The position numbers and the translations under genes were made by a program. A stretch of 64,000 nt of DNA from Microvirga ossetica (GTDB lineage Bacteria > Pseudomonadota > Alphaproteobacteria > Rhizobiales > Beijerinckiaceae), in assembly GCF_002741015.1 (NCBI RefSeq), contig NZ_CP016616.1:2513501-2577500 (forward strand), read 5' to 3'. Below the pieces are notes generated by a model. The model saw nothing but the letters and a program-made list of their open reading frames with translations, was not told the origin of the DNA and ran no database searches. This document shows positions 1 through 64,000 of this stretch, in pieces. The stretch's first letter is position 1. The number at the start of each line of letters is the position of its first letter.

Positions 1-415
1 CGGCGATGCCCTCACGCTCCAGCGCATCCTTGAGGGCGACGGCGGCCAAGGCGGAGCCGGCTCCCAGCAGGTTGTGGCCGCAGCCATGGCCCGGCGTTCC
101 GCCGGTGGTCGGCTTATGTTCGGTGACGCCGGAGACCTGCGCGAGATCGGGCAGGGCGTCGAACTCGCCGAGGATGCCAACCACCGGGCCGCCCGAGCCC
201 CATTCCGCGACGAAGGCGGTGGCCATGCCGCCCACATTCCTGGCGATGCGGAAGCCCTCGCGCTCGAGCATGGCGATCTGCTCGGCGACCGCACGATGCT
301 CCTCGAAGGCGAGCTCCGGTGCGGCCCAGATGCGGTCGCTCAAGGCGCAGTAATCGTCGGCCTTGGCATCGACATGGCGGGAAATGGCTTCAAGGCTCAG
401 GCGATCGTTGTTCAT
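1..415 (-). CDS. M20-family amidohydrolase/peptidase, N-terminal part (cut by window start)
   Basis: This is the first ~138 codons of a zinc-dependent M20 amidohydrolase of the AbgB/aminoacylase type, which cleaves amide bonds of N-acyl or p-aminobenzoyl amino acids. Read on the minus strand from the ATG at 413-415, it shows the early WAAPELAFEE region, then GEFDALP, then HGCGHNLLGAGS. The last is the M20 metal-binding His/Asp neighbourhood. The C-terminal catalytic half lies beyond position 1. No signal peptide is seen, so it is probably cytosolic. Family assignment is firm; the substrate cannot be told. Confidence 0.8.
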   Translation of the reverse strand, partial: MNNDRLSLEAISRHVDAKADDYCALSDRIWAAPELAFEEHRAVAEQIAMLEREGFRIARNVGGMATAFVAEWGSGGPVVGILGEFDALPDLAQVSGVTEHKPTTGGTPGHGCGHNLLGAGSALAAVALKDALEREGIA

Positions 416-554
416 AATGTTATTATGTCTCGCAATAGATGAACGGCGCGACAATATCAGGTTCGTGCCGACGTGAAAGGGAGAAGGCCGTTCGCCTTTC
501 GCAGTGCAGACGAGCCGACGCTGCATAAGGTCTCCAGCCAGGGGAGCATGCGCT

Positions 555-652
555 TGTCATCCCCGGCGGCCGCAGGCCGGTAAGGGGATCCACCCACACG
601 CTCAGCGCTATGGATTCCCTTCCCCTTCGCTGCGCTCTGGCCGGGAATGACA
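555..652. repeat. Imperfect inverted repeat, ~98 bp
   Basis: The outer arms begin TGTCATCCCCGGC and end GCCGGGAATGACA, with further internal complementarity (GGGGATCCAC against GTGGATTCCC-like sequence is partly preserved). The ends resemble those of other palindromic elements in this window, which start TGTCAT or TCATCC and end ATGACA or GGATGACG. Confidence 0.6.
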
Positions 653-670
653 CTGTGGCGTCCTCACTCA

Positions 671-766
671 CCACGTCATGGCCGGCCTCGTGCCGGCCAT
701 CCCGATGCGGTGAAGCGCGGTGTTCCTCGTATCGAGATCACCGGCACAGGGCCGGTGATGACGTGG
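671..766 (+). repeat. REP-like palindromic element, copy 1
   Basis: Outer arms CCACGTCAT and ATGACGTGG enclose two hairpins: GGCCGGCCTCGTGCCGGCC and TCACCGGCACAGGGCCGGTGA. The reverse complement aligns over nearly its whole length with 16696-16790, so the two copies are in opposite orientation. Confidence 0.75.
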
Positions 767-796
767 TGAACATCTCGGCCTGGCGCAATCGAACCT

Positions 797-2650
797 CTAA
801 ACCGCCTCGTCCGCCACGCCCTTGCGCGCCGAGAGAAACCCGCCGGACTGGCGCGACCACAGGCCGGCATAGAGGCCGCCGTTTTCCAGCAGTTCCTCGT
901 GCGTGCCCTCCTCGACGATGCGCGCGTCATCCATGACGATCAGGCGGTCCATGAGCTGCAGGGTCGAGAGCCGATGCGCAATGGCGATCACCGTCTTGCC
1001 TTCCATCAGGGTGGCAAGCGATTCCTGGATCGCGGCCTCGACCTCGGAATCGAGGGCCGACGTCGCCTCGTCCAGCACCAGAATCGGCGCATCCTTGACG
1101 ATCACGCGGGCGATGGCGATGCGCTGGCGCTGACCACCTGACAGCTTCACGCCGCGCTCGCCCACATGCGCCTCGAACTCGCGCCGTCCGCGCCCGTCGG
1201 CGAGCCGCTCGATGAAGTCCGTGGCATGCGCCTGGCGCGCTGCCGCGGCCATCGCGTCGTCGCCGGCCTGTGGCCGCCCGTAGAGGATGTTCTCCTTGAT
1301 GGAGCGGTGCAGCAGGGAGGTGTCCTGCGTCACCACGGAGATCTGCGCGCGCAGGCTCTCCTCCTTGACGCCGGCGATGTCCTGACCGTCGATCAGGATG
1401 CGGCCCTCCTGCGGCTCGAAGAAGCGCAGGAGCAGGTTGACGAGCGTGGTCTTGCCGACGCCGGAGCGGCCGACGAGGCCGATCTTCTCGCCCGGGCGGA
1501 TGGTGAGGTCGAGCCCGTCGATGACCGTATCGCCTTCGCCGTAGCTGAAGCTGACATTCTCGAAGCGGATCTCGCCGCGCGACACGTTCAGCGGTTTCGC
1601 GTCGGGCAGGTCCTGCATCGCGAGCGGGCGCGAGATCGTCTTCATGCCCTCCTGCACCGTGCCCACATTCTCGAAGATGCTCATGACCTCAAAGGCGACC
1701 CAGCCCGACATGGAGACGATCTGCGTGGAGAGCAGAAGCGCCGTGGTCATGGTGCCGGCATCGATCCGGTTGGCGCTGAACAGCCACACCGCCATGGCAC
1801 CGGTCGCCACCAGGAACACCGCATTGATGAGGGTGAGCGCGGCGACATAGACCGTGTTCACCCGCTGCTGGCTCATGAAGGCGTCGTTGAGCCTGCTATA
1901 GCCCTCGCTGATGTAGTCGTCCTCCTCCTTTCGGCGCCCGAACAGCTTCACCGTCATGATGTTGGTGAAGCTGTCCACCACCTTGCCGGTCACGGCGGAA
2001 CGCGCCTCGCTCGACACGCGCGACCGCTTCTGGATCCGCGGCAGGGCAACGACCAGCAGGAGGGCATAGAGCGTGAACCATCCCGCCATCGGCAGGGCGA
2101 GGCGGATGTCCTGCGTGCCGAGGAGGCCGATGGAGGCGGCGCCGAAGATCAGGATCTGCCACACGGCGCGGGCGACCGACAGGATGCTTTCGCGCAAGGG
2201 TCTTCCTGTCTGCAGCACTCGATTGGCGATGCGGCCGGCGAAATCGTCCTGGAAGAACGCGAGGGGCTGACGCACCACGTGCCAGTAGTTCTGCCAGTGC
2301 ACCATCGTGGTGAAGGACACCGCGAGCGAATGGTTGACGAGGAGCCGGAACAGGATCGTCCCGAAGGGCCGCACCAGCAGGATGACCGCCGCCATGGTGA
2401 TCAGCAGCGGGCCCGCCTCGCTGAAAATGCCCTCGGGCGAGCTGTGCGAGAGCGCGTTGACCAGGCGGCCGATGAGATAGGGGATCAGCGCCTCGAAGAT
2501 CGCGAGCACGAAGCCGAGCGCGAAGAGCGCGATGAAGAGGCCCTTCGCCTGGGCGATGAAGTGCCAGTAGAACCCCCACAGCGTATCCGGCGGCGGCTCC
2601 TCGGGCGGCTGTTTCCGGAAATCGATCCGGGTCTCGAAAAAGCGGAACAT
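797..2650 (-). CDS. ABC exporter half-transporter (fused membrane and ATPase domains)
   Basis: A 617-residue type I ABC exporter. The first ~330 residues hold about six hydrophobic segments. The ATPase domain has Walker A GRSGVGKTT, the ABC signature LSGGQRQRIAIA, a Walker B ending ILVLDEATSALD and the H-loop AIAHRLST, so it should be active as a homodimer in the inner membrane. The ATG at 2650 (MFRFFETRIDF) was chosen because the upstream extension is Cys/His-rich and unlike family members. No periplasmic partner is adjacent, so the substrate (drug, lipid or peptide) is unknown. Confidence 0.9.
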   Translation of the reverse strand: MFRFFETRIDFRKQPPEEPPPDTLWGFYWHFIAQAKGLFIALFALGFVLAIFEALIPYLIGRLVNALSHSSPEGIFSEAGPLLITMAAVILLVRPFGTILFRLLVNHSLAVSFTTMVHWQNYWHVVRQPLAFFQDDFAGRIANRVLQTGRPLRESILSVARAVWQILIFGAASIGLLGTQDIRLALPMAGWFTLYALLLVVALPRIQKRSRVSSEARSAVTGKVVDSFTNIMTVKLFGRRKEEDDYISEGYSRLNDAFMSQQRVNTVYVAALTLINAVFLVATGAMAVWLFSANRIDAGTMTTALLLSTQIVSMSGWVAFEVMSIFENVGTVQEGMKTISRPLAMQDLPDAKPLNVSRGEIRFENVSFSYGEGDTVIDGLDLTIRPGEKIGLVGRSGVGKTTLVNLLLRFFEPQEGRILIDGQDIAGVKEESLRAQISVVTQDTSLLHRSIKENILYGRPQAGDDAMAAAARQAHATDFIERLADGRGRREFEAHVGERGVKLSGGQRQRIAIARVIVKDAPILVLDEATSALDSEVEAAIQESLATLMEGKTVIAIAHRLSTLQLMDRLIVMDDARIVEEGTHEELLENGGLYAGLWSRQSGGFLSARKGVADEAV

Positions 2651-2839
2651 CGGCTTGAACTCATCGTCGTCGCCCCGAATCAGACGGGCGAGGGGCGCAA
2701 TGATGCAACACTCTTTGGCCGAGCAGTGACGAACGCCCTTCAAATTGACTGATGGATCTTATCAATCGGCGCCTCTGACTTTGAAAACCAGAGGCGAGTG
2801 AATGCGTCGGTCGCTTCAAACGTTCGTGATAAGCGCTTC

Positions 2840-4384
2840 CTACCCCACCGCGAACAGATCCCGCGGCTCCGGCGCCTGCGGCTCTTCGAAGGCGTTCGGA
2901 TCGCCGGGGCCGGTTTCCCAGCCGAGATCGGGGAGCGCGATGATACGCAGGCCCCTCGGGTCGTTGCGGGTCACGACGATGTTGCGGCTTTCCATATAGG
3001 CGATGAGGCGCCGAGCGCGCCCCGGCGAGCGGCTGCCGCAGGCTCGCGCGATCTCGCCGTCGGGCGGGCAGGCCGAGCCTTCCATGGCAGCGCGGGCGAT
3101 GAGCAGGAAGACGCCCTGGATGTCTTCCGCCAGATCGGCGGCGAAGGCGACCGCGCGGTCCCATTCCGACCCTTCGGCCGTCGCCGTATCGACGCCGGCG
3201 CGGGCGACCGCGAGGCGGCGGCGGAAGGCGTTGAGATTCAGGGGCTCGCCGGAGACGCGGCGGATGCGGCAGCGGACGAGGAAATCCTGATACAGAACGG
3301 CGACCGAGCGGAAAGCGGCTTCGGGATCGGCGAGGATCTCGCGCAGGATCGCATCGAGTGCGGCCTCGCGCTCGGCCTTGGACTGCTCGGTCTCCTCGGC
3401 TTGAGGTTCCGGCGCGGCGGCCGGCCGCGTGCGGGCGAGCTGGGCTAAAAGATCGTTGGTCGAAGGAGCAGGCGGCGGCGGAGGCGCGCGCCGCGGCATG
3501 ACCGGGCGGGCCACCACCTCGTCCTCGCCGGCCTTGAAGATGAGGTCGCGGGCCTCCTGCTTCGGCTGTTCGGGCAGGGGCATGAGCTTGAAGGTGCCGC
3601 TGCGGGTCGAGGTCTCGACCTCCCCGATGCGGATCGGCAGCGGGCGGCGCGAGAGCGCGGGGCCAAGAGCGACGAAATGGCCACGCTCGAGGTCGCGGAA
3701 CATCTCGGCCTGCCGGCGCTCCATGCCCAAAAGATCGGCGGCGCGGGCCATGTCGATGTCGAGGAAGGTGCGGCCCATGAGAAAGTTCGAGGCTTCGGCC
3801 GCCACGTTCTTGGCGAGCTTGGCGAGGCGCTGGGTCGCGATGATGCCGGCCAATCCGCGCTTTCTTCCGCGGCACATGAGGTTGGTCATGGCGCCGAGCG
3901 AGACTTTTCTGGCCTCGTCCGACACGTCACCGGCGGCGGCGGGCGCGAAGAGCTGCGCCTCGTCCACCACCACGAGCATCGGATACCAGTAATCGCGCTC
4001 CGCATCGAAGAGGCCGCCGAGGAAGGCCGCCGCGCAGCGCATCTGCGCCTCCGAATCGAGACCCTCGAGGCTTAAGACCACCGAGACCCGGTGCTGGCGC
4101 ACACGGGCGGCGATGCGCTGCAAATCGCCCTCGCTGCGGGAGGCATCGACTACCACATGGCCAAACTTGTCGGCGAGGGTGACGAAATCACCCTCCGGGT
4201 CGATGATGGCCTGCTGGACGAGATTGGCGCTCTGCTCGAGAAGGCGGCGCAGGAGATGCGACTTGCCGGAGCCGGAATTGCCCTGGACGAGCAGACGCGT
4301 CGCCAGAAGCTCCTCCAGATCGAGCAGAGCCGATTGTCCTCCGGGGGCGGAGGATGCCGCTCCCATGTCGATGCCGACCTTCAT
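2840..4384 (-). CDS. HerA-like/DUF87 ATP-binding protein
   Basis: A 514-residue cytosolic P-loop ATPase of the HerA/FtsK-like group. Walker A GNSGSGKS is at about residues 35-42, and Walker B MLVVVDEAQ at about 136-144 with Asp141-Glu142. A later GIIATQRLAKL motif is typical of HerA-type sensor regions. After ~residue 270 comes a Pro/Ala-rich linker and a C-terminal region containing a probable winged helix. Archaeal HerA works with the NurA nuclease in end resection; no nuclease gene is adjacent here. The gene stands alone, and the role in DNA processing is inferred from family only. Confidence 0.8.
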   Translation of the reverse strand: MKVGIDMGAASSAPGGQSALLDLEELLATRLLVQGNSGSGKSHLLRRLLEQSANLVQQAIIDPEGDFVTLADKFGHVVVDASRSEGDLQRIAARVRQHRVSVVLSLEGLDSEAQMRCAAAFLGGLFDAERDYWYPMLVVVDEAQLFAPAAAGDVSDEARKVSLGAMTNLMCRGRKRGLAGIIATQRLAKLAKNVAAEASNFLMGRTFLDIDMARAADLLGMERRQAEMFRDLERGHFVALGPALSRRPLPIRIGEVETSTRSGTFKLMPLPEQPKQEARDLIFKAGEDEVVARPVMPRRAPPPPPAPSTNDLLAQLARTRPAAAPEPQAEETEQSKAEREAALDAILREILADPEAAFRSVAVLYQDFLVRCRIRRVSGEPLNLNAFRRRLAVARAGVDTATAEGSEWDRAVAFAADLAEDIQGVFLLIARAAMEGSACPPDGEIARACGSRSPGRARRLIAYMESRNIVVTRNDPRGLRIIALPDLGWETGPGDPNAFEEPQAPEPRDLFAVG

Positions 4385-4582
4385 CAGCCTCCCTCGTGCA
4401 GCTACGGAAAAATCCGGCTCGGTCCTAACACGGCAAAGCCTCGGTCAGTGCCGCATACAGATAAGTCCTCCACAGGCGAGAGAGGCTATCCCCAGACATG
4501 ACGCCGCGGGATCGGGGAAACCCCGCTGCCGTTAAGCGATTAACCGTGAAAGGCCCCCATCAGCCGTTGCCGAGGAGGAACC

Positions 4583-4840
4583 ATGCCCCTCGAGCTTTCC
4601 TACAGCCCCGTCCTCGGCCAAGGCGTTTGGACAGCCGCGGCCGAGCCCGGGCAAATGCTGAGACCGACAAGTCATCGAGCGGCCGCTGAACGCTTCTTCA
4701 CCCTTGAGGAAGCTGATCGAGCCACCCTCCCTCCGGCGGGAGCCTCCCGGGCCGAGACGGTTTTCACGACGGTGGGGATTGTTCTACTGCTGGCGATCGG
4801 TCTGTCCGCCCTGTGGATCCTCCTGCGCGGGCGGCTATGA
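4583..4840 (+). CDS. Small single-pass membrane protein, unknown function
   Basis: An 85-residue protein with a polar N-terminal half and one strong C-terminal membrane helix (about residues 60-80, rich in Val/Leu/Ile) ending in LRGRL. An AGGAGGAA ribosome-binding site sits about 4 bases before the ATG, one of the best in the window, which supports expression. The 3' end runs into the convergent MFS gene, with a weak GAACCG/CGGTTC hairpin at 4839-4860. I do not recognise the family. Confidence 0.6.
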   Translation: MPLELSYSPVLGQGVWTAAAEPGQMLRPTSHRAAAERFFTLEEADRATLPPAGASRAETVFTTVGIVLLLAIGLSALWILLRGRL

Positions 4841-4858
4841 ACCGCCCGCAGGAACGGT

Positions 4859-6391
4859 TCAATCGGCGATGGCCGCCTCCGCGGCCTTGACGGCGGTGCC
4901 GCGCAGGGGCCGCTCCTCGAGAGCGAGCAGGAAGGCGAGCGACAGGCCGAAGCCGATGAGCGCCGCCACGAACACGTAGCTGAACACATGGGCGAGATCG
5001 ACGCCGCTCTGGGCCGCCGCAGCGCCCAGCGCCTCGAAGCTCGCGGCCCCGCTCAGGCCCGAGCCGCCGATGACGATGGCGCCGAAGATCGCCACGATGA
5101 AGGCGCCGCCGAGGGAGCGGAAGAAGTTCGCCGTGCCGGTCGCCGTTCCCATCTGATGCGGCGCCACCGCATTCTGCGTCGACACCATGGTGACCGGCAG
5201 CACCGTGCCCAGGCCGACGCTGATGATCGCGAGGATGATCTCGACGGTGACGATGGAGAGGGACTGGCCGTAGGCGGCGAGGAGCCCGGTGGTCGCCATG
5301 GCGACGAGAAGGCCGGCGATGGGCAGCCGCTTGTAGTGCTTCACCTTCGCCATGCTGCGGCCGGACAGGGTCGCGCCGACCACGGTTCCGGCCATGAGCG
5401 GAATGAGGGAGAGACCCGAATGGCTCGCGGAGAGGCCGCGCACGGTCTCGAAATAGACCGGCAGGTAGATGGTGAGTCCGATATAGGTGCCCATGCCGAA
5501 GCAGGCGGAGAGCACCGCCATGCGCACGACCGGATTGTGCAGTACGCCGGGCGGAATCAGCGGCTCGGGCGCCAGGCGCATGCGCAGGGCGAAAAGACCC
5601 CAGAGCGCGAGCGAGGCGGCAAACAGCCCGAGCACCGGCAGTGAGGCCCAGGGATAACGGATCCCGCCCCAGCTCAGGCCCAGAAGCAGAGCGACAGTGG
5701 CCGCCACGAGAAGAGCCGCGCCGAGCAGGTCGAGCCGATGCGGACGGTCGTGGCGCGGCAGCTTCTTCAGGCTGTGATAGGCAATGACCAAAGCGACGAG
5801 GCCGAGGGGAATGTTGATCCAGAAGATCACCGACCAGTGCATGTGCTCGGCGAAGAAGCCGCCCAGCACCGGGCCGAGCAGGCTCGAGGTCATGAAGACG
5901 CTGGCGAAATAGACCTGGTAGCGTCCGCGCTCCCGCGGCGCGACGATGTCGGCGATGATCGTCTGGGCGAGCGCGATCAGGCCGCCGCCGCCGACGCCCT
6001 GCAGGGCGCGGGCCAGGATGAGGACGAACATGGTCGGCGCCAGCGCGCAGGCGATGGATCCGGCGATGAAGATCGCAATGCCGACCAGCATGGTGACGCG
6101 CCGGCCGTAGGAATCGCTGATCTTGCCGTAGAGCGGCGTCACGGCGGTGGAGGTCAGAAGATAGACCGTCACGATCCAGGGCAGGTGCTCCAGGTCGCCG
6201 AGCTCGCGGCCGATGGTGGGCAATGCCGTCGCGATGATGGTCTGGTCGAGCGCCGCCAGGAACATGGCGAGCAGGACGCCGAGGATGATCGTGCGGATCT
6301 CGGCATGGCTGAGGGCGGGAGCCGGACTGCCCTGCAGCCGCTCGTTCGGTGACTGGTCCATCGTATCCATCGCGTTCCGAAGAGAGCCCAT
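4859..6391 (-). CDS. MFS multidrug efflux transporter, DHA2 (EmrB/QacA) type
   Basis: A 510-residue inner-membrane proton-driven exporter with about 14 hydrophobic segments. Family motifs include LDQTIIATALPTIG in the first helix region and GKISDSYGRR (motif A) in the first cytoplasmic loop, plus the GPVLGGFF motif C found in drug:H+ antiporters. No EmrA-type fusion protein or regulator is adjacent, so it probably acts alone. Transported compounds cannot be deduced. Confidence 0.9.
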   Translation of the reverse strand: MGSLRNAMDTMDQSPNERLQGSPAPALSHAEIRTIILGVLLAMFLAALDQTIIATALPTIGRELGDLEHLPWIVTVYLLTSTAVTPLYGKISDSYGRRVTMLVGIAIFIAGSIACALAPTMFVLILARALQGVGGGGLIALAQTIIADIVAPRERGRYQVYFASVFMTSSLLGPVLGGFFAEHMHWSVIFWINIPLGLVALVIAYHSLKKLPRHDRPHRLDLLGAALLVAATVALLLGLSWGGIRYPWASLPVLGLFAASLALWGLFALRMRLAPEPLIPPGVLHNPVVRMAVLSACFGMGTYIGLTIYLPVYFETVRGLSASHSGLSLIPLMAGTVVGATLSGRSMAKVKHYKRLPIAGLLVAMATTGLLAAYGQSLSIVTVEIILAIISVGLGTVLPVTMVSTQNAVAPHQMGTATGTANFFRSLGGAFIVAIFGAIVIGGSGLSGAASFEALGAAAAQSGVDLAHVFSYVFVAALIGFGLSLAFLLALEERPLRGTAVKAAEAAIAD

Positions 6392-6543
6392 CTAGGCGAC
6401 GCACGGTGATTTTGTCCGCCCGTCGATTGCAGGGCAGATATGCGTTCGCCCGCCGACCGGTCTTCAAGCAGGAGAGCCATCCACAGGTTCCGCCCGCCTT
6501 GGCCGCCTAACCCTATCCCGCCCCCCTGGCGTCGGGCAATCCC

Positions 6544-6558
6544 GTTCCGGTATTGTTC
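6544..6558 (+). promoter_or_regulatory. Candidate LexA (SOS) box before ycaQ
   Basis: GTTC-CGGTATT-GTTC matches the alphaproteobacterial LexA pattern GTTC-N7-GTTC. It ends 5 bases before the ATG of the DNA-repair gene ycaQ. The inner seven bases are less typical than in the box at 21321. About two such matches are expected by chance in 64 kb counting both orientations, so the position is the main support. Confidence 0.45.
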
Positions 6559-6563
6559 GCGCC

Positions 6564-7757
6564 ATGGCACCTCGCACCCGATTCTCCCTTGCCCAGGCCC
6601 GGCGCATTGCGCTGGCGGCACAAGGGTTTCACGAAGGCCGACCGGCAGCGGCGACCAAGCGCCACCTGAGCCGTGTCCTGCAGCGCTCGCACCTGCTCCA
6701 GATCGATTCGGTCAATGTGCTGGTGCGGGCCCATTACATGCCGCTCTTCTCGCGCATCGGCGCCTATGACCGGGGCCTTCTCGAAAAGACCGCCTATCAC
6801 CGCAAGAAGCGGGAAGCCTTCGAGTATTGGGGCCACGAGGCCTCGCTGATCCGGCTCGACCTGCATCCCTATTTCCGCTGGCGCATGGAGCGGGCGAAGC
6901 GCGGCGAGGGCACCTATGGCGGGCTTGCCCGGTTCGGCCGCGAGAAGCGCGCCTTCATCGAGGAGGTCCGGCGCGAGATCGCCACGCGGGGACCCATGGC
7001 TGCGGGCGAGCTGTCCGGCGGACATAAGGGCCAGGGCTCCTGGTGGGGCTGGAGCGACGGCAAGCGCGCCATGGAATGGCTGTTCTGGGCCGGCGAGGTC
7101 ACCACCGCCACGCGGCGCGGATTCGAGCGCATCTACGACCTGCCGGAACGGGTTTTGCCGAGCGAGATCTTGAACGTGCCGACACCGTCGGAGGACGAGG
7201 CGCAGCGCGAATTGCTGCGCCTGTCCATCCGCTCGCTCGGCATCGCCTCCGAACGCTGCCTGCGCGACTATTTCCGCATCGAGCCGCAGGACGCGAAGGC
7301 GCGCATCCCGGAACTGGTGGAGGCGGGCGACCTGATCCCCGTCACCGTCGAGGGCTGGAACGGGCCGGTCTATCTCGACCCCGACGCCAAAATCCCGCGC
7401 CGCGTGGAGGCCCGCGCGCTGGTCTCGCCCTTCGATCCCATCGTCTGGGAGCGCACGCGTACCGAGCGCCTGTTCGATTTTCGCTACCGCATCGAGATCT
7501 ACACGCCGGTCGAGAAGCGCGAATTCGGCTATTACTGCCTGCCCTTCGTGCTCGGCGACAAAATCGTCGCCCGCGTCGACCTCAAGGCCGACCGCACGGG
7601 CGGCAACCTCATCGTGCACTCGATCCACCCGGAAGCCGGAGTTCCCGCCGAGATGATCGCGCCGGCGCTCGGCGAGGAGCTTCGCCTCATGGCCGCGTGG
7701 CTCAATCTCGGCAGCATCACCGCGCCGAAGGCGTGGCGCAAAGGGTTGGCGGTGTAA
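6564..7757 (+). CDS. ycaQ: YcaQ-type winged-helix DNA glycosylase (HTH_42 family)
   Basis: A 397-residue protein of the AlkZ/YcaQ superfamily, made of tandem winged-helix domains, which excises damaged bases at DNA crosslinks. The catalytic segment reads LLQIDSV at about residues 45-51. The Gln46-Ile-Asp48 triplet is the Q-x-D form of the YcaQ branch rather than the Q-x-Q of AlkZ. AHYMPLFSRIG and the late WLNLGSI segments also fit. It is monocistronic, convergent with the spondin gene, and preceded by a possible LexA box. There is no clear ribosome-binding site before the ATG. Confidence 0.85.
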   Translation: MAPRTRFSLAQARRIALAAQGFHEGRPAAATKRHLSRVLQRSHLLQIDSVNVLVRAHYMPLFSRIGAYDRGLLEKTAYHRKKREAFEYWGHEASLIRLDLHPYFRWRMERAKRGEGTYGGLARFGREKRAFIEEVRREIATRGPMAAGELSGGHKGQGSWWGWSDGKRAMEWLFWAGEVTTATRRGFERIYDLPERVLPSEILNVPTPSEDEAQRELLRLSIRSLGIASERCLRDYFRIEPQDAKARIPELVEAGDLIPVTVEGWNGPVYLDPDAKIPRRVEARALVSPFDPIVWERTRTERLFDFRYRIEIYTPVEKREFGYYCLPFVLGDKIVARVDLKADRTGGNLIVHSIHPEAGVPAEMIAPALGEELRLMAAWLNLGSITAPKAWRKGLAV

Positions 7758-7765
7758 GAGAATGT

Positions 7766-7795
7766 CCGGCCTCACGCCATGGCGTGAGGCCGGAT
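7766..7795. terminator. Perfect 30-bp palindrome between convergent genes
   Basis: Two 15-base arms, TCCGGCCTCACGCCA and its exact complement, meet without a loop. The element is 8 bases after the ycaQ stop and 4 bases before the stop of the spondin gene. It has no long T run but is followed by ATAGATTTA. It most likely acts as a bidirectional terminator or RNA end-protecting stem. Confidence 0.6.
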
Positions 7796-7799
7796 AGAT

Positions 7800-8537
7800 T
7801 TAGCGCTTCATCATGCCGTCGCTGTTGACGGAGCCGGTCGCTTCCATGCCGACCGGCGCGACGGTGATGCGGGTCACGGGCTTCGACGGATCGAACTTCC
7901 AGTCGGCCGGCGCATCGGCATCGCCTCGGATGCCGGCATGCATCTTGATCTTGCCGTTTTCCGGATCGCGATCGGTGCCCATCATGGCGATGAGAGCCGA
8001 CTTGCGCTCGTTGTTCTTCTCCGTGCCGGCGTCATAGGCCATCGCCTCGATGCGCCGCGGCGCGGTCAGCTCATAGGCGTTGAGGCCGTTGACGCCGGTA
8101 AAGCCGTCATTGGTCATCACGAGCATGGCAGCGCCGGATACCATCGGAAACTCGCGTGTCACCTCGAGTTCGATCACACGGCTCTGGCCCGGCAGGATCG
8201 ACGTTCCCGAACCGACAGAGCCGAACTCGTCGCCGATGTTCTTCGTCACCACCGCCGACAGCAACGGACCGGCATTGCCCCCTTCCGCAATGCGCATCAG
8301 GCCGAAGGACGCCTCCTCGCCTTCCTTGAAGAGCGGAGGAGCCTTGGAGTTGTGGCTGATGAAGACCGGAGGCGACAGGGTCTGGCTGGTCGTCAGGTTC
8401 TCGATGGTGATTCGGACGCGCTTGCCGGCGCCTTGAGCGTTCATGGAATCCGACGTGGGCCGCGATTGTGCGAAAGCGACAGACGTAGAGGCAAGGCCGA
8501 TGGCGAGAGCGGCCACGAGGGTACGAGAGCGATACAT
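7800..8537 (-). CDS. Exported spondin-domain protein, probable SigF-regulon member
   Basis: A 245-residue secreted protein. A signal peptide covers residues 1-23 (cleavage after AFA). The rest matches the bacterial Spond_N fold, with ENLTTSQTLSPPVFISHN, LFKEGEEAS and a late ENGKIKMHAGI segment. Such proteins are periplasmic or extracellular with poorly known roles. The ATG at 8537 is preceded by AAGGATCT and opens the signal peptide directly. The gene is divergent from an ECF sigma factor, and its own upstream region has a matching ECF promoter (8637-8662). Control by that sigma factor is inferred. Confidence 0.8.
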   Translation of the reverse strand: MYRSRTLVAALAIGLASTSVAFAQSRPTSDSMNAQGAGKRVRITIENLTTSQTLSPPVFISHNSKAPPLFKEGEEASFGLMRIAEGGNAGPLLSAVVTKNIGDEFGSVGSGTSILPGQSRVIELEVTREFPMVSGAAMLVMTNDGFTGVNGLNAYELTAPRRIEAMAYDAGTEKNNERKSALIAMMGTDRDPENGKIKMHAGIRGDADAPADWKFDPSKPVTRITVAPVGMEATGSVNSDGMMKR

Positions 8538-8636
8538 GCTGAGATCCTTTTTCCTTAAGGTGAAGGTCCAGCCCCGCGTTGTTGTGGATCTTTTTGCCGA
8601 CGAGGTGCCGCCTCGGCTCGGCCGTCCAATCACCTA

Positions 8637-8662
8637 TTCGGATCGCAATCTCTGAAAGTTAC
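8637..8662 (-). promoter_or_regulatory. SigF-type ECF promoter for the spondin gene
   Basis: Read on the minus strand: GTAACT, 16 bases, CGAA. This matches the GTAACC-N16-CGAA motif reported for Caulobacter SigF with one difference, and has the same spacing as the promoter facing the sigma gene. Predicted transcription starts near 8630, about 93 bases before the ATG. Confidence 0.7.
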
Positions 8663-8707
8663 TCCGTTCACATACTTGTGAAATGAAATGTTATAAAAAT
8701 ATATTGC

Positions 8708-8733
8708 GTAACAATTAGCCTCGTCATTGCGAA
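8708..8733 (+). promoter_or_regulatory. SigF-type ECF promoter for the sigma/anti-sigma operon
   Basis: GTAACA, 16 bases, CGAA on the plus strand. This places the start of transcription near 8740, just before the GTG start at 8754. It implies that the sigma factor controls its own gene. Confidence 0.75.
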
Positions 8734-8753
8734 TAAGCCCGAAAGGGGATCGT

Positions 8754-9299
8754 GTGACGGAACACGAGGAAGTTTGGGCGAACGCCATGCGGTCTGCAAA
8801 CCGCGGCGATGCGGATGCCTATGCGCGTCTGCTGAGTGATGTCGCGCGCGCTCTTCGTCGTGTCATCGCCTACGATTCGATCAGGCTAGGACTGAGCGGG
8901 AGCGATGTGGAGGATGTTTTGCAGGATACCCTATTGGCGATTCACTTAAAGCGGCACACCTGGGACGAATCCCGGCCTATCGTTCCGTGGCTGCGGGCCA
9001 TCGCGCATTACAAGGTTCTCGACCACGCCCGCAAAAACAAACGACGGTTGACCGTTCCCGTCGAGACGATGGCGGAGATCCTGCCAACTCCTGAGCCGGA
9101 GCCCTCTCTTTCCGGATCGGCCGGGCGCTTCCTAGAAATTCTGCCACCCCGTCAGCGGGATGTTCTGCAGGCCCTGACTCTCGACGGTGTGACTATCCGC
9201 GAGGCCGCTCGGCGGCTTAGGATGAGCGAGGGAGCAGTTCGTGTAGCCCTCCATCGGGGCCTTAAAGCACTCGCCGCGAAGTTTGGAGGATCGGAGTGA
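8754..9299 (+). CDS. sigF: ECF RNA polymerase sigma factor, SigF (ECF16-like)
   Basis: A 181-residue ECF sigma factor. Region 2 has DVEDVLQDTLLAIHLKRHTWD, split by helix breaks. The RPIVPWLRAIAHYKVLDHAR segment follows, and region 4 contains LPPRQRDVLQAL and the recognition helix TIREAARRLRMSEGAVRVALHR. The GTG at 8754 has a GAAAGGGGA site 4-10 bases upstream and fits the promoter. An upstream TTG at 8727 overlaps the promoter -10 and is unlikely. Its stop overlaps the start of the NrsF-like gene, which marks it as a SigF/NrsF pair (stress by oxidants or heavy metals in Caulobacter). Confidence 0.88.
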   Translation: MTEHEEVWANAMRSANRGDADAYARLLSDVARALRRVIAYDSIRLGLSGSDVEDVLQDTLLAIHLKRHTWDESRPIVPWLRAIAHYKVLDHARKNKRRLTVPVETMAEILPTPEPEPSLSGSAGRFLEILPPRQRDVLQALTLDGVTIREAARRLRMSEGAVRVALHRGLKALAAKFGGSE

Positions 9300-9937
9300 A
9301 GACGGAGCATCTCATTCGCGCTCTTACAATGGACTTGTCGGGCAGGGCGCCCGTCAAGCACCGGCATGCAGCCGCATGGCTGATCGTGGCGCTCCTGTTA
9401 TCGAGCATGCTCGTCGGCGCAGTCATCGTCCTGTTCCTCGCTCCCAGCCCTCACCTCGCCCACGGCCCCAATCTCACCACGGCAGTGACCCTGGCGGCGG
9501 CTCTCGCGCTTGCGGCTTGCGCGTTCCGCCTCTCCCTTCTGATGCAGAAGCCGGAGGCGGAGATCGGCTTCGGCACCCTGGCATGGCCCATTCTGCTGCT
9601 GCTTACCGGCGTCGCCATCGAGTTGATCCTGCATCCCGCCTCGACCTGGACCAGACGACTGCTCGGCGAGGATCCCTTGGGCTGCTTCCTGTTGGTCTCG
9701 GGTCTGTCGCTGCCTATTCTGATCGCCGCCATGGGCGTGCTGAAACGAGGTGCGCCGACGCAGCCTGGCCTTCTTGGCGCCATGGCGGGACTGCTCGCGG
9801 CGGGCGTGACCTCCATGCTCTACGTGCTGCACTGCCCGGAGCCGTCCCTTCTGTATATCGCGGCATGGCATGTGCCGGCGATCCTGATGGTGAGCGCCGT
9901 CGGCGCGAAGCTCGGAGGCTGGTGGCTGCGCTGGTAA
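9296..9937 (+). CDS. nrsF: NrsF-family (DUF1109) membrane anti-sigma factor
   Basis: A 213-residue inner-membrane protein with six hydrophobic helices, the DUF1109/NrsF architecture that sequesters SigF. Two cysteines stand at 130 (DPLGC) and 180 (VLHC). From memory, the Caulobacter NrsF cysteines required for signal response are at nearly the same positions. The GTG start overlaps the sigma stop (GTGA), giving translational coupling. The likely role is sensing oxidant or thiol-reactive metal through these cysteines and releasing the sigma factor. Confidence 0.85.
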   Translation: MKTEHLIRALTMDLSGRAPVKHRHAAAWLIVALLLSSMLVGAVIVLFLAPSPHLAHGPNLTTAVTLAAALALAACAFRLSLLMQKPEAEIGFGTLAWPILLLLTGVAIELILHPASTWTRRLLGEDPLGCFLLVSGLSLPILIAAMGVLKRGAPTQPGLLGAMAGLLAAGVTSMLYVLHCPEPSLLYIAAWHVPAILMVSAVGAKLGGWWLRW

Positions 9938-9981
9938 GCGCCTCTCGCCAGCGGCAGCAAACTCTCCTATCTCAAGGAGCC

Positions 9982-10734
9982 ATGAGCACGTTCATCGCCC
10001 CTGCCACGCGCCTGTGGCTTCGCCTGCGCCTCAACGAGATCGGCCCGCTTCTGTCGCTCTCTGCCTGCGGCTTCTTCGCCTGGGCCTTCATAGAACTGGC
10101 CGACGAGGTGCGGGAGGGCGAGACCCATGCCATCGACAGCCAGCTCCTGCTCGCCCTGCGCGACCCGCAGAACCCGGCCAACCCCCTCGGGCCGTCCTGG
10201 CTGGAGGAATCGGCCCGGGACATCACCGGCCTCGGCGGCTACGCGATCCTGACCCTCATCACCCTCGCCACCTGGGTCTATCTGATGATGACCCGCAGGC
10301 AGGGAGCCGCTCTTCTGGTGCTCGTCGCCATCGTCGGGGGCATGCTGATCTCAACGGGGCTCAAGATGGGCTTCGAGCGCCCACGTCCCGATCTCGTGCC
10401 CCATGCGACCCGGATCTACACGGCCAGCTTCCCGAGCGGCCATGCCATGATGTCGGCCATCACCTACCTGACGCTGGGCGCCCTGCTCGCCCGCGTGGAA
10501 AAGAGCCGGCGCGTCAGCGCCTTCCTCATGACGCTCGCCATCGTCGTGACCCTGCTCGTCGGCGTGAGCCGCGTCTATCTCGGCGTGCACTGGCCGAGCG
10601 ACGTTCTGGCGGGCTGGGCCGTCGGCGCGGCCTGGGCCGCGCTGTGCTGGTTCGCGGCGCTCCAGCTCCAGCGGCGCGGCCAGGTGGAAAAGCCGGGTGA
10701 GACCTCGCCTCCATCCGATGCGAAGCCGGAATGA
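9982..10734 (+). CDS. PAP2-family membrane phosphatase
   Basis: A 250-residue integral membrane acid phosphatase of the PAP2/PgpB-like family, which hydrolyses lipid phosphates. The three catalytic motifs are present: KMGFERPRP, PSGHAM with the general acid/base His, and SRVYLGVHWPSDV with the nucleophilic His. About five to six membrane helices surround them. CAAGGAG lies 5-11 bases before the ATG at 9982. The end overlaps recX by four bases (ATGA), so the two are co-translated. Substrate (undecaprenyl-PP or phosphatidate) is not decidable. Confidence 0.9.
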   Translation: MSTFIAPATRLWLRLRLNEIGPLLSLSACGFFAWAFIELADEVREGETHAIDSQLLLALRDPQNPANPLGPSWLEESARDITGLGGYAILTLITLATWVYLMMTRRQGAALLVLVAIVGGMLISTGLKMGFERPRPDLVPHATRIYTASFPSGHAMMSAITYLTLGALLARVEKSRRVSAFLMTLAIVVTLLVGVSRVYLGVHWPSDVLAGWAVGAAWAALCWFAALQLQRRGQVEKPGETSPPSDAKPE

Positions 10735-11279
10735 GGGATGAAGGCAAACCGCTTCGCAAGCCGCCGCGGCAGGTAACGCCCGCCTACCTGCAGAGGGCTG
10801 CGCTCGCCTATCTCGAGCGCTATGCCTCCTCGGCCGACAACCTGCGCCGGGTGCTCCGCCGCAAGGTCGAGAAGCGCTGCCGCCTGCGCGGCGAGGATCC
10901 GGCCGCCTTTCACGACATGGTCGACGACGTAGTGGCCAAAAGCCTGCGCAGCGGCCTCATCGACGATGCGCGCTATGCGGAAGCCCGCGTCGCGACCCTG
11001 CGCCGCCGGGGCGGCTCGGCGCGGGCGATCCAGGCAAAACTTTCCGCCAAGGGCGTCGACCGCACCACCATCGCGGCGGCTTTGGAGGGCGAAGACGGCG
11101 ACGAGGCGCAGGCCGCGCGCGCCTTTGCCCGCCGCCGCAAGCTCGGCCCGTTCCGCCCGGGCGAGCGGGCGCCTTACCGCGACAAGGACCTCGCCGCCAT
11201 GGCCCGGGCCGGCTTCCGCTTCGATGTTGCGCGGGACGTGGTCGACGGCGAGAAGGACGATGAGGCTGACGTTTCATAA
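10731..11279 (+). CDS. recX: RecX-family regulator of RecA
   Basis: A 182-residue RecX protein, made of three-helix repeats that bind in the groove of RecA filaments and limit recombination. AYLERYASSADNLRRVLRRK and the central LIDDARYAEARVATLRRRGGS segment are the characteristic repeats. It is translationally coupled to the PAP2 gene and not to recA, as is common in this order. No LexA box was seen directly before it. Confidence 0.85.
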   Translation: MRDEGKPLRKPPRQVTPAYLQRAALAYLERYASSADNLRRVLRRKVEKRCRLRGEDPAAFHDMVDDVVAKSLRSGLIDDARYAEARVATLRRRGGSARAIQAKLSAKGVDRTTIAAALEGEDGDEAQAARAFARRRKLGPFRPGERAPYRDKDLAAMARAGFRFDVARDVVDGEKDDEADVS

Positions 11280-11353
11280 CACCCTATTTTATCCGGATAT
11301 TATTGACAGCCAAATTTAACCCGGATAAAAAACAAACAGATTGAGGCCCTGGA

Positions 11354-11462
11354 ACCCTCCCCCTTGTGGGGAGGAGTTGGAGGTGGGGGTGCTAGCGCCA
11401 CACCTTCATAGGCTATCGCTCACACCCCCACCCTTGATCCCTCCCCACAAGGGGGAGGGAGA
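11354..11462. repeat. Intergenic inverted repeat, CTCCCC/GGGGAG family
   Basis: The left arm CCTCCCCCTTGTGGGGAGGA and right arm TCCCTCCCCACAAGGGGGA enclose a core reading CATAGGCTATCGCTCACAC. The same layout recurs at 16855-16965, and the left half plus the core at 35054-35106. Confidence 0.7.
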
Positions 11463-11510
11463 AGACGTCTGTGCCTCGCATCGAAGTATGAGCTAGCCCC
11501 TGAGGACAAC

Positions 11511-12122
11511 ATGGCCGAGAATTACAAAACCTACACGGCCTTTGCAGGCCTGCGCCGGATCGCTTCAGGCGCCCTTCCCGCGGTGGCCGAGGCGACCAAG
11601 ACTGTGCTCGACAAGGGCGAGAGCGCGCCAGTCATCGTTCTCGACGATGAAACCTGTCGTGTCATCGAAATCGATTTTCGCGGCACAATCGAGGACGTGC
11701 TGGAGCGGCTGGAAAAACCTGCAACCTCTCATGCCGGCAAGTCGGAGCCGCGCGGACCCGGCCGGCCGAAGCTCGGCGTCGTCGCACGGGAGGTGACGCT
11801 GCTGCCGCGGCATTGGGAATGGCTCAACGCGCAGCCGGGCGGCGCATCGGTCGCCCTGCGCAAGCTCGTCGAGGACGCGCGGCGCGGCAGCGAGTCGAAG
11901 GATCGCGTGCGGCAGGCGCAGGAATCGCTCTACCGGTTCATGTCGACGCTCGCCGGCAACGAGGCCGGCTTCGAGGACGCCGCGCGGGCGCTCTTCGCCG
12001 GAGACCGGACGCTGTTCGCAGCTCTGATCCGGCTATGGCCGAAGGATCTTCGCGCTCATGCCGAGAAGCTGGCCGATGGCGCTTTCGCGCAGGAGCCCTC
12101 ACCGGCTACCGCACGAACATGA
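11511..12122 (+). CDS. DUF2239-family protein
   Basis: A 203-residue cytosolic protein matching the DUF2239 family: N-terminal TYTAFAGLRRIASG, then VLDDETCRVIEIDFRG, a GPGRPKLGVVAREVTLLPRHWEWL block and a helical C-terminal half. The GRPKLGV/REVTLLPRHW part resembles a ribbon-helix-helix DNA-binding unit, so regulation is possible but unproven. The last 17 bases overlap the convergent GNAT gene. Function is unknown. Confidence 0.75.
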   Translation: MAENYKTYTAFAGLRRIASGALPAVAEATKTVLDKGESAPVIVLDDETCRVIEIDFRGTIEDVLERLEKPATSHAGKSEPRGPGRPKLGVVAREVTLLPRHWEWLNAQPGGASVALRKLVEDARRGSESKDRVRQAQESLYRFMSTLAGNEAGFEDAARALFAGDRTLFAALIRLWPKDLRAHAEKLADGAFAQEPSPATART

Positions 12123-12645
12123 TGGTCGGGTTGCCCTTGTAGGTGGTGTGCCGCAATTCCTGGAAACCGCACTTTTCCGCCACGCGGATCGAGGCTTCGT
12201 TCTCCGGTGCGATGATGCAGGCCATTTGCCGTCCGGCGAAATGCCGGTCGCCCCAGGCGAGAGCAGCGAGAGCCGCTTCCGTGGCATAGCCCCTGCCGTG
12301 GCTATGCGGCGCCATCACCCAGCCCATCTCCGGCATCCCGTCGAGGGAGGGCTCGATCTCGCGCCGAAAATTGGCGAAGCCCACTTCGCCGAGGAAGCGG
12401 CCGCTCTCCTTCTCGGTCACGACCCAATAGCCGAAGCCGAGCAATGCCCAGAGGCCGGCATAGCGCAGAAGGCGCGCCCAGACTTCTTCTTGAGTCGACG
12501 GCCTGCCGCCGATGAACCGTGTCACCGATTCATCGGTCCAGAGGTCGAAGCAATCGGCATAATCGTCGGTGCGATGGCCGCGCAGGAGGAGGCGCTCGGT
12601 CTCGACGACCGGGACGGAAACGGCATTTGAAGTGAGAGAAAACAT
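12106..12645 (-). CDS. GNAT-family N-acetyltransferase (RimJ/RimL type)
   Basis: A 179-residue acetyltransferase that moves an acetyl group from acetyl-CoA to an amine. It has the ETERLLLRGHRTDDY start of the RimJ/RimL branch, MGWVMAPHSHGRGYATEA with the Q/RxxGxG/A acetyl-CoA loop (HGRGYA) and the late ENEASIRVAEKCGF strand-helix. The ATG at 12645 opens the fold correctly. It lies 22 bases after the zinc-ribbon gene and may be the last gene of the GT2 operon. Its 3' end overlaps DUF2239 by 17 bases. Confidence 0.85.
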   Translation of the reverse strand: MFSLTSNAVSVPVVETERLLLRGHRTDDYADCFDLWTDESVTRFIGGRPSTQEEVWARLLRYAGLWALLGFGYWVVTEKESGRFLGEVGFANFRREIEPSLDGMPEMGWVMAPHSHGRGYATEAALAALAWGDRHFAGRQMACIIAPENEASIRVAEKCGFQELRHTTYKGNPTIMFVR

Positions 12646-12667
12646 CGTTTGAACTGACAGTTCCGAA

Positions 12668-12928
12668 TCACGCGCCTTGAACGGGATCATGAGGCACGAC
12701 GAATTCCGTTTCGCATAGCCGGCAGCGCGCGCTTTCACCGACGATCTCCGCGGCGTGATCATGATCGCGCAGCGCTCTCAGGCATTTCGGGCAGCGATGC
12801 CCGTCCCGCGCTTCGAAATCGTAAGAAGGCCCCACATAGGCGCAGATCAGGTGATGGACGATCGGCGTGGCCTCGAGCTCGGAACTGCCGCAGGCCGGAC
12901 ATGTGAAACGGATCGCATCGGATGGCAT
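12668..12928 (-). CDS. Small zinc-ribbon protein, TackOD1-like
   Basis: An 86-residue protein with three paired-cysteine knuckles: CPAC near residue 11, CPKC near 46 and CRLC near 70. Histidines in IVHHLICAYVG and DHDH add to these. The spacing suggests two zinc sites. It resembles the TackOD1 output domain (FTCPACGSSEL, HHLICAYV). The ATG at 12928 has GAGG seven bases upstream; a GTG at 12934 is an alternative. It starts directly after the fusion-protein gene and so belongs to the polysaccharide operon. Its role there is unknown; sensing or an accessory function is a guess. Confidence 0.7.
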   Translation of the reverse strand: MPSDAIRFTCPACGSSELEATPIVHHLICAYVGPSYDFEARDGHRCPKCLRALRDHDHAAEIVGESARCRLCETEFVVPHDPVQGA

Positions 12929-12937
12929 CGTCACGCC

Positions 12938-13993
12938 TCAATCGAGATTGAAGACGTGCACGAAGCCTTCCGCAATCCGGCCTGCGATATCGGTGTAGTA
13001 CATGTAGACGTTCACGGTCGAATTGAGCGCCGGCGGCTGCACCTCCGGATCGAGACGGATGCGCGCGACCTGGCCCCGTTGCGGCTCGCGCAGGATCGAG
13101 CTGCGGCGGCTCTCGAACGTGTCGGAGAGGGGCAGGATCTCGGCAATGGTCCCGAGCACCCGGGTCCGGCCGATCCCGACGACGACCCGGTAGCCGGGCT
13201 GCGGGTCGACGAGCCGGAAATCCGGAATGTACCAGTCGACATAGACGTTTCCGGCCTGGAAGACCTCGGCGATGGAGGAACCGGCAACGACGGTCTCTCC
13301 GGCCCGGGCGATGTGGGTCGCGACGATGCCGTTCACGGGTGAGAGCACGCGGCCGCCGTCGAACTCCTTCTCCGTGCGGTCGAACTGGCCCTGGATCTGC
13401 TGGCGCGTTTCGGCGAGGCGCAGGAGCTGCACGGAGGATTCATCGGCCTCCGCCTCGAGTGCCACCGCGTTCTGAACGGCCTGCGCCCGTTCGCGGTAGA
13501 CCTCGGTGCGGTAGGCGACGCTAGCGCTGTCCGCGTTCGCGACCGCTTCGAGCCGGCGCATGTTATCGTCGGCGATGCGCAGGCGCGAGCGCGCGGCCTC
13601 GAGCGAATCGCGGGCAAGCCGCGCCTTGATGCGCAGCTCCGCCTCCCGCGTCGTCACCTCGGCAAGCGCGCGGACGAGATTGGCCTGGGTTTCGCTCACC
13701 TGCGGCGAGCGGACGAGGGCCACCGGCGTACCCGCCTGCACCGTGGCGCCCGGCGCCACGTCCATGCGCTGGACCTGGACGATATAGGGCACCGACACGA
13801 TCTCGCGCGGGGCCGAGACGATCCCCGGTCCGCTTAAGAAAACGAGCGGTGCGCTGAAGCGGAACACGAAGAAGCCGAGCACGCCGAGCACGCCGAGCGC
13901 ATAGACGAAGCGCACGAAGCGGCCGGTCGCCGAGCGACGGCTTTCGACGGGATCGGGGACGTTCGGATCGAGGCGGCGGAGCTGAATGTTCAT
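12938..13993 (-). CDS. HlyD-type membrane fusion protein
   Basis: A 351-residue periplasmic adaptor. One N-terminal membrane helix (about residues 28-50) is followed by a split barrel-sandwich: PGIVSAPREIVSVP and APGATVQAGTPVALV before, and GRVLSPVNGIVATHIARAGE after, a ~120-residue coiled-coil hairpin. A beta-barrel tail completes the fold. The start is 11 bases after the GT2 synthase stop. That pairing resembles Alg8/Alg44 and BgsA/BgsB polysaccharide systems, though no PilZ domain is present. It probably links the synthase to the periplasm or outer membrane. Confidence 0.85.
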   Translation of the reverse strand: MNIQLRRLDPNVPDPVESRRSATGRFVRFVYALGVLGVLGFFVFRFSAPLVFLSGPGIVSAPREIVSVPYIVQVQRMDVAPGATVQAGTPVALVRSPQVSETQANLVRALAEVTTREAELRIKARLARDSLEAARSRLRIADDNMRRLEAVANADSASVAYRTEVYRERAQAVQNAVALEAEADESSVQLLRLAETRQQIQGQFDRTEKEFDGGRVLSPVNGIVATHIARAGETVVAGSSIAEVFQAGNVYVDWYIPDFRLVDPQPGYRVVVGIGRTRVLGTIAEILPLSDTFESRRSSILREPQRGQVARIRLDPEVQPPALNSTVNVYMYYTDIAGRIAEGFVHVFNLD

Positions 13994-14004
13994 GGCACGG
14001 CCTT

Positions 14005-15255
14005 TCACGTGCGCTGGCCCGTCAGGGCTCGCCGAACGCGAGGCGGAACGTAATCGTCGGAACGCGAGGCGGAGAACAGGATTTCCGACGAATAGGCGAC
14101 GAAGCGCGTCAGCTTCATCGCGATGCCCTGGTAGAACGGGAACACCAATGCGACCGACAGGCCGAACAGGGTCGGCGAGCGGCCGAACAGAAGGCTCGCA
14201 AGCGCGATGTTGAACAGGGCGATCCCGAGCAGGAGCGCATAGACCGCAATCAGAAACAGCAGGGTCTGCGGGCCGAAGATCAGGGTGCAGTAGATCATAT
14301 AGAACGGGAACGACAATGTCGGGACGAGGTCGAAGACGATGAAGTCGAGGCGCTGGAGGGTGTCCGACAGCCGCTCCGGCTTGAAGATCTCGATCTCGCG
14401 ATACTCGATGAGCCGGATCCGCAACGAATCCCGATCCCAGCGCTGGCGCTGGCGGATCAGGCTGACGGGATTGTCGGGCACTGCGGTATCGGCCCAGGCC
14501 TCGGACACGAACCGCACCCGGTAGCCGAGGCGGCGCAGGCGCAGGGTCATCTCGAGATCCTCGCCCGGACCGGGATCGAGCCCGCCCCGCTCCAGGAAGA
14601 TATCGCTCCGATAGACCGAACACGCGCCCGAGCAGCACGAGATCGCGCCGAAGATGTTGAGGAAGGATTTTCCGGCGCTGATAGACATGAGGTACTCGAG
14701 CCCCTGCAACGCCGTTGTGAAGGAGGCATCCTCGTTGCTGACGCCGAGATTGCAGCAGGCGGCGGCGACACGCGGATCGCGGAACGCAGCGGCGAGGCGC
14801 GCCAGCGCGTTGGGCGCAAAGATTGTGTCGGGGTCCATCGCGAGGATCAGGTCGCCGCGGGCGAAGCGGGCACCGGCATTCACGGCCGGGCTGCGCCCGC
14901 AGCGGGTGCCGTGATGGATGACCGTGTCGATCAGCCCCGCTGCCTGCGCCTCCCTTGCGGTCGCGAGCGTATCGTCCGTCGAGCCGTCGTCGACGACGAT
15001 GATTTCCAGGGGCTTGAACGTCTGCCGATGCAGGGAGGCTATGGATTGCAGAAGGCCGGGACCGCCGTTGAAGGCCGGCAGGATGACGCTGATGGTGACG
15101 CCGCCCTCCGCCTCCAGGATCGCGGGCCGCCGGGGCCAGCGCAGCGCCACCAGCGAGAGGAGGGAGATCGTGTAGCGCGGGATGTCGAGCACGAAGACCG
15201 AGAAGGCCAGCAGAATCCAATCCGCGTGGCTCAACAGAAGCAGCATGTCGTTCAA
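14005..15255 (-). CDS. Membrane glycosyltransferase family 2, processive-synthase type
   Basis: A 416-residue inner-membrane GT2 enzyme. One N-terminal helix precedes a GT-A domain with VILPAFNGG, VVDDGSTDDT, the metal-binding DPDT, GEDLEMTLR (catalytic-base region) and QRQRW, the Q(Q/R)xRW motif of processive synthases such as cellulose, hyaluronan and mixed-linkage glucan synthases. Three to four helices follow and could form the polymer channel. It is shorter than BcsA or BgsA and lacks an obvious cyclic-di-GMP domain. First gene of a tight operon; polymer unknown. Confidence 0.85.
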   Translation of the reverse strand: MNDMLLLLSHADWILLAFSVFVLDIPRYTISLLSLVALRWPRRPAILEAEGGVTISVILPAFNGGPGLLQSIASLHRQTFKPLEIIVVDDGSTDDTLATAREAQAAGLIDTVIHHGTRCGRSPAVNAGARFARGDLILAMDPDTIFAPNALARLAAAFRDPRVAAACCNLGVSNEDASFTTALQGLEYLMSISAGKSFLNIFGAISCCSGACSVYRSDIFLERGGLDPGPGEDLEMTLRLRRLGYRVRFVSEAWADTAVPDNPVSLIRQRQRWDRDSLRIRLIEYREIEIFKPERLSDTLQRLDFIVFDLVPTLSFPFYMIYCTLIFGPQTLLFLIAVYALLLGIALFNIALASLLFGRSPTLFGLSVALVFPFYQGIAMKLTRFVAYSSEILFSASRSDDYVPPRVRRALTGQRT

Positions 15256-15290
15256 GAGAATGGCCCCGCTTTCGTTTTGATTTGTTGCCG

Positions 15291-15305
15291 ATGACGTTGC
15301 GTCAT
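15291..15305. promoter_or_regulatory. Operator-like palindrome upstream of the GT2 operon
   Basis: ATGACG-TTG-CGTCAT is a perfect 6+3+6 inverted repeat 36 bases before the GT2 start. Further hairpin-forming repeats lie at 15325-15350 (CCCAGAT/ATCTGGG) and at 15361-15380 (AATCCC/GGGGATT). The position suits a repressor or activator site. Confidence 0.45.
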
Positions 15306-15467
15306 TCTCGAGTCCATCGTGGGGCCCAGATGAATGGGTCCCAATCTGGGCTGTTCGATTAATCCCTTTAGAAGGGGATTCGTTCCTTCGTAACGTTACA
15401 GCCCTAAGCGGATCTCGCTACGAGGGCTGAAATGACCGGGAGAAAGCCTCGGCTGAGCTGGAGCAGG

Positions 15468-16112
15468 CTATAAAAGCCCCGCGCCGACATTGACGGCGAG
15501 CGCTAGGATCGTGGTGTTGAAGAGGAAGGCCAGCACCGTGTGGGCCAGCGCCAGGCGGCGCATGCGCTTCGAGACGATCACCACGTCCGAGGTCTGCGCC
15601 GCGGCGCCGAGATTGAACGAGAAGTACAGGAAATCCCAGTAATCCGGCTTGTCCCCGTGCGGGAAGGCGAGGCCTCGCCGCTCGCCGTCGTCGCCGTAAT
15701 ATTCATGCGCGTAATGGATCGCGTAGATCGTGTGCACGAAGAACCAGGAGCACAGGATCGTGATCCCCGCGATGGCGAGGCGAGATGCCTGTTGGTTGGC
15801 CGGGCTGTTGTGAATATCGGTCAATTCCACCGCAATGGCGGCCAGGCTCGCAATCGACGCCGCGAGGGTCAGAGCGAGCACGACGATGGCGCTCTCGTCC
15901 TCCTCCGCCGCCCTCTGCTGCATCTGGACGGTCGAGGAGCTCAGGGCCATGGTCCAGGCGAGGATCAGGTAACAGACGATGCCGATATCCCAGGCCACGA
16001 GCAGGCGCGAATTCAGGAGCCAGGACGCCGGCAGAAGGGCGAAGACAAGAAGCGCGATGCCGGCGGAGCCGAGAAGCCGCGGACGCAGGCGGGCTTGCAT
16101 GGGAATCATCAT
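15468..16112 (-). CDS. DUF1345 membrane protein
   Basis: A 214-residue inner-membrane protein with about five helices and the DUF1345 hallmarks: HTIYAIHYAHEYYG, the short loop LAFPHGDKPDYWDFLYFSFNLG and AAAQTSDVVIVSKRMRR. The FLYFSFNLGAAAQTSDV segment resembles a channel pore-loop. The ATG at 16112 was chosen because the 17 upstream residues are polar and unlike the family; CAGGTGG lies 6 bases before it. No functional partner is adjacent. Confidence 0.8.
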   Translation of the reverse strand: MMIPMQARLRPRLLGSAGIALLVFALLPASWLLNSRLLVAWDIGIVCYLILAWTMALSSSTVQMQQRAAEEDESAIVVLALTLAASIASLAAIAVELTDIHNSPANQQASRLAIAGITILCSWFFVHTIYAIHYAHEYYGDDGERRGLAFPHGDKPDYWDFLYFSFNLGAAAQTSDVVIVSKRMRRLALAHTVLAFLFNTTILALAVNVGAGLL

Positions 16113-16215
16113 CGAAACGCCACCTGACTGAAGCGCATCGTCGAATGCGGAACCTGGGTCCACTTTTCCGCACGACGCGCTAGATCACCCATCCTATCCG
16201 CAAAAGGAGATCAGG

Positions 16216-16638
16216 ATGAACCGCAAAGCAAGAGCCGTCTGGCAGGGCACGGGCAAGGACGGCACCGGCCAGCTCACCTCGGATTCCGGCGTTCTGTCGG
16301 CGACGCCCTATTCCTTCAAGACCCGGTTCGAGAACGAGAAGGGCACGAATCCGGAGGAGCTGATCGCCGCGGCCCATGCCGGCTGCTTCACCATGGCGCT
16401 CGCCTTCCAGCTCCAGGGCGCCGGCTTCACCCCGACCGAGCTCGCCACGGAAGCCGTCGTCTCCCTCGAACAGGAGGGAAGCGGGTTCGCAATCAAGAAA
16501 TCGGCGCTGACGCTGAACGCAAAGGTCCCGAACATCGACCGTGCCAAGTTCGAGGAGCTCGCCCGCGCAGCGGAAAAGAACTGCCCCGTCTCCAAGGTGC
16601 TCAACGCCGAAATCACGATGGATTTCACGCTGGCTTAA
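16216..16638 (+). CDS. osmC: OsmC/Ohr-family peroxidase
   Basis: A 140-residue OsmC-type thiol peroxidase that reduces organic hydroperoxides in the cytosol. The two redox cysteines are Cys57 (HAGCFTM) and Cys123 (NCPVSK), with Arg37 and Glu47-48 nearby as in the family active site. AAAGGAG lies about 8 bases before the ATG. It stands alone between the divergent DUF1345 gene and a repeat-filled gap. Confidence 0.92.
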   Translation: MNRKARAVWQGTGKDGTGQLTSDSGVLSATPYSFKTRFENEKGTNPEELIAAAHAGCFTMALAFQLQGAGFTPTELATEAVVSLEQEGSGFAIKKSALTLNAKVPNIDRAKFEELARAAEKNCPVSKVLNAEITMDFTLA

Positions 16639-17027
16639 AGAGCGTCATCCCGGACGAGCGAAGCGAGATCCGGGATCGGGTGCAGAACTAAAAATCCACG
16701 TCATCACCGGCCTCGTGCCGGTGATCTCGATTGATTGAAGCGCCGCGCTTGTCCGTATCGGGCTGGCCGGGACAAGCCCGGCCATGACGTCAGGGGTGTC
16801 ATCCCCGGCGAGGGAAGCGAGATCCGGGATCGTTTTCAAAACCAGGCGGAGAAACCCTCTCCCCCCTTGTGGGGGAGAGTTGGAGAGGGGGGTGCTGGCG
16901 CCTGACCTTGATAGGCTACCGCTCACACCCCCCTCCCTAGCCCTCACCCACAAGGAGGGAGGGCAATAGCACCATACTCGTCATGCGATCCCGGATCGGC
17001 TTCGCCGTCCGGGATGACGTTTGAACC
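16639..17027. repeat. Mosaic of nested intergenic repeats between osmC and the TRAP operon
   Basis: No gene is seen in these 389 bases. From the left they hold: a TCATCCCGGAC/GATCCGGGATCG hairpin (16646-16680); REP-like copy 2 (16696-16790); a second TCATCCCCGGC/GATCCGGGATCG hairpin (16800-16835); the CTCCCC/GGGAGG element (16855-16965); and GATCCCGGATC/GTCCGGGATGACG (16986-17020). The outermost pieces are inverted relative to each other, so the block is a palindrome of palindromes. It also separates two convergent units and may terminate both. Confidence 0.7.
16696..16790 (-). repeat. REP-like palindromic element, copy 2 (inverted relative to copy 1)
   Basis: It starts CCACGTCATCACCGGCC and ends GGCCATGACGT. 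It aligns with the reverse complement of 671-766, including both hairpins and the GCGCTT spacer, with scattered changes that preserve pairing (CCGGGACAAGCCCGG for the second stem). Confidence 0.75.
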
Positions 17028-18011
17028 CTACATCGCCGCCTTCTTGTAGCCGTCGACGATCGCCTGTCCGTCGGTGCCTGCCTTCTTGAGCCAGTCCTGC
17101 GTCAGCTGCTCGCCGACCTTCTGCAAGCCGGTTTTAAGCTCGGCGCTCGGCGGCTGCACCTTCATGCCCTTCGCGGTCATCTGGTCGACGTACCACTTGG
17201 TCTTTTCCTGAGCCGTCTTCCAGCCGCGCTCCTCCGCCGTCTTGGCGGCTTTCAGGATGGCTTCCTGGGTCGGCTTGTCGAGGGCGTCGAAGGCGGCCTT
17301 GTTGACGAAGGTCAGGTTCTTCGGGATCCAGGCCTGGGTGTCGTAGAAATGCGAGAGCGATTCCCACACCTTCGAATCGTAGCCGGTGGCGCCCGAGGTC
17401 ATGAAGGTGTTGACGACGCCGGTGGCGAGCGCCTGCGGCAGGTCCGCCGCCTGGACCGTCACCGGCTGCGCGCCGACGAGTTCCGCGATGCGCGCCGTGC
17501 CGGGATTGTAGGAGCGCCACTTCACGCCCTTCAGGTCATCCACCGTATTGATGTCCTTCTTGGCGAAGATGCCCTGCGGCGGCCACGGCACCGCAAACAG
17601 CAGCATCAGGCCCTGGCTCGAAAGCTTCTTCTCCACGGCCGGCTTCTGCACGTCCCAGAGCTTCTTCGCCTGATCGAAGGAGGTGGCGAGGAAGGGCACC
17701 ACGTCGAGGCCGTAGACCGGATCCTCGTTCTCGTGCAGCGACATCAGCACCTCGCCGGCCTGGGCCTGGCCGGTCTGCACTGCGCGCTTGATCTCCGGCG
17801 CCTTGAACAGCGAGGCGTTGCCGTGGACCGTGATCTGCAGCTTGCCGCCGGTGGCGTCGGCCACATCCTTGGCGAAGGCGTTCAGGTTCTCGGTGTGGAA
17901 GTTGTCCGGCGGATAGGCGGCGGGCAGGTTCCACTTGGTCTGCGCCATGGCAGGCGCTGCCAGGAGCAGGGCGCCCGCGAGGCTCAGGCTGAGGCGCGTC
18001 ATGTGCTTCAT
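17028..18011 (-). CDS. dctP: TRAP transporter solute-binding protein (DctP)
   Basis: A 327-residue periplasmic binding protein. The signal peptide is residues 1-23 (ends APAMAQ). The mature part shows the DctP fold: FAKDVADATGGKLQITVHGNASLF, VLMSLHENEDPVYGLD, DLKGVKWRS with the carboxylate-binding Arg, and the long helix near residue 250. It is last in a minus-strand operon after the DctQ and DctM genes, 30 bases from dctM. Ligand is probably a small organic acid, but specificity cannot be read. Confidence 0.92.
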   Translation of the reverse strand: MKHMTRLSLSLAGALLLAAPAMAQTKWNLPAAYPPDNFHTENLNAFAKDVADATGGKLQITVHGNASLFKAPEIKRAVQTGQAQAGEVLMSLHENEDPVYGLDVVPFLATSFDQAKKLWDVQKPAVEKKLSSQGLMLLFAVPWPPQGIFAKKDINTVDDLKGVKWRSYNPGTARIAELVGAQPVTVQAADLPQALATGVVNTFMTSGATGYDSKVWESLSHFYDTQAWIPKNLTFVNKAAFDALDKPTQEAILKAAKTAEERGWKTAQEKTKWYVDQMTAKGMKVQPPSAELKTGLQKVGEQLTQDWLKKAGTDGQAIVDGYKKAAM

Positions 18012-18041
18012 CGTCGTTCTCCTCTGGTTGTTATGGAAATT

Positions 18042-19349
18042 CTAGTCCGGAAAGGCCATCTGCGGCAGCACCATCACGATCTGCGGAAAGACGGTGATGA
18101 TCGCCACCGCTGCGACGAGCAGGAAGAAGAACGGCAATGCTGCGAGCGCCACCGTGTTCGAATCCTTGCCCGACATTGTCTGCAGCACGAAGAGGTTGAA
18201 GCCGACCGGCGGCGAGACCTCCGCCATCTCGACCACGAGAATGAGGAAGATGCCGAACCAGATCAGGTCGAAGCCGGCGGTTTTCACCATCGGGATCACC
18301 ACCGCCGTGGTGAGCACGATCATCGAGATGCCGTCGAGCGCCGTGCCGAGCAGGATGTACATGATCGTGAGCGCGGCGATGAGCGCGTAGGGCGAGAGAT
18401 GCAGGCCGTCGACCCAGCTCGCCAGCGCCTGCGGAATGCCCGTATAGGCCATCGACGTGGACATGAAGGAGGCACCGGCCAGGATCAGCATGATCATGCA
18501 GGTGATGCGCGTCGTGCCCATGACGCTGGCCCAGAACGAGTCCCACGACAGGGAGCCCGACCACCAGGCGATCGCCAGCGAACCGAGCACGCCCCAGGCG
18601 GCGCATTCCGTAGCCGTGGCCCAGCCGAGCAGCAGGGTGAGAAAGACCAGCGTGATCAGCAAGGCCACCGGGACGAGATTGGTCGATTCCTTAAGCTTCT
18701 CGCGAAGGCTCATCCGCGGCTCGGGCGGCGGGGATTTCTTCGGATTGAGCAGCGACCACACAGCGATGTAGCCGGAATAGAGTGCCATCACGAGAAGGCC
18801 CGGCAGGAAGCCCGCCAGAAAGATCTGGATGATCGAGACGTTCGCCGCCACCGCATAGACCACCATGGTGATCGAGGGCGGGATCAGGATGCCGAGCGTG
18901 CCGGCGCCGGCAAGCGACCCTAAGCTCACCGTCTCGTCGTAGCCGCGCTTCTTCAATTCCGGCAGAGCGATCTTGGCCACCGTCGCGCAAGTGGCCGCGG
19001 AGGAGCCGGAGACGGAGCCGAAGAGACCGCAGGCAAGCACGTTCACGTGCATCAGCCGGCCGGGGAGCCAGTTGAGCCAGGGCGCGAGGCCGCGGAACAT
19101 CTCTTCCGAAAGCCTCGTGCGGAACAGGATCTCGCCCATCCAGATGAAGAGCGGCAGGGCGGCCAATGTCCAGGACGCCGAATTGCCCCAGATGGTGGTA
19201 GCGAGCACCGAGCCTGCCGGGATGCCGCCGCCCACGAACTGCATGCCGACCCAGCCGCAGGCCATGAGTGCAATCGCGATCCACACGCCGCCAGCAAGAA
19301 GCAGGGCGAGCAGCAGGAGCAGCAGGCCGGAAATCTCGATGAGTTCCAT
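18042..19349 (-). CDS. dctM: TRAP transporter large permease (DctM)
   Basis: A 435-residue inner-membrane protein with 12-13 hydrophobic segments, the ion-coupled transport subunit. The family region FGSVSGSSAATCATVAKI and GTLGILIPPSI (helix-hairpin transport sites) are clear, as is VSPPVGFNLFVLQ in the second half. The ATG is 6 bases after the DctQ stop, so the two are almost certainly co-translated. Confidence 0.93.
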   Translation of the reverse strand: MELIEISGLLLLLLALLLAGGVWIAIALMACGWVGMQFVGGGIPAGSVLATTIWGNSASWTLAALPLFIWMGEILFRTRLSEEMFRGLAPWLNWLPGRLMHVNVLACGLFGSVSGSSAATCATVAKIALPELKKRGYDETVSLGSLAGAGTLGILIPPSITMVVYAVAANVSIIQIFLAGFLPGLLVMALYSGYIAVWSLLNPKKSPPPEPRMSLREKLKESTNLVPVALLITLVFLTLLLGWATATECAAWGVLGSLAIAWWSGSLSWDSFWASVMGTTRITCMIMLILAGASFMSTSMAYTGIPQALASWVDGLHLSPYALIAALTIMYILLGTALDGISMIVLTTAVVIPMVKTAGFDLIWFGIFLILVVEMAEVSPPVGFNLFVLQTMSGKDSNTVALAALPFFFLLVAAVAIITVFPQIVMVLPQMAFPD

Positions 19350-19355
19350 GACGCC

Positions 19356-19901
19356 CTACACTCCGCTCTGGATCGCGCGCTCCACCACCTCTTCGGCGGT
19401 GGTGGCGGGCGGCTTCTCGTAGCGCGGATCGCCGCCGCGCAGCACATGGACGAACTCGTCGACGAAGGCGATGAACAGGATCACGAGGCCGGCGGCATAG
19501 CCGGTCTGTGGGATCCAGAGCGGGATCGCCACCACGCCCTGGGACATGTCGTTGAAGCGCCAGCTGTCATAGGTAAGCTGAACCGCATGCCAGGCGAAGA
19601 AGCCGACGAATCCGACGCCGATTACGAGCGAGAACATCTCGAACCACCAGCGACTGCGTCCCCGCAGTCGATCGGTGATGAGGCCAACCCGGATCATCTC
19701 GCCGGAGCGGAACGTGTGGGCGAGCCCCAGGAACGCCATCGCTGCCATGGACCAGGAGGCAAGGTCGTCGCCGGCCGGGATGTTGATGCCGATGCCCCGC
19801 CCGAGGGACAGGCCCATCATGAGGAGAAAGATGATGAGAAGAAACACGCCGGCGAGGTAGCCGGCGACGAGATAAAGGCCGTCGAGGAAGGTTCGGATCA
19901 T
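19356..19901 (-). CDS. dctQ: TRAP transporter small permease (DctQ)
   Basis: A 181-residue membrane protein with four helices, the small subunit that pairs with DctM. The family segment RSGEMIRVGLITDRL is present in the first cytoplasmic loop. The ATG at 19901 (MIRTFLDGLYLVAGY) gives the normal family length; an in-frame ATG further up adds a basic tail. It opens the operon dctQ-dctM-dctP. Confidence 0.88.
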   Translation of the reverse strand: MIRTFLDGLYLVAGYLAGVFLLIIFLLMMGLSLGRGIGINIPAGDDLASWSMAAMAFLGLAHTFRSGEMIRVGLITDRLRGRSRWWFEMFSLVIGVGFVGFFAWHAVQLTYDSWRFNDMSQGVVAIPLWIPQTGYAAGLVILFIAFVDEFVHVLRGGDPRYEKPPATTAEEVVERAIQSGV

Positions 19902-20032
19902 GCGGTCCGTTGCGAGAAATCGACGATGAAGCGTGGCCGAGTTTAGGGGCATTCGCGGCGGGAGCAAGAGGTTCCTCCACTCGGGCTGCACAGGCATCGG
20001 GCACAACCTGCGACAATGCTCAGCGTGTCGAC

Positions 20033-20057
20033 AGAACCAAACACCAACTTCGCCGTT
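20033..20057 (+). promoter_or_regulatory. Possible general-stress (EcfG) promoter before the PRC-barrel gene
   Basis: AGAACC, 15 bases, CGTT. The EcfG consensus in Rhizobiales is GGAAC with CGTT about 16-17 bases on; here the first G is A and the rest fits. Predicted start of transcription is near 20064, about 40 bases before the ATG. Confidence 0.4.
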
Positions 20058-20106
20058 GAGAGGTCAGATGTGATCGTTGAGTCACATACAAATCAGGAGG
20101 ATGAAT

Positions 20107-20670
20107 ATGGCTTCCAAGCATCTCATGGCAGCGCTTCTCGGTACGGCTCTGCTGTCGGCGCCCGCTCTTGCCCAAACGTCTCCCGCTCCTTCGGCCACCC
20201 CGAACGCCGCGTCGTCCACCATGTCTGCAGGCAACTGGATGACCCAGGAGCGTGCGGGCCAGTGGCGAGCCTCCAAGATCGAAGGCTTGAACGTCTACAA
20301 CGACGCCAATGAGAAGATCGGCGACATCAGCGAATTGCTCGTGGACCAGACCGGCAAGGTCGTGGCCGTCGTGATCGGCGTGGGCGGCTTCCTCGGCATG
20401 GGCGAACATGACGTGGCCGTGCCCTTCGACCAGATCAAGTTCGTCAACGAGCCGCGGGCTGCCGCAACCGCTGCGAACACCACCACCACCGGGACGGCCG
20501 GTACGACGATGGGCACCACCGCTGGCACCCCCGCAACGACCGGCTCGACCACGACGACGACGACGGCCGCGCCGGCCGACACCATGAACCGGTCGGCTCC
20601 GGACCATGCTCTTTTGAACATGACCAAGGATCAGCTCAAGGCGGCCCCGGAATTCAAGTACAGCCGCTAA
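20107..20670 (+). CDS. Exported PRC-barrel domain protein
   Basis: A 187-residue periplasmic protein. The signal peptide is about residues 1-22 (ends PALAQ). A PRC-barrel domain spans roughly residues 55-120 (KIEGLNVYNDANEKIGDISE, GGFLGMGEHDVAVPFDQIKF). After that comes a Thr/Ala/Gly-rich low-complexity linker and a short C-terminal segment LNMTKDQLKAAPEFKY. AGGAGG ends six bases before the chosen ATG; the ATG at 20101 would abut it. Such proteins are often general-stress genes in this order. A strong terminator follows. Confidence 0.85.
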   Translation: MASKHLMAALLGTALLSAPALAQTSPAPSATPNAASSTMSAGNWMTQERAGQWRASKIEGLNVYNDANEKIGDISELLVDQTGKVVAVVIGVGGFLGMGEHDVAVPFDQIKFVNEPRAAATAANTTTTGTAGTTMGTTAGTPATTGSTTTTTTAAPADTMNRSAPDHALLNMTKDQLKAAPEFKYSR

Positions 20671-20687
20671 CAGGTCGTCGATCATCG

Positions 20688-20714
20688 AAAGGGGCCCGAC
20701 CGGGCCCCTTTTTT
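20688..20714 (+). terminator. Rho-independent terminator after the PRC-barrel gene
   Basis: AAAGGGGCCCG and CGGGCCCCTTT pair perfectly around a two-base loop, followed by a run of T on the plus strand and preceded by A on the minus strand. It should also serve the convergent helix-hairpin-helix gene. Confidence 0.9.
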
Positions 20715-20722
20715 CGTACCGT

Positions 20723-21097
20723 CTATGACTTTTGATGCGCGATGATGCGATCCTTGATTGCATCATAGGCGTTCTGCGGAATGATCTTCTTGTCGACGAG
20801 CTCGTTCTTGCCCCTGTAAGGGCGCCCCTTGATGATGGCATCGGCCCGCGCCGAGCCGATCTCGGGCAGCTTGTCGAGCTCGTCCTTGGGAGCGGTGTTG
20901 ATGTCGATCAGGGCGCTCGTGGACGATGTCGTGCTGGGAACCGGCTTGGCCGGGCTCGTTGACGGAGCGGTACTGGCCATCGGCGGCTTTGCCGCCGAAC
21001 CGGGCATGGACGTGCCGGGCGCCGCGGTTTGCGCGAGAGCCGGTGAGGCGAGCAGGGAACCAAGAGCGATCAACGCTCCTAGACGGGAGAGGCGCAT
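20723..21097 (-). CDS. Exported helix-hairpin-helix (ComEA-like) protein
   Basis: A 124-residue secreted protein. The signal peptide covers about residues 1-23 (ends PALAQ), followed by a Pro/Ser/Thr-rich linker of ~40 residues. Then comes one helix-hairpin-helix pair: LIDINTAPKDELDKLPEIGSA and RADAIIKGRPYRGKNELV. The fold binds double-stranded DNA in ComEA. No other competence gene is near, so a DNA-uptake role is open. GAGG lies 5 bases before the ATG at 21097. Confidence 0.82.
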   Translation of the reverse strand: MRLSRLGALIALGSLLASPALAQTAAPGTSMPGSAAKPPMASTAPSTSPAKPVPSTTSSTSALIDINTAPKDELDKLPEIGSARADAIIKGRPYRGKNELVDKKIIPQNAYDAIKDRIIAHQKS

Positions 21098-21320
21098 TGT
21101 AACCTCGTTCAATGGCCGGACTTGCTAGGGCTTCGGCCCGGCTTCCTCGAAGCACCGGATCAACGCGCAGCCAGGCTGGAACGATCCGTTTTCATCCGGT
21201 CGGAATTCAGGTTCACGAAGCTATAGGCGGATTGCGAGCCCATCACCTGAAGTCTATCGCTCCGGGCGTGCGACCTCCCGCCCCTTCCCCGGCCCTCGCC
21301 AGCGCCCCATCTTCATGCTA

Positions 21321-21335
21321 GAACAAAACGAGAAC
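21321..21335 (-). promoter_or_regulatory. LexA (SOS) box before the radical SAM/UdgX genes
   Basis: GAAC-AAAACGA-GAAC, i.e. GTTC-TCGTTTT-GTTC on the other strand, is a perfect fit to the LexA box of Hyphomicrobiales and Rhodobacter. The AT-rich, T-tract inner bases also look right. It ends 17 bases before the ATG at 21353, where it would overlap the promoter. Confidence 0.7.
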
Positions 21336-21352
21336 AATTGTGCGGAAGATCC

Positions 21353-22567
21353 ATGGACGAGAAGCTTAGCCGGAAGCTGCGCATCCTGGCGGACGCGGCG
21401 AAATACGATGCCTCCTGCTCCTCCTCCGGCGCGCCCAAGCGCAAGGCGGATGCGGGCGGCCTGGGTTCCACGGTGGGAACCGGCATCTGCCACGCCTACA
21501 CGCCGGACGGGCGCTGCGTATCCCTGCTCAAGATCCTGCTCACCAATTACTGCCTGTTCGACTGCGCCTATTGCGTCAATCGGCGCTCGTCCAACGTGAA
21601 GCGGGCGAAGTTCTCCGTCGACGAGGTGGTGACGCTCACGATCGAGTTCTACAAGCGCAACTATATCGAGGGTCTGTTTCTCTCCTCGGGCATCATCCGC
21701 TCGCCCGACTACACCATGGAGCAGATGATCCTGGTGGCGAAGAAGCTGCGCCGCGACCACGGCTTTCGCGGCTATATCCACCTGAAGACGATTCCCGAGG
21801 CGAGCCCCTGGCTGATCGAGGAGGCGGGCCTGTGGGCCGACCGCCTGTCGATCAACCTCGAACTGCCGACGGAGAAGAGCCTGGAACGGCTGGCGCCAGA
21901 GAAGGACGGCGCCTCGATCGAGACCGCCATGGCGCAGATGTCAGAGCGCATCGAGGAAGCCCGCGAGGAGCGGCGCCATTTCTCGCCCGCCGGCCAATCG
22001 ACGCAGATGATCGTGGGCGCCGACGAGACCACGGACGAGGATGTCCTGCGCACCTCCGCCAAGCTCTACGGTCATTACGCCATGAAGCGCGTCTATTATT
22101 CCGCCTTCAGCCCGATCCCGGATTCGAGCGCGATCCTGCCCCTGAAATCGCCGCCGCTGATGCGCGAGAACCGGCTCTATCAGGCCGATTGGCTTTTACG
22201 CTATTACGGCTTCGACGTGGACGAGATCGCGGCCAGTGGCGACAAGGGTATGCTCGATCTCGACATCGACCCGAAGCTCGCGTGGGCGCTGAAGAACCGC
22301 CACCGCTTCCCGGTCGATGTGAACATCGCGGATCGCGAGATGCTGCTGCGCGTGCCGGGCCTCGGGGCACGGGCAGTCGACAAGATCGTGGTGGCGCGCA
22401 AACACACGACATTGCGGCTCGAGGATATCGCCCGCCTGACCTCGGGACTGAAACGCGCCAAGACTTTTCTCATCACAGCCGATCATCACCCGAAGGCCAG
22501 GCTCGACAAACTCGACCTGCGCGAGCGGCTGATCGAGAAGCCGGAACAGCTGAGTTTGTTCGGATGA
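21353..22567 (+). CDS. Radical SAM protein linked to UdgX (putative DNA modification/repair)
   Basis: A 404-residue radical SAM enzyme of the subfamily encoded beside UDG-like proteins. The iron-sulfur cysteines are Cys67, Cys71 and Cys74 in NYCLFDCAYC. A helix-hairpin-helix unit near residues 319-350 (VDVNIADREMLLRVPGLG) suggests DNA binding, and DHHPKARLDK follows. The ATG at 21353 places the start right after a LexA-type box. The next plus-strand gene is the DUF4130-UdgX fusion, 169 bases on, separated by a repeat. The reaction is unknown; a role in uracil or damage handling is inferred from linkage. Confidence 0.87.
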   Translation: MDEKLSRKLRILADAAKYDASCSSSGAPKRKADAGGLGSTVGTGICHAYTPDGRCVSLLKILLTNYCLFDCAYCVNRRSSNVKRAKFSVDEVVTLTIEFYKRNYIEGLFLSSGIIRSPDYTMEQMILVAKKLRRDHGFRGYIHLKTIPEASPWLIEEAGLWADRLSINLELPTEKSLERLAPEKDGASIETAMAQMSERIEEAREERRHFSPAGQSTQMIVGADETTDEDVLRTSAKLYGHYAMKRVYYSAFSPIPDSSAILPLKSPPLMRENRLYQADWLLRYYGFDVDEIAASGDKGMLDLDIDPKLAWALKNRHRFPVDVNIADREMLLRVPGLGARAVDKIVVARKHTTLRLEDIARLTSGLKRAKTFLITADHHPKARLDKLDLRERLIEKPEQLSLFG

Positions 22568-22578
22568 GCAGAGGTTCA

Positions 22579-22728
22579 GCGTGTCATCCCGGACGAAGCG
22601 CAGCGCAGATCCGGGATCGCGAGACGAGTGAGACGCTACCAGCCTTCCTCCACAAGGAGGGAGGGGAGACCCGAGCTACGCTCGTCCAACGATCCCGGAC
22701 CGCCTGCGGCGTCCGGGATGACGAAAGA
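22579..22728. repeat. ~150-bp composite palindromic element inside the radical SAM/UdgX unit
   Basis: It starts TCATCCCGGACGAAGCGCAG and ends CGGCGTCCGGGATGACG, with a CCACAAGGAGGGAGGG core. The same order of parts occurs at 51713-51864. RNA across it could fold into a long stem between the two genes. Confidence 0.75.
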
Positions 22729-22736
22729 GAGATGGC

Positions 22737-24179
22737 GTGAATCTCCACCGCATCACCCTGAAGACCGGCGCCGATCGCCACACCTTCCGCCATGCGGTGC
22801 GATGGCTGATCGCAGAGGAGCTGGCGCCGCAGCACGTGGTCTTCGAGGTCGACGATGCGCCTGCGCTGTTCGGTGACGATGTGGCCGGCGATGCACCGGC
22901 CGTGTCGATTCCGAAGGGCGTGGCCCGGCTCGTCGAGCATGCGGTCTGCCACAGCGATCCGGAACGCTATGCGCTGCTCTACCGGCTCGTCTGGCGCGTG
23001 CTCAACGGCGAGCGCGATCTGCTGGAGGTCGCCAGCGATCCGCTGGTGCACCGGCTCGATCTCATGGCGCGCTCCGTGCGGCGCGACCTGCACAAGATGC
23101 ACGCCTTCGTGCGCTTCCGCCGCATGCACCATGAAGGCCTCGAACGCTTCGCCGCCTGGTTCGAGCCGGAGCATTTCATCCTGGAAGCGGCGGCACCGTT
23201 CTTCGTCGACCGGTTTCGCTCGATGGACTGGACGATCCTCACCCCCATCGGCTCCGTGCGCTGGGACCGCGCGGCGCTGAGCTTCGGCCCGCCCGCACGG
23301 CGTGAGGACGCGCCCGATGCGGACAGCTTCGAGGAGGGCTGGCGTGGCTATTACGAGAGCGTGTTCAACCCGGCGCGGGTGAACCCGACCGCCATGCGCG
23401 CCGAGATGCCGAAGAAGTACTGGCACAACATGCCGGAGACAGCAGCGATTCCCGGCCTGATCCAAACCGCCGTCCGGCGCGTTGACCGGATGATCGAACA
23501 GGAGGCGACGATGCCTGCCAAACGCACCCCCGAACGGGCTCTCGAGGCCATGTGGGATCAGGAGCCGAAAAGCTTGAGAGAGCTCAACGCGATCATCGCC
23601 AAGGCGGGGCCGCTGGTGCCCGGCGCCACCCAGGCGGTGTTCGGCGAGGGCCCTGTCCATGCCGACATCGTCTTCGTCGGCGAGCAGCCGGGCGATCAGG
23701 AGGACCTGCAGGGACAGCCCTTCGTGGGACCTGCCGGCAAGCTCCTCGACAAGGCCATGAGAGACGCCGGGATCGACCGTTCCCAGGCCTATCTCACCAA
23801 TGCGGTGAAGCACTTCAAATTCGAGCTGCGCGGCAAGCGCCGCATCCATGCGAAGCCGACCACCGGCGAGGTGAAGCATTACCGGCCCTGGCTGATGAAG
23901 GAGCTGGAGCTGGTCAAGCCGAAGCTCGTGGTGGCGCTCGGCGGAACGGCGCTCCTCGCGCTCACCGGCAAGTCGACCCCGATCACCCGCTCGCGCGGAC
24001 GCGCCCGCTTCGGCGGTTACGAAGGCTATGTGACCGTACACCCATCCTACCTGCTGCGCCTGCCCGACGAGGCGACGAAGCAGGAGGCCTACGAGGCTTT
24101 CGTGAGCGACCTGCGCCGCATCCACGATCTCGCTCAGGCCGACCTCGATACCGGCGAGCTGCCGCTGGCGGCGGAGTAA
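22737..24179 (+). CDS. udgX: DUF4130-UdgX fusion: uracil-DNA cross-linking glycosylase
   Basis: A 480-residue fusion. Residues ~1-245 form the DUF4130 domain (RRDLHKMHAFVRFRR, EHFILEAAAPFFVDRF). Residues ~265-475 form a UdgX domain with GEQPGDQEDLQG near 315 and the diagnostic KRRIH loop at 367-371. In mycobacterial UdgX the loop His (here His371) attacks the abasic sugar and stays covalently bound to uracil-containing DNA. HPSYLLR is the distal active-site motif. The GTG start is just past the repeat element. It probably works with the preceding radical SAM protein. Confidence 0.9.
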   Translation: MNLHRITLKTGADRHTFRHAVRWLIAEELAPQHVVFEVDDAPALFGDDVAGDAPAVSIPKGVARLVEHAVCHSDPERYALLYRLVWRVLNGERDLLEVASDPLVHRLDLMARSVRRDLHKMHAFVRFRRMHHEGLERFAAWFEPEHFILEAAAPFFVDRFRSMDWTILTPIGSVRWDRAALSFGPPARREDAPDADSFEEGWRGYYESVFNPARVNPTAMRAEMPKKYWHNMPETAAIPGLIQTAVRRVDRMIEQEATMPAKRTPERALEAMWDQEPKSLRELNAIIAKAGPLVPGATQAVFGEGPVHADIVFVGEQPGDQEDLQGQPFVGPAGKLLDKAMRDAGIDRSQAYLTNAVKHFKFELRGKRRIHAKPTTGEVKHYRPWLMKELELVKPKLVVALGGTALLALTGKSTPITRSRGRARFGGYEGYVTVHPSYLLRLPDEATKQEAYEAFVSDLRRIHDLAQADLDTGELPLAAE

Positions 24180-24193
24180 GACAGGGCCGGCTT

Positions 24194-25501
24194 TTAAGGC
24201 TTCGAGGCGACGGACGCAGGAGCCGGCGCCACGTCTGTCGGACACATCGCTTCCACCACATCGCCTCGACTCTGGCGCTGCCGGTCGAGATAGCGCATGA
24301 CGGGAGTTACGGTCGTGCCATGGAGCAGGATCGAGATCAGCACGATCAGCCCGGTCGTCGACCAGAGCAGGTCCGGCTGTTCGAACTTCGCGTGGCCGAG
24401 GCCGTAGGCGAGGTAATAGGCCGACCCCAGTCCCCGGATGCCGAAGAAGCTGATGACCGCCTTCTCGTCGAGGCGCTGGTCGCGGCCGAGAAGGCTGATC
24501 CAGCCGCTCAACGGACGCACGAGAAACACCGCAAGCAGCGCGTAGACCACGACCTCGAAGCTGACGGCCCGGAAAAGCCCTCCGTCGGCGATCGCACCGC
24601 CGAAGAGCACGAGCAGCATCATCATGGTCAGACGCTCGAGCTGCTCGGTGAAATCGTGCAGCTTCTCATGATACTTGCTGTTGCGCTCCGCGGACCGCAG
24701 GCCCAAGGCCGCCACGAACACGGCCAGGAAGCCGTAGCCGTGGATCATCTCGGTCAGCCCGTAGGCGAGACAGGTGATGCCGAGCGCCACGAAGCCGTCG
24801 CCCGTCCGGGACAGCCTGGCGCGGTTCGGCAGGCGGAAGGTCAGCCAGCCGAGAACGCGGCCGACGATCCAGCCCGCGACGAGCCCCGCCGACAGCTTCC
24901 ATAGCACGTCGACGGTCAGCCACTTGACGAGCCAGGGCTCGCCGGTCTGGCCGGCGAGCGCGAGCGCGATGGCGAGATTGACGAAGGGAAAGGCCAGGCC
25001 ATCGTTGAGCCCCGCCTCCGAGGTGAGGGTGAAGCGGACCTCGTCCTCCAGGCCCTCGCCGGGCGGCCCGACCTGCACGTCGCTGGCCAGAACGGGATCG
25101 GTCGGGGCAAGCGACGCTCCCAGCAGGATGGCCGCCGCGGCGCCGAGCCCGAGCAGGGCATGGCCCAGGACCGCGAGCAGCGCGATGGTGAGGGGCATGG
25201 CGATGCCGAGCAGGCGCCAAGTGAGCGCGCAGGTGACCCAGGCCAGCGCCCTGTCGAGCTTCAGGCCGGCGCCCATCAGCGCGATGAGCACCACGAACTC
25301 GGTCAGCCGCTGGGTGATCGCCAGATGCTCCTGCGGATGGGGAGCGACGCCGGGCACGGCGGGCACCGAGAAGATGACGACACCCAGGCCAACGCAGACG
25401 ATGGGCAGGGAGAGCGGCAGTTCCTTCAGCACCATCGGCAGCCAGGCGGTGAGCAGCACCACGGCGCCGAAGCCTGCGAGCACGACGACATACGGATCCA
25501 T
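24194..25501 (-). CDS. Cation:proton antiporter (CPA family)
   Basis: A 435-residue inner-membrane antiporter with about 12 hydrophobic segments, exchanging Na+ or K+ for protons. LAPTDPVLASDV is the ASLAPTDP motif of CPA antiporters, and GLNDGLAFPFVNLAIA holds the conserved Asp of the transport site. ISFFGIRGLGSAYYLAYG matches the GxRG region of the family. No TrkA-type domain is present. The gene is convergent with the UdgX gene, 14 bases away. Confidence 0.9.
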   Translation of the reverse strand: MDPYVVVLAGFGAVVLLTAWLPMVLKELPLSLPIVCVGLGVVIFSVPAVPGVAPHPQEHLAITQRLTEFVVLIALMGAGLKLDRALAWVTCALTWRLLGIAMPLTIALLAVLGHALLGLGAAAAILLGASLAPTDPVLASDVQVGPPGEGLEDEVRFTLTSEAGLNDGLAFPFVNLAIALALAGQTGEPWLVKWLTVDVLWKLSAGLVAGWIVGRVLGWLTFRLPNRARLSRTGDGFVALGITCLAYGLTEMIHGYGFLAVFVAALGLRSAERNSKYHEKLHDFTEQLERLTMMMLLVLFGGAIADGGLFRAVSFEVVVYALLAVFLVRPLSGWISLLGRDQRLDEKAVISFFGIRGLGSAYYLAYGLGHAKFEQPDLLWSTTGLIVLISILLHGTTVTPVMRYLDRQRQSRGDVVEAMCPTDVAPAPASVASKP

Positions 25502-25725
25502 GGAGGAGCGAACGCGGCTCGCGACTCGGCAGTTCCGGCAGGCAAGGGGTTAATCCCCGTTAACCGCCCCTTAAACCGCCACAATTAGGGTGCTCCACAG
25601 CATGAAAGGCCGGACGATATACCGGCTGGCGCATCGTGCGGACCCGAAGGGCCGCGTCCGCGAAAAGTGGATCCGGTTTTTCGCGATAACGATGCGCTCT
25701 TCAAGGGCGGGAGCAACGGATGGAT

Positions 25726-25760
25726 CCCAAAAGTGCAAGTCCACTTTTGGGTCCGATGCT
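25726..25760. repeat. Short palindromic repeat (AAAAGTG...CACTTTT type), copy 1
   Basis: CCCAAAAGTGCAAGTCCACT continues to TTTGGGTCCGATGCT. Its reverse complement matches 62980-63011 closely. A related GCGAAAAGTGGATCCGG piece lies just upstream at 25660. It sits directly before the PBP1A start, and in-frame reading across it is therefore suspect. Confidence 0.65.
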
Positions 25761-25785
25761 CCAGATCGATGCGGGGTTTTTAAAC

Positions 25786-27918
25786 GTGGCGAACGGACGT
25801 GACCGGCGCGAGCCGGTGTTCGATGCGCCCGCTGGGGAAGCGGGGGAGCTGGATTTTCACCTCTCGCCCGAGGATCGGGCAGGGGGAACGATGGCGCGCA
25901 GGCGAGCTTCTCGGAACGGCGGCGACGGGCCGCGCCGGCCCGCCCGGCCGAAGAAGGCCAAGCGCAAGGGCGGCCGCTCGCTCCTGAGCAAGCTCGTCTA
26001 TGCCGGGCTCGTCCTGTGCCTTTGGGGCGTCATCGGCGTCGGCGGCGTGGTTGCCTATTACGCCTCCCAGCTGCCGCCTATCGACCAGCTCACGGTGCCG
26101 AAACGGCCGCCGAACATCGCCATCATGGCAAGCGACGGCTCGCTTCTCGCCAATCGCGGCGAGACCGGCGGGCGCACGGTGACGCTGAAAGAGCTGCCGC
26201 CCTATCTGCCCAAGGCCTTCGTCGCCATCGAGGATCGGCGCTTCTACGACCATTTCGGCATCGACCCGATGGGCATCGCCCGTGCGGTCTATCGCAACCT
26301 GGCGCATAAGGGCGGCCTGCAGGGCGGCTCGACCCTGACGCAGCAGCTTGCCAAGAACCTCTTTCTCACCCAGGAGCGCACCGCCTCGCGCAAGATCCAG
26401 GAGGCGATCCTGTCGCTCTGGCTCGAGCGCAACTATTCCAAGGACCAGATCCTCGAGCTCTATCTCAACCGGGTCTATTTCGGCGCCGGCGCCTATGGCG
26501 TCGAGGCCGCCGCCCAGCGCTATTACGGCAAGTCGGCGCGCAGCGTGTCGCTCTCGGAAGCCGCGGTGCTCGCGGGCCTCGTGCAATCCCCCTCGCGCCT
26601 TGCGCCCAACCGCAATCCCGAGCGCGCCCAGGCCCGCGCCGAGCTCGTGATCGCGGCCATGAACGATCTCGGCTTCATCACGCCCGGCATGACCAAGACC
26701 GCGCTCGGCGCTCCCGCCGAGCCCGTGCGCCCCAAGGGCGCCGGCTCCGCCAACTACGCCGCCGATTACGTGATGGACGTGCTCGACGATTTCGTCGGCA
26801 ATGTCGAATCCGACATCGTCGTCTCGACGACGGTCGAGCCCGCCATGCAGGCGGCAGCCGAGCGCGTGCTCGTCGACGAACTCAACGCCAAGGGCGAGAA
26901 GTTCAACGTGAGCCAGGGCGCTTTCGTCGCCATGCAGCCGGACGGCGCGGTGAGGGCACTGGTGGGCGGCCGCAATTACGAGACGAGCCAGTTCAACCGG
27001 GCCACGGCGGCGCGGCGCCAGCCGGGCTCCTCGTTCAAGCCCTTCGTCTATCTCACCGCCGTGGAGCGCGGCTATACGCCCGACACGGTTCTGGAAGACG
27101 GTCCGGTCAATTACGGCGGCTGGGCGCCGAAGAACTACGACCGCAAGTATCGCGGGCCTATCGCCATGCGCGATGCGCTCGCGCTCTCGCTCAACACCAT
27201 CGCGGTCAAGCTCAACATGGAGGTCGGACCGAAGAACGTGGTGCAGGCGGCGCAGCGCCTCGGCATCTCCTCGCCGCTGCAGGCCAACGGCTCGCTCGCG
27301 CTCGGCACCTCCGAGGTGACGCCGCTCGAACTGGTCTCCGCCTATGCGGCCTTCGCCAATGGCGGCATCGGTGTCATTCCCTACGTGATCGCCCAGGTGA
27401 AGACCACGGACGGCAAGCTGATTTACAAGCGCCCGAATGCCGGCGGCCTCGGCCGCGTCATCGACCCTAGCGTCGTCGCGATGATGAACGAGATGATGCA
27501 CAACACCTTCGTCGTCGGCACGGCGCAGAAGGCGCAGATTCCCGGCTGGTCGCTCGCCGGCAAGACCGGAACCACCGACGATTACAAGGACGCCTGGTTC
27601 GTCGGCTTCTCCGGCAATCTCGTCGCCGGCGTCTGGCTCGGCAACGACGACGGCGCGCTCACCAAGCGCGTCACCGGCGGCAACCTGCCGACGGAGGTCT
27701 GGCACAACTTCATGCAGATCGCCTTGAAGGATAAACAGCCCGTCGCGCTCCCCGGCAGCGAGCGCTTCCGCACCCCGTCGGGCCCGGCGGTCGCAGGCGC
27801 TGGACAGGATCCGCGCTATGCCAGCGCCGGAGAGAACGGCTGGATCCCGCCGCAGCCGGCTCCGCAGCGACGCGCCAGCCGCGAGAAGAACTTCTTCGAG
27901 AAGCTGTTCGGGCTCTGA
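25786..27918 (+). CDS. pbp1A: Penicillin-binding protein 1A (bifunctional)
   Basis: A ~710-residue class A PBP that polymerises and cross-links peptidoglycan in the periplasm. A basic cytosolic tail and one membrane helix (about residues 68-92) precede the GT51 domain with catalytic Glu149 in AIEDRRFYDHF. The transpeptidase has SSFK (Ser415-Lys418), an SLN motif and KTGTTDD. The GTG at 25786 is chosen because REPVFDAP...LSPEDR resembles family N-termini. The ATG at 25891 has the better ribosome site (AGGGGGAAC) and is a real alternative. Confidence 0.92.
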   Translation: MANGRDRREPVFDAPAGEAGELDFHLSPEDRAGGTMARRRASRNGGDGPRRPARPKKAKRKGGRSLLSKLVYAGLVLCLWGVIGVGGVVAYYASQLPPIDQLTVPKRPPNIAIMASDGSLLANRGETGGRTVTLKELPPYLPKAFVAIEDRRFYDHFGIDPMGIARAVYRNLAHKGGLQGGSTLTQQLAKNLFLTQERTASRKIQEAILSLWLERNYSKDQILELYLNRVYFGAGAYGVEAAAQRYYGKSARSVSLSEAAVLAGLVQSPSRLAPNRNPERAQARAELVIAAMNDLGFITPGMTKTALGAPAEPVRPKGAGSANYAADYVMDVLDDFVGNVESDIVVSTTVEPAMQAAAERVLVDELNAKGEKFNVSQGAFVAMQPDGAVRALVGGRNYETSQFNRATAARRQPGSSFKPFVYLTAVERGYTPDTVLEDGPVNYGGWAPKNYDRKYRGPIAMRDALALSLNTIAVKLNMEVGPKNVVQAAQRLGISSPLQANGSLALGTSEVTPLELVSAYAAFANGGIGVIPYVIAQVKTTDGKLIYKRPNAGGLGRVIDPSVVAMMNEMMHNTFVVGTAQKAQIPGWSLAGKTGTTDDYKDAWFVGFSGNLVAGVWLGNDDGALTKRVTGGNLPTEVWHNFMQIALKDKQPVALPGSERFRTPSGPAVAGAGQDPRYASAGENGWIPPQPAPQRRASREKNFFEKLFGL

Positions 27919-27942
27919 GGCCGGCTCTCTCGGTCACCGCAC

Positions 27943-28088
27943 TGTCATTCCGGGGCCGCGTAAGCGGAGCCCGGAATCCATAACCACGACAGAATGCGGA
28001 AATATACGGCTGGCTACCGCAGCGCCTCATTCTGTGCCGTTAGTGGTTATGGATTCCGGGCTCGACCTATGGTCGCCCCGGAATGACA
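27943..28088. repeat. Large inverted repeat, 146 bp
   Basis: The left arm TGTCATTCCGGGGCCGCG continues to GGAATCCATAACCAC. The right arm mirrors it as GTGGTTATGGATTCC to CGCCCCGGAATGACA. The arms are about 45 bases each around an AT-richer centre. It follows the PBP1A stop and could end its transcript. I see no transposase-like coding sequence inside. Confidence 0.8.
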
Positions 28089-28187
28089 GCGGTGTCATTG
28101 AAGACCCGCAAACCATTACCCGGCACGTAATCGCCAATGCTCCGTGCCCCCGGCATGCTCGCTTCATCGATCAAGAGGGAGCTTGTC

Positions 28188-28538
28188 ATGACCGCCTATG
28201 CCATCGGCCATCTGCACGACGTCGATCTCGGCGCGGATATCGTCGACTATCTCAAGCGCATCGATGAAACGCTTGCGCCTTTCGGCGGCCGTTTCATCAT
28301 CCATGGCGGACCCGCGACCGTGGTGGAAGGGTCGTGGTCGGGCGATCTCATCGTGATCGCGTTCCCGGACATGGGAAACGCCCGCGCGTGGTACGATTCT
28401 CCGGCCTATCGGCGGATCCTGCGCCTGCGTACCGACAATTCGCGCGGCGACGTGTTCTTCATCGACGGCGTGTCCGCCGATCACAAGGCCACCGATGTGC
28501 TTGCGGGGCTGCCGATGATCGATCAGCCCCTGGGTTGA
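28188..28538 (+). CDS. DUF1330-family protein
   Basis: A 116-residue cytosolic protein of the DUF1330 family, a ferredoxin-like alpha/beta fold related to dimeric monooxygenase-like proteins. It shows FGGRFIIHGGPATVVEGSW, then VIAFPDMGNARAWYDSPAYRRIL, the core family segments. GAGGGA lies 8 bases before the ATG at 28188. The last 16 bases overlap the convergent Bcr/CflA gene. Function is unknown. Confidence 0.85.
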   Translation: MTAYAIGHLHDVDLGADIVDYLKRIDETLAPFGGRFIIHGGPATVVEGSWSGDLIVIAFPDMGNARAWYDSPAYRRILRLRTDNSRGDVFFIDGVSADHKATDVLAGLPMIDQPLG

Positions 28539-29722
28539 TGAGCCCTCGCCCGTCCCGTCGCCAGAAAGAGGGCGAGCGCCAGCACGCCGGTGGTGGCGAT
28601 GGTGGCAGGCAGGGGGATGGCGGAGGCATCGAGGTTGCGGCCGAGAAGGATGCCGACGATGGCGGCAAAGGTCATCTGGCAGATGCCGAGGAGCGAAGAG
28701 GCCGCGCCGGCGCGATCCGGAAACGGCATCAGGGCAGAGGCCATGGATTGCGGCATGGTCAGGCCGACGCCGATCCCGTAAATCGCCATCGGTGCGCTGA
28801 TGCCGAGCGATGAAGGCACGCCCGACAGCACCAGGGACAGCATGACGAGACCGCCGAGCGCGAGGCAGATCACCCCGAGGCGGATGGTGCCGTCGAGCCC
28901 GTAGCGTCCGACAAGGGTCTGCGCGATCGTGGTGCCGGTCATGAAGCCTGCCACCACGAATGTGAAGGAAAAGGCGAAGGACAACTCGTCGAGGCCGTAG
29001 ATCTTCTGCAGCACGAAGGACGAGCCCGAGATGAAGGCGAAGAGCCCGCCATAGGTGAGCATGGAAAGACCCACATAGGTGCGGTAGCCGGCATGGCCGA
29101 GCAGAACGCGAAAGCCGTGCAGGATCGCGGCGAAGGAGATCGGGATGTCCGATTTCCGGCGGATGCTCTCCGGCATCTTCAGCACGATGATGGCGGCGAG
29201 CGCCACACCGAACAGGATCATCGCGCCGAAGGTCACGCGCCAGCCGGTGAAGCGCTCGATGACGCCGCCGAGAACGGGCGCGGCGGCGGGCACCACGCCC
29301 ATGATCGTGCCCATGCGCGACAATTCCTTGCCCGCGCGCGGGCCCTCGTAGAAGTCGCGCACGATGGCACGCCCGAGCACGATGGGCCCGGAGGCGCCGA
29401 GCGCCTGCAGGAAGCGCGCGCCGATCAGGGTCTCGATGTTGGGCGAGAGCGCGCAGATCAGGCTTGCCAGGGTGAAAAGCCCAAGCCCGAAGAGCAGCAC
29501 GGGCTTGCGCCCGATTCGGTCGGAGATCGGCCCGTAGAAGAACTGGCCGGCGGCAAAGCCGAGGAGGAAGGCCGAGAGAGTGAGCTGCGTCTGGCCCGTA
29601 CTCGCCTTAAAGCTCGCCGCAATGGCCGGCAGCGAGGGCAGGTACATGTCCGTCGAGAGAGGCCCGAGCGCGGTGAGCAGCGCTAGGACGATTGTGAGGG
29701 CCAGGGTATCGGGCTTGAGCAT
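28523..29722 (-). CDS. Bcr/CflA-type drug efflux transporter (MFS, 12 helices)
   Basis: A 399-residue inner-membrane drug:proton antiporter. STDMYLPSLPAIAASF in the first helix and YGPISDRIGRKPVLL (motif A) are typical of Bcr/CflA proteins; RFLQALGASGPIVLGRAIVRD is the family motif B region. The ATG at 29722 begins directly before helix 1; no good ribosome site is visible. It overlaps the DUF1330 gene by 16 bases at the 3' end. Confidence 0.9.
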   Translation of the reverse strand: MLKPDTLALTIVLALLTALGPLSTDMYLPSLPAIAASFKASTGQTQLTLSAFLLGFAAGQFFYGPISDRIGRKPVLLFGLGLFTLASLICALSPNIETLIGARFLQALGASGPIVLGRAIVRDFYEGPRAGKELSRMGTIMGVVPAAAPVLGGVIERFTGWRVTFGAMILFGVALAAIIVLKMPESIRRKSDIPISFAAILHGFRVLLGHAGYRTYVGLSMLTYGGLFAFISGSSFVLQKIYGLDELSFAFSFTFVVAGFMTGTTIAQTLVGRYGLDGTIRLGVICLALGGLVMLSLVLSGVPSSLGISAPMAIYGIGVGLTMPQSMASALMPFPDRAGAASSLLGICQMTFAAIVGILLGRNLDASAIPLPATIATTGVLALALFLATGRARAHQPRG

Positions 29723-29831
29723 GAGGTGAGTTCGGCAATGACGGGAGCGGTCGGGAGTAGGCCGAAACGGAGGGCGTGTCACTGTTTTAAGACGAATTTC
29801 GGCCGGTGGTCCACGTCTCGAACTGCTCAAC

Positions 29832-29933
29832 CCTCATCCTGAGGAGCCGCTGCAAGCGGCGTCTCGAAGGAGCTTCCAGCGAGCACTGGATCCTCCTTCG
29901 AGACGGTCGCTACGCGACCTCCTCAGGATGAGG
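29832..29933. repeat. Large inverted repeat, ~102 bp
   Basis: CCTCATCCTGAGGAG and CTCCTCAGGATGAGG form the outer arms, with CTCGAAGGAG/CTCCTTCGAG as inner arms and GCTGCAAGCGGC/GTCGCTACGCGAC as side stems. It lies between the start of the Bcr/CflA gene and the end of the M48 gene. Confidence 0.8.
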
Positions 29934-29969
29934 TCCTGTTTTTGAACAAGGAGGCGTCGACTGGTCTGA

Positions 29970-30713
29970 TCACCCGATCCGGTGCAGGGCGCTGCCGTAG
30001 GTCTTGAGCCAGGCCTCCGCCTCGTCGGTGCGGGGGCAGAGCTGATACGTAAGCTTCCAGAAGCGCGGGGAATGGTTGAGCTCGCGCAAATGGGCCACCT
30101 CATGGGCGGCGAGATAGTCGAGCACGAAGGGCGGGGCCATGATCAGGCGCCAGGAGAAGTTCAGCGACCCGTTGGCCGAGCACGAGCCCCACCGGCTCTT
30201 GGTGTCGCGCACGGTGATGCGCTTGGCCGGCTGCCCGAGCTGGGCCGTATGGCGCTTCACGGCAACGGCGAAATCCTTCTTGGCTTCCGTCTCGAGGAAA
30301 TCCCGCACGCGTCTGGCCACATGGGTGGCCTCGCCCGTGACGGCGATGATCGGCTCGCCGGCGCCGCCGGTCGTGGCCTGGGTCACGCCACGGATCGTCG
30401 ACCAATGGACGACCCGGTGGGGAACGCCGCGCAGGGGCACCAGGGCGCCGGGCTCGAAGATCACCCGCTCCGGCACCTTGGCGAGCCGGGTGGCGATCCA
30501 TTGGCTGTGGCTGTCGGCGAATTTCTGGGCGAGGCCGACATCGGTGCGCTCGGGAATGCTGAGCACGACCTCGCCGGTCGCGTTCGAGACGCGCAGCGTG
30601 ATCCGTTTGGCCGTCGGACGGCGCTTGAGGGCCACCTTGAAGGCTTGGCCCCCGTGAAGAACCTTGAGATGAGGCGGGTCCGCAGGAACGCGGCGGAACA
30701 GGGCGGATTTCAT
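29970..30713 (-). CDS. M48-type metallopeptidase, YgjP-like
   Basis: A 247-residue soluble zinc peptidase-like protein of the YgjP/DUF45 group. The HEVAHLRELNHSPRFW segment holds HExxH and the downstream His that is the third zinc ligand. RDTKSRWGSCSANGSLNFSWRL, split here for clarity by family boundaries, precedes it and is the conserved substrate-side block. The ATG at 30713 starts the common fold; an earlier in-frame start would run into the PHB depolymerase gene. Substrate unknown. Confidence 0.87.
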   Translation of the reverse strand: MKSALFRRVPADPPHLKVLHGGQAFKVALKRRPTAKRITLRVSNATGEVVLSIPERTDVGLAQKFADSHSQWIATRLAKVPERVIFEPGALVPLRGVPHRVVHWSTIRGVTQATTGGAGEPIIAVTGEATHVARRVRDFLETEAKKDFAVAVKRHTAQLGQPAKRITVRDTKSRWGSCSANGSLNFSWRLIMAPPFVLDYLAAHEVAHLRELNHSPRFWKLTYQLCPRTDEAEAWLKTYGSALHRIG

Positions 30714-30789
30714 GTCCGCAATCTGCCCCGTTACGTCGATTCTGTCAGCGCAGCCGTTTGCCGCTCCCAGGAACGTATCGAGAACGCCT

Positions 30790-32052
30790 TCAGGCTCTTG
30801 ACGCCCTCTTCCGAGCGGGCTCTCGATGGTGATTCTCAATGAATTCAACAATTCGAGGAGCGATCTGAACCCTGAACCGGGAGCCGTTGAAGACGCCATA
30901 GTGACCGACCCCGGTCTGCAGGTGATAGGACTTCTTGTCGGAGGACAGGTTCGGCGTCAGGTCGAGGGCGGCCAGGGTCTGGCCGACGCCGGAGATGTCG
31001 TCCTTTTCGCCCTCGACGGCCATGATGGCGCAGCGCCGGATCGCCATGAGGTCGACCGGCTCGTCCCGGTGCATCATCTCGCCCTTGGGCAGGGCGTGGT
31101 CGACGAAGACGGTCTCCACCGTCTGGAGGTAGAACTCCGCGGTCAGGTCCATGACGGCGAGGTATTCGTCGTAGAAATCCCGGTGCTTCTCGGCCGAATC
31201 GCCATCGCCCTCGACGAGGTGGTTGAACATCTCCCAATGGGCGGTGAGATGCCGGTCGATGTTCATGGCCATGAACCCCGAAAGCTGCAGGAAACCCGGA
31301 TAGACGTCGCGCCAGAAGCCCGGATGGGACGGGGGCACCTTGGTGATGCAGTGCTGCCGGAACCACTCGATGCCGCGCTCCTCGGCCAGCCGGTTGACGG
31401 CGGTGGGGGAGCGGCGGGTGTCGATAGGGCCGCCCATGAGGACCATGGAACGCGGGACGAAGGGGTCGTTCTCCGCCTCCAGGCGGGCGATCGCCGCGAT
31501 CACGGGCACCGCCGGCTGGCAGACGGCCATCACGTTCAGGTCCGGGCCGAGATCCCGGATCATGGCCTTGAGGTAATCGATATAATCGTCGAGGTCGAAG
31601 CGGCCCTCGGCCAGGGGCACCAGGCTGGCATCGGCCCAGTCGGTGATCATGACCTGGTGCGTGGGCAGGAAGGCCTCCGCAGTGCCGCGCAGGAGGGTGG
31701 CGTAATGGCCTGACATGGGCGCCACGATCAGCAGCTTCGGCTGGTCCGCGGCGCTTTCGGAATCGCGCTCGAAGGAGATGACCCGGCAGAAGGGGCGCTC
31801 CCACACGATCCGCTCCGTGACCGCGACCTCCTCGTTGCCGAGGAGGGTCGTCTCGAAGCCGAAATCGGGCTTTGTGTAGCGTCGCGTGGTGCGCTCGAAC
31901 AATTCGCAGGCCGCCGAGACGGTCCGGCCGTAGGGGGTGTGCGTCAGCGGATTGTCGGGATTGTCAAAGAAATGCTTCGTCAAATCGGAGGCCGCGCGGG
32001 CAGGGCTCAAGAGCCAATGCGCGGTATCGTACCAAACGTAAGAAAGGTTCAT
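30790..32052 (-). CDS. phaZ: Intracellular poly(3-hydroxybutyrate) depolymerase
   Basis: A 420-residue cytosolic depolymerase acting on PHB granules. It shows LYVAPMSGHYATLLRGT-like sequence (here LLIVAPMSGHYATLLRGT) and VMAVCQPAVPVIA. The Cys there replaces the lipase-box Ser, as in Ralstonia PhaZa1. The C-terminal YDEYLAVMDLTAEFYLQTVE block is the PHB_depo_C signature, and GVGHYGVFNG carries the catalytic His. The ATG at 32052 has GGGGA 6 bases upstream; a TTG at 32064 is in frame but less likely. It implies PHB storage in this organism. Confidence 0.92.
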   Translation of the reverse strand: MNLSYVWYDTAHWLLSPARAASDLTKHFFDNPDNPLTHTPYGRTVSAACELFERTTRRYTKPDFGFETTLLGNEEVAVTERIVWERPFCRVISFERDSESAADQPKLLIVAPMSGHYATLLRGTAEAFLPTHQVMITDWADASLVPLAEGRFDLDDYIDYLKAMIRDLGPDLNVMAVCQPAVPVIAAIARLEAENDPFVPRSMVLMGGPIDTRRSPTAVNRLAEERGIEWFRQHCITKVPPSHPGFWRDVYPGFLQLSGFMAMNIDRHLTAHWEMFNHLVEGDGDSAEKHRDFYDEYLAVMDLTAEFYLQTVETVFVDHALPKGEMMHRDEPVDLMAIRRCAIMAVEGEKDDISGVGQTLAALDLTPNLSSDKKSYHLQTGVGHYGVFNGSRFRVQIAPRIVEFIENHHREPARKRASRA

Positions 32053-32363
32053 CTGTATCCCCAAGGGCCGGGCGCCTGTTCTCGCAGCCTGCGGTAGGCT
32101 TTATCCTCAACCGTAATTTTAAGATTAAAGTTCCTCGAATCCAATGCAACAGCCTAGTTGCTTCCTTACGAAAACGGATCACCTACTTTGGTTTCAGGGC
32201 ATCCGGCAGGCGGAATCAGCGGATCGTTCAGAAAAGTAGGCCCGGTTTTCTGCAGCCAAGGTTGCGCCGTTCACGAATCGGCATCGGACAGCCCGAGGAT
32301 CTAGGAAAATAGGCTGGCAGCGAATGCTTGGCGAACGATGGGCAGGCCCTATTCTGTTCGAGG
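32053..32363. other. Divergent promoter region between phaZ and regB
   Basis: These 311 bases contain no credible gene. AT-rich stretches around 32105-32135 could hold the phaZ promoter and those near 32285-32350 the regB promoter, but I see no clear known operator. Redox control of phaZ by RegA is conceivable from position alone. Confidence 0.4.
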
Positions 32364-33719
32364 ATGTCCAAGATCGACCAGAAGAGCCTGACGCATCACG
32401 CCCGGCACCTGCGCCTCGACACGCTCGTCCGCCTGCGCTGGCTCGCCATCGTGGGCCAGGCGGCGGCCGTGGCCGGGGTCCGCTTCGGCCTCGGATTTCC
32501 CCTTCCCTTCGCCCTCTGCTTCCTGGTGATCAGCATCTCGGTCTGGGTCAACCTGCTCCTGCGCATCCAGTATCCGGCAAGCCACAGGCTGAGTGACAAC
32601 ATCGCCACCGCGCTCCTCGCCTTCGACATCCTGCAGCTAGCGGGGCTCCTCTACCTGACCGGCGGGCTCGAAAACCCCTTCGCCATGCTGTTCCTGGCAC
32701 CGGTCCTGATCTCGGCCACGGCGCTCACTCCCGAGCGCACGCTCGGGCTCGGCCTTCTCGCAATCGGCTGCGCCACCTTCCTGGTGCTCTCCCACAAGCC
32801 CCTGCCCTGGTTTCCGGGGCAGAGCTTCACCCTCCCATTCCTTTACGTCACGGGGATCTGGACCGCTGTCGTCCTCGGGACGGCGTTCACCGGCATCTAT
32901 GCCTGGCGGGTGGCCGAGGAGGCGCGCCAGCTCGCCCAGGCGCTCGCCGCGACCGAGCTGGTGCTCGCCCGCGAGCAGCACCTGTCCCAGCTCGACGGCT
33001 TGGCGGCGGCGGCGGCCCACGAACTCGGAACGCCGCTCGCCACCATCGCCCTGGTGACGAAGGAAATGAGCCATTCCATGCCCAAGGAGGGGGCGGTCGG
33101 CGAAGATCTGAAGCTCCTGCAGGAGCAGGTGGAGCGCTGCCGCACGATCCTGACCAAGCTCACCTCCATGGGGCAGGAGGACGAGGCCGAGTTCCTGGAG
33201 ACGATCTCGCTCAGCCACCTCGTCGAGGAGATCGTCGAGCCGCAGCGCGCGGTCGGCTTCGACGTGAAGGTGACGGCGTGGGGCGACGGCCCCGAGCCGA
33301 CGGGGCGGCGCAATCCGGGGGTGGTCTACGGCCTGTCCAACATCCTCGACAACGCCACCGACTTCGCCGAGAGCCAGGTCACGATCGACGCCTGCTGGTC
33401 TCCTCACGAGGTTTTCATCGAGATCAGGGATGACGGCCCCGGTTACGCTCCCGATATTCTGCTGAGAGTCGGGGAGCCGTATGTGACGACGCGAAGCGCG
33501 GCCGAGCGGACGAAGGACAGCGAGGAGGGCGGAGGACTGGGCTTGGGCCTGTTCATCGCCAAGACCCTGATCGAGCGTTCGGGGGCCGAATTGACCCTGA
33601 CGAACACTGCGCCGCCCGCCTCCGGCGCCATCGCGCGGATCGTTTGGCCCCGTCATGCGTTTGAACGAGGTGCGGCAATTTCGCCGCAGGGTGAGGGCGA
33701 ACTCGCTCTCAAAGGTTAG
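32364..33719 (+). CDS. regB: Redox-sensing histidine kinase, RegB/PrrB/ActS family
   Basis: A 451-residue membrane sensor kinase. Six helices occupy about residues 20-185 and include GGLENPF (100-106), the quinone-binding heptapeptide of RegB. The H-box AAAAAHELGTPLATI places the phosphorylated His at 219. Cys259 in VERCRTILTKL is the redox-box cysteine. N, G1 (DDGPGYA) and G2 (GGLGLGLFIAKTL) boxes complete the kinase. The ATG at 32364 is taken as start. RegA follows 82 bases downstream; together they should control respiration, carbon and nitrogen genes by redox state. Confidence 0.93.
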   Translation: MSKIDQKSLTHHARHLRLDTLVRLRWLAIVGQAAAVAGVRFGLGFPLPFALCFLVISISVWVNLLLRIQYPASHRLSDNIATALLAFDILQLAGLLYLTGGLENPFAMLFLAPVLISATALTPERTLGLGLLAIGCATFLVLSHKPLPWFPGQSFTLPFLYVTGIWTAVVLGTAFTGIYAWRVAEEARQLAQALAATELVLAREQHLSQLDGLAAAAAHELGTPLATIALVTKEMSHSMPKEGAVGEDLKLLQEQVERCRTILTKLTSMGQEDEAEFLETISLSHLVEEIVEPQRAVGFDVKVTAWGDGPEPTGRRNPGVVYGLSNILDNATDFAESQVTIDACWSPHEVFIEIRDDGPGYAPDILLRVGEPYVTTRSAAERTKDSEEGGGLGLGLFIAKTLIERSGAELTLTNTAPPASGAIARIVWPRHAFERGAAISPQGEGELALKG

Positions 33720-33801
33720 GGGAAGAATTCCCATATGAAAGGGGAGCCCCCGGGTTCACCGCTTCAAGGAGTTCAGCCTCGAGATGCAAGGAGATGGTCA
33801 G

Positions 33802-34359
33802 ATGGCCGATGCGCCTGCCGCGTTCGAAGATCGCGCCGACAAGAGTCTCTTGATCGTCGACGACGACCGGCCTTTCTCGACCCGCCTCGCCCGCGCCATG
33901 GAAGGCCGCGGCTACCTGGTTCGCGTGGCCGAAAGCGTTGCTGACGGCATTGCCGCGATCGAGAACGAGCCGCCGGCCTTTGCCGTGATCGACATGCGCC
34001 TCGGCGACGGCAACGGGCTCGACGTGATCGAGCGCCTCAAAAACCGGCGTCCCGATGCACGCGGCGTCATCCTCACCGGCTACGGCAACATCGCGACCGC
34101 TGTCACCGCGGTGAAGATGGGGGCCTTCGACTATCTGGCGAAGCCCGCCGATGCGGACGAGATCCATGCTGCCCTGATGGCCCAGCCCGGGGAACGTGCC
34201 CTGCCGCCCGAGAACCCCATGTCGGCGGACCGGGTACGCTGGGAGCATATCCAGCGGGTCTACGAACTGTGCGGCCGCAACGTGTCCGAGACCGCACGCC
34301 GCCTCAACATGCACCGCCGCACCCTGCAGCGGATCCTCGCCAAGCGCGCGCCGCGCTAG
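33802..34359 (+). CDS. regA: Redox response regulator, RegA/PrrA/ActR family
   Basis: A 185-residue response regulator. The receiver domain has SLLIVDDDRPF and the phospho-acceptor Asp64 in VIDMRLGDG, plus the conserved Lys of YLAKPAD. A Pro-rich hinge leads to a Fis-type helix-turn-helix (VSETARRLNMHRRTLQRILAKR, the near-invariant DNA-binding end of RegA proteins). AAGGAG lies 8 bases before the ATG at 33802; an upstream ATG at 33784 is less well placed. It is the cognate partner of the preceding RegB. Confidence 0.93.
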   Translation: MADAPAAFEDRADKSLLIVDDDRPFSTRLARAMEGRGYLVRVAESVADGIAAIENEPPAFAVIDMRLGDGNGLDVIERLKNRRPDARGVILTGYGNIATAVTAVKMGAFDYLAKPADADEIHAALMAQPGERALPPENPMSADRVRWEHIQRVYELCGRNVSETARRLNMHRRTLQRILAKRAPR

Positions 34360-34379
34360 ATCGCGCCCGGCGCCCGATC

Positions 34380-34913
34380 TCAGCGCGGGAAGGCCGGCCG
34401 CAACGCGCTCGAATCCCCAGCCTTGCGCCGCATCCACAGCATGACAAGACCGAACAGCGGCAGCAGGATGTCGGTATAAAAGATCACGCCGGCATTGCCG
34501 GGGGCATAGTTGTGCGCCTGCACCATCTGCACCGCATGGCCGATGGCAGCGCCCCAGAGGAAGCAGGCCGGTCCGACAATCGCGGCGAGGCGCAGGCCGT
34601 CGCTGCCCTTGAAGGCCATGAATCCCACGACCGAGAAGCCGAGGCTGGCAAAGCCGACCTCCTTCTGGAACGGGCTCGTCTGCCAGCCGATGAAGGAGGC
34701 CGCCATCTCCGAGAAGAAGACGTGCATGACGAAGTTGTAGAGGAAGCTGACCCCGAGCGAGAAGAACAGGAACCACGACAGAAGCGCCTCCGCCACCGCG
34801 GCACGGCCCCAGGGGCGCGGCCGCCGCAGCAGCGCGACGAGCGATGCGATCAGCCCGATGACGAAAAGCGTCAGCGTGAAATTGCTGAGCAGAAAGATGA
34901 TGACCTGTCTCAT
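34380..34913 (-). CDS. DUF6790-like membrane protein
   Basis: A 177-residue inner-membrane protein with four to five hydrophobic helices: LLSNFTLTLFVIGLIASL, the WFLFFSLGVSFLYNFVMHV segment, WGAAIGHAVQM and a last helix before MLWMRRK. FSEMAASFIGWQTSPFQKEV between helices 2 and 3 resembles the DUF6790 family. It is convergent with regA, 20 bases away. Function unknown. Confidence 0.7.
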   Translation of the reverse strand: MRQVIIFLLSNFTLTLFVIGLIASLVALLRRPRPWGRAAVAEALLSWFLFFSLGVSFLYNFVMHVFFSEMAASFIGWQTSPFQKEVGFASLGFSVVGFMAFKGSDGLRLAAIVGPACFLWGAAIGHAVQMVQAHNYAPGNAGVIFYTDILLPLFGLVMLWMRRKAGDSSALRPAFPR

Positions 34914-35053
34914 GATTGTCCCACTATCGTCACAGCCTCTGTGTGCCGTGGATTATGGCCAGGCATGTCTTTAGATAAACCTCTTCGCTGTCATCCCGGG
35001 AAGGATGTCGGCGCCATATTATGAGGAATAGGCGCGAAGGCTCCAGCCGCCCA

Positions 35054-35106
35054 CCTCTCCCCAGTGGGGAGAGGTGAACCCGCGCTACACCCTGATAGGC
35101 TGTCGC
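35054..35106. repeat. Partial copy of the CTCCCC intergenic element
   Basis: CCCACCTCTCCCCAGTGGGG is followed by AGAGGTGAACC and then CCTGATAGGCTGTCGCTCGA, which matches the core of the elements at 11354 and 16855. The right arm is missing. It lies between the DUF6790-like gene start and the mmcB stop. Confidence 0.6.
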
Positions 35107-35121
35107 TCGACCGAAGAGATA

Positions 35122-35619
35122 TCAAAGCCGTCCGTCGGCGATCCTGTCCGGATCGGCCAGGGCGTGCAGCAGGGCGGCGGCGGCATGGGCGAAGCGCAGG
35201 GTGACGGCCTTGCGGCGCGCGCCGGCGAGCGGGCGGTGGGCGGAAGGGCGCATGATCGCCGCGCCGAAGCTGTCGGCAATGATCAGGCCGCGATCTTCGG
35301 GCAGGATGTCCACGGGCACCGTCTCCGGCACGGCGAAATAGAACCGGTCGCAGAAATCCTCGTAATCGGGCCATTTCCGGTCGACCCGGAAATCGACCAC
35401 GCTCGACTTGATCTCGATGATGGTGAGCGCCCCATCGGGCGCGAGCGCGATGAGATCCGCGCGCCGGCCATTCGCCAGGGTGAACTCGGGCAGGGTGACG
35501 TGGCCGAGCTCCGAGAACAGGCGGCGCACGCCGCGCTGGATCCCGGCCGCTACGAGCGATTGGCGGCCGTCCGTCGGCAGGACGATGGGGCGGGAAAGAG
35601 TGGCGGGCGAATCGGACAT
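35122..35619 (-). CDS. mmcB: MmcB-family putative DNA-repair endonuclease
   Basis: A 165-residue protein of the MmcB family (PD-(D/E)xK fold). The catalytic segment reads RRADLIALAPDGALTIIEIK, giving the Asp and the E-x-K pair, followed by SSVVDFRVDRKWPDY. In Caulobacter, mmcB is mitomycin-induced and protects against DNA damage. I found no GTTC-N7-GTTC box directly upstream here, so SOS control cannot be claimed. Monocistronic. Confidence 0.87.
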   Translation of the reverse strand: MSDSPATLSRPIVLPTDGRQSLVAAGIQRGVRRLFSELGHVTLPEFTLANGRRADLIALAPDGALTIIEIKSSVVDFRVDRKWPDYEDFCDRFYFAVPETVPVDILPEDRGLIIADSFGAAIMRPSAHRPLAGARRKAVTLRFAHAAAALLHALADPDRIADGRL

Positions 35620-35689
35620 GGCCCCTAAATTACGCCCTCGCCGCCGGCCTGCAACGGTACGGTTGTCGCGCTGGCGACGCGAAGGCGGG

Positions 35690-37204
35690 TCAGATCAGGG
35701 CACCCGTTTCGCTCTCGTCCTCGGCGGCCTTCAGGGGTGCATCGACAGTGCAGATCACGCCTGCCGGAGCGAACGCGATCCTCGCCTCGCCGCCGAGATG
35801 CCCCTGGGCGAGGCTGCGCTCGACGAGCCGCGTGCCGAAGCCACGGCGCGACGGTGGGGAAACGGGCGGGCCTCCCCGCTCCTCCCACCGCAGGAGCAGA
35901 TGCGGCTCCTCCCGCATCCGGTCCACCTGCCATGCGATTTCGACCTCGCCCCTCTCGTTCGACAGCGCTCCGTACTTGACGGCATTGGTCGCGAGTTCCT
36001 GCAGCGCCATCGCGAGGGCGAGGGCCACATTGGGCGGGAGACGGATGGCCGGGCCGTGGCAATGGATGCGGCTCTGGCCCGTCGACTGGAACGGCGACAT
36101 GGCTTCGCCGACGACCTCGCCGATCCAGGCGCCGTCCCAGTTCTCGCGGGTCAGCACGTCGTGGGCGCGGGATAGGGCGAAGAGCCGCGACTCGATCGCC
36201 TCGCGCGCCGCCACGGTCGACCCCGCATTCCGCAAGGTCTGCGACGCGATCGACTGCACCGTCGCGAGGGTGTTCTTGACCCGGTGGTTCAGTTCGTTGA
36301 GCAGGAGCCGCTGATGGTCCTCCGAGCGCACCCGCTCGGTGACGTCGCTGCCTTCGGCGAAGACGCCGGTAATCCGGCCATGCGCATCGCGGATCGGCTG
36401 AAAGACGAAATCGACGAAGCGCTGTTCCGCCCCCCTTGTCGGATCCCGCTGCAGATAGACGGGCAGACCGCGGCCGACGAAAGGCTCCTGCGTTTCGTAG
36501 ACCTTGTCGAGCAGCCTGTCGAAGCCCTGTCCAGCGACCTCCGGCAGGGCCTCGAGGAGCGGCTTGCCGATGATCTCGCGCCGGCCGACGAGCTGGTAAT
36601 AGGCCTCGTTGACGAGCTCGAACACATGGTCGGGACCGCTGTAGATGACCATGAAGCCCGGAGCCTGATGGAAGAGCTCGCGCAGGCGATCCTTCTCCGC
36701 CGCGAGCCGCCGTTCCGCCATGACGCGTTCCGTCGTCTCCACGACGATCGCCAGCACGCCGCCCGGCTTGCCGGTCTCGTCGATGACGGGGCTGTAATCC
36801 AGGTTCATCCAGACCTGCTCGGGGACCCCGTTGCGGTACAGGGTGAGTTCCTGGTCGCGATAGGAGAGCGTGCCGCCGGCCATGCCGACGCGCATCACGT
36901 TGGCGTTGAAATCCGCCACCTCGGCCCAGCCCTCCAGCACCTTGGACCCCAACAGGCGCGGATGCCGGCCGCCGGCGAAGACGGTATAGGCATCGTTGTA
37001 GATCATGATCCCGTCCGGTCCCCAGAGAAGGACCATGGGTATCGGGGAGCGCAGCATGATGCTGATGGTGGTCCGCAGGCTCTGCGGCCACAGGTCCATC
37101 GGCCCGATGGAGGTGGCGCCCCAGTCGAAGGTTTTCATCAGAGCCGACGCCTCGCGGCCGCCGGCGAGAAAATCGGCGGGCGCCGTCCTGAGGTCACCGT
37201 GCAC
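35690..37204 (-). CDS. PAS-domain HWE-family sensor histidine kinase
   Basis: A 504-residue soluble kinase. An N-terminal PAS-like domain (~30-160, MVLLWGPDGIMIYNDAY) and a second PAS/PAC (~175-290, APGFMVIYSGPDHVFELVNE) precede the HWE core. Its phospho-acceptor is His307 in LLLNELNHRVKNTLATVQS. ALALAMALQELATNAVKYGA is the N box and WEERGGPPV the HWE G-region. No membrane helix is seen, so it senses a cytosolic signal (light, redox or a ligand). No response regulator is adjacent. Confidence 0.88.
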   Translation of the reverse strand: MHGDLRTAPADFLAGGREASALMKTFDWGATSIGPMDLWPQSLRTTISIMLRSPIPMVLLWGPDGIMIYNDAYTVFAGGRHPRLLGSKVLEGWAEVADFNANVMRVGMAGGTLSYRDQELTLYRNGVPEQVWMNLDYSPVIDETGKPGGVLAIVVETTERVMAERRLAAEKDRLRELFHQAPGFMVIYSGPDHVFELVNEAYYQLVGRREIIGKPLLEALPEVAGQGFDRLLDKVYETQEPFVGRGLPVYLQRDPTRGAEQRFVDFVFQPIRDAHGRITGVFAEGSDVTERVRSEDHQRLLLNELNHRVKNTLATVQSIASQTLRNAGSTVAAREAIESRLFALSRAHDVLTRENWDGAWIGEVVGEAMSPFQSTGQSRIHCHGPAIRLPPNVALALAMALQELATNAVKYGALSNERGEVEIAWQVDRMREEPHLLLRWEERGGPPVSPPSRRGFGTRLVERSLAQGHLGGEARIAFAPAGVICTVDAPLKAAEDESETGALI

Positions 37205-37461
37205 GGGTACTCATCCACTCTTCCCGTGAGCGGCTCCGCGGCCGGACGATCGCGCTTGGCGCGATGCATGTCGATGGCGATGCCGGCTCGTCTGTCGAAC
37301 CGGCTGAGCGGGCAGCCCTGTTGATCATAGCGGCTGAATATAGTCGCCGGGCGATCTGCGACAATCGCCGCGTCGATCGAACTTTCCTGCCTTAAGGCCT
37401 TCTATCCCAAGGCCGAGCTTGAACCGGCGGCGTGGGGACGTTTTATCGGCTTTTCGAGTCT

Positions 37462-37742
37462 CTAGGTCCAGGCGTATTCCAGCGTCTCGCGGAAGGCGAA
37501 GCGGTTGAGATGATCCTCGATCACTTTTTCATCCGGTCGCGTGTCTCCTCATCCGCGACGCTGAGCGTGATCTGCAGGTGGTCCGGCGAAGCAGTCAGTT
37601 CCGCCTTCCGGTCCTCGGAGAAGGGGATCGTGCTTTGCGTCGCGTCGAAGGTGACGGCGAACTTGTGCGACCAATGCTTACTCAGCTGCTGCAGGTAGCG
37701 GCTTGCATGGGCGGTGGGAACCTTCGCTTCGGTGACGAGCAT
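37462..37742 (-). pseudogene. DUF2218-family gene with a frameshift near its 3' end
   Basis: The frame from the ATG at 37742 codes 73 residues that match the start of DUF2218 (VPTAHASRYLQQLSKHWSHK) and stops at 37521-37523. In the next frame the sequence continues VIEDHLNRFAFRETLEYAWT to a stop at 37462-37464, which is the expected C-terminus of the family. The break falls at a run of five A (minus strand; T at 37525-37529). One extra A would restore a ~93-residue protein. It is either a real mutation, a sequencing error or a slippery site. AAGGAG precedes the start, so it is well set for translation. Confidence 0.7.
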
Positions 37743-37789
37743 TCATTCACTCCTTGGACGGCGGAATCGGCCATCGATGTCGTTCTCTC

Positions 37790-38002
37790 TTACCAGAAAA
37801 GCCGCCATTCCGGCGCCTGCGGAACGGCGATGTGCGGCAGGCCGTCGTTCTCGATCCTGCGGAGCTTCTCCTCGACCAGATCGGCCAGGACGCTGCGGGG
37901 ATGCGAGGCGCGCAATGCGCTCACCGCATCCCTGATTTGTTTCAGGTCCGAAGGAGAAACCATCGCTTCGCCGTCCTCTCGCATGTCCTGGATTGACGTC
38001 AT
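37790..38002 (-). CDS. Small hypothetical protein
   Basis: A 70-residue predicted protein beginning MTSIQDMREDGEAMVSPSDL, with two amphipathic helices (about residues 18-48) and a hydrophobic C-terminus EWRLFW. GGAG lies about 9 bases before the ATG at 38002. It follows the same strand as its neighbours with a gap of 47 bases to the DUF2218 start. I do not recognise a family; a longer start at 38065 is possible. Confidence 0.5.
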   Translation of the reverse strand: MTSIQDMREDGEAMVSPSDLKQIRDAVSALRASHPRSVLADLVEEKLRRIENDGLPHIAVPQAPEWRLFW

Positions 38003-38104
38003 GCCTGATGCTCCGTTCGAGCCGATGGAGCTGTGATCGTAGGCATGGCGCGCTGCCCGCTGCATTGCGGGAGGATTACGATTCCGTAATGGAGGCGGAC
38101 GGCC

Positions 38105-38659
38105 TCAATGCAGCATCAGGTGATGCGGCGACAGGTTCTCCAGCATGTCGCGCAGGTCGTCCATGTGAGGATTGATGAAAAGCGCGATCTGGAACGCGGC
38201 GCGGGCCTCGTTGAGATGACCGTGGCGCAGGCAGATATTGCCGAAGCCGGCGACGGCGCCGAAATGGCGCGGCTCGAGCCGCAGAGTCTGGGCGATGTCG
38301 AGCAGGCTGTCCGCATCGCGCTTCTCGATCGAGGCGAGCGTCGCCCGCTTGTTCCAGGCCTCGGCCCAGCAGGGATGCTTGGTCACGAGATGATCGAGGA
38401 GGGGACGCGCCTGCCTGAGCGAGCCCGAGCCGATGGCATCCACCGCGGCCGCCATCGTCTCCTCCGCAAGCCTGTCCTCGTGCGATCCCCACAAGGCCCA
38501 GATCTGGTCCTCGATCTCCTCGATCGGGCGATCGGGCTCCACCGCGGCCAGTTCACGGAACAGCGGGGTCAGGCGATGCGGCAGGCCGGAATTCGGCCTG
38601 CGGGTCGGAAGCTCGAGGACGAGCTGGAAAACCGGATCGAGCGGCAGGGAGCATGTCAT
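38105..38659 (-). CDS. Tetratricopeptide-like helical protein
   Basis: A 184-residue soluble protein. The C-terminal two-thirds form about three TPR-like helix pairs: ARPLLDHLVTKHPCWAEAWN, LLDIAQTLRLEPRHFGAVAG and HLNEARAAFQIALFINPHMD. The N-terminal part has a Glu-rich EEIEDQIWALWGSHED helix. Such repeats mediate protein contacts. No functional partner is obvious nearby. Confidence 0.75.
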   Translation of the reverse strand: MTCSLPLDPVFQLVLELPTRRPNSGLPHRLTPLFRELAAVEPDRPIEEIEDQIWALWGSHEDRLAEETMAAAVDAIGSGSLRQARPLLDHLVTKHPCWAEAWNKRATLASIEKRDADSLLDIAQTLRLEPRHFGAVAGFGNICLRHGHLNEARAAFQIALFINPHMDDLRDMLENLSPHHLMLH

Positions 38660-38923
38660 GGCTGGCTCGCAATCCCCCGTGACAGGCAGGGCGGTGAATC
38701 AGGAGGGTGACATAGGGGGCAAGTGCGGCGCGACGAGGGGTCGCCGAGCAAGGTCCGACACGGAAATCGAGACCGCGAATCCCTTTCGGAATCCGGCACC
38801 ATGTGCCGGAGCGCACTCCTCGCCGCAAAATGCTGCCGATAGGATACGCAAAACCAGGTCCCTTTTTGCGCGCGATGCGCTAGGTTCCGCTTCCGTCATG
38901 AATTCTCGTCGTTGGAGTTGTCC

Positions 38924-41470
38924 TTGGGAGCCGTCATCGAGCGCGACCCTCTTCGCCTGGCATGGAAAACCTCTCCGTTTCGCCATCTTATCGGCTTCGG
39001 CCTTCTGGCCCTGGCCGGCCTCCTGATTCTGATCGGCCTCGATCTGGTGCGCGTCGTCGTCGCCCGGGCCACCGGCGCGGCCGGGGGCTGGAGCGCGCCG
39101 GGGCCGTTCCTGCGGATCGCCCTCGATCCGCCGGGCCATTTCTGGGCCGAGCCGATCGTGCTGTTTTCCGGATTCATGCTGTCGCCGGAGGCCTTCGCGC
39201 TCGCCTCGGTCGCCGGGATCCTCCTCATCCCGCTGCTCATCGGCCTGATCCTGGTCGGGCTCGAGGCGCTGACCATCGGGATCGGCTCGGCGATGCTGGC
39301 GAAAACCCAGGCGGCCGCGCTCGACATCATCATGAAGGTTCCCTCCGCCTCGCATGACGAGGTGGCCATGGTGGCGGCGCTTGCCGCCCGGGGGCTTGCC
39401 CGGGAGAGCGGGGTACTCGGATCGAGCCTGCTCATCCCGGTCAAGCTCGGCGGCATGATCGGGCTCGCCTGCGCTTATGTCTTCGTCATGGACTGGCACC
39501 TCGGCGCGACCCTCGCGGCGGTTCTTGCCTTCGGCGCCGTGATCAGCGCCCGCCGGTCCCTCCTGCGCTTCGATGCCACCACGGCGCGGCATCGGGAGGG
39601 CGACGAGGCGGAAGGCGTGTTCGCCGCACTCGAGCAGCGCATTCCGGCCCTGCGCGCCCACGGCACCGGACCCTATGAACGGGACCGGGTGCGCGAGGCC
39701 CTGGCGCTGAGCCACCGGCCGGTAAGGCTGAGAGAATACCGCCTTGCGCTCGCCGAGGCGGCCTCCGCGGCAGTGCTCATGCTCGCGCCCCTGTCGGTCC
39801 TGGCCCTCGGCGCGTGGTTCTCGCAGGTCCGTCCGCTCAGTTCGGGCACGGTCGCGGCCTGCGTGCTCGCCGCGGCCTTGTCCGCCTACGGCACCCGCGA
39901 GGTGGTGCAGTGGCACCGGCTCGCCTTGCGGGCGCGGGCGCTGCTGATCGATCTCGGCAAGGGGCTAGGACCGTTGAAGCTGCGTGCCGCCCTGAAGGGC
40001 AAGGCCGTCCTTCCCGAAAGCGGCGCTCTCGTGGCCCAGGGCGTCTCCGCCTACGATCCCACGAGCGGCGCCCGGGTCGTCTCGGTCAACCTGAACCTCG
40101 CCTTCCCGTCCCATGTCGCCCTCGTCGGCGACGGGGATGCGGGCCCGCGGCTGCTCGCGGCCCTCATGAGCGGCCAGATGCCGCCCTCCCTCGGCCGTCT
40201 CACCTATGGCGGCGTCGATCTGGCCGCCGCCGATCCCGTGGGACGCAGCGGGCGCATCGCCTTTGCCGGAAACACGGTGCTGATCGAAGGCAGCCTGAAG
40301 GACAATCTGCTCTATGGCTGCGTCGCGCCGGCGGGCGAGATCGACCACCGCCTGTCCGATGCTATCGCCATCGCGGGCCTCGACCGCCTGACCCATGCCC
40401 GCGGCCTGTCCGGCACCCTCGATCCGGAGCGCGAGCCGAAGCTTGCCGCCGACATCGTGGAGGCCCGCCGGGCCGTGCAGACGGCGCTCGTCGCCGAGAA
40501 TCTCGACCGTTTCGTCGATCCCTTCGGCATGGAGCGCTACAACCGCTACGCCACGATCGGCGAGAACCTGCTGTTCGGGCAGCCGATCGGCGATGCCTTC
40601 CAGGAAGACCGCCTGGCGGGCCACCCCTTCGTGTGGGCGATCCTGGAGGCCAACGAGCTGACCAAGCCCCTGGCCCGGATGGGCCTGTCGATCGCAACCA
40701 GCATGATCGAGATTTTCGCGGACATCCCGGACGGATCGCCGCTCTTCGAGCGCTTCTCCTTCTTCTCCGCCGCCGACCGGCCCTATTTTCAGGATCTCGT
40801 CGACCGCAGGAACGAGCAGCGGCGCAGCGACCAGACCGCCCGGGATAGGGAGCGCCTGACCGGCCTCGCCCTGCGCTACAACGAGAGCCGGCACCGCCTC
40901 GGCCTGCTCGAACCCGGCCTGGAGCGGCAGATCCTCGTCGCCCGTGCGGATTTCGCCCGCATGCTGCCGGTGAGCCTGAAATCCGCGATCGAGTTCTACG
41001 ACGAGGCGCGCTTCTGCGCGGCGGCGAGCCTCCAGGACAACCTGCTCTTCGGGCGCATCGCGGCCGATCAGGCCGGCGCGCTCGAGGCGGTGCAGGAGGT
41101 GACGCGCCGCGTCCTGACCCAGCGGGGCCTCGACGGCGAGGTTTCGCGCATCGGCCTCGACACGCCCATCGACGTCCAGGGCGACGACCTGACCCTGAGC
41201 GAGGTCGCTGCCATCGACCTCGTGCGCGGCCTCGTGCGCCGACCGAGCATCCTGGTGGTGCAGCGCGCTCTCGACGGATTGCCGGGACCTGCCGCCGATC
41301 GGCTCGTGGCCAATCTGCGCCGCGCGCTGGTGGGCCGCGGTCTCATCCTGGTGACGCCATCGATCTCGCCCATTATGGATCAACCGCCCTTCGACGCGGT
41401 TATCCGTTTCGAGAGGGGCGAACCGGTGGTCGATCACCGCGGCAGACAACGGGAGGCGCTGAGTGCCTGA
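38924..41470 (+). CDS. ABC-transporter-like membrane protein with degenerate ATPase region
   Basis: An ~848-residue protein laid out like an ABC exporter, but catalytically ruined. Residues ~20-330 carry about six hydrophobic segments. The P-loop position reads VGDGDAGPR (402-410) with no GKS/T; the Q-loop Gln is replaced (IAFAGNTVL); and the Walker B-like strand reads SILVVQRALDGL with Gln for Asp. The motif that follows the Q-loop in exporters occurs three times: DNLLYG, ENLLFG and DNLLFG near 460, 547 and 705. TTG at 38924 has GGAG six bases upstream; TTG at 38912 is the alternative. Substrate and role unknown. Confidence 0.8.
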   Translation: MGAVIERDPLRLAWKTSPFRHLIGFGLLALAGLLILIGLDLVRVVVARATGAAGGWSAPGPFLRIALDPPGHFWAEPIVLFSGFMLSPEAFALASVAGILLIPLLIGLILVGLEALTIGIGSAMLAKTQAAALDIIMKVPSASHDEVAMVAALAARGLARESGVLGSSLLIPVKLGGMIGLACAYVFVMDWHLGATLAAVLAFGAVISARRSLLRFDATTARHREGDEAEGVFAALEQRIPALRAHGTGPYERDRVREALALSHRPVRLREYRLALAEAASAAVLMLAPLSVLALGAWFSQVRPLSSGTVAACVLAAALSAYGTREVVQWHRLALRARALLIDLGKGLGPLKLRAALKGKAVLPESGALVAQGVSAYDPTSGARVVSVNLNLAFPSHVALVGDGDAGPRLLAALMSGQMPPSLGRLTYGGVDLAAADPVGRSGRIAFAGNTVLIEGSLKDNLLYGCVAPAGEIDHRLSDAIAIAGLDRLTHARGLSGTLDPEREPKLAADIVEARRAVQTALVAENLDRFVDPFGMERYNRYATIGENLLFGQPIGDAFQEDRLAGHPFVWAILEANELTKPLARMGLSIATSMIEIFADIPDGSPLFERFSFFSAADRPYFQDLVDRRNEQRRSDQTARDRERLTGLALRYNESRHRLGLLEPGLERQILVARADFARMLPVSLKSAIEFYDEARFCAAASLQDNLLFGRIAADQAGALEAVQEVTRRVLTQRGLDGEVSRIGLDTPIDVQGDDLTLSEVAAIDLVRGLVRRPSILVVQRALDGLPGPAADRLVANLRRALVGRGLILVTPSISPIMDQPPFDAVIRFERGEPVVDHRGRQREALSA

Positions 41471-41515
41471 CGGATTCCACCTTGACCCGGCCGCCCGCTC
41501 GGGAGCAGCTTACAA

Positions 41516-41533
41516 ATGTGCGCTAGCGCACAT
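41516..41533. promoter_or_regulatory. Perfect 18-bp palindrome before the MBL-fold gene
   Basis: ATGTGCGCTAGCGCACAT is fully self-complementary and lies 33 bases before the ATG at 41566, a position suited to an operator. It could also act as a short terminator for the preceding gene, but no T run follows. Confidence 0.5.
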
Positions 41534-41565
41534 CAGCAGGGTTTTCCATTGATCATGATCCTGAC

Positions 41566-42465
41566 ATGGTAAGGCGTGTTGCATCCTCTGACGCGTTGCA
41601 GGTCCGGTTCTGGGGCACACGCGGCTCCACCTGTGCATCCGGCCCGCAATACGTCGAGTTTGGCTCGCACACTCCCTGCGTCGAGGTCCGATGCGGGGAG
41701 CGCCTCTTCATTTTCGATGCGGGGTCCGGCCTTGCCGCCCTAGGTGCAGAACTCGGCCCCACCGCTCCCGACAAGATCGACATCCTCCTCAGCCATCTCC
41801 ACCTCGACCACATCAGCGGCCTTCCCTTCTTCAAGCCCGCCCTGCTCGGCAGGGAACGCGTGATCCGCACCTATTGCGGCAATCTCGAAGGCGAGAGCGC
41901 CATGGAGCCGCTGAACCGCCTCTTCGCGCCGCCGCTCTTTCCCGTCCGCCTGAGCCAGCTGCCCGCCCGTTTCGAGCACCATGGCTTTCACGCGGGCGAG
42001 CCCCTCATCTTCGACGACGGTATGCGGGTCGAGACCCATCTCCTGAACCATCCCGGCGGCGCCACGGGCTTTCGCATCAACCATCGGGGCCGCAGCGTCT
42101 GCTACATCAGCGACGTGGAGCACAGCGACCTCTGGCCCGACCCCGGCCTCGCCGATTTCGTCCACGGCACCGACCTCATGATCTTCGACGGCATGTTCTC
42201 CGCCTCTGAATATGCCTATTGCCGCGGCTGGGGCCATTCCACATGGCAGAAGGGCGTGGAGCTCGCCCAGGGCGCCGACGTGAAATCTCTCGCGATCTTC
42301 CACCTCTATCCCGGCCATGACGACGCTTCCCTGAAAGCATCGGAAGCCGAGATGCAGGCCATCATGCCCACGGCCTTCATTGCCCGCGAGCGCCAGGTTG
42401 TGGCCTTCGAGCCTGCCGGTGTGACGGGTGCGAGCAAGCAGGAAACGCTCGCGGTCACGGCCTGA
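41566..42465 (+). CDS. MBL-fold metallo-hydrolase
   Basis: A 299-residue cytosolic metallo-beta-lactamase-fold hydrolase. The start RFWGTRGSTCASGPQYVEFG is typical of the phosphodiesterase-like branch. SHLHLDHISG gives HxHxDH, the two-metal site, with further ligands in LNHPGGATGFR, YISDVEHSD and HLYPGHDD. The branch includes cyclic-nucleotide and phosphonate enzymes; the substrate is not decidable. No signal peptide is present. Confidence 0.85.
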   Translation: MVRRVASSDALQVRFWGTRGSTCASGPQYVEFGSHTPCVEVRCGERLFIFDAGSGLAALGAELGPTAPDKIDILLSHLHLDHISGLPFFKPALLGRERVIRTYCGNLEGESAMEPLNRLFAPPLFPVRLSQLPARFEHHGFHAGEPLIFDDGMRVETHLLNHPGGATGFRINHRGRSVCYISDVEHSDLWPDPGLADFVHGTDLMIFDGMFSASEYAYCRGWGHSTWQKGVELAQGADVKSLAIFHLYPGHDDASLKASEAEMQAIMPTAFIARERQVVAFEPAGVTGASKQETLAVTA

Positions 42466-42740
42466 GACAGGCGCCCTGGTATCTCTCAAGGATTTTATGA
42501 TGCCGCGTTCAGGCTGGTAGGCCTGTTGTCGGTCGGCTGCGCCGAACGCCGTCCGAGACGGGGGTTCCTGCGAAAGGCCGCATGAGGCAGGGCTTCATCT
42601 GCGAACCCGGCGGCAGCCGTCATTTAAGCCCCGACGCGGAAATTCAGGATGATTCCGGTGTCGGCTCTTCATTGTTACATTATTATATTCATAGCTTGCC
42701 GCGAGCTGGTCCGGCAGGCCAGAGACAATGAGGGCTTGTC

Positions 42741-44681
42741 ATGAGCACCACGACAACCTTTGGCGAAACCCGCGTCAACGCGACGACCAATGGAATCCAG
42801 GAATGGTCTTCGGTCGCTTCGCTCAAGGACGGAGGCTGGGTCGTCACCTGGGGAGCCCGCAACCAGAACGACGTCCCTCAGGGAATCTATCAGCAGCGCT
42901 ATGACGCCAAGGGCCTCGCGATCGGAGACGAAGTCCGGGTCAACATGACCTCGATGAACGGGGAGAACCAGATCTCGTCCACAGGGCTCTCGGATGGCGG
43001 CTGGGTGGTGACCTGGATCGGACAGGACGGAAGTGGAGACGGCATCTTCCAACAGCGCTACAACGCCTATGGGCTGAAGGTCGGCCATGAAATCCGCGTC
43101 AACACGGCGACGGCGAGCTTCCAAACCGAGCCGTCCGTCACGGCCCTTGCGGGCGGAGGCTGGGTCGTCACCTGGGCCTCGTACGTCACCGCCATGGGAT
43201 ATGAGATCCGCCAGCAGCGTTTTGGAGCCAACGGATTTCCGATCGGTACGGAAACCGTCGTCGACAGCTACAGATACGGCGCGCAGCACCCATCCGTGAC
43301 TGCCCTTTCCGACGGAGGCTGGCTCGTAACCTATGAGGGGCATGGTCCCGCTTCCGACGGCGACGGCGACATCGACATCTTCCAGCAGCGCTATGACGCC
43401 GATGGCTGGACGGTAGGGGAGCTGACCTTGGTCAACACGCTCGTCGAGGCCGGACAGGCCCTCTCGACGGCGACGGCGCTGAAGGACGGCGGGTGGGTCG
43501 TGACCTGGTCCTCGGTCAATGCGGACGGTTCCGGCATCGGCATTCGCCAGCAGCGTTTCGCCGTGAACGGTGAGAAGGTCGGTACGGAAGTCCAGGTGAA
43601 TACGACCACGATCGCCGACCAGTTCGATTCGTCGGTCACGGCGCTGCCGGATGGCGGCTGGCTCGTTACCTGGACGTCCGGTCCCTCGATGACCTCCCCC
43701 GGGGACATTTACCAGCAGCGCTATGCCTCCGATGGGCAGAAGATCGGCGCCGAGAACCGGGTGAACACCTTCACCCCGGGCGATCAGTCCCTGGCGTCCG
43801 TAACAACGTTGAAGGACGGAGGATGGATCGTCACCTGGAATTCACACGGCCAGGATGGCCATGACTACGGTATCTATCAGCAGCGCTATACGGCCGACGG
43901 CCGACCGGTCGGACCTACAACGCCCACCGGCCTCCGTTTGGAAGGAGGCGAATTCGAAGAAGGGTCATCCGGCGCATCGTCGACGGCTCAGATCCACGTG
44001 GAAGCCTTTGTCACCGATCAGGGCTTCACCTACACCCTCCTCGACGATGCCGGGGGCCGTTTCGCCCTCAGCCCGAGCGGGGTCCTGACCGTTACGGACG
44101 GCACAAGGCTCGACTATGAGCAGGCAAGTTCGCATCGGATCAGGGTCGAAGTGTCGGACAAGCTGGGCGCGACTCACCAGGCTTGGCTCGCGGTGAGTGT
44201 CAAGGACGTCGTCTCCGAAAGCCTCACGGGGACGTCCTCCTCCGACATCATCAAGGGCGGCTCCGGCAGGGACGCCTTCACGGGCGGGAGCGGCCCTGAC
44301 ACGCTGTGGGGCGGCTTAGGCAACGACATGCTGGAGGGCGGCGCGGGAAAGGACATCTTCGTCTTCGACACCAAGCCGAGCCGAAGCACCAACAAGGACA
44401 AGCTTGTCGACTTCAAGGTCGTGGATGACACGCTCTGGCTCGACAACAAGATCTTCACCAAGCTCGGCAAGGGGACTGAAAGCGAGCCGGTGCTGCTCAA
44501 GAAGGACTTCTTCGTCGTCGGCGCTAAGGCCAAGGACAGGAACGACTACGTCATCTACGACAAGGCCAAGGGCATCCTCTTCTACGATGCCGACGGCTCG
44601 GGCGCGAAATACAAGCCGGTGGAGTTCGCTACCCTCTCCAAGAACCTCAAGGTGACGTACAAGGACTTCTTCGTCATCTGA
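42741..44681 (+). CDS. Large RTX-type repeat protein, probable type I secretion substrate
   Basis: A 646-residue acidic, Cys-free protein with no N-terminal signal peptide. Residues ~24-400 hold seven tandem units of about 50-56 residues, each with GGW(V/L)VTW and later (I/F)xQQR(Y/F). A cadherin-like domain follows (~405-490), then RTX calcium-binding nonapeptides at ~495-540 (GGSGRDAFT, GGLGNDMLEGGAGKDIFVF). The C-terminal ~100 residues carry the likely secretion signal. Export by an RTX type I system is inferred; no transporter gene of that kind is in the window. A surface or matrix role is likely, next to polysaccharide genes. Confidence 0.88.
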   Translation: MSTTTTFGETRVNATTNGIQEWSSVASLKDGGWVVTWGARNQNDVPQGIYQQRYDAKGLAIGDEVRVNMTSMNGENQISSTGLSDGGWVVTWIGQDGSGDGIFQQRYNAYGLKVGHEIRVNTATASFQTEPSVTALAGGGWVVTWASYVTAMGYEIRQQRFGANGFPIGTETVVDSYRYGAQHPSVTALSDGGWLVTYEGHGPASDGDGDIDIFQQRYDADGWTVGELTLVNTLVEAGQALSTATALKDGGWVVTWSSVNADGSGIGIRQQRFAVNGEKVGTEVQVNTTTIADQFDSSVTALPDGGWLVTWTSGPSMTSPGDIYQQRYASDGQKIGAENRVNTFTPGDQSLASVTTLKDGGWIVTWNSHGQDGHDYGIYQQRYTADGRPVGPTTPTGLRLEGGEFEEGSSGASSTAQIHVEAFVTDQGFTYTLLDDAGGRFALSPSGVLTVTDGTRLDYEQASSHRIRVEVSDKLGATHQAWLAVSVKDVVSESLTGTSSSDIIKGGSGRDAFTGGSGPDTLWGGLGNDMLEGGAGKDIFVFDTKPSRSTNKDKLVDFKVVDDTLWLDNKIFTKLGKGTESEPVLLKKDFFVVGAKAKDRNDYVIYDKAKGILFYDADGSGAKYKPVEFATLSKNLKVTYKDFFVI

Positions 44682-44785
44682 GCGGATTGCACGGGAAAGA
44701 CCGGATCATTTGCCCGGCGACGAACGCTCTCCCCTTTGCCGAAAAATCCACTATGGTGCCCGCCACATCATCAGGCGGCACTTTC

Positions 44786-45793
44786 ATGTCAGCTCCCATT
44801 CTTGTCACCGGCGCGGCGGGCTTCATCGGCTTCCATGTGGCGCAGCGGCTTCTGGCCGAGGGCCATCGGGTGGTCGGCGTCGACAGCTTCACGCCGTATT
44901 ACGACGTGGGCCTGAAGGAAGCCCGGTTCTCGCGGCTCACCCCGCACAACACCTTTTTCGGCGAGCGCCTCGACCTTGCCGATGCGCAGGCGACGCAGGA
45001 TCTCTTCCGGGAGCATCGCTTCGAGAAGGTGATCCACCTCGCCGCCCAGCCGGGCGTGCGCTTCGTCGATCCGCAGCCCTATGCGGCCTCGAACCTGATG
45101 GGCTTCATGAACATGCTGGAGGCCTGCCGGCACGGGCAGATCCAGCACCTCGTCTATGCCTCGTCCAGCTCGGTCTACGGCGCCAACCGCAAGCTGCCCT
45201 TCTCCGAGCACGACGGCACGGATCACCCGATCAGCCTGTATGCCGCCACCAAGAAGGCGAACGAGATGATGGCGCATTCCTATGCCTCGCTCTTCGGCCT
45301 GCCCGCGACGGCCTTACGCTTCTTCACCGTCTACGGCCCCTGGGGCCGGCCCGACATGGCGGTGTACAAGTTCACCCACGCCATCGCGCAAGGCCGCGAG
45401 ATCCAGGTCGCCAACGCGGGCGATGTCCGGCGCGACTTCACCTATGTGGACGACATCGTGGAAGGCATCGTGCGGCTGGTCGATCGAACGCCCCGACCCG
45501 ACGCAGCCTGGAACGCGGAATCGCCGGATCCGGCGACCAGCGCCGCACCGCACCGGGTCTACAACATCGGCAACGACAGCCCGGAAAACGTGAACCACCT
45601 GATCGCCCTGATCGAGGACGCGCTGGGGAAGAAAGCCAACCGCGTGGACGTGCCGCTACCGCCCGGCGACGTGCTCGAGACCCGCGCCGACGTGAGCGAC
45701 CTGCGCCGCGACGTGGGCTTCGCGCCCGCGACCTCGCTGAAGGACGGCATCGGACGCTTCGTCGAATGGTACCGCGAGTATCACGGGGCGTGA
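44786..45793 (+). CDS. UDP-glucuronate 4-epimerase-like NAD-dependent epimerase
   Basis: A 335-residue extended SDR enzyme that would interconvert UDP-glucuronate and UDP-galacturonate. It has ILVTGAAGFIG for NAD binding, SSSSVYG with the active-site Ser and YAATKKANE with the catalytic Tyr-Lys. HLAAQPGVR and FTVYGPWGRPDMA are the typical blocks of this branch. The ATG at 44786 begins the Rossmann strand. First of three plus-strand sugar genes, 4 bases before the next. Confidence 0.88.
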   Translation: MSAPILVTGAAGFIGFHVAQRLLAEGHRVVGVDSFTPYYDVGLKEARFSRLTPHNTFFGERLDLADAQATQDLFREHRFEKVIHLAAQPGVRFVDPQPYAASNLMGFMNMLEACRHGQIQHLVYASSSSVYGANRKLPFSEHDGTDHPISLYAATKKANEMMAHSYASLFGLPATALRFFTVYGPWGRPDMAVYKFTHAIAQGREIQVANAGDVRRDFTYVDDIVEGIVRLVDRTPRPDAAWNAESPDPATSAAPHRVYNIGNDSPENVNHLIALIEDALGKKANRVDVPLPPGDVLETRADVSDLRRDVGFAPATSLKDGIGRFVEWYREYHGA

Positions 45794-45797
45794 GCTG

Positions 45798-46910
45798 ATG
45801 ACTGGGGACTATCTCAAGCTTCTGGCCATATGGGCTGCGTTGGTGCTGGCGGGTTACCTGCTCTCCGTCGTGTTCAATCCCTTCGCCTTCTTCACCGTCA
45901 TCATTTTCTCGGCGATTCTGCCGGCCGCAGGTCTGCTGGCGGCGACCCTGATCGTAGCCCTCAAGCCGCTCCTCGTTCGCTACGCGCTGGCACGCCCGAA
46001 CGCCCGGTCGAGCCACAGGATCCCGACTCCGCAAGGAGGAGGGATCGCGGTTGTCGGCGCCGCGCTGATAGCCATGGCGCTCGCATTCACGATTCTTGAT
46101 CTGCCGCACCACTTCCTTCGGGCCTTTGTTATCGTCGCGGCTGCCTCGATCCTTCTAAGCGTCGTCGGCGCTGTCGACGACATCCGTCCCCTGCCCGCCA
46201 GCCTGCGGCTCATCCTGCAGATCGGGGCGGTCGCAGCCATCGTGACGACGAGCGGCCTGCGGGTGCTGCCGGATTCCTTTCCCCTCGTGGTGGAGCAGGC
46301 TTTTCTCATCCTCGGCGGCGTCTGGTTCGTGAATCTCGTCAACTTCATGGACGGTCTCGACTGGATCACAGTGGCCGAGATGGTGCCGGTCACCGGCGCC
46401 ATCGCCATGCTCGGGCTCGTTGCCGGAACGCCGATCCTGGTAGGCTTAGTCGCCCTTGCCCTCTGCGGCGCGCTCCTCGGCTTCGCCCCGTTCAACAAGC
46501 CCGTCGCGCGGCTCTTCCTCGGCGATGTCGGCTCGCTGCCGATCGGCCTTCTCGTCGGCTGGATGCTGCTGCAGCTGGCCGGAACGGGCGCGCTCACTGC
46601 TGCGATCCTGCTGCCGCTCTATTACCTGATGGACGCCACCATCACCCTGCTGCGCCGCCTTGCGCGGCGCGAAAAGGTTTGGGAGGCGCATCGCAGCCAT
46701 TTCTACCAGAAGGCCACCGACAACGGCTTTTCGGCGCTCGAGGTCAGCGCCCATGTGTTCGGGCTCAACCTTGCCCTCGCCGGCCTCGCCGCTATGACAC
46801 TCCTCTGGCCCTCGGCCGCGGTGCAGATCGCGGCGCTTACCGCAGGCCTCGTTCTCGTCGGCCTGGTTCTCAGGCGCTTTGCCCGTTCCCATCCGGAGAT
46901 TGTTCGATGA
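45798..46910 (+). CDS. Undecaprenyl-phosphate sugar-1-phosphate transferase (WecA/MraY-like GT4)
   Basis: A 370-residue membrane enzyme with about ten helices. It loads a sugar-1-phosphate onto undecaprenyl phosphate to start glycan assembly. Catalytic landmarks are SSHRIPTPQGGG, VVGAVDDIRPLP (Asp pair), NLVNFMDGLDWI and the HRSHFYQKA loop. It starts 4 bases after the epimerase and its stop overlaps the next gene (ATGA). It belongs with the neighbouring epimerases and the CapD-type enzyme in surface polysaccharide synthesis. Confidence 0.88.
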   Translation: MTGDYLKLLAIWAALVLAGYLLSVVFNPFAFFTVIIFSAILPAAGLLAATLIVALKPLLVRYALARPNARSSHRIPTPQGGGIAVVGAALIAMALAFTILDLPHHFLRAFVIVAAASILLSVVGAVDDIRPLPASLRLILQIGAVAAIVTTSGLRVLPDSFPLVVEQAFLILGGVWFVNLVNFMDGLDWITVAEMVPVTGAIAMLGLVAGTPILVGLVALALCGALLGFAPFNKPVARLFLGDVGSLPIGLLVGWMLLQLAGTGALTAAILLPLYYLMDATITLLRRLARREKVWEAHRSHFYQKATDNGFSALEVSAHVFGLNLALAGLAAMTLLWPSAAVQIAALTAGLVLVGLVLRRFARSHPEIVR

Positions 46911-47848
46911 ATGCACCGCTGATTGCCCTGACCGGCGCCACGGGCTTCATCGGCCGCCATCTCCTCGCAGAGCTGCCGAAGCGCGGCTTCCGGGTCCGGG
47001 TGCTGCTGCGGCGCCCGTCCGAGGTGCCCGCCGGAGCGTCGAGCGCCGTGATCGGCGACATCGCCTCGCCGCACAACATGGCTGCGGCTTTGCGCGACGT
47101 GGACATGGTGATCCACTCAGCGGGCCTGGCGCACGCCATGTCGGGGCGGCCAGAGGACGACTATCGCACCATCAACACGGAGGCGACGATCCGGCTCGCG
47201 CAGGCGGCCGAGCGGGCCGGCGTGAAGCGCTTCGTCTTCCTGTCCTCGATCCGCGCGCAGACCGGCCCGGTGGCCGAGGGCATTCTGACCGAAGCACAGG
47301 AGCCGCAGCCCACCGACCCTTACGGCCGCTCGAAGCTCGAGGCCGAGCGGGGCCTGGGCGCGCTCGGCCTCGACTGGACGGCGCTCCGCCCCGTCCTCGT
47401 CTACGGGCCCGGCGTGAAAGGCAACATGGCGGCCCTGCTGGCCCTGGCGCAATCGCCCTGGCCGCTGCCGCTCGGCGGCCTGAGCGCGAAACGCTCGCTT
47501 CTCTCCCTGGACAACCTCACTGCGGCGATCGACACGGTGCTGAAGGCACAAGGCCCCCTGCGGCGCCCCTTCATCGCCGCCGATCCGGAGCCGATCTCGA
47601 TCCCTGAGATCGTCACGGCTTTGCGCCACGGGCTCGGCCGCGGGCCGGGGCTGATTCCGGTTCCGTCCTTCGTTCTGAAGGGGGCGGCGGCGCTCGCCGG
47701 AAAGGCGGAAGCCTATGAGCGGCTGGCAGGATCGCTCGTCGCGAGCCCGCAGGCCCTGAAGGATCTGGGCTGGCAGCCGGTCAGTTCGACGCGAGACGCG
47801 CTTGCGGCGCTGGCGCGGCAGGCTGGGGCACCGGCTTCCGGCGCTTGA
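46907..47848 (+). CDS. NAD-dependent sugar epimerase/reductase (extended SDR)
   Basis: A 313-residue SDR enzyme. IALTGATGFIGRHLL binds the cofactor; FVFLSSIRAQTG and DPYGRSKLEAERG hold the Ser and the Tyr-x3-Lys. It resembles WbpV/GNE-like UDP-sugar 4-keto reductases that act with WecA-type transferases. Start overlaps the GT4 stop by four bases. The 3' end overlaps the convergent CapD-like gene by 68 bases, which is unusual. Confidence 0.86.
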   Translation: MNAPLIALTGATGFIGRHLLAELPKRGFRVRVLLRRPSEVPAGASSAVIGDIASPHNMAAALRDVDMVIHSAGLAHAMSGRPEDDYRTINTEATIRLAQAAERAGVKRFVFLSSIRAQTGPVAEGILTEAQEPQPTDPYGRSKLEAERGLGALGLDWTALRPVLVYGPGVKGNMAALLALAQSPWPLPLGGLSAKRSLLSLDNLTAAIDTVLKAQGPLRRPFIAADPEPISIPEIVTALRHGLGRGPGLIPVPSFVLKGAAALAGKAEAYERLAGSLVASPQALKDLGWQPVSSTRDALAALARQAGAPASGA

Positions 47849-49745
47849 ACTCCGGAATCGCCTCCTCGAACGCCCGTTCCGCCAGGAGCCTGTCGCCCTC
47901 GCGGATGGCCAGGTTGAGAACCTGGAGCCACCCGTCGACCCGGTCACGGTCGGCGAAGACGGGCTTGGCGGCCATGACGCCATCGATGCCGATCTCGGTG
48001 CGCGGCTCCTCGCGGGCGAAGAGGATCTCGTGCAGACGCTCGCCGGGACGCGTGCCGGTCACCGCGATCTCGATGTCCTCGCCGGGCTCGTAGCCGGCGA
48101 GCCGGATCATGCGCTCGGCGAGCTCATAGATGCGCACCGGCTGACCCATCTTCAGCACATAGACCGAGGCGCGCTCGTCGCTGTTGGTCCGCTCCGTCAC
48201 GGCGCGGCTCTCCTCCGCATGGGAGGCGGAGGTGAGCACGAGGTCCGCCGCCTCGCGGGTGGTCATGAAGTAGCGCACCATGTCGGGATGGGTGACGGTG
48301 ATCGGCCCGCCGCGGGCGATCTGCGCCTTGAACTTCGGCACCACGGAGCCGACCGAGCCCAGCACGTTGCCGAAGCGCACGGCGATGATGCGGGTGGCGC
48401 CGTTGCGGCCCATGAATTCCGCATCGAGCGCCTGCCCGTACATCTCCGCAAGGCGCTTGGTGGCTCCCAGCATCGAGACCGGATCGATGGCCTTGTCGGT
48501 CGAGATCATCACGATGGTGTCGGCGCCGGCCTCCACCGCCGCGTCGGCCACGTTCACCGAGCCGAAGACATTGGTCTTGATGCCCTCGGTCCAGTTCTTC
48601 TCGAGATAGGGCACGTGCTTGAGGGCCGCGGCGTGGAAGACCACTTCCGGCTTGAACGCATTCATCACCTCAAGCACCCGCTCCCGGTCGCGCACATCGG
48701 CGATCGCTCCGTCCACATTGGTGTCGCTCGACAACAACGTCGGGTTTTCGAGAATATGGTGCAGGGACGGCTCGGAGCTTTCCAGGATCAAGAGGTCGCT
48801 CGCCCCGAAGGCGACGACGCGGGTGCAGATCTCCGAACCGATCGAGCCTCCGCCGCCGGTCACGAGCACGCGCTTGCCGCGGATGAAGTTCTCGAGCCGC
48901 TTCCGGTCGATCTGCACGGTGGGGCGCAGGAGCAGGTCCTCGATCTCCAGCGGCGCAAGCTCGGCATCGCGCATGCCCTCGCCCAGGCTCGTGACCCGCA
49001 CCAGCGGCAGGCCGAGGCGCCGGGCACGGGCGAGCAGCATGTCCGGGTTGGCTTCGGGCGTCAGAGCGCTCGGCGTCGCCAGAAGGCGGCGGATCGGCGT
49101 GCCGCGCTCGTGGAAATCCTGGATGACCTGATCGAGATCGGCGAAGGTGCCGAGCACCGGCACGCCGCGCATGGATTGCCCGAGGTCGTCGGAACGGTAG
49201 GACAGGATGCCCTTGGGCTGCGTTTTCTTGACCGTGCCGGCCTCGATGGCGCGCAGGATCACCTCGATGTCGCTGCCGCGCCCGAGCAGCAGGGTCGGCG
49301 TGCTGGAATCGCGCTGCAGGGTATGACGCGAGCGGGCATATTTCAGGTAGCGGAAGGCGAGCCTCGGGCCGCCCAGCAGGAACATCTGGATCAGCCAATA
49401 GAGGGCGATGGTGATCTTGCCGAAGAAGAAGGTGCCCCGCAGCTGCGGCGAGACGAGGACGTAATCGACCACCAGCAGGGTGACCGCCAGGATGGTCGCG
49501 GCCCGGAAGATGTTGAAGAGATCCGGCAGGGACGCGAAGCGCCACTTGGACTTGTAGAGGTGGGAGAACCAGTAGATCACGCCGGCGAAGGCGATGAAGG
49601 GCGGCAGGAACAGCGGCAGGTGAGCGAGGCGCTCCTGCAGGAGCGGCCCTTCGAAGCGCACGAAGAACGTCGCCACGACGGCGACACCCGTCACAGCGAG
49701 ATCGTGGACAACGATAAGCGCTTTCTTGAGACCCTGCCGATTCAT
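47781..49745 (-). CDS. CapD/WbpM-type nucleotide-sugar 4,6-dehydratase (membrane)
   Basis: A 654-residue enzyme with four N-terminal membrane helices, a CoA-binding-like middle domain (LLLGRGSDIEVILRAIEAG) and a C-terminal dehydratase: RVLVTGGGGSIGSEICTR, HAAALKHVP, STDKAIDPVSMLGATKR and VLKMGQPVRIYELAERMI. WbpM/PglF members make UDP-4-keto-6-deoxy-GlcNAc, the first step to QuiNAc or bacillosamine. It is convergent with the three-gene sugar operon and likely serves the same polymer. Confidence 0.92.
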   Translation of the reverse strand: MNRQGLKKALIVVHDLAVTGVAVVATFFVRFEGPLLQERLAHLPLFLPPFIAFAGVIYWFSHLYKSKWRFASLPDLFNIFRAATILAVTLLVVDYVLVSPQLRGTFFFGKITIALYWLIQMFLLGGPRLAFRYLKYARSRHTLQRDSSTPTLLLGRGSDIEVILRAIEAGTVKKTQPKGILSYRSDDLGQSMRGVPVLGTFADLDQVIQDFHERGTPIRRLLATPSALTPEANPDMLLARARRLGLPLVRVTSLGEGMRDAELAPLEIEDLLLRPTVQIDRKRLENFIRGKRVLVTGGGGSIGSEICTRVVAFGASDLLILESSEPSLHHILENPTLLSSDTNVDGAIADVRDRERVLEVMNAFKPEVVFHAAALKHVPYLEKNWTEGIKTNVFGSVNVADAAVEAGADTIVMISTDKAIDPVSMLGATKRLAEMYGQALDAEFMGRNGATRIIAVRFGNVLGSVGSVVPKFKAQIARGGPITVTHPDMVRYFMTTREAADLVLTSASHAEESRAVTERTNSDERASVYVLKMGQPVRIYELAERMIRLAGYEPGEDIEIAVTGTRPGERLHEILFAREEPRTEIGIDGVMAAKPVFADRDRVDGWLQVLNLAIREGDRLLAERAFEEAIPEFKRRKPVPQPAAPAPQARLASN

Positions 49746-49838
49746 AACTTTGCCATGCCCTACCAGGGGGTATCGGTCGGGCTCATGTCTTTGTCAATGT
49801 AACGCTATGACTTCATCGCTGCCCGTAGCGCATCCCTG

Positions 49839-50633
49839 TCAGGCTTCCGGCAGCGGGCTCTCCGCGACGATCACGAGGCCTCCCACCTCGCGCAGGATCC
49901 GCGTGCCGATCCCGAAGATGGCCGCAAGACGCGGCCCCGTCATGACGCTCTCCGGCGGTCCGAAGGCCTCGATTTTTCCTTGGCCGAGCAGGACGATGTC
50001 GTCGGCGAAGCGGGCGGCGAGCGTCAGGTCGTGCATGATGGCAACCACCGTGGCGCCGGCCCGGGCCCGGGCCTTCAGCAGGTCGAGCACGACGAGCTGA
50101 TGGCGTGGATCGAGGGCAGCGACGGGTTCGTCGACGAGGAGCACCGGCGCCTGCGTCGCGAGAGCGCGGGCCAGCAGCACCCGGGCGCGCTCGCCGCCGG
50201 AAAGGGCCGTCGCCGGCCGCTGCGCGAAATCCTGCAGCCCGACGGAATGCAAGGCGCCCGCGACGGCGTCCCGGCCGCTCGGAGGAAGGGAATCCGGCCT
50301 CTCCCCATGCGGCAGGCGGCCGAGGGCCACCACGCTTTCGACCGGCAGCGGCCAGGCGATGCTGCCGCCCTGGGGCAGATAGGCGATGACCTGCGCCCGC
50401 ACGGAGGGCCGCATCAGCGCGAGGGACGTGCCGTTTAGGGTCACCGCGCCTGCCGCTGGCACGATCAGCCCGGCAAGCGCCCGCAGCAGGGTCGTCTTGC
50501 CGGCGCCGTTGGGGCCGAGCAGCACCGTGATGCGTCCGGGTTCGAGGGCGAGATCGAGGGCGGCGAGGGCGCGGCTGTCCCTGAAATCCACCGACAGGGC
50601 GCGGGCTTCCAGGCGGATCCCGTCCTGCATCAT
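49839..50633 (-). CDS. ATP-binding protein of a FecCD-type iron/heme/B12 importer
   Basis: A 264-residue cytosolic ATPase. It has Walker A LLGPNGAGKTT, a Q-loop YLPQGGSIAW, signature LSGGERARVLLA, Walker B VLLVDEPVAALD and H-loop AIMHDLTLA. This order and length match FecE/HmuV/BtuD subunits. The start overlaps the permease stop (ATGA) and a second ATG follows at 50630. No binding-protein gene is beside it. Ligand could be a ferric siderophore, heme or cobalamin. Confidence 0.9.
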   Translation of the reverse strand: MMQDGIRLEARALSVDFRDSRALAALDLALEPGRITVLLGPNGAGKTTLLRALAGLIVPAAGAVTLNGTSLALMRPSVRAQVIAYLPQGGSIAWPLPVESVVALGRLPHGERPDSLPPSGRDAVAGALHSVGLQDFAQRPATALSGGERARVLLARALATQAPVLLVDEPVAALDPRHQLVVLDLLKARARAGATVVAIMHDLTLAARFADDIVLLGQGKIEAFGPPESVMTGPRLAAIFGIGTRILREVGGLVIVAESPLPEA

Positions 50634-51634
50634 GCGGGCGTCTCCACCAGCTCGGCCTTGCGGCGGGCGATCACCCACAGGAAGAACGGGACGCCGAGCA
50701 GGGCCGTCAGCACGCCGACCTTCACCTCCGCCTGCGACGGAATGAGCCGCACCGCGATGTCGGCCGCGAGCAGCAATGCCGCTCCGGCGAGACCTGCCGG
50801 CATGAGGGTTCGGGCCGGGTCGTAGCCGACGAAGGGGCGCACGAGATGGGGCGCCACGAGGCCGACGAAGCCGATGGACCCGACCACCGCCACCGATGCG
50901 CCGGTGCCGATGGCGGCGCCGGCGACGATGAGCGCTCTGAGTCGCGACACATGGATGCCGAGGCTTCGCGCCGTGTCCTCGCCGAGCGCCAGGGCGCGCA
51001 GGCCAGGTGCCGCCGAGAGGATCAGGAGCGAGGCCAGGAGGATGAAGGGGAGCGCGAGCAGCACATGCATCATGGAGCGGTCCTCGAAGGAACCGAGCAG
51101 CCAGAAGACGATCTCCGTCACCGCGAAAGGATTGGGCGAGAGGCTGATGGCGAGCGACGTGCCCGCTCCCGCGAGGCTTCCGACCGCGAGCCCGGCCAGC
51201 ACGAGCCCGACGATGGTGGCGCTGCGCCCCGCCACCGCCACCACGAGGGCGACGGAAAGGAGCGCGCCGGCGATGGCAGCGAAGGGCAGGGCCCAGGACA
51301 GGGTGCCGACGAGGCCGGAATAGATCACGAGCACGGCCCCGAAGGCCGCCGCCTGCGGCGCGCCGAAGACGGCCGTGTCGGCGAGCGGATTGCGCAGCAG
51401 GCCTTGCAACCCCGCGCCCGAGAGGCCGAACACCCCGCCGATCATGAGAGCCAGAAGCGTGCGCGGCAGGCGGATTTCCCGCACCACGATGCTCGCCGCC
51501 CCCCGATCCGACGCGAGCGCCTTGAGCGCCTCCGTCACCCCGATCGGCGCCGGGCCGATGACGAGGGAGGCCAGGCTCAAGATCCCGATGAGGGCGATGA
51601 GGCCGGGGATGAGGGGCGACCGGGCGAAAGACAT
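50630..51634 (-). CDS. FecCD-type ABC importer permease
   Basis: A 334-residue inner-membrane permease with 9-10 helices. REIRLPRTLLALMIGGVFGLSG and GLQGLLRNPLADTAVFG are the entry motifs of the FecCD/BtuC family. GFVGLVAPHLVRPFVGYD is the coupling loop that docks the ATPase. First gene of a two-gene unit; its promoter lies in the repeat-filled gap at 51635-51956. The missing periplasmic binding protein must be encoded elsewhere. Confidence 0.9.
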   Translation of the reverse strand: MSFARSPLIPGLIALIGILSLASLVIGPAPIGVTEALKALASDRGAASIVVREIRLPRTLLALMIGGVFGLSGAGLQGLLRNPLADTAVFGAPQAAAFGAVLVIYSGLVGTLSWALPFAAIAGALLSVALVVAVAGRSATIVGLVLAGLAVGSLAGAGTSLAISLSPNPFAVTEIVFWLLGSFEDRSMMHVLLALPFILLASLLILSAAPGLRALALGEDTARSLGIHVSRLRALIVAGAAIGTGASVAVVGSIGFVGLVAPHLVRPFVGYDPARTLMPAGLAGAALLLAADIAVRLIPSQAEVKVGVLTALLGVPFFLWVIARRKAELVETPA

Positions 51635-51956
51635 GCGAGGGACATGGTGGCGGTTTCGTTGCTTCGTCCGGATAGAGCACGAAATGCGTCGATGACAAAG
51701 TCGTCCCTCATCGTGTCATCCCGGACGGCAGAGCCGATCCGGGATCGTCTTCAGAATGAGGCACTGGCAACCCTCTCCCCTCACAAGGAGGGAGGGAAAC
51801 AGCGCTCCATCCTGCACGCGATCCCGGATCTTCGCTACGCTTCGTCCGGGATGACGAAAGAGACAACAATGCCGGTTCGATCTTCCCCCGCTCCATGATA
51901 CGAAGCACGCCAGCGCCCCAGGCAACAACCCGAACAACAACCATTGAGAGAGCGGC
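51635..51956. other. Divergent gap with a composite repeat (fec-type permease / aminotransferase)
   Basis: No gene is seen in these 322 bases. A ~150-bp palindromic element fills 51713-51864. The remaining ~80-90 bases at each side should contain the two promoters. TTGAGAGAG lies just before the aminotransferase ATG. Confidence 0.5.
51713..51864. repeat. ~150-bp composite palindromic element, second copy
   Basis: It starts TCATCCCGGACGGCAGAGCC and ends GCTTCGTCCGGGATGACGAA, with a CACAAGGAGGGAGGG core. It has the same architecture as 22579-22728, including the trailing GAAAGAGA. Confidence 0.75.
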
Positions 51957-53111
51957 ATGAACCGTCTGTTCGCCAACCTGCCCACCACGATCTTCGAAGT
52001 GATGTCGAGCCTGGCCCGGGAGACCGGCGCGATCAATCTCGGCCAGGGCTTCCCGGACGATCCCGGCCCCGAGGACGTGCGGCGGGCGGCGGCGGAGGCG
52101 GTGCTCAACGGCTACAACCAATATCCCTCGATGATGGGGATCCCGGAGCTGCGCACGGCCATCGCCGCTCATTACAAGCACTGGCAGGGCGTCGACCTCG
52201 ATGCGACCACGGAGGTGATGGTGACCTCGGGCGCGACGGAAGCACTCGCCGGCGCGATCCTCGGCATCGTCGAGCCCGGCGACGAGGTCGTGCTGTTCGA
52301 GCCCATGTACGACGCCTACCTGCCCCTGGTGAGGCTCGCCGGCGGCGTGCCGAAATTCGTCACCCTGCAGCCGCCGCATTTCCGGCTGACCGAGGAGGCG
52401 CTCGCCAAGGCCTTCTCGCCCAAGACCAAGGCGGTCGTGTTCAACAACCCGCTCAACCCGACGGCGACGGTGTTCTCGGACGAGGACCTGGACCTCCTCG
52501 CCCGGTTCTGCCGCAAGTTCGACGCCATCGCGATCTCGGACGAGGTCTGGGAGCATGTGGTCTTCGACGGCCGGCGCCACCGGACGATCCTGGCGCTCGA
52601 GGGCATGCGCGAGCGCTCGGTGAAGATCGGCTCGGCGGGAAAGATCTTCAGCCTCACGGGCTGGAAGGTCGGCCTTGTCTGCGCTGCGCCCGCCATCATG
52701 AAGGTGCTGGCGAAGTCGCACCAGTTCCTCGCCTTCACGACGGCGCCGAACCTGCAGGTCGCGGTGGCCTACGGGCTTGGCAAGGATGACGGCTATTTCG
52801 AGGACATGCGCCAAAACTTCGCCCGCAGCCGCGACCGCTTCACGGCGGGGCTGAACACGCTGGGCTTCGACGTGATCCCGAGCCAGGGCACCTATTTCGT
52901 CAACATCGACATCTCAGCCCTGGGCGAGACCGACGACGTCGCCTTCTGCCGTCGCCTCGTCACGGAGCACGGCGTCGCGGCGATCCCGGTTTCGGCCTTC
53001 TATGCGGAAGGCGCGGTGAAGAACGTGGTGCGCTTCTGCTTTGCCAAGAAGGATTCCACCCTCGATAGCGGGCTGGAGCGGTTGGCGCAGGCGATCAAGC
53101 GGGCCGCCTAA
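51957..53111 (+). CDS. PLP-dependent aminotransferase, class I/II (kynurenine/methionine type)
   Basis: A 384-residue fold-type I aminotransferase. INLGQGFPDDPGP and GYNQYPSMMGIPELR are typical of the YbdL/kynurenine-oxoglutarate branch. FNNPLNPTATVF, ISDEVWEHVVF and SAGKIFSLTGWKVG hold the PLP-contacting Asn, Asp, Tyr-equivalent and Schiff-base Lys. NVVRFCFAK gives the carboxylate-binding Arg. It is monocistronic. The precise donor amino acid is not clear. Confidence 0.9.
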   Translation: MNRLFANLPTTIFEVMSSLARETGAINLGQGFPDDPGPEDVRRAAAEAVLNGYNQYPSMMGIPELRTAIAAHYKHWQGVDLDATTEVMVTSGATEALAGAILGIVEPGDEVVLFEPMYDAYLPLVRLAGGVPKFVTLQPPHFRLTEEALAKAFSPKTKAVVFNNPLNPTATVFSDEDLDLLARFCRKFDAIAISDEVWEHVVFDGRRHRTILALEGMRERSVKIGSAGKIFSLTGWKVGLVCAAPAIMKVLAKSHQFLAFTTAPNLQVAVAYGLGKDDGYFEDMRQNFARSRDRFTAGLNTLGFDVIPSQGTYFVNIDISALGETDDVAFCRRLVTEHGVAAIPVSAFYAEGAVKNVVRFCFAKKDSTLDSGLERLAQAIKRAA

Positions 53112-53211
53112 AATATGAGTGGCCTGCCAACAACTTGGACATTGTTTCTTTGCTCAGAATTTCCTAGCCTGCCCCCGTTGTCACTCTATCCGCAGGAGTT
53201 TAAGCCCCAAA

Positions 53212-54297
53212 ATGTTCCGTCTTCTCGCTTCGGTTGCTTTAGGCCTTGGCCTTATCACCGCCGCCACCGCCCAGGAGCGTGTGGTCAACGTCTATAACTG
53301 GTCCGACTATGTGGATCCGAAGGCGCTGGACGAGTTCACGAAACAGACCGGCATCAAGGTCGTCTACGACACCTACGACAACAACGAGATCGTCGAGACC
53401 AAGCTTCTGGCAGGCAAGTCGGGCTACGACATCGTGGTGCCGTCCGGCCCCTTCGTGCAGCGTCTGATCGGCGCCAAGGTATTCCAGAAGCTCGACAAGG
53501 CGAAGCTGCCGAACCTCGCCAATCAATGGCCCGAGGTGACGCAGCGTCTGGCCGTGTTCGACCAGGGCAACCAATATGCCGTGAACTACATGTGGGGCAC
53601 GACCGGCATCGGCCTCAACACGAAGAAGGTCAAGGACATCCTCGGCGACGTGCCGCTCAACACCTGGGATCTTGTGTTGAAGCCGGAGATCGCCTCCAAG
53701 CTGAAGGCCTGCGGCATCTACATGCTGGATTCACCTGAAGATCTCTTCCCCGGCGTGCTGGCCTATCTCGGCCTCAACCCGGATTCGACGCGCGTAGAGG
53801 ATCTGAACAGGGCGGGTGATGCCCTGTTCCGCATCCGCGGCAACATCCAGAAGTTCCACTCCTCCGAATACATCAACGCGCTTGCCAACGGCGACATCTG
53901 CGTGGCGGTGGGCTATTCGGGCGACATGATCCAGGCCAAGAACCGCGCCGAGGAAGCCAAGAACAATGTCGAGGTCGGCTATGTCATCCCGCGCGAGGGC
54001 GCGCTGATGTGGTTCGACAGCTTCGTCGTTCCGGCGGATGCCAAGAACGTGGCCGAAGCGCACGAGTTCATCAACTTCATGCTGCGTCCCGAGATCGCCG
54101 CCATGAACACGAACTACGTGTCCTACGCCTCCGGCAACCTCGCTGCAAAGCAGCATATCGACAAGGACATCCTCGACAATCCCGGCATCTATCCGGACGA
54201 GGCCACCATGAAACGCCTCTTCACCAACACCGCCTATGACGAGCGCTCCCAGCGCACCGTCACCCGGCTCTGGACCAAGGTGAAGACCGGCCGTTAA
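53212..54297 (+). CDS. potF: PotF-type polyamine-binding periplasmic protein
   Basis: A 361-residue solute-binding protein. The signal peptide is residues 1-19 (ends TAATA). VVNVYNWSDYVDPKALDEF and the later DSPEDLFPGVLAYLGLNPDS are PotD/PotF features; MWGTTGIGLNTKKVK and WFDSFVVPADAKN line the polyamine pocket. The ATG at 53212 opens the signal peptide; the GCAGGAG upstream is 13 bases away. No Pot permease or ATPase gene is adjacent, so the importer is encoded elsewhere or this protein has another role. A strong terminator follows. Confidence 0.9.
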   Translation: MFRLLASVALGLGLITAATAQERVVNVYNWSDYVDPKALDEFTKQTGIKVVYDTYDNNEIVETKLLAGKSGYDIVVPSGPFVQRLIGAKVFQKLDKAKLPNLANQWPEVTQRLAVFDQGNQYAVNYMWGTTGIGLNTKKVKDILGDVPLNTWDLVLKPEIASKLKACGIYMLDSPEDLFPGVLAYLGLNPDSTRVEDLNRAGDALFRIRGNIQKFHSSEYINALANGDICVAVGYSGDMIQAKNRAEEAKNNVEVGYVIPREGALMWFDSFVVPADAKNVAEAHEFINFMLRPEIAAMNTNYVSYASGNLAAKQHIDKDILDNPGIYPDEATMKRLFTNTAYDERSQRTVTRLWTKVKTGR

Positions 54298-54339
54298 TCC
54301 GCCGCTCAGGTTCGGTCGCGCACATTCTGCGCACCCACG

Positions 54340-54366
54340 AAGCTCCGCCTTCTGGCGGAGCTTTTT
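54340..54366 (+). terminator. Rho-independent terminator after potF
   Basis: AAGCTCCGCC and GGCGGAGCTT pair perfectly around TTCT and are followed by further T. It separates potF from the SIMPL gene. Confidence 0.9.
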
Positions 54367-54388
54367 GTTTGAAGAAGGACGTTTCTCC

Positions 54389-55111
54389 ATGCGCCTTGCC
54401 GTTGCTGCCACCCTTGCAGCCCTGACCCTCGCTTCGCCGGCATCGGCCCAGCCCCTCCCGCCACGACCGCCGACGATCAGCGTCATGGGAACGGGCGAAG
54501 CGGAGCTGAAGCCGGATTTCGCCCGCGTCAACGTGACCGTGGCGACCCAGGGAGAGACCATTGCCCAGGCGACCGGCGCCAACAACACGGCAACCGAGCG
54601 GGTTCTCGCCCGGATCCAGAGCCTCGGCATCAAGCGCGAGGACATCCGCACCGCCAATTTCCAGGTCTTCCAGACCCCTCAACAAGTCGGGCCGGACGGC
54701 AAGGAGGTGAAGACGCCGAAGTTCTCGGCCCATCACCGGCTGCAGATCACCACCCGTGATCTCGACGGGGTCGGGCGTCTCGCCGGCGAGATCCTGGCGA
54801 GCGGCGACATGACCTTCCAGTCCGTCGCCTTCGGCCTCGACAAGCAGGAGGAGGGCGGCGACAAGGCGCGCGAGGCAGCCGTCCGCGATGCCCGCCGTCA
54901 GGCCGAGGTCTATGCAACGGCGGCTGGAGTCGGTTTGGGCCGTCTCATCGAAATCCGCGACGGCTCGGCCCAGCCCTTCGAGCCGCAGCCGGACATGCGC
55001 ATGTCCATGGCGATGGCCAAGGGCGCCGAATCGGTCCCGATCGTGCCGCCGGCGACGATCCGCTACACCGCCAATGTCCAGCTCGTCTGGGAGATGGCGC
55101 CGAAGCCCTAA
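54389..55111 (+). CDS. Exported SIMPL-domain (DUF541) protein
   Basis: A 240-residue periplasmic protein. The signal peptide is about residues 1-20 (ends SPASA). The SIMPL domain shows ISVMGTGEAELKPDFARVNV, the ATERVLARIQSLGIKREDI helix and AAVRDARRQAEVYATAAGVG. These proteins oligomerise in the periplasm and are linked to oxidative or membrane stress. AAGGACG lies 9 bases before the ATG. Convergent with the chemoreceptor gene. Confidence 0.88.
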   Translation: MRLAVAATLAALTLASPASAQPLPPRPPTISVMGTGEAELKPDFARVNVTVATQGETIAQATGANNTATERVLARIQSLGIKREDIRTANFQVFQTPQQVGPDGKEVKTPKFSAHHRLQITTRDLDGVGRLAGEILASGDMTFQSVAFGLDKQEEGGDKAREAAVRDARRQAEVYATAAGVGLGRLIEIRDGSAQPFEPQPDMRMSMAMAKGAESVPIVPPATIRYTANVQLVWEMAPKP

Positions 55112-55119
55112 GCCGTCCC

Positions 55120-57108
55120 CTATGCTGCTCTGACGCTGTTCAGGAACTGGCCGATCTCGGCGCCGAGGCGCCCGGCCTGCTGCTCGAGAGCCACGGACAG
55201 GTCCGCCACGTTGCGCGCCGCTTCGAGGGACTGGACGGCGACCCCCTGCGTCGTCTGGATGGCGGAGGTGCCGGCCTGCGCTTCCGTCGAGACCTGAGCG
55301 ACCGAATGGGCGATCTCGGACACCGCGGCCGTCTGCTGTCCGACGGTTCCGGCCACAGTAGAGACGACCCCCGCCAGATCCTCGACCGAGGCCTGGACGG
55401 TGCCGAGCGCCACCAGGGTCTCGCGGGAGGCCGCCTGCACGGCCTCGATCTGACGGGCGATCTCCTCCGTCGCCTTGGCGGTCTGGCCGGCCAGGTCCTT
55501 CACTTCATTGGCCACGACCGCAAAGCCCTTGCCGGCTTCGCCCGCGCGCGCCGCCTCGATGGTGGCGTTGAGCGCGAGCAGGTTGGTCTGCGCCGCGATG
55601 GAGCGGATGAGGCCAGCCACCTCGCCGATCTGGGAGGTCGCTGCCGACAGGGTCGACATGCTGCCGGAGGCGCCGCGCGCCTCGGCGACGGCGCGCTCTG
55701 AGGCTTTCGCAGAGGCGCTCGTCTGGGTGGCGACCTCGGCGAGCGAGGCATCGAGCTCCTCGGCTGCGCTCGCCACCGCCGACATGTTCTGCGCGGTGCG
55801 GGTCGAGGCCTGTCCCGCTATCTGCGCCTGCTCCGTTACGTGATGGGCCGAGCCCTCGAGCTGCCCGGAGGCCTTGGCGAGATCGCCGGTGACCTCCCGG
55901 ACTTCGGCGAGGATCTGCTCGACGGAGGCGTCGAAGGCGGCGATCGCATGGGAAATCGCATGGGCGCGCTCGGCATCGACGGCCGCCATGCCTTCGCGCT
56001 CCTGCGTCAGCCGCTCGCGTTCGCGGGCATTGTCGCGGAAGATGAGAACCGTGCGCGCCATGGCGCCGATCTCGTCGGTCGCTCCGGTCGAGGGGATCTC
56101 GCTCGCCGCATCGCCGTCGGCGAGCCGTCGCATGGCCTGCTGGAGACGGGTCAGCGGCAGGGAGATCGAGCGGCCGACAACGAAATTGAGGACAAGGCCG
56201 AGCAGCAGCGTGGCGCCCATCGCCCAGAGGATCAGGGAGAAGGTGCGGTTCTGCGAGGCGGTGAGCTGCTCCTCTGTCTTGTGCGCCTCGGCGCGCACCT
56301 TGGTCAGCAGCTGGTCGAGAGCCGGCACGAGCAGGTCGAACTGCCCCATCAGCTTCTCGCCCTGGCCGGAGACCTGATGCTCGAGCTCGCTCCAGGCGTG
56401 GAAGGCCTCCTGGAACGTGATGCTCGCTGATTCGATGGCCGACTTGTCCTTGGGATCGGCCGAGAGCTGGGCCAGGGCTCGCGTGAACCGCCCCTGTTCG
56501 ACCTCGAAGGCGCCCAGAATGCTCTCCTCGAGCAGGATGCGGGCGCGGGCCTCCTGGTTGAACATGCCGAGCATGGAGGCCCAGAGGCGCCAGGCAATGG
56601 TCTCCCCGCTGCCAGTGAGAGGCCGCACCAGCTTTTCCAGATTGGCCTCCGCCTTGAGGAGGCGGCCTTGGGCCCCCTCGTCGGGCTTGCTGCCGACGGC
56701 GACATAAAGCTTGTTGAGGGCATTGCCCTGAGTGATGAGGGCGGAGGCGTGCTGCTTCAGCGCCGCGATCTCGGGTTCGATCAGGTCGGCACCGGAGGCC
56801 GAACCCATCTCGTCGAGCTGGGCGGCCAGAGCCTTGTGCCGGTCGATGAAGGCCTGGCCGTGATGGCCGAGGCGGCTTGACGTCCATTCGCCGGCCGTGA
56901 CTTTCAGGGCATCGGCACGGCCGCGGAACTGGTTCGCCTGCTCGGCGAGGGCCGAATAGGTCTGCTGCGCCGAAAGAGCCCGGTCCACCTCGTGGCGGCC
57001 GGTCTGGAACACCGCGCCGATGACCGCGAAGCCGAGCACCATCACGCCGCTCAACGTGGCGACGCGCAGCCGAACCGACGGCCGCCTCAACCGAGCCAAA
57101 GACCCCAT
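55120..57108 (-). CDS. Methyl-accepting chemotaxis protein
   Basis: A 662-residue receptor. A first membrane helix (about 16-36) and a second (about 287-310) bracket a ~250-residue helical periplasmic sensor. A HAMP domain follows ([20 protein letters not shown]), then the signalling hairpin with [20 protein letters not shown], the tip that contacts CheA/CheW. The sensor has no family I can name. No che genes are in the window, so it feeds a remote array. Confidence 0.92.
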
Positions 57109-57192
57109 GCCCCGAATCCCCCTTTAGGACTTTGCGGCAAGATTGGGGCGGACCGGTTAAGGAGGGCTTTACGCTAGGTTAGAATTCGAGGC

Positions 57193-57651
57193 TCAGGCAG
57201 CCTTCGGCAGCTCGGTCATGATCGCGTAGAGGGCGTTGGCGTCCCGCGTCGCCCGCACGCGCTCGATGAGCCCCGGCTCGCGCAGGACGCGGGCGACCCG
57301 CGCCAGGGCCTTCAGGTGATCGGCTCCGGCGCCCTCGGGGGCCAGGAGCAGGAAGAGCACATCCACCGGCTGGGCGTCGAGGGCCTCGAAATCGACCGGC
57401 TTCTCGAGCCGTGCGACGAGGCCGAAGATCCGGGTCAGGCCGGGCAGCTTGCCGTGGGGAATGGCAATGCCCTCGCCGATCCCCGTCGAACCGAGGCGCT
57501 CGCGCTGCAGGAGCGCCTCGTAGATGGCGGTATCGGTGATACCCGTAATACGGGCCGCATGGGAGGCCAGTTCCTGAAGAGCCTGCTTCTTGCCGTTGAC
57601 GCGCAAAGCGGGCAGGACGGCTTGAGGGTCTAGAAAATCCAGCAAGGGCAT
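57193..57651 (-). CDS. ptsN: Nitrogen-regulatory PTS protein EIIA-Ntr
   Basis: A 152-residue cytosolic EIIA protein. The phosphorylated histidine is His66 in GEGIAIPHGKL. The rest (LLQRERLGSTGIG, PVDVLFLLLAPEGAGADHLKAL) follows the PtsN pattern. It receives phosphate from NPr and regulates nitrogen, potassium and storage-polymer metabolism. It is last in rpoN-hpf-ptsN, the usual order in Proteobacteria, 83 bases after hpf. Confidence 0.94.
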   Translation of the reverse strand: MPLLDFLDPQAVLPALRVNGKKQALQELASHAARITGITDTAIYEALLQRERLGSTGIGEGIAIPHGKLPGLTRIFGLVARLEKPVDFEALDAQPVDVLFLLLAPEGAGADHLKALARVARVLREPGLIERVRATRDANALYAIMTELPKAA

Positions 57652-57734
57652 CGATCACGCTGCAATATGATGTGAAGCCTGGAAGGCCTCTCACCGTTCC
57701 ACGCAAGAACCGGGCCAAGAAGGGGTAAACCCCG

Positions 57735-58301
57735 TCAAGGCTGTGCGAGCGGCGGATCGACCCATCCGATCGCCCCGTCGCCGCGGCGATATACGACGTT
57801 CACGCGTCCGGTGCTAGCGTGGATGAACACAAGAGCGGGTACTCCGGTCATATCGAGCTGCATCACGGCGTCGCTGACCGAGAACGCGTGCAGCGGCTTC
57901 GTGGTTTCTGCAATCACCATCGGATGGTAGCCCTCCTCCACGATCGCCTCGTCGTCGGGGGCCGCCAGGACGGAGTAGGAGGCCTCCACGCGACTGCCGG
58001 GCGGGCCGGAGCGACCTTTCAGGCGCTGCTTGTAGCGGCGCAGGCGGTTTTCGATTCGGCCCGCCGTCTGGTCGAAGCTGGCATAGGCATCCTGGGCGGC
58101 GCCGGAGGCTTCCAGGGTCATGCCGGAGGTCAGGTGGAGCACGCATTCGGTGCGGAAGCCGGCTCCGTCGCGGGTGACGGTCACGTGGCCCGAATAGCCG
58201 CCGTCGAAATATTTCGACAGCGCTCCCGCCATCCGTGCCTGAACCTGAGACCTGAGAGCTTCGCCGATATCGAGATTCTTCCCCGACACCCTCAATGTCA
58301 T
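57735..58301 (-). CDS. hpf: Ribosome hibernation promoting factor, long form
   Basis: A 188-residue HPF. The N-terminal domain (LRVSGKNLDIGEALRSQVQA, DGGYSGHVTVTRDG) binds the 30S decoding centre. A basic linker (~95-125) leads to the C-terminal dimerisation domain (KPLHAFSVSDAVMQLDMTGV, VNVVYRRGDGAIGWVDP) that joins 70S into 100S ribosomes. GGGGAGGAG lies about 6 bases before the ATG at 58301, which decides the start. It lies between rpoN and ptsN. Confidence 0.94.
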   Translation of the reverse strand: MTLRVSGKNLDIGEALRSQVQARMAGALSKYFDGGYSGHVTVTRDGAGFRTECVLHLTSGMTLEASGAAQDAYASFDQTAGRIENRLRRYKQRLKGRSGPPGSRVEASYSVLAAPDDEAIVEEGYHPMVIAETTKPLHAFSVSDAVMQLDMTGVPALVFIHASTGRVNVVYRRGDGAIGWVDPPLAQP

Positions 58302-58416
58302 CGTGTTCTCCTCCCCTGCGCCGTCGCTTGGTTGCGATCGTCGATGGGCGGCGCTTGAGACCGATGATGATCCGAATGAAAGCCAATGCAAGTCTTGAAA
58401 TACCGAGCCGAGCCGG

Positions 58417-59841
58417 TCAGGCTTTGGCCTGGTGAACCCTGCGCCGGTCGGACGATGACGGGATCCGCATCGCCTCCCGGTACTTGGCGACGGTGCGCCG
58501 GGCGACCCGGATGCCCGCCGCTTTCAATTTCTGGGCAATTGCCTCATCCGAGAGCACCGCTTTCGGGCTCTCCGCCTCGATCAGCTGCCTGATTCGGTGC
58601 CTCACCGCCTTCGCGGAATGCTCGCCTTCTCCCGTGGCGGCGCTGAAGAAGAACCGCATCGGATGCGTGCCGCGCTCGGTGCCGAGGGCCTTGTTCGCTG
58701 CGACGCGCGAGATCGTGGACTCGTGCATCCCGATCGCTTCCGCCACGCTTCTGAGGGTCATCGGACGCAGGCCGGAGACGCCCTCCCGAAAGAAGTCCTC
58801 CTGCTGGCGGACGATCTCCGCTGCCACCCTCAAGATCGTCCTGGCGCGCTGGTCGAGGCTGCGGGTAAGCCAGCTCGCGGTCTGCAGGCAATCGGACAGA
58901 AAGCTCTTGTCCTCGTCCTTGCGCACGACCTTCGCCACTTCCGTATAATAGGACCGGTTGAGCAGGATCCTGGGCAGGGTGTCCGGGTTCAGCTCGACCG
59001 CGAAGCCGCCGTCGGCGGCCGACCGGACCAGCACATCCGCCACGAGCACATGGATGGATGCCGGCGTGAAGGCAAGGCCGGGCTTGGGCTCCAAACTGCG
59101 AAGCTCGGACAGCATGTCGGCGAGATCCTCGCGATCCACGCCGCAGACTTTCTGCAGGGCCGCGAAATCCTGCCGTGCCACGAGATGGAGATGGGCGAGA
59201 AGGGCCTGCATGGCAGGATCGAGCCGATCACGTTCCTTGAGCTGGATCGCGAGGCATTCGGCGAGGTTGCGTGCGCCGATTCCGGACGGCTCGAAGGTCT
59301 GGATCAGGCCGAGCGCAGCTTCGATCTCCGCCGGCGCGACCTGGAGGCGGGCCGCGATCTCCGCCAGGTCCTCGGTGAGATATCCGGCCTCGTCGAGATT
59401 GTGGATCAGGTGCTCGCCGATGCTGCGGAGCCGGGGATCGCCAGTAGCGAGATCGAGCTGTGCCTCCAGATGGCCGGCAAGGCTCGTCGCCTGGGCGAGC
59501 ATCGCCTCCATTTCCGGCTTGAGCTCGCTGTGGCCGGAGCCGGCCGGCTGCCCGGAAGAGGCCGGCACAGCCTCGCTGCGCGACGGAGGCGGGCCCGGCA
59601 CCATCCGCGGACCTGCGGCTTCCGCCCGCTGCTTCGCGCGCAGGAAATCGGCAAGGCTCGGAACGGGGGCATCAGCCGGGGTTTCGCCCTCCTGCAGGAG
59701 CGGATTGCGCTCGAGCTCGGCCTCCACATAGGCGGCAAGCTCCGCATGTGAAAGCTGCAGCAGCTTGATCGATTGCACGAGCTGGGGAGTCATCGTCAGG
59801 GACTGGCCCTGGCGCAGCTCCAGCCGTTGCATCGCACCCAT
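58417..59841 (-). CDS. rpoN: RNA polymerase sigma-54 factor
   Basis: A 474-residue sigma-54. Region I is Gln/Leu-rich (LELRQGQSLTMTPQLVQSIK). The core-binding and helix-turn-helix parts follow (LRSVAEAIGMHESTISRVAA). The RpoN box ARRTVAKYRE is at about residues 447-456. It serves -24/-12 promoters activated by bEBPs. GAGGTGGG stands 5 bases before the ATG at 59841, after an 8-bp hairpin in the leader. Confidence 0.95.
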   Translation of the reverse strand: MGAMQRLELRQGQSLTMTPQLVQSIKLLQLSHAELAAYVEAELERNPLLQEGETPADAPVPSLADFLRAKQRAEAAGPRMVPGPPPSRSEAVPASSGQPAGSGHSELKPEMEAMLAQATSLAGHLEAQLDLATGDPRLRSIGEHLIHNLDEAGYLTEDLAEIAARLQVAPAEIEAALGLIQTFEPSGIGARNLAECLAIQLKERDRLDPAMQALLAHLHLVARQDFAALQKVCGVDREDLADMLSELRSLEPKPGLAFTPASIHVLVADVLVRSAADGGFAVELNPDTLPRILLNRSYYTEVAKVVRKDEDKSFLSDCLQTASWLTRSLDQRARTILRVAAEIVRQQEDFFREGVSGLRPMTLRSVAEAIGMHESTISRVAANKALGTERGTHPMRFFFSAATGEGEHSAKAVRHRIRQLIEAESPKAVLSDEAIAQKLKAAGIRVARRTVAKYREAMRIPSSSDRRRVHQAKA

Positions 59842-59861
59842 GAACCCACCTCGGATAGATT

Positions 59862-59882
59862 AGGCATGCTTTTTGCATGCCT
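59862..59882 (-). promoter_or_regulatory. Hairpin in the rpoN leader
   Basis: AGGCATGC, five T, GCATGCCT: a perfect 8-bp stem with a 5-base loop, 21 bases before the rpoN start. It could be an operator (for example for autoregulation) or an RNA stem near the ribosome site. Only the inverted repeat itself is seen. Confidence 0.5.
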
Positions 59883-59952
59883 CGGTATTTCTACCGTGCT
59901 CCCTCCACTGACGTCAAAAGGGCAATAATCCTAACCCGGGGCCTGCGATGCG

Positions 59953-60816
59953 CTAAAGCCGGAAGTCCTCGCCGAGATAGAGGCGGCGCACCTCCTCGTT
60001 CGACACGATGGCCTCCGGCGCGCCTTCGGTGAGCACGCGGCCGGAATGGATGATGTAGGCGCGGTCGATGAGGCCCAGCGTCTCGCGGACATTGTGATCC
60101 GTGATGAGCACGCCGATGCCGCGGCGGGTCAGGTGACGGACGAGGTTCTGGATGTCGCCGACCGCGATGGGATCGATGCCGGCGAAGGGCTCGTCGAGCA
60201 GCATGAAGGTCGGCTCGCCTGCGAGCGCCCGGGCGATCTCGCAGCGCCGCCGCTCGCCGCCCGAGAGCGCGATGGAGGGCGCCTTGCGCAGGCGGGTGAT
60301 GTTGAATTCGTCGAGCAGCGCGTCGAGTTTGCGCTCGCGCTCCTTGCGGCTCGGCTCGACGATCTCGAGCACCGCGCGGATATTGTCCTCGACATTGAGG
60401 CCGCGGAAGATCGAGGCCTCCTGCGGCAGATAGCCGATGCCGAGCCGCGCGCGGCGATACATGGGCAGGCCGGTCACGTCGTGACCGTCGAGGCTGATGA
60501 TGCCGCGATCCGCGCCGACGAGGCCGGTGATCATATAGAAGATGGTGGTTTTGCCGGCGCCGTTGGGGCCGAGCAGGCCCACGGCCTCGCCCGCGCGCAC
60601 GTTCAGGCCGGCATCCTGCACCACGGTGCGGCCGCGATAGCTCTTCTGCAGGCCTTTGACCGCCAGGATGCCGGGGCCGCCGAAGACGGCCTCGCTCTCG
60701 CCGCGGGAGACGACGTGCGGAGCCGTCCCGGCCGGGCGGGCGTCGAGAAGGCTCACATGGGAGGAACCGGGTTGAGAACGGTTGAAAAGCGGTTTCACAG
60801 GCTGATCGCTGTCCAT
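59953..60816 (-). CDS. lptB: LPS export ABC transporter ATPase LptB
   Basis: A 287-residue cytosolic ATPase that powers LptB2FGC to pull LPS from the inner membrane. Walker A GPNGAGKT is at about 83-90; YLPQEASIFRGL is the LptB Q-loop; LSGGERRRCEIARAL is the signature; LLDEPFAGIDPIAV the Walker B; TDHNVRETL the H-loop. A ~45-residue N-terminal extension before ILAVKGLQKSY is common in this order. Start ATG at 60816, 28 bases after lptA. Confidence 0.95.
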   Translation of the reverse strand: MDSDQPVKPLFNRSQPGSSHVSLLDARPAGTAPHVVSRGESEAVFGGPGILAVKGLQKSYRGRTVVQDAGLNVRAGEAVGLLGPNGAGKTTIFYMITGLVGADRGIISLDGHDVTGLPMYRRARLGIGYLPQEASIFRGLNVEDNIRAVLEIVEPSRKERERKLDALLDEFNITRLRKAPSIALSGGERRRCEIARALAGEPTFMLLDEPFAGIDPIAVGDIQNLVRHLTRRGIGVLITDHNVRETLGLIDRAYIIHSGRVLTEGAPEAIVSNEEVRRLYLGEDFRL

Positions 60817-60844
60817 GGAATGATCGAGCGGGAAGAGCCCCGTC

Positions 60845-61489
60845 CTAGTTCGTCGCCGGCTTCTGCTGCGGCTTGGGCTTGGCGGTGCCTGCCCCCGGCG
60901 CGGCGTTTCCGGCACCGGTCGGGGCAGGCCCGCCATTGCCGGGCACGAACAGCGCCCGCACGCGTCCGCCGGGTGTGGTCTCGATATTGGCGACGCCGGT
61001 ATTGATGTCGTAGAGCACCCGCTCGCCCTTGGTCACGTTCGGGCCGTCGCTCAAGGTGGCGTTGCCGACGAGCATGATCTTGTTCGAGCCGCGGTCGAAG
61101 GTGGCGTTCTCGCCGGTCGCGACCTGCGTGCGCGAGACGATGGTGACCGGCCCCTTGCAGTCGATCTTCTTGATGGCGCTGTCGTCGGCAGCCTGTGTCG
61201 AAGGTGCGGCCTGGCCGCCATTCTGGTCACGCTGCTCGTAGAACACGGTCATGATCGTGCACTTCATCGTGCTCTCGCCCTGAACCGCGACCACGTCGCC
61301 GGTAAAGACCGCGCGGCCTTCCTTGTCGAACACGTCGAGCTTGTTGGCGTCGATCTTGATCGGCTCCTTGCTGGAGCCGAAATTGCCGAAGCCGACGGCG
61401 CGCTCCTTGCTTGCCTGAGCGAAGGCTGCTCCTGCAGGAAGGCAGGAGAGGAGCGCGATGGCGAGGGCAGCGCGTGAGAAAGTCATCAT
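60845..61489 (-). CDS. lptA: LPS transport periplasmic protein LptA
   Basis: A 214-residue periplasmic bridge protein. The signal peptide covers residues 1-25 (ends AAFAQA). The OstA/LptA beta-jellyroll shows PIKIDANKLDVFDKEGRAVF, TVFYEQRD and GENATFDRGSNKIMLVGNAT. A Pro/Ala/Gly-rich tail ends it. The ATG overlaps the lptC stop by four bases. It passes LPS from LptC toward LptD. Confidence 0.92.
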   Translation of the reverse strand: MMTFSRAALAIALLSCLPAGAAFAQASKERAVGFGNFGSSKEPIKIDANKLDVFDKEGRAVFTGDVVAVQGESTMKCTIMTVFYEQRDQNGGQAAPSTQAADDSAIKKIDCKGPVTIVSRTQVATGENATFDRGSNKIMLVGNATLSDGPNVTKGERVLYDINTGVANIETTPGGRVRALFVPGNGGPAPTGAGNAAPGAGTAKPKPQQKPATN

Positions 61490-62280
61490 GGACGGATACT
61501 TGTCTGTTGGGGCGCGGGGGCCGGGGACTTCGCCGTGGAGCTCGTGCCGGCTGCGTCTGGGGCGGAGGAGGAAGGCTCGATGACGGTGCGGACGCGGCCC
61601 TTGAAACTCATGACCTTGCCGTTATCCTCGACGGTCAGCCCTTCCGCATCGATGGTGCCGTTGCCGAAGGAAACGGAGACGGGCTGGTTGGAGACGACCG
61701 AACCGGCCTTGAAGCGCACGAAGGCCGAGCGGAGCTTGACCTCGTAGCCAGAATCCGTGGTGACCACGATGTCATCACGCAGCCGCATCTGCTCTCTCTT
61801 GGTGTCGAGAACGCCGCTCGCCGCCTTGAGCCGGGCGACGCCGCCGCGCTCGTCGGTCACGATGCGCGCCTTGAGGTTCTTCAGATTCACGAGATCGGGC
61901 CGGCGCACATCCTGCGTGGCCTCGCTGGCGGTCACCTCGTAGGGGCGGTTGTCGTTCTTGAAGCCGGTCAGCTTCGGGCTTTCCATGGTGACGTTGGTCC
62001 CGCTCACCCCGATGGAGCCGAAGCTCAGGTTCTCGATCTTCCGGAACGGATCGTAATAGGCGACCACGCCGACACCGGCCATGCCCATCAGGGCGCCGAG
62101 GGGGATGGCCACCTTGGCGAATCGCACCCAGCGGGAGTGGCGGCGGGCCTTCCGGAAGGCGCGCGACCGTTCGGCCGGCCTCAAGGCCGGGCTCTCACGC
62201 ATGGCGATGCCCTGGATTCCCGTCACTTCGTGCAACCCCTTCCGCCTGACCATCGGCACGGCGCCATGCCGGAGTGTCAT
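61486..62280 (-). CDS. lptC: LPS export protein LptC
   Basis: A 264-residue bitopic inner-membrane protein. A basic N-terminus precedes one helix (about 55-77), followed by the periplasmic LptC fold: PKLTGFKNDNRPYEVTASEA, AASGVLDTKREQMRLRDDIV and GNGTIDAEGLTVEDNGKVM. The ATG at 62280 lacks a good ribosome site; the in-frame ATG at 62202 (MRESPALRPAERSRA) has CCAGGG upstream and may be the true start. First of lptC-lptA-lptB. Confidence 0.9.
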   Translation of the reverse strand: MTLRHGAVPMVRRKGLHEVTGIQGIAMRESPALRPAERSRAFRKARRHSRWVRFAKVAIPLGALMGMAGVGVVAYYDPFRKIENLSFGSIGVSGTNVTMESPKLTGFKNDNRPYEVTASEATQDVRRPDLVNLKNLKARIVTDERGGVARLKAASGVLDTKREQMRLRDDIVVTTDSGYEVKLRSAFVRFKAGSVVSNQPVSVSFGNGTIDAEGLTVEDNGKVMSFKGRVRTVIEPSSSAPDAAGTSSTAKSPAPAPQQTSIRP

Positions 62281-62330
62281 GGCGATGTTATGACGGATAT
62301 GGGTTTTATGCGGGAAAGTTTAAGTGCGCG

Positions 62331-62945
62331 TCAAGAATGGGCAAAAATATCGGTGTCCTCCCAGCCGAGCAGATCGAGCTGGGCCCGGGTCGGTAGGAAG
62401 CCGAAGCATTGATGCGCAATGCCGAGCCTGTTCTCGCGCTCCAGCATCCGGTCGAGCTTGTCCTTGAGCGCGTGCAGATGGAGCACGTCCGAGGCGGCAT
62501 AGTCGAGCTGGGCCGGCGTGAGCGTGTCTGCGCCCCAATCGGAGGATTGCTGCTGCTTGGACAATTCGATGCCGAGCTGCTCGCGCACCAGATCCTTCAG
62601 GCCATGCCGGTCGGTATAGGTGCGCACGAGCCTTGAGGCGACCTTGGTGCAGTAGACCGGGCGCGGCATGATTCCGAAGGTGTGGAACAGAACCGCGAGA
62701 TCGAAGCGGGCATAGTGGAAGATCTTGAGCACGCTCTCGTCGGAGAGGACGCGGATCAGGTTCGCCGGCAGCGGCCCGTCCTTCAGGATCTGCACCACGT
62801 CGGCCGTGCCGTCCCCAGTCGAGATCTGCACCACGCAGAGCCTGTCCCGGTGGGGATTGAGGCCGAGCGTCTCCGTATCGATGGCGATCGCGGGACCGGG
62901 CCTGTAGGTCGCGGGCAGATCGCCGCGATGGAAGCGTGCTGTCAT
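62331..62945 (-). CDS. rnd: Short ribonuclease D-like 3'-5' exonuclease
   Basis: A 204-residue DEDDy exonuclease. Metal ligands are Asp23 and Glu25 (AIDTETLGL), Asp82 (HYARFDLAVL) and Asp153 with Tyr149 (YAASDVLHL). It lacks the HRDC domains of full-length RNase D, as is normal for this alphaproteobacterial branch. It probably trims tRNA or other RNA 3' ends. It precedes the lptCAB genes by 50 bases and may share transcription with them. Confidence 0.9.
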   Translation of the reverse strand: MTARFHRGDLPATYRPGPAIAIDTETLGLNPHRDRLCVVQISTGDGTADVVQILKDGPLPANLIRVLSDESVLKIFHYARFDLAVLFHTFGIMPRPVYCTKVASRLVRTYTDRHGLKDLVREQLGIELSKQQQSSDWGADTLTPAQLDYAASDVLHLHALKDKLDRMLERENRLGIAHQCFGFLPTRAQLDLLGWEDTDIFAHS

Positions 62946-63320
62946 GGCAAATCCGAAACTGCGCTGAGAATGGTCCTAGAGCATCGGACCCAAAAGTGGA
63001 ATGCACTTTTCGAGAATCGAAAAGCCCGCGGCCAACGGGGCTTTTCGTTACTTGGTTGAAGCTGGACTTAAGTGACAACGGCCGTCAAAGCCCCGACGCT
63101 CCCCCTTTGTCACCGTTCGGATAGGGCCTGCCGACGTGCGGATCCTCCGGATTCTCCTCCAGGCACGCTCCAGAAGAGGAAATTTTTCTCTCCCCCCTCG
63201 CGATTCCGACCATGACTCCACGGTTCTTTTCATGGAATATGGCCAAGCTTCGCATAGGTTAATGCGCCTGGTCGCCGGGAGGCTTCTTCTTGCAAGCTCG
63301 AATCGCATGGGGTTGGCAGA
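62946..63320. other. Divergent gap between rnd and the EcfG-like sigma gene
   Basis: These 375 bases hold no convincing gene. They contain a short palindromic repeat (62980-63011) and a hairpin CGAAAAGCCC...GGGGCTTTTCG at 63018-63047, which has terminator-like shape though no coding gene needs it. No NepR-like frame precedes the sigma gene. I did not find a clear GGAAC/CGTT promoter. Confidence 0.45.
62980..63011. repeat. Short palindromic repeat (AAAAGTG...CACTTTT type), copy 2
   Basis: AGCATCGGACCCAAAAGTGG continues to AATGCACTTTT. It matches the reverse complement of 25726-25760. Similar short elements are common in Rhizobiales gaps. Confidence 0.65.
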
Positions 63321-63872
63321 TTGACGGTCGAAAACTCCCTCAAGCAGCAGATGCTCAATTCGATTCCGCACCTGAGGGCCTTCGCCATCTCCCTCTCCGG
63401 CAGCGTCGACAGGGCCGACGATCTGGTTCAGACCACTCTTCTCAAGGGCCTGAGCAACCTCGACAAGTTCCAGCCCGGCACCAGCATGCAGGCCTGGCTC
63501 TTCACGATCCTGCGCAACGACTTTCTCACGCAGACCCGCCGGAGAAAGCGTGAAGTCGAAGATCCGGAAGGATCCTGGGCCGAAAAGGTCGCCGTGATGC
63601 CGGACCAGGGCGCACATCTCGATTTCACCGACATGATGAAGGCCCTGAGCAAGCTTCCCGTCGACCAGCGTGAGGCGCTCCTGCTCGTCGGCGCCGAGGG
63701 CCTGTCCTACGAGGATGCGGCGCGCATCTGCGGCACGAATATCGGCACCATCAAGAGTCGCATCAACCGGGCCCGCAACCGCCTCACCGAACTGCTGAAA
63801 TTCGATGCCAGCGACGATCTCGGCCCCGATCGTCTCATCAAGGCCGCGCTCCTGATGCACTCCACGCCCTGA
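63321..63872 (+). CDS. ECF sigma factor, EcfG-like (general stress)
   Basis: A 183-residue ECF15-like sigma factor. Region 2 has LRAFAISLSGSVDRADDLVQ, TTLLKGLSNLDKFQPGTSMQ and AWLFTILRNDF; region 4 has LSKLPVDQREALLLVGAEGL and TIKSRINRARNRL. The DKFQPGTSMQAWLFTIL stretch is typical of EcfG, the sigma factor released by PhyR-NepR under general stress. The TTG start is preceded by GGGG. NepR and PhyR genes are not beside it, so it may be a secondary EcfG paralogue. Confidence 0.85.
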   Translation: MTVENSLKQQMLNSIPHLRAFAISLSGSVDRADDLVQTTLLKGLSNLDKFQPGTSMQAWLFTILRNDFLTQTRRRKREVEDPEGSWAEKVAVMPDQGAHLDFTDMMKALSKLPVDQREALLLVGAEGLSYEDAARICGTNIGTIKSRINRARNRLTELLKFDASDDLGPDRLIKAALLMHSTP

Positions 63873-63963
63873 TCGCCGCACGATGCCCGCCGGCCGAAAC
63901 GGCTGGCCATAGGGTTCGTCACGGCCTACGATCGGCCCCACATCGACCGAGGATTGATAGGCC

Positions 63964-64000
63964 ATGCTCCGCATCTTCTCCCTTGTCGTCCTGACAGCCT
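63964..64000 (+). CDS. Start of a gene cut by the window end
   Basis: An ATG at 63964 opens MLRIFSLVVLTA, which looks like the beginning of a signal peptide or membrane helix. GAGG stands 12-15 bases upstream. Twelve codons are too few to name a product. Confidence 0.4.
   Translation, partial: MLRIFSLVVLTA

What the first reader, a model, noticed from the sequence alone, without database searches (positions are those of the whole stretch)
21321..24179. SOS-controlled radical SAM + DUF4130-UdgX fusion: a candidate uracil-capture repair unit
Seen: a perfect GAAC-N7-GAAC box 17 bases before the first gene; a radical SAM protein with CxxxCxxC and a helix-hairpin-helix; then a fusion whose UdgX half keeps the KRRIH loop with His371. 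Known: UdgX binds uracil-DNA covalently through that His, and the radical SAM/DUF4130 families are linked to it. Inferred: the radical SAM enzyme and the DUF4130 domain modify or release the trapped site. The chemistry of this pair is not described as far as I know.
Basis: partly seen in the sequence, partly recalled or inferred. Interest (0 to 1): 0.75.

Follow-up and report, generated by a model that had tools for sequence, protein, structure and literature searches.

The report
SOS operon of radical-SAM repair proteins
A soil bacterium carries a two-gene DNA-damage operon, found in many related bacteria and very probably switched on by the SOS alarm, whose radical enzyme and partner domain look like the working core while the uracil-trapping part looks like an optional attachment; what the core does to DNA is still unknown.

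Summary
A GAAC-N7-GAAC box (21321-21335) lies 17 bases before a radical SAM gene (TIGR03916), followed by a DUF4130-UdgX fusion. All eleven UdgX residues checked are kept, including the trapping His371. Both the pairing and its SOS control are already in print, so this Microvirga locus is a new member of a known kind.

Added here: (1) the box follows lineage: present at 80 of 80 close loci; in 38 further operons from a 249-genome Pseudomonadota sample, 27 of 27 alphaproteobacterial ones carry GAAC-N7-GAAC and 8 of 11 others a perfect CTGT-N8-ACAG. (2) The core is radical SAM + DUF4130 (39 of 39); no UdgX over cut-off in 10 of 39, 8 of which keep the box; 0 of 7 UdgX genes without DUF4130 have one. 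So modifying or releasing UdgX's trapped site cannot be the core job. (3) The DUF4130 model resembles DHH/DHHA1 proteins (RecJ, Cdc45): suggestive, weak. (4) The radical SAM protein has three extra invariant cysteines and its model is nearest lipoyl synthase, PFL-activase and HydE, so a second iron-sulphur cluster is possible.

Chemistry and substrate remain unknown; nothing was tested at the bench.

The parts
21321..21335 (+). LexA-type box GAACAAAACGAGAAC, 17 bases before the ATG of the first gene
   Evidence: a box in one of two orientations upstream of the gene in 80 of 80 close loci
21353..22567 (+). radical SAM protein, 404 aa (TIGR03916, rSAM_link_UDG; COG4277 by recall)
   Evidence: 569 bits, cut-off 343.5; PF04055 residues 62-234
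21416..21517 (+). codons C22 to C55, spanning three extra cysteines C22, C46, C55 that are invariant; possible auxiliary Fe-S site
   Evidence: invariant in 39 of 39, 46 of 46 and 10 of 10 sequences; each set includes the window's protein
21551..21574 (+). CLFDCAYC, the CxxxCxxC radical SAM cluster motif (C67, C71, C74)
22310..22405 (+). helix-hairpin-helix stretch (residues 320-351, with VPGLGARAVDKIV)
   Evidence: PF12836 21.1 bits, below cut-off 27; P335, G336 and G338 invariant in 39 of 39
22583..22722 (+). imperfect inverted-repeat element between the two genes
   Evidence: terminal 13-nt inverted repeats 100% complementary; a related end at 51833-51855; the gap between the genes in 27 Microvirga loci runs from -4 to 253 bp
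22737..24179 (+). DUF4130-UdgX fusion, 480 aa, GTG start
22737..23450 (+). DUF4130 part (TIGR03915), residues 1-238; invariant H119, R126, E143, P144, R159, W165, W202, Y205, R214, P225, W229, E234
   Evidence: 197.1 bits, cut-off 112.25; conservation; model mbcd0e61f0952
23451..24179 (+). UdgX part (TIGR03914), residues 239-480
   Evidence: 298.1 bits, cut-off 189.95; best solved UdgX chain E 8.5e-44
23835..23849 (+). R-loop KRRIH, residues 367-371; His371 codon 23847-23849
   Evidence: His invariant in 28 of 28 aligned UdgX sequences from these operons

Best explanation
This is an SOS-induced two-gene DNA-damage operon. LexA bound at the box holds it off; after damage the cell makes a DNA-binding radical SAM enzyme (helix-hairpin-helix tail, possibly a second Fe-S site from C22, C46 and C55) together with its near-obligate partner DUF4130. 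I think DUF4130 is a DNA-holding scaffold with a RecJ/Cdc45-like (DHH/DHHA1) topology that presents a damaged strand to the radical SAM enzyme, which alters the lesion by a radical reaction. In many lineages, this one included, a UdgX domain is fused on; it should excise uracil and stay covalently attached to the abasic site through His371, so it probably works as a lesion finder or protective clamp that brings the core to uracil or abasic sites. Shown by computation: gene content, box and its lineage-specific form, partner rules, residue conservation. Inferred: LexA repression, uracil trapping by this protein, auxiliary cluster, scaffold role. Unknown: the lesion and the reaction.
Confidence: 0.55

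Rival explanations
1. One reading: UdgX traps uracil-derived abasic sites covalently, and the radical SAM enzyme with DUF4130 then modifies or releases that protein-DNA crosslink.
For: UdgX is fused to DUF4130 and encoded beside the radical SAM gene; the trapping residues are intact; M. smegmatis UdgX makes the crosslink (passages).
Against: 10 of 39 radical SAM-DUF4130 operons lie in genomes with no UdgX over cut-off, 8 of these keep the LexA box, and the invariant DUF4130 residues do not differ between the two groups. Seven UdgX genes without DUF4130 exist with no box.
Confidence: 0.15
2. A SplB-type photolyase: the radical SAM protein reverses a thymine lesion directly, as suggested for the SplB-like proteins linked to DUF4130.
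For: [quoted passage not shown] SOS control; helix-hairpin-helix tail.
Against: PMC8565304 lists SplB (COG1533) apart from the COG1573-COG4277 operon. No spore photoproduct lyase model among the 13 NCBIfam families touched by the 46 proteins of alignment A1, and none named in the 50 structural rows shown, led by lipoyl synthase, PFL-activase and HydE; three extra invariant cysteines. Absence from such lists does not exclude it.
Confidence: 0.15
3. A DNA or nucleotide modification system rather than repair: the radical SAM enzyme adds a group (for instance sulphur or methyl) to bases during SOS, and UdgX polices the outcome.
For: Weak family kinship and model similarity to lipoyl synthase, HydE and ThiH; extra invariant cysteines; NCBI's own name hedges 'modification/repair'.
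Against: No evidence of a modified base was sought or seen; SOS control fits damage handling better than constant marking.
Confidence: 0.15

Closest known systems
[quoted passage not shown]
   Same: All three models score over their cut-offs and the gene order is that of the relatives; close relatives bear these names.
   Different: Nothing essential seen; the inverted-repeat element between the genes is absent from Microvirga loci in which the genes abut.
Mycobacterium smegmatis UdgX
   Same: All eleven residues checked are identical, including E52/H109 (here E316/H371).
   Different: Here fused to DUF4130 and encoded with a radical SAM enzyme under a LexA-type box; the solved UdgX chains are only 205-229 aa.
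SOS-regulated COG1573-COG4277 operon reported for Bacteroidetes, Verrucomicrobia and Caulobacter
   Same: COG4277 is, by recall, the same radical SAM/HhH protein; SOS control of a UDG-based two-gene operon is described (passages of PMC8565304; the Verrucomicrobia and Caulobacter papers it cites were not held).
   Different: That work calls it a uracil-DNA glycosylase system; here 10 of 39 operons lie in genomes without UdgX over cut-off, and some DUF4130 proteins with no UDG domain are named UDG by a source (some may be fragments), so the UDG label may not hold everywhere.
RecJ / Cdc45 / DHH-DHHA1 superfamily (for the DUF4130 part)
   Different: Shorter (238 residues) than the RecJ and Cdc45 chains it matches; no sequence profile match, in a test whose positive control failed; only D101 and D196 stand out as conserved Asp; Foldseek TM-scores low.
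Lipoyl synthase / HydE / PFL-activase radical SAM folds
   Different: Has a helix-hairpin-helix tail; the extra cysteines have a different spacing (C22-x23-C46-x8-C55) from the lipoyl synthase CX4CX5C (recalled).

Membership tests
TIGR03916 radical SAM family | score over curated cut-off across nearly the whole model | tested here: met
   569.2 bits, cut-off 343.5, model 1-401 of 415
TIGR03915 / DUF4130 | score over curated cut-off | tested here: met
   197.1 bits, cut-off 112.25; PF13566 137.6, cut-off 27
UdgX (TIGR03914) | score over cut-off, motif A GEQPG and R-loop KRRIH with the nucleophilic His | tested here: met
   298.1 bits, cut-off 189.95; GEQPG 315-319, KRRIH 367-371
UdgX (TIGR03914) | covalent complex with uracil-DNA | not testable with these tools
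   needs protein and an SDS-stable crosslink assay
LexA regulon | operator in the promoter, conserved in relatives | tested here: met
   80 of 80; 27 of 27 alpha and 8 of 11 other loci; not in G133 and G153, and with a mismatch in L216
LexA regulon | host has LexA and uses this box | tested here: met
   one lexA over cut-off; box just upstream of lexA and of all three recA
LexA regulon | LexA binding and damage induction | not testable with these tools
   needs gel shift and expression assay
SplB / spore photoproduct lyase | match to an SPL model or fold | tested here: inconclusive
   no SPL row; absence from a list is not exclusion
DHH-DHHA1 superfamily (DUF4130 part) | fold match well above unrelated folds | tested here: inconclusive
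DHH-DHHA1 superfamily (DUF4130 part) | DHH metal-binding motif | tested here: inconclusive
   the string DHH occurs in 8 of 39 sequences; its place in the fold was not established
Lipoyl synthase | N-terminal CX4CX5C auxiliary cluster motif (recalled) | tested here: not met
   extra cysteines are C22, C46, C55, a different spacing; LipS2 20.8 bits, cut-off 270

The most novel reading that the evidence does not exclude
DUF4130 is a RecJ/Cdc45-like DNA-holding protein that has lost its nuclease site and has become the scaffold of a new kind of SOS repair machine: it presents a damaged strand to a two-cluster radical SAM enzyme that performs a base or sugar reaction not seen in known repair, with UdgX as an optional covalent clamp that marks uracil-derived sites for it.
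Probability: 0.22. Interest if true: 0.85.

Novelty: new member of a known kind. Interest (0 to 1): 0.5.

Why it matters
The physiological role of UdgX and of the radical SAM-DUF4130 pair is unsettled. Finding that SOS control and conservation belong to the radical SAM-DUF4130 core, with UdgX as an add-on, changes the experiment: test the UdgX-free pair first. The LexA box follows the lineage (GAACN7GAAC in 27 of 27 alphaproteobacterial operons, CTGTN8ACAG in 8 of 11 others, neither in a genome without LexA over cut-off), which argues that damage induction is selected. The structural leads (DHH/DHHA1-like DUF4130, extra cysteines in the radical SAM enzyme) give concrete, cheap tests of what could be an undescribed DNA repair chemistry.

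Tried and rejected
Whole-genome count of the box as evidence of regulation: rejected, 288 against 289 for the reversed pattern. The box at 30771 lies inside open frames rather than in an evident promoter; not used.

A gene replacing UdgX in UdgX-less operons: one search scanned eight flanking frames from seven of the ten such loci (L207 twice, L208, L209, L210, L211, L213, L214). Five matched unrelated families (cytochrome peroxidase, LivM-like permease, phosphopantetheinyl transferase, glycosyltransferase, PilT) and three matched nothing; a ninth (L212) overlaps the operon on the other strand and tells nothing. No replacement found, but the look was partial.

Profile-profile test of DUF4130 against RecJ and AlaRS DHHA1: a first script was faulty (mixed families, an empty file, an overlap artefact); the repeat gave nothing, and the RecJ-AlaRS positive control also failed, so it is uninformative. 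PDB sequence searches gave no convincing solved relative of the radical SAM protein (best E 0.02, HydG-type 4wcx) or of DUF4130 (best E 0.11). No spore photoproduct lyase appears.

Literature: searches (open-access library only). No paper on the chemistry of this pair turned up; 'UdgX' with 'radical SAM' together: 0 papers. I saw passages only of PMC3765255, PMC8565304, PMC7739468, PMC10359453, PMC10776899, PMC13130816 and PMC9611098, the abstract of one unrelated paper, and search listings for the rest.

Full report
What is there. The window comes from a 9.63 Mb genome whose closest named relatives are Microvirga (97% identity to the M. zambiensis radical SAM protein). At 21321-21335 lies GAACAAAACGAGAAC; 17 bases later an ATG (21353) opens a 404-residue radical SAM gene, and after a 169-base gap a GTG (22737) opens a 480-residue DUF4130-UdgX fusion. 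The radical SAM protein is TIGR03916 at 569 bits (cut-off 343.5); the fusion is TIGR03915 at 197 (112.25) and TIGR03914 at 298 (189.95). His371 is the last residue of KRRIH, and eleven residues studied in M. smegmatis UdgX map to identical residues here.

Is the box more than chance? As a bare pattern, no: 288 in the genome against 289 for the pattern read backwards. By position, yes. All 80 have the box within 150 bp upstream: 59 in the window's orientation and 21 reversed, the latter all at -16, against 0 of 80 for the reversed pattern and a background of 12 per 591,381 bases in the rest of those loci. These loci are related to one another, so the wider sample counts more. From 249 genomes drawn over Pseudomonadota, 39 (the window's own included) hold the radical SAM gene over cut-off. 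In the 38 others, 27 of 27 alphaproteobacterial operons carry GAACN7GAAC (21 in one orientation, 6 in the other), and 8 of 11 others carry a perfect CTGTN8ACAG, one more with a mismatch; 100 shuffles give a mean of 0.29 and 0.02, and neither group carries the other's perfect box. Control patterns in the same regions: one exact and two one-mismatch matches; one-mismatch CTGTN8ACAG also occurs in 2 of the 27 alpha loci, so the mismatched site is near chance. The two operons without any box sought are G133, whose genome has no LexA over cut-off (62.8 bits, peptidase half only, cut-off 110.95), and G153, whose lexA carries a TTAGN6TACTA box that its radical SAM gene lacks; the second is a true exception. 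LexA was over cut-off in 15 of the 16 genomes checked, of 39. In the window's own genome the single lexA over cut-off and all three recA genes have the box just upstream.

Who belongs to the unit? DUF4130 over cut-off occurs in 41 of 249 genomes: the same 39 plus G258 and G275. In all 39 it lies in the same locus as the radical SAM gene, though three loci (L221, L222, L241) have about 0.5 to 2.8 kb between the two frames. UdgX over cut-off occurs in 38 genomes, 29 of them with the radical SAM gene. So 10 of 39 core pairs lie in genomes without UdgX over cut-off, and 8 of those 10 keep the box. Conversely, 7 UdgX genes without DUF4130 have no box of the three kinds sought. G130, with only a DUF4130 remnant before UdgX, and G258 and G275, with DUF4130-UdgX but no radical SAM match, keep the box. 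In M. dankookense and M. symbioticum DUF4130-UdgX sits elsewhere in the genome without a perfect box in the fetched stretch. Four gut-derived records and a contig labelled Acinetobacter phage, which holds glyS and glyQ and is probably bacterial chromosome, also have radical SAM plus a separate DUF4130 and no UdgX match in the stretch fetched. DUF4130's invariant residues (H119, R126, E143, P144, R159, W165, W202, Y205, R214, P225, W229, E234) are the same in the 29 UdgX-bearing and the 10 UdgX-free sequences. The operon itself is patchy: 29 of 36 other genomes of the genus have the radical SAM gene. I conclude that the regulated, conserved unit is radical SAM plus DUF4130, with UdgX as an attachment.

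What is already known. [quoted passage not shown] PMC8565304 reports predicted SOS control of a two-gene COG1573-COG4277 operon in Bacteroidetes, apart from SplB (COG1533), and cites it for Verrucomicrobia and Alphaproteobacteria. An Acinetobacter radical SAM protein of this name rises on desiccation (PMC13130816). So pairing and SOS control are not new. I did not find the UdgX-optional core, the box following the lineage across Pseudomonadota, or the DUF4130 fold lead in the searches named under Tried and rejected, which cover open-access text only.

Verdict. Observation confirmed; interpretation half right. SOS control: about 0.9. UdgX as accessory to a radical SAM-DUF4130 core: about 0.7. 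DHH/DHHA1 kinship of DUF4130: about 0.5. The chemistry is open.

Noticed in passing
L263, L264 (G030:C14, about 196.5-268.9 kb): In one genome of the same genus the radical SAM gene is interrupted between residues 69 and 71, inside CxxxCxxC, by about 72 kb with a phage-type integrase gene near one side and HipA, Fic and AAA genes; no direct repeat of 10 or more bases near the junctions; a GAACN7GAAC site is visible near one end of the insert.
   Followed up: partly
window 22583-22722 and 51833-51855: Inverted-repeat element between the two genes with a related end elsewhere in the window; the gap varies from -4 to 253 bp among 27 Microvirga loci.
   Followed up: partly
L258, L259, L260: The genome has three recA genes over cut-off on two contigs, each with a GAACN7GAAC box just upstream.
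   Followed up: partly
L256, L257 and three further places in G000: Five copies with identical score (33.8 bits, residues 2-70 of the LexA model, 115-aa frame) of a short LexA-like protein on contigs C1 and C3: perhaps a multicopy mobile gene.
   Followed up: no
L252, L253 (G258, G275): DUF4130-UdgX with the LexA-type box kept but no radical SAM match in the genome.
   Followed up: partly
L270, L271: In Methylobacterium dankookense and M. symbioticum the DUF4130-UdgX gene lies away from the radical SAM gene.
   Followed up: partly
rows such as P0131, P0150, P0152: Some proteins with DUF4130 but no UDG domain are named uracil-DNA glycosylase or DNA polymerase by a source (some may be fragments), which may inflate claims that UDGs belong to SOS regulons.
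   Followed up: no
L268 (CAKLQH020000003.1): A 240-kb record labelled Acinetobacter phage carries glyS and glyQ near the radical SAM gene; it looks like bacterial chromosome.
   Followed up: no
PQ571268.1, 45696-46214: A Bacteroides phage record has a DUF4130 gene at its very end; carried gene or host flank not settled.
   Followed up: no
plasmids collection: 158 plasmid records hold the radical SAM gene, 58 of them Phaeobacter, 142 predicted non-mobilizable.
   Followed up: no
window 20723-21112, - strand: A divergent small gene upstream of the operon encodes a helix-hairpin-helix (PF12836) protein; found in 9 of 27 Microvirga loci.
   Followed up: partly
L221, L241 (G287, G299): More than 2 kb of other DNA lies between the radical SAM and DUF4130 frames in these two loci; in L221 I read most of that stretch.
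   Followed up: partly
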